Below are positions 1-33,498 of a DNA stretch of 33,498 bases, piece by piece. Origin of the DNA: Peptococcaceae bacterium (GTDB lineage Bacteria; Bacillota; Desulfitobacteriia; Desulfitobacteriales; Syntrophobotulaceae); the NCBI GenBank assembly GCA_012520405.1, contig JAAYOJ010000065.1:1-33498 (forward strand), given 5' to 3'. The position numbers and the translations under genes are program-made. Numbering within the stretch: the first letter of the stretch is position 1; each line of letters opens with the position of its first letter. The notes beneath the pieces are model-generated. The model was given only the letters and a program-made list of their open reading frames with translations. It had not been told where the DNA came from and ran no database searches.

Positions 1-2
1 AT

Positions 3-677
3 TTTCCACATATCCCCTGCGAAAGGACAGTGTATCGAATAATGGAACGTTTGGGCATAGTGCACACCCCTAAGCGCAAGCCCAATGGGATAACAAAGGC
101 AGACAGGGAAGCCATGAAGTCCGATGACAAGATCAAAAGGGACTTCACAGCAGAAAGACCACTGGAGAAGGCTGTGACGGACATCACGGAGATTCAGACT
201 GCCGATGGTAAGCTTTATATATCAATAATAGAAGATTGCTTTGACAATGCAGTTTTAGGACTTTCAATGGCAGACAACATGAAAGCCGGGTTATGTGTAG
301 ACACTTTAAAAAGTGCAATTATAGCATATCCTGGACTAAGAGGGGCGATTATCCATTCCGACAGGGGAAGCCAATATACCAGTTATGAATATCGCCAAGC
401 AATAGAAAAATATGGAATAATTCAGAGTATGAACAGTGCCGGCGGTAGGTGTCATGACAATGCAAAATGTGAATCCCTGTGGGGCCGATTCAAGGAAGAA
501 CTATTGTACGATAGATATGATGCAAAGAAAATGTCGATGGCAGCGGTCAAGAGCCTAATATGGCGATATTTCATGAGTTATTGGAATAATCGTAGGATCT
601 GTTCGGCGAATGGTGGGCTTCCGCCGATGGTAAAGAGGAAGAAGTTCTATGAAAGACAATATGCTAAAACAGCGTGA
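3..677 (+). CDS. IS3-family transposase OrfB, C-terminal portion (5' truncated by window edge)
   Basis: Catalytic half of an IS3-group DDE transposase (rve integrase core), which cuts and joins the ends of the element. The frame is open from base 3, and residues before the GTG at 30 (ERTVYRIMERLG) fit the family, so the GTG is internal and the real start is upstream of the window. Visible features are the first acidic site in VTDITEI, the second in HSDRGSQYTS, and the third in NAKCESLWGRFKEELLY, followed by the conserved tail YWNNRRICSANGGLPP. No internal stop or frameshift is visible, so the visible part looks intact. OrfA and the frameshift region cannot be assessed. Family assignment is by recognised motifs. 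Confidence 0.9.
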   Translation, partial: FPHIPCERTVYRIMERLGIVHTPKRKPNGITKADREAMKSDDKIKRDFTAERPLEKAVTDITEIQTADGKLYISIIEDCFDNAVLGLSMADNMKAGLCVDTLKSAIIAYPGLRGAIIHSDRGSQYTSYEYRQAIEKYGIIQSMNSAGGRCHDNAKCESLWGRFKEELLYDRYDAKKMSMAAVKSLIWRYFMSYWNNRRICSANGGLPPMVKRKKFYERQYAKTA

Positions 678-694
678 CGATGGGAGCAAGGCGA

Positions 695-749
695 TGCGCT
701 GGAATATAATGGGATTTCGCTACGCTCCATCCCATTATATTCCAGCGCA
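695..749. repeat. Perfect 21-bp inverted repeat with 13-nt loop
   Basis: Arms 695-715 and 729-749 are exact reverse complements and could form a 21-bp stem. No run of T follows either arm, so it is not a typical intrinsic terminator. It starts 17 bp after the transposase stop. It could be a hairpin at the right end of the IS or an independent palindromic element. Confidence 0.85.
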
Positions 750-760
750 AAAACCACAAA

Positions 761-1042
761 TTGTTCGAGAAAAATGTGTCAAGTAATATTGACAAGATCA
801 AACCGAACTTTTTCTATTCTGTTCGTCCCAAGCCCTATATACCGCCCTCATTTGTGGGACAGAAAAGCGAGCAAACCAATTCTGACGAATCCGAGGCAAA
901 AGAAGAATACTATCGCGCTGAAGTTTATTTAAAAGAGGGAGGTCAGAATTACAATCTTATGGGCTGGTCTAAAGAACAAATAATTACTGATCTCCTTGAC
1001 CAGTATGAAAAACACATTCACTTTTTAAATGTAATCAGATAA
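761..1042 (+). CDS. Small hypothetical protein, possibly a 3' remnant
   Basis: I do not recognise the family. A TTG at 761 would give 93 residues, charged, with no membrane segment, ending in an amphipathic stretch (GWSKEQIITDLLDQYEKHI). There is no convincing ribosome binding site before 761. The same frame stays open upstream to 710, through the right arm of the palindrome, without any ATG. This suggests the native N-terminus was removed by the insertion sequence and that this is the surviving 3' part of a gene. Alternatively it is a genuine small ORF starting at TTG. No other reading frame fits the interval better. Confidence 0.4.
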   Translation: MFEKNVSSNIDKIKPNFFYSVRPKPYIPPSFVGQKSEQTNSDESEAKEEYYRAEVYLKEGGQNYNLMGWSKEQIITDLLDQYEKHIHFLNVIR

Positions 1043-1100
1043 TAACTAACCTAAGACATTACCCATAAACTAATAGATAAAAGAATAATGGGTGATGTAT

Positions 1101-2252
1101 ATGCGTATGTTAAAAATTAGTCTAAGAGGAGACGATGTGGCCGTTTTACAAAGTCGTTTAAAGAGCTTGGGTTACCATCCGGGCCCTATTGACGGTATTT
1201 TTGGGACGCGTACCCAACAGGCTGTTATCCGCTTCCAAAGAGACCGCGGTCTAACCCCGGACGGCATTGTCGGTCCTCTTACTTACGGGGCTCTTGGCAT
1301 CAGGCAGAGACTTGATAGGCCTGATGTCGGAACAACAGCAATTGTGAACACCAATACAAATTATACTTATGATGTGCTGGTAGGGGATATACAGGAATTG
1401 CAAAGGCGTTATCCATTTTTGGAAGTAGGGGTGGCCGGGCAAAGTGTTCTGGGCCGGAATCTTTATTATTTAAAACTGGGGAATGGGCCTAACCAAGTAT
1501 TCTTTAATGGTGCCCATCACTCCCTGGAATGGATTACAACAGTCCTGCTTATGAAGTTCACGGAGAATTTTCTCCAGGCCTATACCAAAGGGACATCGAT
1601 CAGAGGGTATAACCCTCGGGAAATTTGGAACATGTCTTCTATTTATATCATGCCGATGGTAAATCCCGATGGCATAGACTTAGTATTAAACGGACTACAG
1701 AGAAATAACCCCTTTTACCAGCAGCTAATAAGCTGGAATAGAAACAGTACAGATTTTTCCCGAAATTGGCAGGCCAACATCCGGGGTGTGGATCTCAATC
1801 ATAATTATAATGCTTCCTGGCAGTTATCCAAGCAAGCCGAACCGGCTTATGGTATTACCGGCCCGGGCCCGACCAGATATTCCGGTCCGTATCCCGAGTC
1901 TGAACCGGAATCCAGAGCGGTAGCCGACTTTACCAGAGCCCACGACTTCCGCTTGGTAATAGCCTTTCACAGTCAGGGAGAAGTAATTTACTGGGACTAC
2001 CTAGGGATGGCAGGACAGCAGGCTTGGGAAATAGCCACTCAATTATCCAACGTCAGCGGTTATGCTCTGGATCAAACCACCGGTATTGCTTCTTATGCTG
2101 GGTACAAAGACTGGTTTATAGAACAGTACAGAAGACCAGGCTTCACAGTAGAAGTAGGACGCGGAACTAATCCATTGTCCATCTCTCAATTTCCGAAAAT
2201 ATATAATGACAATGAAGGCTTACTACTGCTGGCTTCGATAATTACGGCTTAA
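1101..2252 (+). CDS. Peptidoglycan-binding M14 zinc carboxypeptidase (gamma-D-glutamyl-diaminopimelate endopeptidase type)
   Basis: Likely cleaves the gamma-D-Glu-diamino acid bond in cell-wall stem peptides. An N-terminal PG_binding_1 domain covers about residues 8-65 (LRGDDVAVLQSRL, then GIFGTRTQQAVIRFQ). A peptidase M14 domain follows: zinc ligands HSLE (H and E about 140 and 143), substrate-binding GVDLNHNY, third ligand in AFHSQGE (about 290) and catalytic Glu in FTVEVGRG (about 351). All key residues are present and the length suits the spore/sporulation-type M14 enzymes. No signal peptide is seen, which also occurs in endopeptidase I-like proteins of spore formers. I chose ATG 1101 because GGGTGAT lies just upstream; GTG 1092 and ATG 1095 are alternatives in the same frame. 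Its stop overlaps the stop of the convergent minus-strand gene within TTAA at 2249-2252. Confidence 0.9.
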   Translation: MRMLKISLRGDDVAVLQSRLKSLGYHPGPIDGIFGTRTQQAVIRFQRDRGLTPDGIVGPLTYGALGIRQRLDRPDVGTTAIVNTNTNYTYDVLVGDIQELQRRYPFLEVGVAGQSVLGRNLYYLKLGNGPNQVFFNGAHHSLEWITTVLLMKFTENFLQAYTKGTSIRGYNPREIWNMSSIYIMPMVNPDGIDLVLNGLQRNNPFYQQLISWNRNSTDFSRNWQANIRGVDLNHNYNASWQLSKQAEPAYGITGPGPTRYSGPYPESEPESRAVADFTRAHDFRLVIAFHSQGEVIYWDYLGMAGQQAWEIATQLSNVSGYALDQTTGIASYAGYKDWFIEQYRRPGFTVEVGRGTNPLSISQFPKIYNDNEGLLLLASIITA

Positions 2253-4222
2253 ACACGTCCAATATTTCTGGCAATCATAAAGGCCTCGGTATTGGCATTG
2301 GTAATATTGCGGGGGGCCACACAGTCCCCGATCAGGTAAAATTCGGGGGCACAGAGGTTGAGCGCCAAAGCTTCCTCCCGTAATGGTCTTTGACCAACAG
2401 CATAAATCACGGTGTCTGCCTGAAAGAATTTTTCCCCTTCTGCAGTCTCCGCCAGTACACCGTTGTCTCTAATCTCTTTAGCTTTGGTTTTGAATTCAAT
2501 GTTAAGCCCGCGTTTTTTAATTTCGACTTTTAAACCGAGAATATGAAGGAAATTACCGCCGTCACTGATATGTTCGAGCATTTCAATATTAGTTACTTTT
2601 TTACCTTTATTAATTAAATGTAATCCCAGTTCAACCCCTACTAAGCCCGCTCCTAAAATAACCACATTTTCGCCTATCCGGTCAACAGCAGTGTAAGCAT
2701 CATAGGCAGACAAAACCTTCGGTCCTTCTATGCCCGGGATAGGTGGTACCAGAGACTCGGCACCTAGAGCAGCGATAATCACATCCGCGCCAATATTTTG
2801 AGCGTATTCGGGTGTAACCTCGGTATTCAAGCGCAAGTCGATATTAGGGGAGTCCTGGACAAATTTGGCTTGCTGGTTAAGGTACCTATCGAGAGGTTCT
2901 TTAAAGTAGACGTCTTTTTCGCAACGTAAAACACCGCCCAAGCGACTGGTTTTTTCACAAAGTATAACCTCGTGCCCCCGTTCAGCACAAGTTAAAGCTG
3001 CTTGCATGCCGCCAATACCGCCACCGACAACCAGAATCTTTTTCTTTTTGGCGGGTGGAATATCGAACTTCATTTCATATTCACGACCTGTTTCCGGGTT
3101 GATGGCGCAATAGGGCTCGCCGTAAATCATTTCATTGGAGAAACAGGCCAGACAGCGCATGCATTTTTTAACTTTATCTTCATTGCCGGTGCGTACTTTA
3201 GTAGGAAAATCAGGATCGGCCAAAAACTGACGGGCAGCTTCTACAACATCGGCTTGTCCGGAAGCAATAATTTCTTCCATCAATTCAGGATTATTCAAAG
3301 CTCCAATAGCAGCCACCGGGGTTTTTACATGTTTTTTGATCTCGGCCGCATATTTAACATTGACTCCATCTTCAAGGAACATACTGGGATGAGTGACGGC
3401 AAACACTTCTTCCACTTCATGATTGCCTGCGGAAACATGGATGAGGTCCACATAGCCATCCAGTTGCTTGGCGATAGCAATGCCCTCATCCAGGTCATAG
3501 CCGCTCTCATAACATTCCGAGCCGCTAATGCGGATTTCTATCGGGAATCCCGGGCCGACTTCTTTACGAATGGCCTTTAAAACGGCCAGAACCAGGCGCG
3601 CCCGGTTTTCTATGCTCGGGCCACCCCATTTGTCTTTACGGGTATTTGTTTTGGAGGAAAGGAATTGGTGGAGCAGCCAGCCATGTCCAGCGTGTACCGT
3701 GACCATGCCAAAACCGCATTTTTTTGCTAAAGCCGCTCCTTCAGCAAATTTTCGGATAGTACGTTCAATAATTTCTTCATCCATAGGGCGGATGATTCGA
3801 CCATCGATTTCGCATTCTACCGGTCCATAGGCAATACCCTGGGAAGCAGCACCGAAGAAGGAGAGTTCGCGGTTAGCAAACATCCCGGCATGAGTTAATT
3901 CTAAGGAAGCAACAGCACCGTAAACTTTGATACCGTGGGATATGGTAGCGAGATTTCTATGAATAAAAGGTGTATCCAGAGAGATTTGGCCGCGGCCGCC
4001 CCGTCCTATTTCGCCGTCCACAATGCCTTCAAAGGTGGCTACACTGGCAGCTCCGCCCATGGCCTTTCTTCCGTAATACGCAGCAGCTGCATAACCATCG
4101 TTGAGATAACCGTCTCCGTTTACATTCTGAAAACCTGTAGGGGAAGCAAAGATTCGGTTGCGGAATAATGTGTTGCCTAGGGTAATTGGAGTAAAAAGAT
4201 GGGGATACCTACATTTGTACAT
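2249..4222 (-). CDS. FMN/4Fe-4S/FAD oxidoreductase of the 2-enoate reductase / BaiCD / 2,4-dienoyl-CoA reductase family
   Basis: Cytoplasmic flavoprotein of 657 residues expected to reduce activated C=C bonds with NAD(P)H. Domains in order: old-yellow-enzyme TIM barrel (about 1-345) with VHAGHGWLLHQFLSS as the active-site strand; a 4Fe-4S site at Cys354, 357, 360 and 372; then an FAD/NAD(P) two-dinucleotide module (VVGGGIGGMQAAL near 390; VILGAGLVGVELGL further on). The start is the ATG at 4222, preceded by AAGGAGATAATGTC. The frame is open for 49 more codons upstream, but that stretch is hydrophobic, low-complexity and lacks homology to the family. Paralogous to the genes at 4582-6519 and 19488-21494. 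The substrate cannot be inferred: enoates, bile-acid enones, dienoyl-CoA and trimethylamine-like substrates all occur in the family. Confidence 0.92.
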   Translation of the reverse strand: MYKCRYPHLFTPITLGNTLFRNRIFASPTGFQNVNGDGYLNDGYAAAAYYGRKAMGGAASVATFEGIVDGEIGRGGRGQISLDTPFIHRNLATISHGIKVYGAVASLELTHAGMFANRELSFFGAASQGIAYGPVECEIDGRIIRPMDEEIIERTIRKFAEGAALAKKCGFGMVTVHAGHGWLLHQFLSSKTNTRKDKWGGPSIENRARLVLAVLKAIRKEVGPGFPIEIRISGSECYESGYDLDEGIAIAKQLDGYVDLIHVSAGNHEVEEVFAVTHPSMFLEDGVNVKYAAEIKKHVKTPVAAIGALNNPELMEEIIASGQADVVEAARQFLADPDFPTKVRTGNEDKVKKCMRCLACFSNEMIYGEPYCAINPETGREYEMKFDIPPAKKKKILVVGGGIGGMQAALTCAERGHEVILCEKTSRLGGVLRCEKDVYFKEPLDRYLNQQAKFVQDSPNIDLRLNTEVTPEYAQNIGADVIIAALGAESLVPPIPGIEGPKVLSAYDAYTAVDRIGENVVILGAGLVGVELGLHLINKGKKVTNIEMLEHISDGGNFLHILGLKVEIKKRGLNIEFKTKAKEIRDNGVLAETAEGEKFFQADTVIYAVGQRPLREEALALNLCAPEFYLIGDCVAPRNITNANTEAFMIARNIGRV

Positions 4223-4417
4223 GACATTATCTCCTTTTCCTTTTTTATCTATATTTTCTATTATAAATATTATATAAGATTTCAACAATTGAAAAAGTTC
4301 ACAAAAAAAATAGTTTAGATTTATAACATATGACAAGAGCTGTTGCTGAAAACAAAAAAGGAAATCCATTTTGGCCGGTGCTAAAGTTCAATGCTGCTAA
4401 GGTTTGTCTTATAGCAA

Positions 4418-4443
4418 TGTAGGCGGACGCATTGCCGCCTACA
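4418..4443. repeat. 9-bp perfect inverted repeat
   Basis: TGTAGGCGG (4418-4426) pairs exactly with CCGCCTACA (4435-4443) around an 8-nt loop. No T-tract follows on either strand. Confidence 0.7.
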
Positions 4444-4503
4444 ATATTGATAGAAATAAAAATGGAACTTTGGAAACACTTGATATCCAAGCTTTATCCC
4501 ATC

Positions 4504-4549
4504 TGTCCGATGCGGCGGTGCCCTAGGACCTCTTTCGCCGCCTCGGACA
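4504..4549. repeat. 14-bp inverted repeat with one mismatch
   Basis: Arms 4504-4517 and 4536-4549 (TGTCCGATGCGGCG / CGCCGCCTCGGACA) pair at 13 of 14 positions. The loop contains the palindrome CCTAGG. It lies about 35 bp downstream of the end of the minus-strand gene 4582-6519. It lacks a T-run, so it could be a weak terminator, an mRNA 3' stabiliser or part of a dispersed repeat. Confidence 0.65.
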
Positions 4550-4581
4550 ACATTCCGGGATTTTAATTATCAGCACAGTTT

Positions 4582-6519
4582 TTACCCAAGTTCCTCCAGC
4601 AGCCTTGCGGCATGGAATCCCTGGTGAACTGCATCTATCACTTTAGCAGGTTTGACATTGTCGCCGATGGTTACTAAAATATCAATTTTACCATCCAAGG
4701 CCTCCTCAAGACTTTTATCTGATTGATAGCCTACAGCAATTACTAAGGTATCACTGGGGATTTCCGTGTTCTGGCCATTTTGGCTGACAACGACTTTGCC
4801 GGTATCTATAGAGGATAAAAGGGTATTGGTCATAACCTTAATATTAGAGTCAGAGAGTAATTTTTTGATAGCCAGATCATTGTTGGTAGCGTGCTTTACA
4901 GTGAGGAGAAGTTCATTAAGTTGCTCCACAATGGTAACATTCTTGCCCATATAATCTAGATGCAGTGCGGCCTCACAGCCAACTAGTCCGCCACCGAGTA
5001 CCACTACATTTTCCCCTGGGCAGTCACCTTTAGTTAGCATGTCCGTAGCTTCCATAATTTTTATTTTTTCCATGCCGGGAATGTTCGGGATTATTGGATT
5101 TGCTCCGGCGGCTAGAATAACTGCATCCGGTTTTTTCTTGAGAATCTCTTCCACGGTGGCTGTTTTGTTCATTCGTACGTTTACGCTGCTTTTATGGAGC
5201 TGGATTTTTAAGTACTCTACATATTTGCCGACCGCTTCTTTGAATTTGGGAGCAGCTGCCGCTATCAATGCTCCTCCGAGCCGGGCTGATTTTTCCCATA
5301 ATTCTACGTCAAAACCACGTTCCGCCGCTGTAAGGGCTGCGGTGATTCCTCCCGGTCCTCCGCCAACCACCAAAACTGATAGTTTCTTATTAGTTGGGGA
5401 AAGGTTGTAATCTCTCTCCATGCCCATGCGTGGGTTAACAGCGCAAGCAAATCTTTGATTGGTTAAGTTGGTATAAATACATTCATTACAGCCAATACAG
5501 GGTACGATGTCTTCATAGTGCCCCTGCCTAACTTTAGCCGGCCAGTGAGGGTCAGTAAGGGCGGGATGGCCAAGCCCAACTAATTCAGCTAGCCCACTGC
5601 TTACTACCTTTTCCGCCAAAACAGGATTACCCAGTTTGCCTTGTACCAGCAGTGGGGTTTTGATGCCTGCCTGTTTGCATGCTTCAGCCAGGTAGAGTTG
5701 ATTGCCTTCTTCTTGATAGACTGTTGTTACGGCATTATACCAACATTCATAGGTCCCCAGATCGAGGTGAAAGGCAGTAAAGCCGGCATCATCGAGAGTC
5801 TTAACTAATTCAATACCTTCGGCCAGAGTCCGCCCTCCTTCAATCTGATGATCGAGGGTCAATTTGATTATGAGCGGGAAATCTTTACCGCAGTTTTTCC
5901 AAACTGCATCGCGCAGTTCATAAACTATTCGCAGTCTGTTTTCTAAGCTTCCCCCGTATTCATCCGTACGCTTGTTCCAGAGTGGAGTGAGGAACTGGTC
6001 GATTAAATAGCCGCCATAAGCGTGGATTTCAATAGCATCAGCACCCGCATTTTTTGCTAATAGGGAAGCATAGCCGAATTTGTCAACCAAAAACTTGATT
6101 TCTTCTACCGTGTAAGGTGTGCAAATCAAATCGGGAAAGAAGAAAGAGGGAACAGCACTGGCCGATTTAGGAGCGGTAAAAGGGTCAATAAAAGATACAC
6201 GGCCTAAACCCAGGGAAAGCTGGGAACATACTTTGGCCCCGTAATGATGCACCTTTTCGCATAAAATGGAAAGTCTGGTTCCTTGTATATAGTTTTCTAA
6301 AACGTTAGGCATGGGTGCAGGTTCAAATTCAGTAGTCACCATAGTAGCAGTGGGATAAATCAAGCCAAATCCACCGCGGGCCCGTTCTACATAATACTCG
6401 ATCTGGCGGTCAGAATAGGCACCGTCATTGTCGGTGTGAGCAAATCCCATGGGAGCCATAACTACCCGGTTTTTTAGTTCTAAATTACCGATTTTCACTT
6501 TTTCAAATAGTGTTGGCAA
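4582..6519 (-). CDS. FMN/4Fe-4S/FAD oxidoreductase of the 2-enoate reductase / OYE family (second copy)
   Basis: Flavoenzyme of 645 residues with the same architecture as the neighbouring gene. The TIM-barrel FMN domain begins LFEKVKIGNLELKNRVVMAP and carries the active-site segment IEIHAYGGYLIDQFLTP. A 4Fe-4S binding set follows at Cys341, 344, 347 and 359, then FAD and NAD(P) folds (VVGGGPGGITAAL; VVLGGGLVGCEAAL). The start is TTG 6519, preceded by AAAGGAGAATTAATT. Sequence divergence from the gene at 2249-4222 is large, so this is an old paralogue and not a recent duplication. The role is presumed NAD(P)H-dependent reduction of an alpha,beta-unsaturated compound; substrate unknown. The 360-bp gap to the next minus-strand gene argues against a tight operon. 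Confidence 0.92.
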   Translation of the reverse strand: MPTLFEKVKIGNLELKNRVVMAPMGFAHTDNDGAYSDRQIEYYVERARGGFGLIYPTATMVTTEFEPAPMPNVLENYIQGTRLSILCEKVHHYGAKVCSQLSLGLGRVSFIDPFTAPKSASAVPSFFFPDLICTPYTVEEIKFLVDKFGYASLLAKNAGADAIEIHAYGGYLIDQFLTPLWNKRTDEYGGSLENRLRIVYELRDAVWKNCGKDFPLIIKLTLDHQIEGGRTLAEGIELVKTLDDAGFTAFHLDLGTYECWYNAVTTVYQEEGNQLYLAEACKQAGIKTPLLVQGKLGNPVLAEKVVSSGLAELVGLGHPALTDPHWPAKVRQGHYEDIVPCIGCNECIYTNLTNQRFACAVNPRMGMERDYNLSPTNKKLSVLVVGGGPGGITAALTAAERGFDVELWEKSARLGGALIAAAAPKFKEAVGKYVEYLKIQLHKSSVNVRMNKTATVEEILKKKPDAVILAAGANPIIPNIPGMEKIKIMEATDMLTKGDCPGENVVVLGGGLVGCEAALHLDYMGKNVTIVEQLNELLLTVKHATNNDLAIKKLLSDSNIKVMTNTLLSSIDTGKVVVSQNGQNTEIPSDTLVIAVGYQSDKSLEEALDGKIDILVTIGDNVKPAKVIDAVHQGFHAARLLEELG

Positions 6520-7027
6520 ATTAATTCTCCTTTCTTAATAAATCTTTATTTTGTTTTATGTCAAAAAAACATTTGCTAATTCATTATTTGAATTAAAAGG
6601 TTTAACTATACAAATTTTTCTTAGTAAACTGATTTTGGTATTATTGCATAACCAAGCAGGTTAATATGACCGAATATTTTTGCTCATCGGATATTTTTTT
6701 TCTAAATAAAATGCATAATTAAACCTTTTGGTAAGATTATGGTACAATATTAGTGTAAAAGTAAGAGAACAAAAATCGTATGACACTTGGATATTTTGCC
6801 GGGAAAAGAGTTTGAAAGTTCAGAAAAACGAGAAAATAAGGATTATATAAATGCTTATTGTCCAAACATATGGGTTTTAGTGGTAATCCTGAAACTGTGT
6901 ATAGCAAACATTACCAGAATAACCACAAAATATCAAGTTTATTCGACAAAAATCTAAAATTTATTTCTCTTCTCCGATTGCTGAGGTTGGGTACCTTTAA
7001 TATTTATAAAGAGGTGTGGATTAGAAT
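6520..7027. other. 508-bp divergent intergenic region
   Basis: AT-rich spacer between the minus-strand oxidoreductase and the plus-strand SEC-C gene. An AAAAGGTTTAA near 6595-6605 and its reverse complement at 6719-6729 form a widely spaced inverted pair that might be regulator sites. An extended -10 promoter candidate lies at 6740-6748. Short frames after 6858 overlap the real gene out of frame and have no coding signs. No RNA gene or riboswitch was recognised. Confidence 0.5.
6740..6748 (+). promoter_or_regulatory. Extended -10 promoter candidate for the SEC-C gene
   Basis: TGG-TACAAT fits an extended -10 element (TGN before the hexamer). No good -35 is seen. If used, it gives a leader of roughly 270 nt before the start at 7028. 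Confidence 0.35.
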
Positions 7028-8266
7028 ATGGATTACAAAGTGGATAATAAAACGCACCAAGAGTTATTTAGTTCCCTGGCTAGGATGCAGGAGGAAAGAA
7101 GGAAGCAGTTGGAAAAAAGACAGCAAAAAATATGGATAAAAATCAATATGCCTGCCAATCTTGCGGATACGCTGAATATGTTGACAAAAAATGATTTAGA
7201 CACCATCCGCAAGAATCTTAATTTGAAAAACATGAGCGCATTGAGGAAAGAGGATTTAATTAAACAATTAGTTAAGTTTTTACCTACCAAATTTGTTGAA
7301 GTCCTCAATCTTTTAGATAGAGAAAGATACGAGCTTATTGTTAAGATGGTTAAAAAAGGTGGTTTGCTATCCGCCACTCACTTATCCTTGTCTAAAATAG
7401 AATTTTTTATGGGCTATGGTCTAGCTTTCCCGGGAGTTTGTGGCGGGCGCAAGCTATTATTTATGCCTAAGGAGCTTATTGAAGCTTTTAATAAAATTGA
7501 TAGCATGAAGTTAAAGCCAATAGTTCAGCTCAATACGGAATGGATTAAGCTAACTTACGGCTTGCTTTATTATTACGGCGTAATGTCCACCTGGGCCGCT
7601 AAGAACAAGATAAATAAGTTTACCAATAAGGAAATTGACTTTCTTGAATATATAAATGTTTTATCTCTCGCCAATGATTATTATAAACAAGTAAAATTGT
7701 CCTATGGAGGTTTTTATGATGGGCGGGTTATTGATCCGCAGGCTGTTATTGAGGAGCAAAAAAGCAGACCGGATATAGATTATTATCCCTTTACCAAGTC
7801 ACAGCTACTAAAGGCCGGTGAACCAGGGTATATTGACAAAACACCGTCTATGAATAATCTAATGGTATTTCTCGCCTCTTACTATGATATCGAAACTCGA
7901 GAAATCGAAGAAATAATGTCCTTTTATCACCACCTAATCAATTTGGATGCCCCTCCATCAGAGATTTTGAATAATTTAGAACAAAGGTTTGAGTTTCCTT
8001 CGTTTGAATTTGTTCAAAAAATCACAACACTGGTAATTGATTTATGCAACAATACCCGGAGGTGGATTTTAAAGGGTTACACACCAAATGAAATTCTGCT
8101 TCAAGAAAAGTTAAAATCAAAACCGGTATCATCACCGGATAACGCCCCACAGCACAAGAAAGCGGATGTTATAAACTTTAAAACCGGCAAGAGGGTTGGC
8201 CGCAATGATCCTTGCCCTTGCGGCAGCGGAAAAAAGTTTAAAAAGTGCTGCGGAATAAATCAATGA
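7028..8266 (+). CDS. SEC-C motif protein with N-terminal Rho-N/SAP-like region
   Basis: A 412-residue protein of unknown function. The C-terminus carries a SEC-C zinc motif ([17 protein letters not shown]; CxCx8CC), the metal-binding tail first known from SecA that often marks proteins touching ribosomes or nucleic acid. Residues about 40-85 ([16 protein letters not shown], then [15 protein letters not shown]) resemble a Rho N-terminal or SAP-like helix pair. The middle is helical and aromatic-rich with no motif I recognise. No signal peptide, so cytoplasmic. The start ATG 7028 has GAGGTG 11 bp upstream, a little far but the only plausible site. The SGNH hydrolase gene follows 59 bp downstream on the same strand and may be cotranscribed. 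Confidence 0.8.
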
Positions 8267-8325
8267 TTTAAGTTATAATAGACAAAAAGGTATTATTTAC
8301 CAATAATTCCTCTGGAGGGATGTCT

Positions 8326-9066
8326 GTGGATAATATGAAGGATAACTACCATTTTATTATTTCTGGAGACTCCATATCCAAAGGCGTGATTTTGGATGAG
8401 AAGAGAAAGAAATATATTGTTTCCAAAAACAACTATGTTTCTATTCTTCAACAAAAGCTCAAAGGTGCTGCCTTTAACCTGTCAAAATTTGGAGCTACTA
8501 TTACTTATGGCGTTAATAAGTTACAAAAAATATTAGCCCAACAAAAAGCCGATTTCGTGTTAATTGAATACGGTGGCAATGATTGCGATTTTAATTGGGA
8601 CGAAGTTGCCAATACACCGGAAGAAAACCATTGTCCTCGAACTGATTTAAATATATTTGAACAAACTCTTAAAGATACTGTGCATTTCATAAAGGCCAAA
8701 GACATAGTTCCCATCTTGATGACCTTGCCGCCTCTAAACGCCGATCTCTACTTAAAATGGATCAGTAAGAATAATGTATTAAAAGAGAAAAATATCCTCA
8801 GATGGTTAGGTAGCGTTACCAAGATTTATTGGTGGCAGGAAAGATATAATGCGGTTATCTTGAAAGTCGCTGAAGAAACACAGACGACATGGATCGATAT
8901 CAGAAGGGCCTTTTTGTTACAGCCGGATTTTTCTAAGTTTTTATGTTCGGATGGAATTCATCCTAATGAAGCAGGCCAAAAATTAATTGCTGATAAAATC
9001 TTGGAATACATAAAAATTAACAACAGTTACTTGGTTAAGGATGAAACGGATAGAATCTTAGTTTAA
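8326..9066 (+). CDS. SGNH/GDSL-family hydrolase (esterase or lipase-like)
   Basis: Single-domain hydrolase of 246 residues. Block I with the nucleophile is ISGDSISKG (Ser about 16), the oxyanion-hole Asn is in EYGGNDCDF, and the catalytic pair is in SDGIHPNEAG (Asp and His near the C-terminus), so all SGNH blocks are present. It probably deacylates a small ester; the substrate (lipid, sugar acetyl, thioester) cannot be told. No signal peptide or membrane segment, so cytoplasmic. I chose GTG 8326 over ATG 8320 because GGAGGG at 8314-8319 abuts the ATG but is ideally spaced (6 bp) from the GTG. A terminator follows at about 9132-9172. Confidence 0.87.
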   Translation: MDNMKDNYHFIISGDSISKGVILDEKRKKYIVSKNNYVSILQQKLKGAAFNLSKFGATITYGVNKLQKILAQQKADFVLIEYGGNDCDFNWDEVANTPEENHCPRTDLNIFEQTLKDTVHFIKAKDIVPILMTLPPLNADLYLKWISKNNVLKEKNILRWLGSVTKIYWWQERYNAVILKVAEETQTTWIDIRRAFLLQPDFSKFLCSDGIHPNEAGQKLIADKILEYIKINNSYLVKDETDRILV

Positions 9067-9090
9067 ATTTTGACTTTCAGGTAAATAGAA

Positions 9091-9135
9091 AACTATAAAG
9101 TAAAAAACTATAAAGTAAAAAACTATAAAGTAAAA
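9091..9135. repeat. Three perfect tandem copies of a 15-bp unit
   Basis: AACTATAAAGTAAAA is repeated exactly at 9091, 9106 and 9121, directly downstream of the SGNH hydrolase stop and running into the left arm of the terminator. Likely replication slippage; copy number may vary between strains. Confidence 0.9.
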
Positions 9136-9172
9136 AACTGCTAGCTAAACTTATGTTTACCGGCAGTTTTTT
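9132..9172 (+). terminator. Rho-independent terminator after the SGNH hydrolase gene
   Basis: AAAAAACTGC (9132-9141) pairs with GCAGTTTTTT (9163-9172), and TAAAC/GTTTA pair inside. The U-run is on the plus strand, and the A-run on the other side could let it act in both directions. Confidence 0.8.
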
Positions 9173-9267
9173 CTGTTTGAGGCCAAAGAAATTATCCTTG
9201 ATGCTTCTTCCTAAAAGGTGTTACAGTTATTATAGATTTAAGCCTTGAGGGGTAGGGGGTAAATGGT

Positions 9268-10443
9268 ATGAAGATCTTTCATACGGGAGATTGGCACATC
9301 GGAAAAATTATTAACCAAGTACATATGACAGCTGACCAAGAGTATGCCTTATGGCGTCTTGTAAAACTTATGGAAGCTGAAAACCCGGATGTCTTAATTA
9401 TAGCCGGGGATGTGTATGACCGAGCCATACCTCCGGTGGAAGCCGTGGAGCTGCTTGATAAGATTTTAAGTACAATCCTGTTGGAGCTTAATATCCCTGT
9501 TCTAATAGTTGCCGGCAACCATGACAGTCCGGACCGTTTAGCTTTCGGCAGTAGTATCTTAAAAGCCAAAGGCTTGCATATCGCCGGACGTTTACAGCCG
9601 GAGATTAAACCTATTACCCTGAAGGATAATTATGGCCCGGTAAACTTTTATTTGGTTCCTTATGCGCCTCCTTCTTTAATAAAAGAGATCCTGGGCAAGG
9701 ATGATATTGTTGATCATAATAATGCACTTTCAGCAATAATTGAAGCTATCAAACAACAATGGTCGCCGACTGAACGCAATGTTCTGGTATACCACGGATT
9801 TGTACGCGGCGTGGAAGAAGTAGAGTTTTGCGAGTCGGAAAAACCCTTGTCTCTCATGTCCCTTGGCGGAGCAGATTATGTCGATGCTGCTCATTTTAAA
9901 GATTTTACTTATACAGCTTTGGGTCATTTGCATCGACCACAGCGAGCTGGATATGACCATATTCGTTATGCCGGATCTTTATTGAAGTACTCTTTTTCGG
10001 AAGTCGCCCATACTAAGGCTGTTACAATAGTTCAGATAGGTCCTACTGGTGAGCTGGCAACCGAGTTCAAAACCTTACAACCCTTGCGCGATATGCGAAA
10101 AATCAAGGGACAGCTGCAGGCTCTTTTAGATCCCCAAGTTTACGAGGGTACTAACGTTGAGGATTACCTGCATGTTACTCTGACCGATGAGGGCGAACTG
10201 CTTGAGCCTATGGCTAAATTGCGCCAGATATACCCGAACGTTCTGGCCTTAGAACTGGAAAGCAAAGAACGCCAGGCCGGCGAGGATAAAACTTCAGCCG
10301 GGGAAGGTTACCGCCAAAAAAGCAAACTGGACTTGTTCCGTGATTTTTATTGTGACCTTACGGGCCTAGAGTTTAGTGCTGAAAAAGAACGAATCCTGGC
10401 TGAGGTAATAGCCGCCGTAGAAACTGAAGAGAGAGGGGCCTAA
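9268..10443 (+). CDS. sbcD: Exonuclease SbcD (Mre11-type nuclease subunit)
   Basis: Nuclease subunit of the SbcCD complex, which cleaves DNA hairpins and processes blocked or inverted-repeat ends in the cytoplasm. The 391 residues carry all calcineurin-like phosphoesterase motifs: GDWHIGK (D8, H10), AGDVYDR (D48), AGNHDSPDR (N84, H85), YHGFV (H176) and LGHLHRP (H220, H222). The C-terminal capping region after about residue 280 fits SbcD. The ATG at 9268 is preceded by AGGGGGT with 7-bp spacing. sbcC begins four bases after the stop, so the two form an operon and are surely translated together. No defects are visible. Confidence 0.97.
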   Translation: MKIFHTGDWHIGKIINQVHMTADQEYALWRLVKLMEAENPDVLIIAGDVYDRAIPPVEAVELLDKILSTILLELNIPVLIVAGNHDSPDRLAFGSSILKAKGLHIAGRLQPEIKPITLKDNYGPVNFYLVPYAPPSLIKEILGKDDIVDHNNALSAIIEAIKQQWSPTERNVLVYHGFVRGVEEVEFCESEKPLSLMSLGGADYVDAAHFKDFTYTALGHLHRPQRAGYDHIRYAGSLLKYSFSEVAHTKAVTIVQIGPTGELATEFKTLQPLRDMRKIKGQLQALLDPQVYEGTNVEDYLHVTLTDEGELLEPMAKLRQIYPNVLALELESKERQAGEDKTSAGEGYRQKSKLDLFRDFYCDLTGLEFSAEKERILAEVIAAVETEERGA

Positions 10444-10447
10444 AACA

Positions 10448-13400
10448 ATGAGACCGCTAAAATTAACCATGACTGCCTTTGGCCCTTATGCTAAAGAACA
10501 AGTCATCGATTTTTCGGAATTAAAGGGCCGTAATCTTTTTCTAATCACCGGCCCCACCGGTTCCGGCAAAACCACAATCTTTGACGCTATTTGCTTTGCG
10601 ATCTACGGCAAAGCCAGTGGCAGGGACCGGGACGGTGAAAGTTTGCGCAGCCATTTTGCCCATGAAAACTTGCTTACCACGGTCGAATTGGAATTTGAAC
10701 TGAAAGGTAGTCAATACTGGATTAAACGAACACCAAAACAAATCCGCCGTAAAGCAATAGGGGAAGGGTTTACTGAACAAAATGCTCAAGCCCAACTAAA
10801 AATACTGAGCGACCCCAACTCAAGGATTATTGAAGGTGTTCGTTTGGTGGATGAAAAAATAACCTCCCTCCTTGGTTTGACTTATGAGCAATTTAAACAC
10901 ATTATTATGATTCCTCAGGGAGAATTCAGAGAACTACTCACGGCCGACAGCACAGCGCGGGAATCTATTTTGCAAAGGATTTTCGGAACAGAAGATTTCA
11001 AACAGATACAAGAGAAATTAGGGGACAAAGCCAAAGATATTAGAAAAGAAATAGAACTGCTGGGCAAACAGCTGGAAACCAATATCGAACATATTAACGC
11101 TGAGGGGCATGAGAAATTAGCTTCTCTGTTAGCTGTTCAACCCTATCAAATTCCGGTCCTTACAGCTGCTCTGGAAGAGGCGCTGGTAAAAGATAAAGAG
11201 GCTGAAAATCAAATATCCCAAAAAATTACGGATTTAGAGATTATTCTGGAGAGTAAACAAAAAGAAATAACCAAAGCCCAGAATACAAATCTTAAACTCC
11301 TGGAAAAAGATCAGGCTGAGCAGAAAATGGCAGCCCTGCAGAAGCAGAGAGCAGACTATGAAATAAAAAATGAGAATTTGGCTAAAGCCCGCAAAGCTCT
11401 GGCCATAATCCCTTTGGAAGAGAACGCCCAATATCAGACCCAACTGGTACAAATCAAGGAAAAGGAATTGGCTACTGCGAGCCAAAATGAGCAAAAATTC
11501 CAAGAACAATTGTGCAAAGCTGAACAAGTCCTGCACCAGGAAAAGGCTCGAGAACAGGAACGATGCGATCTTAACCAAAAACTTACCTTATTAAAAGAAT
11601 CACAGCAAAAAATTGAAGAGCTGCAAACTGCCCGGCATGAATTGCAGAGTGCTAAGCAAAACTTACATTCCACTCAGCAGAATAAATCTGCCTTGGAACA
11701 AAATCAGGCCGATCTTAAAGACAGAATTGCTGCTAGGCAGTTAAAGCTGGAAAACTCTCTCCAGGCCGCCAAACAGTATGTTTTATTGTGTCATAAAAAA
11801 GAGAAACTAGAAGCCATAGCTGCTAAGGCCTTGGAATTGAAAGAACAAGAACAATTTTTAGCCTCTTTAAATCAAGAATTGGCGCAGCTGGAATCCCGGT
11901 TAAAAGAAGAGGAAAAAATATCTGCCACTCAAAAACAAATCTATGAAGAAGCCCGCAGTAAGTATTTAGACGGCTTAGCTGGTTTTTTAGCCGATGGGCT
12001 GAAGCCGGGTCAAGCCTGCCCGGTGTGCGGATCCGAGCATCACCCAGCGCCGGCCTTAAAGGCTGAAGGGGTCTTAAGCGAACAGAAGCTTAAGGCTCTG
12101 GAATTAGCCTATAACACGGCCCATAATCAGTATCAAAATACCTTGTTGGAGTATGAAAAGAAAGTTACCGCCCGCCATTCTCAACAACAGGCCGTTCAAA
12201 AACTGGCTAAAGAGCTTAGAAATATGCAAACCGAGGAATCCACCACCCAGCCTAACCTGCTAGATCTTGACCGGTTAAAAAATGAAATTAAATATTTGGA
12301 AGAAACAGCGCGGCAGGAAATCCCACTCCGGGAACAAATCCAATCGGATACTAAGCTCTTAACAGAAAATGAAGGAAATCTAAATTATTTGCTTGAAGAG
12401 GAGAAAAAGCTACTTACCCGGGTAGAAAGTTTAAAAAGTAAAATCCAAACCTTGGAAAAAGACTTGCCCCCGGCGGTCCGTACCACCGAAGAGCTTAAAC
12501 AGCAGCTCCATACTCTGCAAGAATTAAGCGTTAAACTAAACCAAGCTTATGAACAAGCTATTGAAAATTATCAGCAATGCCGGGAAAAATATACTGAGGC
12601 TCAGACTAATCAAGCCAATGCCTTCAAAAATTTAGAAGAAGCCCGGGAGCAGCAAAAAACGGCCTGTGCCGGGTTTTATTCAGCTCTTGGACAAGCCGAT
12701 TTTGCCGATGATAGGGAAGCTGCGCTTAAGGCCTATAGCCAAGCTAAAATACCGGAAGCTGAAATCGCGCAAGCAGAGCAAGAAATCAAAGCGTTTTATG
12801 AAGAGTTTAAGTCTGCTCAAGATAATCTTTTAAGACTAAGAACAGAAGTTCAAGGACTTGTGCCGGTGGATATTGCCGAATTGGAAGAAAAGCTAAAACA
12901 GCTCCAGGAAGAGATACAAAGGCTTGTAAATGAAAAGACAGAGATTTTCTCCAGAATAAGAAATAACTGCCAGATGTTGACTGGTATACGGCAGATAAGG
13001 GAAAACATCCGACAAAAAGAAGAGGAATATAAAATCGTTGGCGACCTGGCCAATGTAGCCAGGGGCAATAACAGCCAGAGGCTTAGCTTCGAAAGATATG
13101 TACTGGCCGCCTTCTTTCAAGATATTATTGCTGCCGCCAATATTCGCTTAAATAAAATGACTTGCGGCCGTTACCATATGAACAGGATTGTACAAAAGGG
13201 CAAAGGGCTGGCCCAAAGCGGTCTGGAACTGGAAGTTTTTGATTTTTATACCGGCCGCTCTCGACACGTTAAAACTTTATCCGGAGGGGAAAGCTTTAAA
13301 GCTTCTCTGGCTTTGGCCTTAGGCTTGGCAGATGTCGTCCAATCCCATGCCGGTGGGGTCAGTCTGGAAACTATGTTTGTCGATGAAGGATTTGGCACTT

Positions 13401-13570
13401 TGGACCCTGAATCCCTTGATAACGCCATAAACTGTTTAATTGAATTGCAGCAAACAGGTAGATTGGTAGGCATTATTTCTCATGTACCGGAACTAAAAGC
13501 CAGCATTGACGCCCGGTTAGAAGTAGAAGCCGGTAAGGATGGAAGTAAAGCTAGCTTTGAGCTAAGCTAG
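10448..13570 (+). CDS. sbcC: Exonuclease SbcC (Rad50-type SMC ATPase)
   Basis: ATPase and coiled-coil subunit of the SbcCD nuclease, 1040 residues, within the normal range. Order of features: Walker A GPTGSGKT (35-42), Q-loop IPQGEFREL (about 155), long coiled coil, zinc hook CPVC (C524-C527) at the coil apex, returning coiled coil, ABC signature LSGGE (944-948) and Walker B MFVDEGFGTLD (from 976; D979, E980). The coiled-coil arms are rich in Gln, Glu, Lys and Leu. The zinc hook should dimerise two complexes. No truncation or frameshift. It is translationally close to sbcD; no terminator hairpin was noticed immediately after it. Confidence 0.97.
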   Translation: MRPLKLTMTAFGPYAKEQVIDFSELKGRNLFLITGPTGSGKTTIFDAICFAIYGKASGRDRDGESLRSHFAHENLLTTVELEFELKGSQYWIKRTPKQIRRKAIGEGFTEQNAQAQLKILSDPNSRIIEGVRLVDEKITSLLGLTYEQFKHIIMIPQGEFRELLTADSTARESILQRIFGTEDFKQIQEKLGDKAKDIRKEIELLGKQLETNIEHINAEGHEKLASLLAVQPYQIPVLTAALEEALVKDKEAENQISQKITDLEIILESKQKEITKAQNTNLKLLEKDQAEQKMAALQKQRADYEIKNENLAKARKALAIIPLEENAQYQTQLVQIKEKELATASQNEQKFQEQLCKAEQVLHQEKAREQERCDLNQKLTLLKESQQKIEELQTARHELQSAKQNLHSTQQNKSALEQNQADLKDRIAARQLKLENSLQAAKQYVLLCHKKEKLEAIAAKALELKEQEQFLASLNQELAQLESRLKEEEKISATQKQIYEEARSKYLDGLAGFLADGLKPGQACPVCGSEHHPAPALKAEGVLSEQKLKALELAYNTAHNQYQNTLLEYEKKVTARHSQQQAVQKLAKELRNMQTEESTTQPNLLDLDRLKNEIKYLEETARQEIPLREQIQSDTKLLTENEGNLNYLLEEEKKLLTRVESLKSKIQTLEKDLPPAVRTTEELKQQLHTLQELSVKLNQAYEQAIENYQQCREKYTEAQTNQANAFKNLEEAREQQKTACAGFYSALGQADFADDREAALKAYSQAKIPEAEIAQAEQEIKAFYEEFKSAQDNLLRLRTEVQGLVPVDIAELEEKLKQLQEEIQRLVNEKTEIFSRIRNNCQMLTGIRQIRENIRQKEEEYKIVGDLANVARGNNSQRLSFERYVLAAFFQDIIAAANIRLNKMTCGRYHMNRIVQKGKGLAQSGLELEVFDFYTGRSRHVKTLSGGESFKASLALALGLADVVQSHAGGVSLETMFVDEGFGTLDPESLDNAINCLIELQQTGRLVGIISHVPELKASIDARLEVEAGKDGSKASFELS

Positions 13571-13638
13571 CGTAAGCTGCAAAATTTCGCCAAAAAAGTG
13601 CACGCCTTTAATAGTTTTAGTAGACCTGGCCGTAAATA

Positions 13639-13647
13639 TGATATAAT
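13639..13647 (+). promoter_or_regulatory. Extended -10 promoter for the LCP gene
   Basis: TGA-TATAAT is a perfect -10 hexamer with the TGN extension. The -35 region is weak. It lies about 80 bp before the TTG start of the LCP gene, in the only intergenic space after sbcC. Confidence 0.55.
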
Positions 13648-13725
13648 CTTGAACATGAATTAGTTAACTATGGACAATACCATTAGTGAAAAATTAGACA
13701 AATAACGAACGAAGGTGAACATATT

Positions 13726-15333
13726 TTGGCGACAAAGAAAAAAAACAAAAAGGGTAAAAGAATACTCATCGTAATCGCCTTGGTAATAGCGGGCCTCCTA
13801 CTCGGGACGGCAGCTTTTGCCTACTACTTCTTCGACGGCGGCAGCCTGCCGGGAACCGGTAAAAGTATTAATAAGAGAGTTAGTGTTCTTTTGATTGGTA
13901 CGGATAAAAGGCCGGGACAAAATTCTTATAATGCTGACACCATTATTGTAGCCAGCTTCGATCCTCAAACCAATATAGTTTCTATGCTGTCTATACCAAG
14001 AGATACTCGAGTAACCCTGCCGGGATCCGAAAAGAATTATAAAATCAATGCTATTCCTTCTTTAAAGGGGATACCGGAATTGAAAAAACAAGTTACCGAT
14101 TTGACCGGTATCAAACTTAACGGCTATGTCCTGACTAATTTTACAGGATTTAAGGACATTATCGATACCTTGGGCGGAATCACCCTTGAAGTGGAAAAAG
14201 ATATGAAATATGAGACTGGAGACAAAGAAGACGGCTATATTAACCTCAAAGCCGGTGTGCAAGAGTTGGACGGCAGCAAGGCTCTGCAGTATGTCCGTTT
14301 CCGTAACGACGCTACCGCCGATATAGGTAGAACCGCCCGACAGCAAAAATTGTTAGCCGCAGTAGGACAAAAAATGCTTGAACCGGCTACCATTCTTAAA
14401 CTGCCTAAGCTTGTACCGCAGTTCTTTGAAGCTGTGGAGACGGACTTAACCTTGAAAGAAATAATGACCTTGGCCGGAGCAGCGAAATCCTTAAGCGATG
14501 TTACCATTGTGAGTCAAACTCTGCCCGGCGATGCCATTATGCTAAACGGGCTGAGCTATTGGGAAGTAAACCGGGAAAAAGCGAGAGAAGTTGCCGGCAA
14601 TTTACTCTTGGGACAAACAACTGATAAGGTCTGGGACAGCTCTGATCTAGGTTCATTAGATCCAAATGTGAAAGCTAATTTGGATACCCCTGAAACTGAA
14701 GTTAGTATCGATATAGCTGAAATTCCCGGTATAATCATACCTAAAGCCGGGGAGGTACCCGTAACAACCATTCAAACCAAACAATATTCGGGGAAGGTCA
14801 CCTGGTCGCCCGATGATAGCACCTTCCTCCCAGGGGAAGTTTATACCGCCACCATTACCCTTGTTCCTAAAGCAGGTTACACTTTAAAAGAAGTGAAGGA
14901 GAACTTCTTTATTGTTCCGGGAGCAACCACCTCCAATGCATCTGGTTCCGGGGTGGTAACGGCTATTTTCCCGAAATTGCCGGCCGAACAAACTTCTCCG
15001 ACCGACCCAATAACTGAATTACCGGATAACATTGCCATCCTAATCAATATGACCCAAATTGCTGGAGTTACCCCACCTGAGGCGGGAGCCTCGCCTGTAA
15101 CAAGCATCACGGAAACAGAACAATACACGGGAACGGTCAAGTGGATGCCGGTCGACAACCCCTTTATCGAAGGCCGGCAATATACAGCTATTATCACCCT
15201 GGTCCCTAAAGACGGTTACACCCTGGAAGGTATTGCTGAGAACTCTTTCACCGTACCTGGAGCCTCGACAACCAACGCAGCCGGCTCAGGGATAGTAACG
15301 GCCGTCTTCCCCCCAGCCGAGCCATCACAGTAA
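13726..15333 (+). CDS. LytR-CpsA-Psr (LCP) family cell-wall polymer transferase with two C-terminal repeat modules
   Basis: Membrane-anchored enzyme expected to transfer undecaprenyl-linked anionic polymers to peptidoglycan on the outer face. A short basic N-terminus is followed by one membrane helix (about 12-36), then the LCP domain (about 50-215) with IGTDKRPG, SIPRDTRV (R92, D93, R95) and VRFRNDATADIGRTARQQ, holding the Arg/Asp residues that bind the lipid pyrophosphate. The C-terminus has two homologous modules (about 326-418 and 435-531), each with PVT, a TGTVxW-like strand, TxTITLVPKxGYTL and a final GSGxVTAxFP. These resemble modules of clostridial surface proteins and are not normally part of LCP enzymes. 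The TTG start at 13726 has GAAGGTGA 7 bp upstream. Confidence 0.92.
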   Translation: MATKKKNKKGKRILIVIALVIAGLLLGTAAFAYYFFDGGSLPGTGKSINKRVSVLLIGTDKRPGQNSYNADTIIVASFDPQTNIVSMLSIPRDTRVTLPGSEKNYKINAIPSLKGIPELKKQVTDLTGIKLNGYVLTNFTGFKDIIDTLGGITLEVEKDMKYETGDKEDGYINLKAGVQELDGSKALQYVRFRNDATADIGRTARQQKLLAAVGQKMLEPATILKLPKLVPQFFEAVETDLTLKEIMTLAGAAKSLSDVTIVSQTLPGDAIMLNGLSYWEVNREKAREVAGNLLLGQTTDKVWDSSDLGSLDPNVKANLDTPETEVSIDIAEIPGIIIPKAGEVPVTTIQTKQYSGKVTWSPDDSTFLPGEVYTATITLVPKAGYTLKEVKENFFIVPGATTSNASGSGVVTAIFPKLPAEQTSPTDPITELPDNIAILINMTQIAGVTPPEAGASPVTSITETEQYTGTVKWMPVDNPFIEGRQYTAIITLVPKDGYTLEGIAENSFTVPGASTTNAAGSGIVTAVFPPAEPSQ

Positions 15334-15423
15334 ATAAAAGAACTGTAATAGCAGCCCATAAATATATCTTTAATAAAAATAATTGTAAAAGAAGAAAGTC
15401 GGGCATAACTAATTGTAAATAAG

Positions 15424-15469
15424 TCCATTCTATTTTTGACAGCTTTGTTTAGATTCAAAATAGAATGGA
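15424..15469 (+). promoter_or_regulatory. Hairpin overlapping the ribosome binding site of the 117-aa gene
   Basis: 13-bp perfect inverted repeat: 15424-15436 pairs with 15457-15469 around a 20-nt loop. The right arm includes the first three bases of the GGAGG Shine-Dalgarno at 15467-15471, so folding would partly hide it. The loop contains the end of a TTGACA box. Could be translational control, or a DNA operator. Confidence 0.55.
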
Positions 15470-15478
15470 GGAATAGAA

Positions 15479-15832
15479 TTGAAAAATCAAGAAGTCATTG
15501 AGCAAACTCTGCAAAATTATGAAATCGCTAACCAAGCTTTGTTTGATTTATGGGATCAGTTTGAACCACAGGTCATCGATGAAATTCTAGAAAAACAGCA
15601 AAATCGTTTGCAACAAATTGCAGACAGACTCTACCACCAGGAACAATTCGACGAATTCAGTGAAAATGAAACAGTCCTATTGAACACCATTCAGCGCTAT
15701 GAATGGGCTAATCAATACCTGTATGAACATTGGAATTCTCTATCTAGCGAAGAGCGTTTGGCTATCCTCCAAAAACAATGGAACAGGCTGGAGGAAATGC
15801 GTCGGCGCCATGAAAACATTAATATTCATTAG
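15479..15832 (+). CDS. Small helical protein with an internal duplication, function unknown
   Basis: 117 residues, unrecognised family. Two similar halves are visible: LQNYEIANQALFDLWDQFEP with EILEKQQNRLQQIADR, and IQRYEWANQYLYEHWNSLSS with AILQKQWNRLEEMRRR. Each looks like a two-helix hairpin with conserved YE-AN, W and a QxxRLxx tail, suggesting a four-helix soluble protein. There is no Cys, signal peptide or membrane segment. The TTG start at 15479 is set by ATGGAGGAAT six bases upstream. The gene stands alone between the LCP gene and a strong terminator, and its ribosome binding site overlaps a hairpin. The coding signal (good RBS, internal repeat, terminator) makes it real. Confidence 0.75.
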   Translation: MKNQEVIEQTLQNYEIANQALFDLWDQFEPQVIDEILEKQQNRLQQIADRLYHQEQFDEFSENETVLLNTIQRYEWANQYLYEHWNSLSSEERLAILQKQWNRLEEMRRRHENINIH

Positions 15833-15901
15833 ATCATTGATCTAAAGCCCAAAATTTCTTGGAAGTGTTTACGCTTAGTTTTTTTTATAAATGTTAAAGT
15901 T

Positions 15902-15936
15902 AGTGTTTCCGTTTAAAAAGGCGGGAACACTTTTTT
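15902..15936 (+). terminator. Rho-independent terminator after the 117-aa gene
   Basis: AGTGTTTCCG (15902-15911) pairs with CGGGAACACT (15922-15931, one G-U pair) and is followed by six T. A short palindrome, TAGATCA-T-TGATCTA, also spans the stop codon at 15830-15844. Confidence 0.85.
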
Positions 15937-16014
15937 CTACCACATATTAAAAAGGATTTTTATTAAATTCTATAGAAATGTTAAAAAAATGCAGTGGAAA
16001 AGGGAGTTAGCAAT

Positions 16015-17832
16015 TTGAAGGAAGCAGAACAAGTTTATAACGGCTTAATTAAAAAATATCAGGCTTTAATTGCCGAACAAACTCGTTACATTAATTTGAT
16101 TAGTAATCTCAGGCTAATTGTTTTTCTTAGTGGAGTAGGCTTAGCAATATATTTATTTGTTATAAAAAATTATAGTGTACTGGCCAGTGAGCTTATTATT
16201 TTTTTAGGAGTATTTATTTACTTAGTTTATTTACATGACCGTTATTTTAAACAAAAAGAGCGTTTTAGCTTTCTTCTGCAAATCAATGAAAACTCCCTAA
16301 TGCGGCTTCAGGGAAAATGGTCTGATTTTGCGGATGACGGGGGAGAGTTTAAAGATGACAACCACCCCTACTCTGAAGACCTGGATATTTTTGGCCCAGG
16401 ATCTCTTTTCCAATTCCTTAACACAGCCGTTAGCCCTTGGGGAAGGTATAGATTAAGGGATCTGCTGATCTCAACCCCGAAGAATATCGAAGAAATAGCC
16501 GCCAGGCAAAAAGCAGTGAGTGAGCTTGCTCCAAAACTGAATTGGCGGCAGGAATTAAAGGCTCAAGGCTTAGAATCTTCTAAGATGCGTGACCCACAAG
16601 CCCTAATTGCCTGGGCCGACCGGCCGGAGGGCTTTTACAGAAAACCGGCGGTTATTATTGCCTTGCGGGCTTTACCCATACTAACAATTATTTGGGGCCT
16701 AATATCTCTTATCAATCCTAACCTTAACTACTATGGTGTTGTGGCACTTTTGCTCATTCAATTTATTAGTTTAAAAATCAAGGCCTCCAAGAGAAGCAAG
16801 TGCCTAGAACTAACCCATGCCTATGCTAAAGACATTGGCGCCTACTGCCAGATGTTAAAATGCATAGAAACGGAGCAGTTTAATTCCGTCTACCTCCAAG
16901 ATTTAAAAGCGAGACTGAAAAACACTGAGAGTCTTCCTGCCTGGCAGCAGCTCAACAAACTAACGAAATTAGCTGAAAATATCGCCAATAGACATAATCC
17001 AATCTACAGTGTTTTTAATATAGTATTTTTATTAGATTATCAGTTTATTTTGGCCTTGGAAAAATGGAAGGAAAAATCCGGACATAATTTACAGACTTGG
17101 CTTGAAGTAATTGGCGAATTCGAGGCTTTAGCCAGCCTATCAGTTGCCCAACATGACTACCCCCAATGGGTTCTACCGGAGTTTATACCGGGCCGACCCT
17201 ATTTTACAGCCCAAGAAATGGGGCATCCATTACTTTATTCCAGCGTAACTAATAACTTAACTTTTACAGATCCGGCTAATATTTTGCTCATTACCGGTTC
17301 CAACATGTCCGGCAAGAGCACCTTTTTGCGAACCGCGGGGATCAATTTAGTTTTAGCCTATGCCGGGACAGTAGTTTGTGCTAAGAAATTAACCTGCTCG
17401 CTTATGGCTGTGTATACCTGCATGCGGGTCAACGATAATTTGGAAAAACGTATTTCATCTTTCTACGCCGAGCTGTTGCGTATTAAAATGGTCGTCCAAG
17501 CAGCGGAAGAGGGCAAAACTATATTTGTTCTCCTGGATGAAATTTTTAAAGGGACCAATTCTATAGACCGCCATACCGGGGCTAAAGCGCTGCTTACCAA
17601 ACTTAGTAGCCATAAACTCTTGGGTCTTATCTCTACCCACGATCTGGAACTCACGGCTTTAGCCCAAGAAAACCCGAGGATCAAGAACTATCATTTTCAG
17701 GAATACTACAAAAATAATAAGATTTGTTTCGACTATATCTTAAGACCCGGTGTTTCCACCACCCGCAATGCTACTTATCTCATGAGAATGGCCGGAATTG
17801 AAATATCAGATGATCCGGGCCGACAATGGTAA
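16015..17832 (+). CDS. Membrane-anchored MutS-like ATPase
   Basis: 605 residues with a C-terminal MutS ATPase domain: Walker A ITGSNMSGKST (G428-S435), then FVLLDEIFKGTNSIDRHTG (Walker B D508, E509) and STHDLELT. Upstream there is no MutS mismatch-recognition domain. Instead there are hydrophobic helices near the N-terminus (LRLIVFLSGVGLAIYLFVI; LIIFLGVFIYLVYL) and in the middle (LPILTIIWGLISL; VVALLLIQFISL), then a core/lever-like helical region. This matches the poorly characterised MutS-related group of membrane proteins, not MutS1 or MutS2, so a role in mismatch repair should not be assumed. TTG 16015 is preferred over GTG 15994 because AGGGAG lies 8 bp upstream of it. Monocistronic, between two terminators. 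Confidence 0.85.
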   Translation: MKEAEQVYNGLIKKYQALIAEQTRYINLISNLRLIVFLSGVGLAIYLFVIKNYSVLASELIIFLGVFIYLVYLHDRYFKQKERFSFLLQINENSLMRLQGKWSDFADDGGEFKDDNHPYSEDLDIFGPGSLFQFLNTAVSPWGRYRLRDLLISTPKNIEEIAARQKAVSELAPKLNWRQELKAQGLESSKMRDPQALIAWADRPEGFYRKPAVIIALRALPILTIIWGLISLINPNLNYYGVVALLLIQFISLKIKASKRSKCLELTHAYAKDIGAYCQMLKCIETEQFNSVYLQDLKARLKNTESLPAWQQLNKLTKLAENIANRHNPIYSVFNIVFLLDYQFILALEKWKEKSGHNLQTWLEVIGEFEALASLSVAQHDYPQWVLPEFIPGRPYFTAQEMGHPLLYSSVTNNLTFTDPANILLITGSNMSGKSTFLRTAGINLVLAYAGTVVCAKKLTCSLMAVYTCMRVNDNLEKRISSFYAELLRIKMVVQAAEEGKTIFVLLDEIFKGTNSIDRHTGAKALLTKLSSHKLLGLISTHDLELTALAQENPRIKNYHFQEYYKNNKICFDYILRPGVSTTRNATYLMRMAGIEISDDPGRQW

Positions 17833-17882
17833 AGGAGGATGACCGCAAACAAAGATTAATTTCAAATACTGATAAGTAAATT

Positions 17883-17918
17883 GACTTGTACTCGTAATTA
17901 TTGAGACAAGTCTTTTTT
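17883..17918 (+). terminator. Rho-independent terminator after the MutS-like gene
   Basis: GACTTGTACTC (17883-17893) pairs with GAGACAAGTC (17903-17912) with one bulged A, followed by TTTTTT. Confidence 0.88.
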
Positions 17919-18045
17919 ATCTAAAAAAGTATTTGGAAAATTTATTTTATCGAATATGTTAATTTGTTGGATAAGTACTGTATTGAATATTTTAGCGTGA
18001 CTTTTTCCTTTGCCCGCTCGTTTTAATAAGTGGAGGTAAAAAATA

Positions 18046-18303
18046 GTGAAAAAATTGAAGCAGCTGTTAAATTTTAAAACCAATGAAAAACAACTCAGCT
18101 TGTGGTGTAACCAAACTTGGCCGGAGCTTTATCGCTATATTTACAATCGTGTTCAGAATAGGGAAGAGGCAGAGGATGTAACCCAAGAAACCTATATGAA
18201 AATACTGGCCAAGTATTCTTACCCAGAGTTACTCTCTATAGCCTATCTTAAAACCACAGCTTTAAACATAATTCGGGATCGTTGGCGTCGCAATCAGAAA
18301 TAA
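18046..18303 (+). pseudogene. ECF-type sigma factor, region 2 only (truncated)
   Basis: 85 residues carrying a complete sigma-70 region 2: LYRYIYNRVQNREEAEDVTQETYMKIL, then YLKTTALNIIRDRWRRNQK, where the frame stops. ECF sigma factors are normally about 160-190 residues and need region 4 for -35 binding; no region 4 is found in any frame before the next fragment. The start GTG 18046 has TGGAGGT 8 bp upstream, so the 5' end is intact and translation is likely. The following frame overlaps by 22 bp. I read it as a gene cut short by a deletion between region 2 and the anti-sigma gene. A functional region-2-only protein is possible but less likely. Confidence 0.72.
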
Positions 18304-18530
18304 TCGCAACGGTGCGAACGGTAAAATCTATAAAGGAGCCTCAGGCTCCAAGCCCGGATTTAGGAGAAAAAATAAATAAACTGGTAAGTCAAAAATGGCA
18401 GCGCCAGCGAAAACCATTAAAATTGGGAACCTTAGCCGCTGGGATAATTGTTTTCTTGGCCTTAATCCTCGGTAAAAGTTTATGGGGCGGAGATGTGGTT
18501 TTGGCCATGGAAAAAGCCGTTCTTAAATAA
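18282..18530 (+). pseudogene. Anti-sigma / membrane regulator, N-terminal fragment
   Basis: Frame of 82 codons from a TTG at 18282 with no ribosome binding site. It encodes a polar N-terminus (EIIATVRTVKSIKEPQAP), a basic stretch (KWQRQRKPLK) and one membrane helix (LGTLAAGIIVFLALILG), and stops after VVLAMEKAVLK. This arrangement, next to an ECF sigma gene, is that of a membrane anti-sigma or RseB-like regulator whose extracytoplasmic part normally continues from such a MEKA segment. That part resumes in another frame at 18527-19408, so this looks like the front piece of a gene broken by an internal deletion. Confidence 0.55.
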
Positions 18531-19408
18531 AAATCTCACCGTCGGGAGGAGATCCTTACCATCTTTGGATTGATGTAGAAACAAACTTGCCGCTACAGCT
18601 GCGAACTGCTGTTCAAAATGCACTTCAGACTACTTATACCTTTGTTTCTTTCAAACCTAATGTTCAGATTCAGTCCCATATTTTTACTTTAAAAGTACCG
18701 GACGGTTATCAAGTAATAGAGGAAGAGACGGGGCAATTGGTTTATTCTCTAAAGGAAGCCTCTGAAATTTGCGGCTTTGTTCCTGTTACCCCTCATGATT
18801 CTCCTCATAGGATCTATGCTTTTGCCGGAAAAATTGTTTTTGATTATGGAAAAACAACTATAGTCGAAACCCCGGCTGAAAAACCCTTTAAAATCGCAGG
18901 GCAGGGCGCTTGGGGGCAGATTGACGGTCAGCCGGTAGAAATAATCCAAGATCGACTTCGCTGGCAACAACAAGATTTGGAAATTATTATCGAAGGGCCG
19001 CAAAGCGTGAAGTTAGCCCGTCAACTTGCTCCCAACCTTATTTTGCCGGATAAAAACCTCGATTTAGCCAAAAAGGCTCAAGTCAAAGTTGAAGTGAATA
19101 TGGAGATAGCGCAAGCTGAACAAAAGCAAGTTGATGCCGGCCATGCTCCTTGGCAATTAGATCCGCTTTTTGTCTCTCATGTTTTTGTCAATCTGCAAGT
19201 TACCCCGGAGGGGATTGTCGGAGAACCTAAGATCCCGTATTCAACTTTTAAAATAGAAGCAAATACCGGAGTAGAAGCTCTGGTGAGCGTTGGTGAAGGC
19301 CCCATTCGCAAAATATATTTAAAAAAACTTGTCAGGGAAGATGAATCCGGAATCTGGAGCGTTATCGGTTACGATTCCAGTGAAGATGATGAAAATAAAC
19401 CAGCTTAG
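18527..19408 (+). pseudogene. Extracytoplasmic C-terminal part of a sigma-regulator (LolA/RseB-like) protein, detached fragment
   Basis: The frame is open from 18527 with no ATG; a TTG at 18587 would give 273 residues but has no spaced Shine-Dalgarno. The first codons read SPSGGDPYHLWIDVETNLPLQL, a signature of LolA/RseB-like lipoprotein carrier domains (DPYHxWID-ETxLPL), followed by TYTFVSFKPN and a long beta-rich and polar region. The homologous region is normally fused behind the membrane helix encoded at 18282-18530, so roughly the first half of the sensor domain appears deleted. There is no signal peptide, so even if translated it could not be exported. No degradation of the remaining codons is seen, suggesting recent loss. 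Confidence 0.6.
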
Positions 19409-19447
19409 TGATAGTCACTAAGCTGGTCCAAACAGGTTTATTTTCAT
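19389..19447. repeat. Nested long inverted repeat between convergent genes
   Basis: Inner arms 19399-19411 and 19415-19427 form a perfect 13-bp stem with a 3-nt loop. Outer arms 19389-19401 and 19435-19447 add another perfect 13 bp, leaving 7-8 unpaired bases on the right side. The stop codon of the preceding fragment (19406-19408) is inside the stem. On the minus strand the stem is followed by a T-rich stretch, so it probably terminates the minus-strand oxidoreductase. Confidence 0.75.
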
Positions 19448-19487
19448 GGTTTTATTCAATAGCCTTGTACTTATTTTATTTACTTAT

Positions 19488-21494
19488 TTAAATCCTTCTT
19501 GCCGCATGAAAACCCTCATGGGTTGCCTGCATTATTTTTCTGGGGCTATTCACATCTCCGACAGGAATTATCTCAATACCTTTGCACTCAGCTCTTAACT
19601 GCTTAAGCAAAGTTCTGTTAGACTTTAGTCCAAGTGCACAAACTACAGCATCCCCCTGATATTCCTGATTTCCGCTATCTGTTTCACATTGAACCTTATT
19701 GCCTGTCATGGCTATGATTTTGTGATTAGTTTTTACGTTAATATGCATCTCTGCTAGCTTGGATTTCAAAACCCATTTGGTATAAATAGGCATGTCGGGG
19801 GCTACATCAGGGAGCATATCAACCATAGTTACATTCTTGCTTCTCTCAGCCAAAAACATCGCTACTTCACAGCCGACAAGACCGGCTCCACAGACAATTA
19901 TATCCTTACCCTCAGGGATTCTACCGTCAAGTACTTCTAAGGGATCGAGTACCGCAGGATCTTCAGCACCTTTGATCTCGGGCTTAAAGGTGGAAGCCCC
20001 AGTAGCTACGATTACGACATCAAAATCACCGTTTTTAATGGTATCTGTAGTTACCTCCGTCCCAGTCTTGATTGTAGCGCCACAGTTTTGCACAGCATGG
20101 ATCAAATAATTGGTATAATCTCGGTAATCCTGTTTAAAATCAGGGATACATACATAATATAAAGCTCCGCCTAATCTATCTTCTTTTTCAAACAAAGTGA
20201 CCTCATGTCCGCGAATCTTGGCCGTTAAAGCAGCTTGTATTCCTGCCGGGCCCGATCCGATAATTGCTATCTTTTTCCTGCTCGTTGCCGAAGTAACCCT
20301 GGTATAGCCCTCATATTCTTTACCGGCTTCAGGGTTTACGGCGCAAGAAATACCACAACTACGCATAACTTCTCCCAGGCATTCATTACAGCGCAGACAA
20401 CGCCGAATGGTTTCGGGTTCCCCGATGGCAATTTTTGCAGCATAGTCCGGATCTGCTATAATTTGGCGGCCGATAGCAATAAAATCAGCTTCCTGTTTCT
20501 CTAACATTTCATTACCCATTTCCGGGCTAATACCGCACACGGCAATAACCGGTACATTTACAACCTTTTTAACAGCTGCCGCCAAATGAGCCAGTGAACC
20601 TCTGGGAGTATAGTTCGGAGGCACCCACACAGAAGTAGCTACTCCATCGCTTAAGTTCTTACCCTCCGGCGATTCTTTACCCTCCATAACGTTAAAATAG
20701 GTTTCCAGTCTGGAGTCCCAGGTTCCGGCGGATACATTAATGGCGTCGACTCCTTCTTCCTCAGCCCATTTAGCAAAAGTACAAGCTTCTTCAATAGTTA
20801 AGCCATTGGGTACATATTCTTCTGCGCTTAATCGATAGATTAATGGAAAATCGCTGCCGGCATATTTCTTTATGGCCCGAATGCATTCCAGAGCGAAGCG
20901 AGCGCGGTTTTCCAAACTGCCTCCATATTCGTCAGTTCTTCTATTAGTGTAGCCGGAGAGAAATTGCAGGGGTAAATAGCCGTGGGCACCATGTAATTCT
21001 ATTGCATCAAAGCCACAGAGCCGAGCCCGTTCAGCTGCTCTTCCGTATTTTTCTATACTATCTTTGATTTCTTCGAGGGTCATTGCTCTCGGTGTATCAT
21101 CCGGCAACTGCATAGTTCCCACGCCGGAAGGAGAGAGTGGTTGATGGCCGGTTACTGCTTCACTGGCAAAACATCCTCCATGTGCTAGTTGCAGGCATAT
21201 CTTAGCCCCGCCGGAGTGAGCAGCATGTGGGATTCTACTTAAACCCGGCATAAAACTCATATTGGTAATTTCAATTTCCCCGGGAATAACTCGTCCCAGG
21301 GGATCGGGACAACAAACCTCGGTTATAATCAGTCCTACCCCTCCATTAGCCCGACGAGCATAATAATTGACAATAACATCGGAAACCGTACCATCCGCTG
21401 CGGCCAAGTTGGTCCCCATGGCAGGCATAACCATCCTGTTTCTAACTTCCATGTTACCTATTTTTCCCGGTTCCAAAAGTTTTTCATAACCCAT
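19488..21494 (-). CDS. FMN/4Fe-4S/FAD oxidoreductase of the 2-enoate reductase / OYE family (third copy)
   Basis: 668-residue flavoenzyme with the same three-part plan as the two copies at 2249-6519: TIM barrel starting LLEPGKIGNMEVRNRMVMPA with active-site IELHGAHGYLPLQFLSG, the 4Fe-4S set C366, C369, C372 and C384 (CLRCNEC...C), then FAD (IIGSGPAGIQAAL) and NAD(P) (VCGAGLVGCEVAM) folds. Cytoplasmic; predicted to reduce an unsaturated substrate with NAD(P)H. ATG 21494 has AGGAGGG eight bases upstream. The upstream region holds a 19-bp tandem repeat array (21584-21659) that could be its control region. It is the closest of the three to classical enoate reductase length; the substrate cannot be inferred. 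Confidence 0.92.
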   Translation of the reverse strand: MGYEKLLEPGKIGNMEVRNRMVMPAMGTNLAAADGTVSDVIVNYYARRANGGVGLIITEVCCPDPLGRVIPGEIEITNMSFMPGLSRIPHAAHSGGAKICLQLAHGGCFASEAVTGHQPLSPSGVGTMQLPDDTPRAMTLEEIKDSIEKYGRAAERARLCGFDAIELHGAHGYLPLQFLSGYTNRRTDEYGGSLENRARFALECIRAIKKYAGSDFPLIYRLSAEEYVPNGLTIEEACTFAKWAEEEGVDAINVSAGTWDSRLETYFNVMEGKESPEGKNLSDGVATSVWVPPNYTPRGSLAHLAAAVKKVVNVPVIAVCGISPEMGNEMLEKQEADFIAIGRQIIADPDYAAKIAIGEPETIRRCLRCNECLGEVMRSCGISCAVNPEAGKEYEGYTRVTSATSRKKIAIIGSGPAGIQAALTAKIRGHEVTLFEKEDRLGGALYYVCIPDFKQDYRDYTNYLIHAVQNCGATIKTGTEVTTDTIKNGDFDVVIVATGASTFKPEIKGAEDPAVLDPLEVLDGRIPEGKDIIVCGAGLVGCEVAMFLAERSKNVTMVDMLPDVAPDMPIYTKWVLKSKLAEMHINVKTNHKIIAMTGNKVQCETDSGNQEYQGDAVVCALGLKSNRTLLKQLRAECKGIEIIPVGDVNSPRKIMQATHEGFHAARRI

Positions 21495-21583
21495 TTACAA
21501 AACCCTCCTTTTTTTGAATTATGATGTTTTTTTATTATTCATGAAACACTGATGACAAAAAATGTACTATATTGTCTAATTGT

Positions 21584-21659
21584 ACCATATATTTGACTAA
21601 TTACCATATATTTGACTAATTACCACATATTTGTCGGATTACCATATATTTGTTTAATC
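21584..21659. repeat. Four tandem 19-bp repeats upstream of the third OYE gene
   Basis: The unit ACCATATATTTGACTAATT occurs at 21584-21602 and 21603-21621 (identical), with variants at 21622-21640 and 21641-21659. A more degenerate copy may precede (about 21565-21583). The core ACCAyATATTTG is kept in all four copies. The array ends exactly in the stop codon region of the SPL gene and lies 90-165 bp upstream of the oxidoreductase start. Confidence 0.88.
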
Positions 21660-22653
21660 ATACTATATAAATAATTGGAATACCCTTTAGTTTTTGAGAA
21701 AGCTGTTTTCTTAAAAAATCCTCGCCTGCGGTCCGAACATCTGCTTTGTAACAATATTTGCCGCGACCTCGTCCGGTCATTAATGATTGATTATATAAAT
21801 TAACAGCCTTAGGAAAAGCCTCTTGATTGATTGCCCGATGAACAAAACTATAAGTCATAAAAATAATCTCAATAAATAGCTGCTTTTTGGCTTGGGGCGA
21901 GAGTTCATCTGCCAAGTATTCTATCAATTCTGAGTAAAGTTTCTCCCAATCTTCTAGCAACACAACCGGAGCAATCAACATTCCTACTTTATAACCCGCT
22001 TCGCACATTTGATTAAGGGCTCTGACTCGCTCCTTTAACGGGGAGGTCCCGAATTCTACTTTGCGGATAATTTCTTCAGGATTAACACTGATCCGGGCAA
22101 TGATTTTTCCCCTGTGATTCAAGGAAAGAAGCGGCTCTATCATATGAAACTTGGTGGGGAAAGTTAGCAAACCCTTTTCACATTTGCTGAAATTTTCTAT
22201 AGTCCACTCCAGATTGCCGGTAATAGTATTCTCCAGAACAAGGTCACTATTGCTGCCGATTTCAAAAACTAGATCTTTATCAGAATCGTTAGCTGTTTTT
22301 TTTAGTTTAGCCATCATTTGTTCCCGGTTTACAAAAAGCCTTAAATATGAACATTTGTTGTAATTGCACACCAAATAGCAATAAAGACACATTGCGCTGC
22401 AACCGGACGAAGTATATGGCACCAAAAAATCCGACACCTTATGGTTGGGGACATATTTTAATGATTTTCGCACACCGATAATAAGGTGCCTCTTCATTTT
22501 GGGAAACTCTTTGTTCGAATTTTTACGCAATTGTTCAATATTGTTATGGTTTTCTATTGGAATCCAATCAGTGCTTTTAAATTTCTCTTTCAATTCTTTT
22601 CCCAGCTCATAGTTTAGGGCGGCAGGCTCATAGAATACTTTATCCGGTTGCAA
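21658..22653 (-). CDS. splB: Spore photoproduct lyase family radical SAM protein
   Basis: 331 residues, close to the 342 of Bacillus SplB, which repairs the spore photoproduct thymine dimer during germination using S-adenosylmethionine. The radical SAM cluster motif is C85-x3-C89-x2-C92 (SSGCSAMCLYCYL), with the Tyr pair of SPL retained (YCY). Family segments HLIIGVRKSLKY, TKFHMIEPLL, INPEE-like SVNPEEIIRKVEFGTSPL and AGYKVGMLIAPV are present. The segment matching EASCTSD of Bacillus reads EIGSNSD, so the hydrogen-donor Cys141 is Ser134; two extra Cys (C96, C101) follow the cluster. The TTG start at 22653 has AAGGAGA upstream. It may be SPL itself or a divergent SPL-like enzyme. Gene symbol by family only. 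Confidence 0.8.
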   Translation of the reverse strand: MQPDKVFYEPAALNYELGKELKEKFKSTDWIPIENHNNIEQLRKNSNKEFPKMKRHLIIGVRKSLKYVPNHKVSDFLVPYTSSGCSAMCLYCYLVCNYNKCSYLRLFVNREQMMAKLKKTANDSDKDLVFEIGSNSDLVLENTITGNLEWTIENFSKCEKGLLTFPTKFHMIEPLLSLNHRGKIIARISVNPEEIIRKVEFGTSPLKERVRALNQMCEAGYKVGMLIAPVVLLEDWEKLYSELIEYLADELSPQAKKQLFIEIIFMTYSFVHRAINQEAFPKAVNLYNQSLMTGRGRGKYCYKADVRTAGEDFLRKQLSQKLKGIPIIYIV

Positions 22654-22850
22654 GTTACTATCTCCTTATTATTTGATACAGATGCTGATAGAAACTTTCT
22701 TTTGTCTTGGATATGGTTAGTATGTCCGGTTTTACAACTGCATACTAGATTAACTCTAAAAGTTAGATTCAAATCACGCAACAAATGCTTCATATACCTA
22801 CATAAAATCATGCCAGAAGAGAAGATTAATAACCTGGCACCAATCACATA

Positions 22851-22859
22851 TGTTATAAT
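22851..22859 (+). promoter_or_regulatory. Extended -10 promoter for the ABC exporter operon
   Basis: TGT-TATAAT, a perfect -10 with TGN extension, about 40 bp before the ATG at 22899. No good -35 at the normal distance. Confidence 0.55.
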
Positions 22860-22898
22860 TTAAAAAAAACTTTTCTGTTGTTGTGAAGGAGATATTTG

Positions 22899-23612
22899 AT
22901 GATTGAAGTTCGAAATATGAGTAAAAAATACGGTAAGCTGATGGCTAACGATAATATCAACTTGTCCATAGGTCGAGGTGAACTGGCCGTACTGCTCGGT
23001 CCCAACGGTGCGGGCAAATCGACACTGATCAAGTCTATTTGCGGCCTCCTGCGTTTCCAGGGCACTATTACTATAGACGGACAGGAAAATCATACAGTGG
23101 AGGCTAAACGGCTTTTAGGGTATGTGCCGGAGTTTCCCGTACTGTACCCGATGCTGACGGTAGCGGAGCACCTGGAGTTCATTGCCAAAGCCTACCGATT
23201 GAAGAATTGGGAGGAAAAAGGGGAGGCCTTGCTTCGCCGTTTCGAGCTGGACGATAAAAGGCTGAGGCTGGGTAAAGAATTATCCAAAGGGATGCAGCAA
23301 AAGGTCAGTGTCTGCTGCGCACTTTTACCTCAACCCCAAGCGGTCATTATGGATGAACCCCTCGTAGGGCTTGATCCCCACGGCATCAGGGAGCTGAAAG
23401 CAAATATTACAGAACTGCGGGACAGTGGCTGCGCTCTCCTAATCAGCACCCACATGATAGAAAGCGTGGAAGAAAACTGGGATGTAACCTATATCATGGT
23501 TAAAGGCCGGATCGCTCGGGTTTGCCGCCGTACGGATCTTGCGGCCGGCCAAAGTCTGGCGGATGTCTATTTCAACATCACAGAAGAAAAAGGCCAGGAG
23601 GATACACCATGA
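22899..23612 (+). CDS. ABC transporter ATP-binding protein
   Basis: Cytoplasmic ATPase subunit (237 residues) of an exporter. Walker A GPNGAGKS (34-41), Q-loop in GYVPEFPVLYPMLTV, signature LSKGMQQKVSV, Walker B AVIMDEPLVGLDP, and switch His in LISTHMIES. Closest in style to ABC-2 type drug, lantibiotic or Na+ export ATPases. ATG 22899 is preferred to TTG 22896 because GGAG at 22888-22891 is 7 bp from it. The stop overlaps the start of the permease gene (ATGA at 23609-23612), implying translational coupling. Confidence 0.93.
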   Translation: MIEVRNMSKKYGKLMANDNINLSIGRGELAVLLGPNGAGKSTLIKSICGLLRFQGTITIDGQENHTVEAKRLLGYVPEFPVLYPMLTVAEHLEFIAKAYRLKNWEEKGEALLRRFELDDKRLRLGKELSKGMQQKVSVCCALLPQPQAVIMDEPLVGLDPHGIRELKANITELRDSGCALLISTHMIESVEENWDVTYIMVKGRIARVCRRTDLAAGQSLADVYFNITEEKGQEDTP

Positions 23613-25198
23613 ATAGTCTGGTTTTTTTGCTGGTAAAAAGCGCTAAGAATAGTTTGCTGGAGCTGCGGCGGAAACCGGCTAAACTAATATTATGGGTATT
23701 TGTGCTGGCCATGATTATCGGTTTAATTGTACTTTCTCTGTTTACACGCCAAAGCGCAGCCGGTTCCCTTGACCTTATCTGGCTCCAGGGCATCCTGTTT
23801 CTCTTCATCCTGCTTTTTGTGGTGATCTCCATTCAAAAGGGACTCATGAGCGGGGACGTTATTTTTGATATGAACGATGTGAATTTACTATTTGTTTCCC
23901 CGGTCAATTCCCGTTTAATCCTGCTATACGGTATTGTACGTATGGCTAAAATGTCTTTCCTGGCGGGTTTTTTTATCCTGTTTCAAAGCAATTCCTTAAG
24001 CCAAGGTTTTGGGGTCGGATTTGATGCAGTACTTTTAGTCCTACTCGGTTTTATGCTGGCTATGTGTATGCTGCAAATCCTGTCACTTCTGATTTACACT
24101 TTAACTAACGGAAAACCACGGCGGAAACTGACGGTCCGAATTATTAGCGTTGCGGTTTTTCTCCCGCTCTTTGTTTACATCGTCGTCCAACTTATTGCAA
24201 CCGGTGATCTTTTTCTGGCCTTGGAAAATACCCTGCGTTCACCCTTGGCAGCTTGGACGCCTGTGGCCGGTTGGGCAGCTGCAGGCACTGTTTCCCTGAT
24301 TGCCGGTGAATTGGGCTCCGGATTCTTGTTCCTCGGGCTGCTTGTACTGTCTGGGGCGCTTTTAATTCTTTATATTGCATTAAGCAATCCCGACTATTAT
24401 GAAGACGTGCTGGTAGCTACGGAAACAGCCTTTGAAAAGAAAAGGGCCATGGCTGAAGGCCAGATCAATACGGAAGCATTATCGACGAAAAAAGTAAAGC
24501 TTGCTAAAACCGGAATAGGCGGAATGGGGGCTAATGTCTTTTTTTATAAACACCTGCGAGAATCGTTTCGGGCTAACCGTTTCGGTTTGTGGGGAATGAC
24601 ATCCCTTTTCACGGTAGTCGGTGCGGCCTTGTTTTCTGTGTTCCTGCGCGGTGGGGAAGGCAAAATTTTCATTCTGCTGCAAACGCTGATGTGGATGCAG
24701 ATTTTTATGATCGGAACAGGGCGCGGCCTAAAAGAGCTTTATTCCCACTATATCTACCTAATTCCAGAAAACTCTTTTCGTAAAATAGTCTGGAGTAACC
24801 TGGAAATCGCTTTTAAAGTTCTGGTGGAGAGCCTGGTAATTTTCGGCATCGCCGGTCTGATCTTGGGAGAATCTATTGGGTCCATTGTAGCAGCCATGCT
24901 GGTTTATAGTTTGTTTTCCTTTTTATTGCTGGGCATCAATTATCTTTCCCTGCGCTGGACAGGCGCTAACATCAGCGCCGGGCTTCTAATTATAATCTAT
25001 ACCATTGCAGTGATCCTAATTATGCTGCCCGGTCTGATTGCAGCCATTGTCCTCGCCATAACCATCGAGAACAACGGCCTATTGATTGGACTAGGGGTGC
25101 TGGCTTTGTGGGAACTGTTGGCTGGGCTGGGCTGCTTCGCGCTGTCCAAGGGCATACTACATCGTGTGGATATGCCCGTGCTTAAAACTGAAAAGTAA
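23609..25198 (+). CDS. ABC exporter permease (putative ABC exporter family)
   Basis: Integral membrane partner of the preceding ATPase, 529 residues, with about 10-12 hydrophobic segments, for example LILWVFVLAMIIGLIVLSLF, LIWLQGILFLFILLFVVISI and FGLWGMTSLFTVVGAALFSVF. The segment GDVIFDMNDVNLLFVSPVNSRLILLYGIVRM is typical of the large Firmicutes putative ABC exporter family. Start ATG 23609 with AGGAGG about 7 bp upstream overlaps the ATPase stop by four bases; the longer frame from 23522 only shadows the ATPase gene. The cargo is unknown; a self-immunity, peptide or lipid exporter role is possible. No neighbouring substrate peptide was seen. Confidence 0.88.
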   Translation: MNSLVFLLVKSAKNSLLELRRKPAKLILWVFVLAMIIGLIVLSLFTRQSAAGSLDLIWLQGILFLFILLFVVISIQKGLMSGDVIFDMNDVNLLFVSPVNSRLILLYGIVRMAKMSFLAGFFILFQSNSLSQGFGVGFDAVLLVLLGFMLAMCMLQILSLLIYTLTNGKPRRKLTVRIISVAVFLPLFVYIVVQLIATGDLFLALENTLRSPLAAWTPVAGWAAAGTVSLIAGELGSGFLFLGLLVLSGALLILYIALSNPDYYEDVLVATETAFEKKRAMAEGQINTEALSTKKVKLAKTGIGGMGANVFFYKHLRESFRANRFGLWGMTSLFTVVGAALFSVFLRGGEGKIFILLQTLMWMQIFMIGTGRGLKELYSHYIYLIPENSFRKIVWSNLEIAFKVLVESLVIFGIAGLILGESIGSIVAAMLVYSLFSFLLLGINYLSLRWTGANISAGLLIIIYTIAVILIMLPGLIAAIVLAITIENNGLLIGLGVLALWELLAGLGCFALSKGILHRVDMPVLKTEK

Positions 25199-25313
25199 GC
25201 CCGGCCAATAGTGGCATTCAGTAACTAAATTTTCCCTTCTCACAGTATTAATAGTTAAATACACTTTGGAGAAATATAAGGGGTGAACCACTAACGAAGG
25301 GAAAACATAAATC

Positions 25314-27737
25314 TTGTTTAAGAAAGCTATTCTTATATTGCTTATTGGGCTGTTCCTGCTCCTTCCAGCCGGTGTTTATTTCCAAACTCCCACAACGCTT
25401 AATGCCACTCCTTTTATGGAGCGCATCGAAGGCAGTACAAATATGGAGACTGTAATATCTATTGTCCAAAGGCTCGGTGGCACGGCAGCCTCAAACATTG
25501 TGATTACCGATGACTGCCAAAATGCCGCGAATTTTGCCGCTTCCGTACTAGCCTTTCACCTGGACGCTCCTATCCTGCCTAAGAGTCAATCCGCAATTCA
25601 ATATGTCCGGCAATACCTGACCAAAGGTGGCACGGTTTGGTTAATAAGCTCTGGCGAAGTTTTCAGCGATGAGTTTGCAGCCAATTTTGCCAAGATCAAA
25701 CGGATCGAGGGCCGGGATCAGTATGAAACAGCGGCTTTAATCGCCGAACAACTTGGTAAAACAAAGACCGTAGTGATCTGTTCCGGTGAAAATATAGCAG
25801 ATGCCTTAAATATTTGCAGCATTGCCTCCCGGGAAAAATGGCCTATTTTATTGACCTTTAAAAACTCCCTGCCACAGGCAACCAAGAATTATTTGTTAAA
25901 ATCCAAACCGCAGAACATTTATATTGTGGGAGGGAAGGGCGCAGTTTCTTATGAGCTGGAAGAGCAAATCCAGAAACTCCTGCCCTCTGCCCACTGCGAG
26001 CGCTTCCAGGGCTATAACTGCTTGGAAACATCCGCTCTGGTCCTGGCCAAGTTTATTCCTGACCCGAAGAATTTATATTTTACTTGCGCAACAGAGTATG
26101 ATCTTGCTTTAGCTGGGAGCGTATTGGCAGCCAAAACCAAGGGCGCTTTAATTTTGTGCAATTCCGCGACCATTGATTTGCCGCCAGCAATCGATAAATA
26201 TATCGCTTCTCTAAAAGAACCCACGTCCATCTATGTCTTGGGAGGACAATTTGCTGTCAGTGATGAGACCGTACTCAGTGCTGGTCAGTTGGAACAGCCC
26301 GCAGTCCAAAAAACTGATTTTGTCAACCTGGCAGAATATATTCCTTCCCTAATTATTGATTTACCTTATGCTACCACCAATAATTTTACCCGCACCCAAC
26401 TTTACTCGGAAAATGTAGCCTATTTACGCAAAGGTACGGCCGACAAATTAAAAAAAGCCGTAGAAGAACTAAACCAGAAGGGCTACCGCGTGAAAATATG
26501 GGACGCTTACCGACCGCCGGCAGTACAATTCAAAATGTGGAATGCCTTTCCCAATGCTAATTTTGTGGCTAATCCTTGGACCGGTTACTCGGATCATGCC
26601 CGTGGTTCAGCAGTAGACCTCACTATTGATAATTTGCCTATGCCCACCGATTTTGACGAATTTTCTTCTCGGGCATATCGAGTTAACCAGAATAAAAATG
26701 CTCAACTGCTAGAAGAGGTTATGGTTAAACACGGTTTTGTTCCTTTAGCCAGCGAATGGTGGCATTTCACGGACAGTGATAACCAAGAGGGTATTTATAA
26801 ACCGGTAGAAAAGGTTAATTTAGCTCCTAAATTAACACTAAGGCCCAATATAGTAGAAAGTATTACTATTAGCATGATCGGTGATGTTATTTTAGGCCAA
26901 GACGAACGTTTTGGTAATTTTGCTGACTATTATCAAAGATATGGTCCGCAATATTTCTTTTCCGGGGTTAAAGACATTCTGGCGAAGGATACCTTAACTA
27001 TCGCAAATTTGGAAGGGGCGCTAACCAAGAGCCAAGAGAAAATTGACAAAAGCAGCCAGGGGAATAGGGCATTTTGGTTTAAGGGAGAACCGGCCTATGC
27101 AGAGATCCTGCAAGCAGGAAGTATTGAAGCGGTTAACCTGGCTAATAATCATAGTCTGGACTATGGAGCAGAGGGTTTGAAGGACACCATAACCAACTTA
27201 AAAAAGGTAGGGATCACTTGTTTTGGCGAGGAACAAACAGCAATCTATGGCAAGGTAGGGCTTATCGGAGCTAATGTCTTAGGTCCGGTAGAACAAGGCA
27301 CGGACATTTCTGTATTAAAAAAGAAGCTAAAAAAACAAATCGAGTATTTACGAGAAAAAGTTCCAATTATTGTTGTCTATTTTCATTGGGGAACCGAGTA
27401 CCAAACCATAGTTGATAAACAACAGAAAGAACTGGCTCATTTTGCTGTCGATCAAGGCGCTAAACTGGTAGTCGGCAGTCATCCTCATGTATTACAGGAA
27501 ATAGAGCAGTATAAAGGCGCAACCATTGTATACTCTCTTGGAAATTTTGTGTTTGGTGGAAATACTCAAGTAGCAGTCAAGGATACCGTAATTTTTCAAC
27601 AAACTTTCCGTTTTTTAAACGATCGTTTGGTTGAAGTGGAGAAAGAAAAACTCATTCCTTGCTCAGTATCCGGCAGCAAGGATTTCAATGATTATAGACC
27701 GGTAAAAATAAATAAAAAACAGCCTCAGGAATTGTAA
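25314..27737 (+). CDS. Exported wall protein: CWB2 repeats + VanX-type D-Ala-D-Ala dipeptidase + CapA-like domain
   Basis: 807 residues, three functional parts. An N-terminal signal peptide (KKAILILLIGLFLLLPAGVYF) is followed by three cell-wall-binding type 2 repeats (about 35-325; ERIEGSTNMETV, RIEGRDQYETAALIAEQL, RFQGYNCLETSALV, ending in IYVLGGQFAVSDE). A VanX-like D-alanyl-D-alanine dipeptidase follows (about 335-510): DAYRP (R400), zinc ligands in SDHARGSAVD (H428, D435) and EWWHF (E481, H484). Then a CapA/PGA_cap metallophosphatase-like domain (about 515-790): MIGDV (D524), ANLEG (N565, E567), ANNHS (N612, H613), HWGTEY, GSHPHV (H723, H725). All catalytic motifs look intact. Acts at the outside of the wall. 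The TTG start at 25314 has a somewhat distant GAAGGGA. Confidence 0.9.
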   Translation: MFKKAILILLIGLFLLLPAGVYFQTPTTLNATPFMERIEGSTNMETVISIVQRLGGTAASNIVITDDCQNAANFAASVLAFHLDAPILPKSQSAIQYVRQYLTKGGTVWLISSGEVFSDEFAANFAKIKRIEGRDQYETAALIAEQLGKTKTVVICSGENIADALNICSIASREKWPILLTFKNSLPQATKNYLLKSKPQNIYIVGGKGAVSYELEEQIQKLLPSAHCERFQGYNCLETSALVLAKFIPDPKNLYFTCATEYDLALAGSVLAAKTKGALILCNSATIDLPPAIDKYIASLKEPTSIYVLGGQFAVSDETVLSAGQLEQPAVQKTDFVNLAEYIPSLIIDLPYATTNNFTRTQLYSENVAYLRKGTADKLKKAVEELNQKGYRVKIWDAYRPPAVQFKMWNAFPNANFVANPWTGYSDHARGSAVDLTIDNLPMPTDFDEFSSRAYRVNQNKNAQLLEEVMVKHGFVPLASEWWHFTDSDNQEGIYKPVEKVNLAPKLTLRPNIVESITISMIGDVILGQDERFGNFADYYQRYGPQYFFSGVKDILAKDTLTIANLEGALTKSQEKIDKSSQGNRAFWFKGEPAYAEILQAGSIEAVNLANNHSLDYGAEGLKDTITNLKKVGITCFGEEQTAIYGKVGLIGANVLGPVEQGTDISVLKKKLKKQIEYLREKVPIIVVYFHWGTEYQTIVDKQQKELAHFAVDQGAKLVVGSHPHVLQEIEQYKGATIVYSLGNFVFGGNTQVAVKDTVIFQQTFRFLNDRLVEVEKEKLIPCSVSGSKDFNDYRPVKINKKQPQEL

Positions 27738-27750
27738 ATTACCTAAGGCT
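27706..27750 (-). terminator. Rho-independent terminator of the symporter gene
   Basis: On the minus strand AGCCTTAGG (27750-27742) pairs with CCTGAGGCT (27729-27721, one mismatch), followed by a T-run (A-rich on plus at 27706-27719). It lies inside the 3' end of the convergent CWB2-VanX-CapA gene. Confidence 0.75.
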
Positions 27751-27776
27751 ATCATTCTTCTTAAATTTCAATAATG

Positions 27777-29156
27777 TTATAATAAATTAAACTTCTCAAT
27801 ATAGCCGAAAATGAAAACTATCAGAATTATTACCGGCAGAATATAAGTAATATAGAATCTTGTTTTAGTCGGAACCTTAATTCCTTTTCCGGTATTAGCT
27901 TCCTTAATGAAATTATCCCAGCCCCAGCCATAGCGACTAACGCAGAAAAAGACATAAACTAAAGATCCAAGAAGGAGAATGTTATTGCTGACAATAAAGT
28001 CTTCCAAATCCAGAATAACCGTACCTTCGCCCAGCGGAGCAAAGCCACTCCAAACATTAAAGCCTAAGGCACAGGGAAGGGATAAGATAATAACTGCAAA
28101 TAGGTTGATAATTACAGATTTTTTCCTGGTCCACCCTAAAAGGTCAATTCCAAAAGATATAATATTTTCAAAGACGGCAATCACTGTCGATAAAGCAGCA
28201 AAGACCATAAATACAAAGAAAGCTATACCCCATAATTGACCGCCGGGCATATGATTAAAAATATTTGGCAAAGTCAGAAAAACAAGGGATGGTCCACTTC
28301 CGGGATTAACACCAAAAGCAAAACAGGCCGGGAAAATAATCAAACCTGCGGTAATGGCAACAAAGGTGTCTAAAATCGTAATATTGATACCTTCGCCCAT
28401 TAAACTTCTTTCCTTAGAAAAGTAGCTGCCGAAGATGGCCATGCTACCCATTCCAATACTGAGAGTGAAAAAGGCCTGTCCCATGGCCGCGTAAATTATG
28501 GTCCAAAGCCCGTGCTCGGCAATACTGTCAATATTGGGTTTCAGATAAAAACCAAGCCCTTCCAGTGCTCCGGGTAGAGTTAAAGACCTAATGGCCAGAA
28601 CAATCATAATAACAAAAAGACAAGACATCATGGCTTTGGTGATTCTTTCAACCCCGTTTCTTAAGCCCATGGAGCAAACTGCAAAGCCTAAGATACACAC
28701 AATAACCATAAAAAGAATACATAAGGTTGGGCTGGAAACAAGACCGCCAAATACTCCTTCAACTCCCTCCGGTGTCTTGCCAACAAAGTCTCCCCGCAGC
28801 ATAAAGAAGAGATAGGCGACCATCCAGCCGGCAATCGTCGTATAAAACATCATTAATAAATAATTGCCGGCCATGGCAAACCATTTAAAGTTGTGCCATT
28901 TGCTGCCTGGGGGCTCCAAAACATCAAATGATGTGGCCACGCTTTGTTTGCTGGCCCGCCCCACGGAAAACTCCATAGTCATAATCGGTAAGCCCAGGAT
29001 TATGAGGAACAAAATATAAATAAGTACAAAAAGGCCGCCGCCGTATTGTCCCGTAATATATGGGAAACGCCATACATTACCAAGGCCGATGGCACAGCCC
29101 GCCGAGATGAGAATAAAACCCAATCTCGAAGAAAATAGTTCTCTTGGTTTTTGCAT
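27777..29156 (-). CDS. Sodium:neurotransmitter symporter (NSS/SNF) family amino-acid transporter
   Basis: 459-residue inner-membrane transporter, expected to import an amino acid with Na+. The N-terminal signature (SRLGFILISAGCAIGLGNVWRFPYITGQYGGG) includes the unwound TM1 substrate/Na+ region (GLGNVWRFP). Another signature is EFSVGRAS. About 11-12 hydrophobic helices are visible, the usual bacterial NSS form (Tyt1/MhsT-like). Start ATG 29156 with AAGGAGG seven bases upstream. A good promoter and a cre-like site precede it, and a terminator follows inside the convergent gene. Substrate not readable from sequence; aromatic or branched-chain amino acids are typical of relatives. Confidence 0.93.
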   Translation of the reverse strand: MQKPRELFSSRLGFILISAGCAIGLGNVWRFPYITGQYGGGLFVLIYILFLIILGLPIMTMEFSVGRASKQSVATSFDVLEPPGSKWHNFKWFAMAGNYLLMMFYTTIAGWMVAYLFFMLRGDFVGKTPEGVEGVFGGLVSSPTLCILFMVIVCILGFAVCSMGLRNGVERITKAMMSCLFVIMIVLAIRSLTLPGALEGLGFYLKPNIDSIAEHGLWTIIYAAMGQAFFTLSIGMGSMAIFGSYFSKERSLMGEGINITILDTFVAITAGLIIFPACFAFGVNPGSGPSLVFLTLPNIFNHMPGGQLWGIAFFVFMVFAALSTVIAVFENIISFGIDLLGWTRKKSVIINLFAVIILSLPCALGFNVWSGFAPLGEGTVILDLEDFIVSNNILLLGSLVYVFFCVSRYGWGWDNFIKEANTGKGIKVPTKTRFYITYILPVIILIVFIFGYIEKFNLL

Positions 29157-29178
29157 ATAATACCTCCTTGTAAAAAAT

Positions 29179-29192
29179 TGAAAACGTTATAA
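29179..29192 (-). promoter_or_regulatory. cre-like site (possible CcpA operator)
   Basis: On the plus strand TGAAAACGTTATAA agrees with the catabolite-responsive element TGWAANCGNTNWCA at 13 of 14 positions. It sits between the symporter -10 box and its ribosome binding site, a usual roadblock position. Known consensus; binding inferred. Confidence 0.4.
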
Positions 29193-29198
29193 GCTAAT

Positions 29199-29226
29199 AC
29201 TGTATTATAAAAGTATTATTTGTCAA
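29199..29226 (-). promoter_or_regulatory. Promoter of the symporter gene
   Basis: Minus strand: TTGACA (29226-29221), 16-bp spacer, TACAGT (29204-29199). It gives a leader of about 35 nt to the ATG at 29156. Confidence 0.6.
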
Positions 29227-29332
29227 TAGTCAGTTTTTTTAGATCAACATCGTTTATATTTACTAAAGACATTTTCAACATTATAATTCAATGTTAATAT
29301 TTTACTAATATGCTTTAAGTTGAGGGAAAGAT

Positions 29333-30103
29333 ATGTGCCTAATACTTTTCGCTTACGATTGCCATCCCAACTATTACTTGGTAGTTGCTGCCAATAGAGA
29401 TGAGTTTTATAATCGGCCTACATTACCCGCCGCCTTTTGGCCTGAATCCCCAAACCTATTAGCCGGCAAGGATTTACAAATGGGAGGAACATGGATGGGG
29501 ATAACCACTACAGGCCGTTTTGCAGCCATAACTAATTATAGAGAAAAGGGCACTCACCCCCGGACTCTTTCCCGGGGACTATTGGTCAGAGAATATCTTT
29601 GCGGTTCTGAGTCCCCAACAAACTATATAAATACCTTGAATGACAGGGGAACCGAATTTAACGGTTTTAATTTATTGCTGGGCGATACACAGGGCCTTTA
29701 CTATTATTCTAATCGAGAAAAAATATTGCACAGGGTCGAAAAAGGGTATCACGGTTTAAGTAATAGCTTGCTGGATGTGCCATGGCCAAAGGTGAGTAAG
29801 GGGACTAAAGCACTTGCTGATTGTTTAACTTCCGAGGAGTTAATTAAAGAACGCCTATTTGAAATATTAGCTGATAGAGAGCGTCCAGCAGATCATGAAC
29901 TGCCTCAAACCGGTGTAAGTATGGAATGGGAACGCACTCTATCCCCGGCTTTCATTGTCAGTCCGGATTACGGTACGCGGTGCAGTACGGTACTGCTCAT
30001 AGATCGCTGCGGTCATGTCCGCTTTTGGGAGCGAAGCTTTTCGCCGGGAAAACCGGAGCAATTCCATGAGCTTACTTATGAGTTTGATATCAGCCGGAAC
30101 TAA
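29333..30103 (+). CDS. NRDE family (TANGO2-like) protein
   Basis: 256-residue cytoplasmic protein of the NRDE/TANGO2 family, an Ntn-hydrolase-like fold of uncertain function (heme or thioester handling has been proposed for TANGO2). The N-terminus MCLILFAYDCHPNYYLVVAANRDEFYNRPT carries the conserved Cys2 (candidate N-terminal nucleophile) and the naming motif NRDE. GTWMGITTTGRFAAITNYRE and NGFNLLLGD are family-like, and the C-terminus has YGTRCSTVLLID. The length is normal. ATG 29333 has GAGGGAAAG just upstream. The polyferredoxin gene begins 32 bp downstream on the same strand, so they may be cotranscribed. Confidence 0.9.
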   Translation: MCLILFAYDCHPNYYLVVAANRDEFYNRPTLPAAFWPESPNLLAGKDLQMGGTWMGITTTGRFAAITNYREKGTHPRTLSRGLLVREYLCGSESPTNYINTLNDRGTEFNGFNLLLGDTQGLYYYSNREKILHRVEKGYHGLSNSLLDVPWPKVSKGTKALADCLTSEELIKERLFEILADRERPADHELPQTGVSMEWERTLSPAFIVSPDYGTRCSTVLLIDRCGHVRFWERSFSPGKPEQFHELTYEFDISRN

Positions 30104-30135
30104 ATAATGAAAATGGCTGACAGAGGAGCAGGAAA

Positions 30136-31071
30136 ATGAATACTAAAGGGAATAAGTGGGATCTTTCATGGGAAAATTTTCGTTTACCTTTTCTATTCTT
30201 GGGGATTTTCTGGGGACTAGCAATATTATTAAGCATAACAGCGGATACTGTTTTCTATTTGTTTAATTTCGGTTATATTGGCACTTCAATAGCAGTCGGT
30301 ATTTTTCTAATCCAAGCTTTACCTAAAGAGCATAAAGCCTGGGGAAGGAGAACCTCCCAAATTTTGGTGGGGTGTTATATGCTATTTTTTCTCGGCTTGT
30401 TCGGCAAGGAAAACATGCAGATCGAAGGTTTTTTCATGTTGCTCTTGTCAGGGGTATTTGCTGCTGCCACCATGCATTATGTTATTGCCAAAATTTTTGG
30501 CCCGCTGGTTTTTGGGCGAGCCTGGTGCAGTTATACCTGCTGGACAGCTATGGTACTCGATTTACTGCCGCATAAAAGACCTAAGAATAAGAGGATCAAA
30601 GGTCTTGGCCTAATTCGCTACGTTTATTTTTTTCTTTCTTTAGGGTTAGTCCTGTTTATTTGGTATGTCCTGAAAAATCCTGTAGAACCCCAATCAACAG
30701 GGGAGCTTTATTGGCTAATCGCCGGGAATATCTTATATTATGTATTGGGAATTATACTGGCCTTAAAGCTCAAAGATAACAGAGCTTTTTGCAAATACAT
30801 CTGTCCTATTCCGGTATTGCAAAAGGTCACCTCAAGGTTTTCTCTGCTTAAGATCAAGATTGATCCAAGCAAGTGTATAGACTGCGGAAAGTGTGAAAAG
30901 GTCTGTCCGATGGATGTTAACTTATTGGCTTATAAGAATCAAAATCAACGTATTTTAGCCACGGAGTGCATCTGGTGCAGTACTTGTGCCTATGAATGTC
31001 CTGAAAATGCTATCGCTTCAAGCTTTGGATTTGATGTGGGCCTCAAAGACAAATTATATTTTCGGTCATAA
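30136..31071 (+). CDS. NapH-like membrane polyferredoxin (4Fe-4S binding)
   Basis: 311 residues: N-terminal membrane part with about five helices (LFLGIFWGLAILLSI, IGTSIAVGIFLIQAL, ILVGCYMLFFLGLFG, and others), two NapH/NosR-type Cys motifs facing the membrane (WCSYTC and CKYICPIP), then two classic 4Fe-4S clusters, C247-x2-C250-x2-C253-x3-C257 and C278-x2-C281-x2-C284-x3-C288. Such proteins pass electrons from membrane quinols to or from a partner oxidoreductase; no partner is adjacent here. ATG 30136 with GGAGCAGGA upstream. Cytoplasmic membrane; functional link to the NRDE gene is unclear. Confidence 0.88.
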   Translation: MNTKGNKWDLSWENFRLPFLFLGIFWGLAILLSITADTVFYLFNFGYIGTSIAVGIFLIQALPKEHKAWGRRTSQILVGCYMLFFLGLFGKENMQIEGFFMLLLSGVFAAATMHYVIAKIFGPLVFGRAWCSYTCWTAMVLDLLPHKRPKNKRIKGLGLIRYVYFFLSLGLVLFIWYVLKNPVEPQSTGELYWLIAGNILYYVLGIILALKLKDNRAFCKYICPIPVLQKVTSRFSLLKIKIDPSKCIDCGKCEKVCPMDVNLLAYKNQNQRILATECIWCSTCAYECPENAIASSFGFDVGLKDKLYFRS

Positions 31072-31223
31072 CTAATATATAATAATCAATACTTTGATTT
31101 AAAATCATGCATAACTAATAATACAATCACCATACTCTAGTTTAGGGAAATTAGGTTTATAACTTATTATTATTTAAATAGTAGGTTAAAAACTTAATAA
31201 TATTAATAAACCAGGAGGAAAGT

Positions 31224-32216
31224 ATGAATAAAAAACGTTGGATTGCGATAGCCATAGCTGTTGTGTTGCTGATCGTTTATATTCGTGTCGATGTATTAGC
31301 AAGCAATAAAAAAGCAGCCGGTGGCCTATTGGAGAACCCACTGAACCCGTTAACCTCGCAGCCGGCATATACAACCCAAACCCATAGAGCCGGAAGCGGT
31401 CAAACCATTGCTATTTTAAAAGTAAACGGAACAATCCTGGACATAGGTGATACACTCGCCTACGGTACCAATAGCTATAATCATCGGATCTTTTTAAAAC
31501 AAGTTGAAGACGCTTTTCAAAACCCGGAGGTTAAGGCTATTATTCTCGAGGTAAATTCACCGGGCGGTGGCGTCTATGAAAGTGAAGAGATCTACCAGAA
31601 AATAAAATCCCTTAAGGCAAACTATCCAAAGCCGCTGGTTGTTTCAATGGGGAAAATGGCTGCCTCAGGCGGGTACTATATTTCCATGCCGGCAGATAAG
31701 ATTATTGCTAATCGCTATACCATGACCGGCTCAATCGGCGTCATCCTGGCGACCTATAACTTCAGTGAATTGGCCGGAAAACTAGGCATCGAAGAAGTAG
31801 TCTTCAAAAGCGGAAAAAATAAAGATATTTTAAATCCTATGCGCGACATAAGGCCGGAAGAAAAGCAAATCATGCAAAGCATAATTGACGAATACTACGG
31901 CTATTTTGTTGATATCGTAGCTGAGGGGCGAAAGCTGGATCGCCCAACGGTAATCGAGATAGCTGACGGCAGGATCTATACTGCAACCCAGGCTAAAGAG
32001 CTGAAACTAATAGACGATATTGGCGATCTAAACAGTGCCATCAATGCGGCGGCGGAAATAATCAAAGAAACAAATCCTAACGTTATAGAGTATAAATATC
32101 AAAACCCATTCAATATTCGACGTTTGTTCTCTCTCATCTCGCCCTTGGACCTGGCACAGGTCAAAGAGGAACTACAGAATAGTGCAGTACCGACCGCCAT
32201 GTATCTGTACCGCTGA
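31224..32216 (+). CDS. sppA: Signal peptide peptidase SppA (short form)
   Basis: Membrane-bound S49 protease that degrades cleaved signal peptides; 330 residues, the length of the Gram-positive single-domain form. One N-terminal membrane helix (WIAIAIAVVLLIVYI), then the ClpP-fold domain with LEVNSPGGGVYESEEI, the nucleophile Ser148 in MAASGGYYIS, and the general base Lys200 in SGKNKDI, a separation of 52 residues as in the Bacillus enzyme. The ATG at 31224 has AGGAGG 5-6 bp upstream. The RDD gene follows 13-16 bp downstream. No defects seen. Confidence 0.94.
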   Translation: MNKKRWIAIAIAVVLLIVYIRVDVLASNKKAAGGLLENPLNPLTSQPAYTTQTHRAGSGQTIAILKVNGTILDIGDTLAYGTNSYNHRIFLKQVEDAFQNPEVKAIILEVNSPGGGVYESEEIYQKIKSLKANYPKPLVVSMGKMAASGGYYISMPADKIIANRYTMTGSIGVILATYNFSELAGKLGIEEVVFKSGKNKDILNPMRDIRPEEKQIMQSIIDEYYGYFVDIVAEGRKLDRPTVIEIADGRIYTATQAKELKLIDDIGDLNSAINAAAEIIKETNPNVIEYKYQNPFNIRRLFSLISPLDLAQVKEELQNSAVPTAMYLYR

Positions 32217-32232
32217 AGGATGGTGAATTATG

Positions 32233-32706
32233 ATGAAAATTTTAAGGGCAGCGGGCTTTTGGACCCGATTTGTAGCTTTTTTGCTCGATCTGCTTATAAT
32301 TGGGATGAGCAGTCGGATATTCATTCACTTAGTATGGCCCTCCGGACTTGATACCACTGCGCTCAAATCATTTATATTGGTCAATGCTCTTTTTCCGGGT
32401 ATATGGGGCTCCTTGTATTTTGTGCTTATGACAAAATATTGGGGGCAAACTTTAGGAAAAATGATTATGGGGATCCGCGTAGTAAGCAAAGACGGGAGTC
32501 CATTAAACTGGACCACCGCGATTCTAAGAGAAGTCGTGGGACGAATTCTGGCGCAGCTATTAGGCAGTTATTTGGGATATCTAGTCTGTGCCTTCCATCC
32601 TCGAAAGCAAGGATTAACGGATATCATCGGTGATACTTATGTGGTATACACAAAGGGCGAAAAGGGTAAAGCAATTGAGATCCCGGCACAATCAGTAATT
32701 AGCTAA
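32233..32706 (+). CDS. RDD family membrane protein
   Basis: 157-residue inner-membrane protein with about three helices. The RDD signature is visible: FWTRFVAFLLDLLIIG (R and D in helix 1), then WGQTLGKMIMGIRVVSKDG and REVVGRI. Function of the family is largely unknown, with Na+/H+ antiport reported for some members. ATG 32233 is taken because GGTGA at 32222-32226 is well spaced from it; ATG 32230 is adjacent and in frame. It lies directly behind sppA, so it is probably in the same operon, and is followed by a terminator. Confidence 0.88.
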   Translation: MKILRAAGFWTRFVAFLLDLLIIGMSSRIFIHLVWPSGLDTTALKSFILVNALFPGIWGSLYFVLMTKYWGQTLGKMIMGIRVVSKDGSPLNWTTAILREVVGRILAQLLGSYLGYLVCAFHPRKQGLTDIIGDTYVVYTKGEKGKAIEIPAQSVIS

Positions 32707-32736
32707 ATATCAATTCTATAAACCTAAATCCACTTG

Positions 32737-32781
32737 CCTTATTCTGGTATTTATTAATATTATAGAATAAGGTTGCTTTTT
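32737..32781 (+). terminator. Rho-independent terminator after the sppA-RDD operon
   Basis: CCTTATTCT (32737-32745) pairs exactly with AGAATAAGG (32764-32772), followed after TTGC by six T. Confidence 0.75.
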
Positions 32782-32783
32782 TA

Positions 32784-32812
32784 TTGACTCATTGTATTGT
32801 TTGTATTATTAT
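32784..32812 (+). promoter_or_regulatory. Promoter of the GntR regulator gene
   Basis: TTGACT (32784-32789), 17-bp spacer, TATTAT (32807-32812). About 40 bp before the ATG at 32852. Confidence 0.65.
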
Positions 32813-32833
32813 TAGTAATACAAATAATACAAT
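32791..32833. promoter_or_regulatory. Operator-like 18-bp inverted repeat overlapping the GntR promoter
   Basis: 32791-32808 pairs with 32816-32833 at 17 of 18 positions, with a 7-bp centre. It covers the spacer and the beginning of the -10 box and extends past it, the usual layout for a self-repressing GntR (YtrA-type) regulator. Confidence 0.55.
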
Positions 32834-32851
32834 TTAAAGAAGGGAAAACCA

Positions 32852-33226
32852 ATGATATTAAGGATTGACATGGCCAGCGATATCCCAATTTACCAACAGA
32901 TCCGTAATCAGGTCGTGCTTGCTGTTGCTAAAGAGATTCTCAAGCCCGGGGATGCCTTGCCAACAGTCCGCCAGCTGGCCCAAGATATTGGAGTAAATCC
33001 GATGACGGTTAATAAAGCCTATGCACTCTTGAAAGATGAAGGCCTTATTATCATTGATCGCCGACACGGTGCCCAGATCAGCGATTGCGGTAAGGGCGAT
33101 ATTGTTTTTAATCAGGATTTTGACAATAGACTGGAACTTCTGATTTCAGAAGCCCGAATGAGAGGCGCTACCAAGCAGGAAATTACAAAACATCTCTTAA
33201 ACCTGATTGATTTGGTTTTCGAGTAA
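32852..33226 (+). CDS. GntR family transcriptional regulator, YtrA subfamily
   Basis: 124 residues: winged helix-turn-helix (about 8-75; PIYQQIRNQVVLAVAKEIL, LPTVRQLAQDIGVNPMTVNKAYALLKDEGL) plus a short C-terminal helical tail (LELLISEARMRGATKQEITKHLLNLI), the size and plan of YtrA-type GntR repressors that usually control adjacent transporters or membrane proteins. ATG 32852 with AAGAAGGGAA upstream. Overlap of an inverted repeat with its promoter suggests autoregulation. The membrane protein gene begins 13 bp after its stop and is the likely co-regulated target. Confidence 0.93.
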   Translation: MILRIDMASDIPIYQQIRNQVVLAVAKEILKPGDALPTVRQLAQDIGVNPMTVNKAYALLKDEGLIIIDRRHGAQISDCGKGDIVFNQDFDNRLELLISEARMRGATKQEITKHLLNLIDLVFE

Positions 33227-33239
33227 GGAGGAAATGCGT

Positions 33240-33498
33240 ATGCTTATTACACTAATTATCATTGCCTGGCTAGTTTTTGGAATGATGGCAGCCTTTACGC
33301 TGTTCTATACTAAGGATCAAAATCATCAGGTTCTAGGCGTAACTCTCTCCGACGCCCATGCCCAAACGCCGGAAGTACAAGATATGTTAAGCGGGTACAA
33401 ACGAACGTGTATTCTCCTTTTCCTGCTCTCCGGCGGACTCAGCCTTTTGCTGCTGCTTCCGGCCTTCGGGTCCTATGTTGAGTTCCTTCTGCTCATGC
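33240..33498 (+). CDS. Integral membrane protein, N-terminal part (DUF1648-like), cut by window edge
   Basis: 86 codons visible, open at the window end. It has a hydrophobic helix (ITLIIIAWLVFGMMAAFTLFY), a polar loop (LGVTLSDAHAQTPEVQDML) and a second helical hydrophobic region (CILLFLLSGGLSLLLLLPAF). This pattern and its position behind a YtrA-type GntR gene resemble the DUF1648/SdpI-like membrane proteins found there in other Firmicutes; I am only moderately sure. ATG 33240 is preferred over ATG 33234 because AAGGAGG at 33225-33231 is better spaced. Confidence 0.65.
   Translation, partial: MLITLIIIAWLVFGMMAAFTLFYTKDQNHQVLGVTLSDAHAQTPEVQDMLSGYKRTCILLFLLSGGLSLLLLLPAFGSYVEFLLLM

Follow-up and report, generated by a model that had tools for sequence, protein, structure and literature searches.

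A predicted wall-anchored fusion of a VanX-type dipeptidase domain and a CapA domain in a Peptococcaceae bacterium

The 33,498-nucleotide stretch of Peptococcaceae bacterium DNA analyzed here (the window) carries, at positions 25314 to 27737 of the forward strand, a gene whose one open reading frame comprises a putative signal peptide, three CWB2 modules, an M15D/VanX-type dipeptidase domain and a CapA domain, in that order. The architecture is conserved, the catalytic residues of both enzymes are intact, and the pairing of VanX-type and CapA domains recurs in both orders. With moderate confidence, we favor a secreted wall enzyme held by its CWB2 modules, in which a VanX-type D-Ala-D-Ala dipeptidase would be coupled to a CapA metalloenzyme that acts on a related wall substrate. 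Domains of the CapA/PgsA type are very common and take their name from capsule synthesis, while their reaction is unsettled. That such a domain is repeatedly fused, in either order, to an enzyme whose substrate (D-Ala-D-Ala) is fairly well defined is a direct hint to the substrate of CapA.

A single gene encodes the wall-binding modules and both enzymes

The gene encodes 807 amino acids in an uninterrupted frame with a TTG start and a TAA stop. The Pfam matches share this frame in the order CW_binding_2 (112 bits, cut-off 24.9), Peptidase_M15 (96 bits, cut-off 27), and PGA_cap (PF09587; 191 bits, cut-off 27). At the N terminus, a putative Sec-type signal peptide was recognized by eye at residues ~1 to 31 (MFKK...core...LNA/T; positions 25314 to 25406, forward strand), with a hydrophobic core and no visible lipobox; the structural model places a helix at residues 2 to 15. 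An AlphaFold model of the full protein reached a mean pLDDT of 84.7 and a pTM of 0.51, and its CWB2 part, built on two sequences, nonetheless matched the Cwp folds. A separate model of the VanX-CapA part only was poor (pLDDT 65).

The sister metagenome-assembled genome Peptococcaceae bacterium AS20ysBPTH_5 (L009/G012) carries this fusion too, and the TTG start and the upstream region are shared between the two genomes. The contig of the sister stops within CapA, and over the 784 residues that can be compared, 709 are identical (90%). The dN/dS values between the two genes are 0.18 for CWB2, 0.02 for VanX, and 0.12 for CapA, so that every domain is under purifying selection, strongest on VanX. 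The sequence-only reading had described one protein of wall-binding repeats, VanX and CapA, and had named a frame error joining separate genes as what would overturn it. The open frame, the Pfam matches, the folds and the sister genome all bear out the single protein. A frame error, an assembly chimera or chance is excluded because the sister species carries the fusion under purifying selection, and further fusions are found elsewhere.

By eye, an imperfect 9-bp inverted repeat (AGCCTCAGG...CCTAAGGCT) spans the stop codon (positions 27721 to 27750, forward strand) and is followed on its 3' side by T-rich DNA. Its loop exceeds the length permitted in the scan used. It is a possible terminator between convergent genes.

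The CWB2 modules form a predicted wall anchor

The three CWB2 modules occupy residues 35 to 326 (positions 25416 to 26291, forward strand; PF04122). Scored alone, modules 2 and 3 reach 66 and 42 bits, whereas module 1 (positions 25416 to 25691, forward strand) is degenerate, with 18 bits against the cut-off of 24.9, and was recognized by its fold. Residues 32 to 327 of the model superpose on Cwp8 (Z 30.5) and Cwp6 (Z ~30) of Clostridioides difficile, as a three-module trefoil. 

The arrangement resembles that of Cwp6, where three CWB2 modules tether a peptidoglycan-type enzyme, an amidase. It differs from the CWB2 enzymes of C. difficile in its catalytic domains and in the sequence degeneracy of module 1. 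CWB2 binds the anionic polymer PSII in C. difficile (PMC5842191), and by analogy the anchor would be the only link of this protein to an anionic polymer.

CWB2 is a general anchor in this lineage: its modules number 25 to 31 per genome in the genus of the window (g1) and 61 to 83 in a neighboring genus (g15), and the VanX-CapA proteins of g15 lack them despite this abundance. CWB2 is a lineage-specific anchor of the genus of the window, and the core unit is the VanX and CapA pair. As judged from domain matches, anchoring is a recurrent theme among the relatives of both enzymes, several of which have membrane or wall anchors, for example SH3-VanX (L012) and SLH-CapA. The latter, from another order of Bacillota (L216:1441-3183), joins a CapA domain of the same subfamily to three SLH repeats.

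The peptidase domain is VanX-like

The dipeptidase domain covers residues 332 to 491 (positions 26307 to 26786, forward strand). VanX (1r44) is its best match of solved structure, both by family profile (E 4.5e-23) and by fold, where residues 332 to 501 of the model superpose with Z 21.5 and an rmsd of 2.4 over 165 residues. In an alignment of 21 fusions (17 VanX-CapA and 4 CapA-VanX), the counterparts of the VanX zinc ligands (H428, D435, H484), of the catalytic base (E481) and of the arginine (R400) are invariant, in an HxxxxxxD...ExxH zinc site that aligns with 1r44. The same holds for Y352, D397, S426, and D448, which align with the substrate pocket. In VanX, the dipeptide pocket is formed by Y21, D68, S114, and D142. 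The roles of Arg71 and Glu181 of VanX are cited in PMC5778951.

The domain thus shares fold, zinc ligands, catalytic Glu, Arg and dipeptide-pocket residues with VanX, DdpX, and PcgL (MEROPS M15D), but it is shorter, is fused to CapA, is predicted to be anchored to the wall, and falls below the NCBIfam equivalog cut-offs (122 of the 176 bits required for DdpX and 56 of the 320 bits required for VanX). From these scores, we place it as a divergent M15D subfamily rather than VanX or DdpX proper, and its exact substrate may therefore differ.

These missed cut-offs also leave room for a peptidase of another kind, an M15 D,D-carboxypeptidase or endopeptidase that would trim peptidoglycan stems instead of cleaving the free dipeptide. 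Such an enzyme would suit a protein that is predicted to be exported and wall anchored, a relative is fused to an L,D-transpeptidase, a weak VanY signal (23.8 bits) is present, and peptidoglycan endopeptidase activity is known from M15-type relatives such as ChiX (PMC5778951). However, the VanY signal lies below its cut-off while Peptidase_M15 lies far above, VanY and LdcB rank far below VanX in Foldseek, and the VanX pocket residues are kept in all fusions. We consider stem trimming plausible but rather unlikely.

In the L,D-transpeptidase relative (L190:478-1875), Pfam matches show a VanX-type dipeptidase joined to a YkuD L,D-transpeptidase, which is another tie of VanX-type enzymes to wall metabolism. 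A second protein of similar length (L191:1545-2921), in which the VanX part is present, is probably the same fusion. Three further proteins of 441 to 472 amino acids (L187, L188, and L189) have a C-terminal VanX domain; their N-terminal ~265 to 290 amino acids gave no Pfam match in a search run on L187.

VanX works in the cytoplasm alongside VanH and VanA. The likeness of the domain to VanX had led the sequence-only reading to suggest a role akin to glycopeptide resistance, yet the protein carries a signal peptide (by eye) and a wall anchor, in contrast to cytoplasmic VanX. It is also the only PF01427 protein of the genome, leaving no second VanX; a genome search for D-Ala-D-Ala ligases gave one typical match (5.9e-77), the others being weak ATP-grasp matches; and no vanH/vanA-like neighbor lies within the window. 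Of the VanHAX set, a cytoplasmic VanX and a VanA-type ligase were thus not found in these genome searches, nor VanH in the window, and a function as a VanX-like glycopeptide-resistance factor appears very improbable. A VanX-type enzyme that is predicted to be exported and wall anchored should not carry an antibiotic-resistance annotation.

The nearest functional precedent is instead PcgL of Salmonella, a periplasmic, and hence exported, enzyme. Its activity as a D-Ala-D-Ala dipeptidase has been reported (PMC7933661, PMC3335776).

The CapA domain retains the conserved metal-binding motifs

The CapA/PGA_cap calcineurin-like domain spans residues 510 to 807 (positions 26841 to 27734, forward strand) and, like other CapA/PgsA proteins (PF09587), is full length, scores above the Pfam gathering threshold and conserves the metal-binding motifs. 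D524, E567, N612, H613, D616, H691, H723, and H725 are invariant in the 21 fusions and in 12 solo relatives. The nearest solved fold is that of the lasso-peptide epimerase MslH, onto which residues 514 to 807 of the model superpose with Z 31, followed by YmdB with Z 18.

An epimerase like MslH or PgsA, which would invert a residue of a wall peptide or of another peptide and whose D-amino-acid substrate or product would be used by the dipeptidase, has therefore to be weighed. MslH binds a single Ca through E44, N87, H259, and H261 and has the dyads H88/D91 and H295/D11 (PMC10406935). Both His/Asp dyads are present here as H613/D616 and H725/D524, where the match of D524 to Asp11 is based on the conserved GD motif and the fold, outside the alignments. 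Removal of pgsA in Bacillus subtilis shifted the D/L ratio of poly-glutamate from 75/25 to 5/95, a loss of D-Glu for which the paper proposes an indirect effect (PMC6029982); by analogy, this suggests a link between CapA and D-amino acids. The single-Ca site of MslH is, however, not retained: H259 aligns with H691, but H261 aligns with the invariant G693, and the invariant H723, a second-metal His lost in MslH, stands in place of G293. Because of these two exchanges, the site looks dinuclear and similar to classical metallophosphoesterases, and the CapA domain looks like the ordinary dinuclear form rather than an MslH-type epimerase. Moreover, the NF038314 profile gives a score of 43 where 700 is required, and the rank of MslH as nearest fold says little because it is the only CapA-family structure found. 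We regard epimerization as doubtful.

The Pfam name of the domain would suit a part in poly-gamma-glutamate capsule synthesis, and the sequence-only reading had it handle an anionic polymer. Unlike in CapA/PgsA systems, however, CapA is here fused to a dipeptidase, no match to CapC/PgsC (PF14102) was obtained in the ~96% complete genome at E 0.01, with a positive B. subtilis control, and no capsule genes lie nearby in the window. The proposal of polymer handling by CapA is left unsupported by the lack of this poly-glutamate synthetase component in the genome, and a capsule function is highly unlikely. Resistance and capsule synthesis are both disfavored because the enzyme is predicted to be exported, is the only VanX, and is accompanied by one typical ligase and no CapC.

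The VanX and CapA pair recurs in both orders

Related genomes commonly carry the VanX-CapA core. As a single predicted exported protein of ~505 to 532 amino acids without CWB2, it occurs in 15 of the 30 genomes of g15 and also in g19 (G068), and these proteins are 49 to 57% identical to the window protein across both enzymes; a more distant VanX-CapA protein is found in f59:g89 (G147). The reverse order, CapA-VanX, is present in three f1:g11 genomes, in G391 (f115) and in G123 (f45). In separate trees of the domains, the two orders lie near each other, and at least two changes of order are required; the two orders may go back to a single fusion event with later shuffling, or to more than one. 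The catalytic residues are identical in these fusions of related Bacillota, which differ from the window protein in lacking CWB2 and, in some cases, in having the reverse order. A literature search found no paper describing the fusion, in agreement with the earlier statement that it is not a described one, although its VanX-CapA core is not unique to the window.

The third genome of g1 (G013) has no VanX-CapA fusion and an unrelated solo VanX only. Two g15 genes look broken, by loss or by sequencing error: in G043, VanX-CapA is split across two overlapping frames (L206:805-2320), and in G049 a VanX remnant with a stop is left (L204:1604-1870). Adjacent unfused VanX and CapA genes were absent from the neighborhoods of 9 solo CapA and 9 solo VanX genes, and none of the other large CapA or VanX open reading frames checked for a hidden fusion had both domains.

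In the function that we favor, the protein would be exported and then held at the wall by its CWB2 modules, on an anionic secondary polymer as in C. difficile. The VanX-type domain would hydrolyze D-Ala-D-Ala, or a close D,D-dipeptide, arising from wall turnover or from neighboring cells, so that D-Ala would be recovered or kept from accumulating, as in PcgL-like scavenging. CapA would be an active dinuclear calcineurin-fold metalloenzyme whose peptide or polymer substrate comes from the same wall-derived pool, and this shared pool would explain the repeated fusion of both enzymes. Export, anchoring and cleavage of D-Ala-D-Ala, as anticipated by the sequence-only reading, are supported by the predicted anatomy and the invariant residues, and the recycling role that it offered fits. 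In a bolder extension, which is speculative and improbable, CapA would act on D-amino-acid wall peptides, and the fusion would link the cutting of D-Ala-D-Ala with a second step on the same substrate, stereo-inversion or some other reaction of CapA. The protein would then convert D-amino acids of the wall at the cell surface for reuse.

Genomic context

An ABC exporter lies upstream of the fusion gene on the forward strand (positions 22896 to 25198; ATPase at 22896 to 23612 and an ABC_export permease up to 25198). It keeps the same order in the sister genome, which does not imply a functional link. Downstream lies a convergent transporter gene. No operon partner pointing to a pathway was found, and the neighbors differ among genera and also within g15. 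A block shared by part of g15 (ABC transporter, SanA/YdcF-like protein, enoyl-CoA hydratase, cyclase, and lactate permease) was considered as operon logic and rejected as local synteny, since it is absent from other g15 genomes. E. coli SanA is tied to vancomycin exclusion. By eye, a SanA/YdcF-like membrane protein is encoded a few genes 5' of VanX-CapA in seven g15 genomes (L167 to L171, L173, and L180).

Elsewhere in the window, positions 13726 to 15333 encode a wall-polymer ligase of the LytR-CpsA-Psr type. Its C terminus has two repeats of ~90 residues (IAEIPGIIIPKAGEVPVTTI... and MTQIAGVTPPEAGASPVTSI...), for which no firm Pfam match was obtained. Positions 1092 to 2252 encode an M14 zinc carboxypeptidase that also has a peptidoglycan-binding domain and is likely another wall-peptide enzyme. 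Three paralogous flavoenzymes resembling old yellow enzyme and 2,4-dienoyl-CoA reductase were recognized by eye within the 33 kb, at positions 2249 to 4369, 4582 to 6519, and 19488 to 21494.
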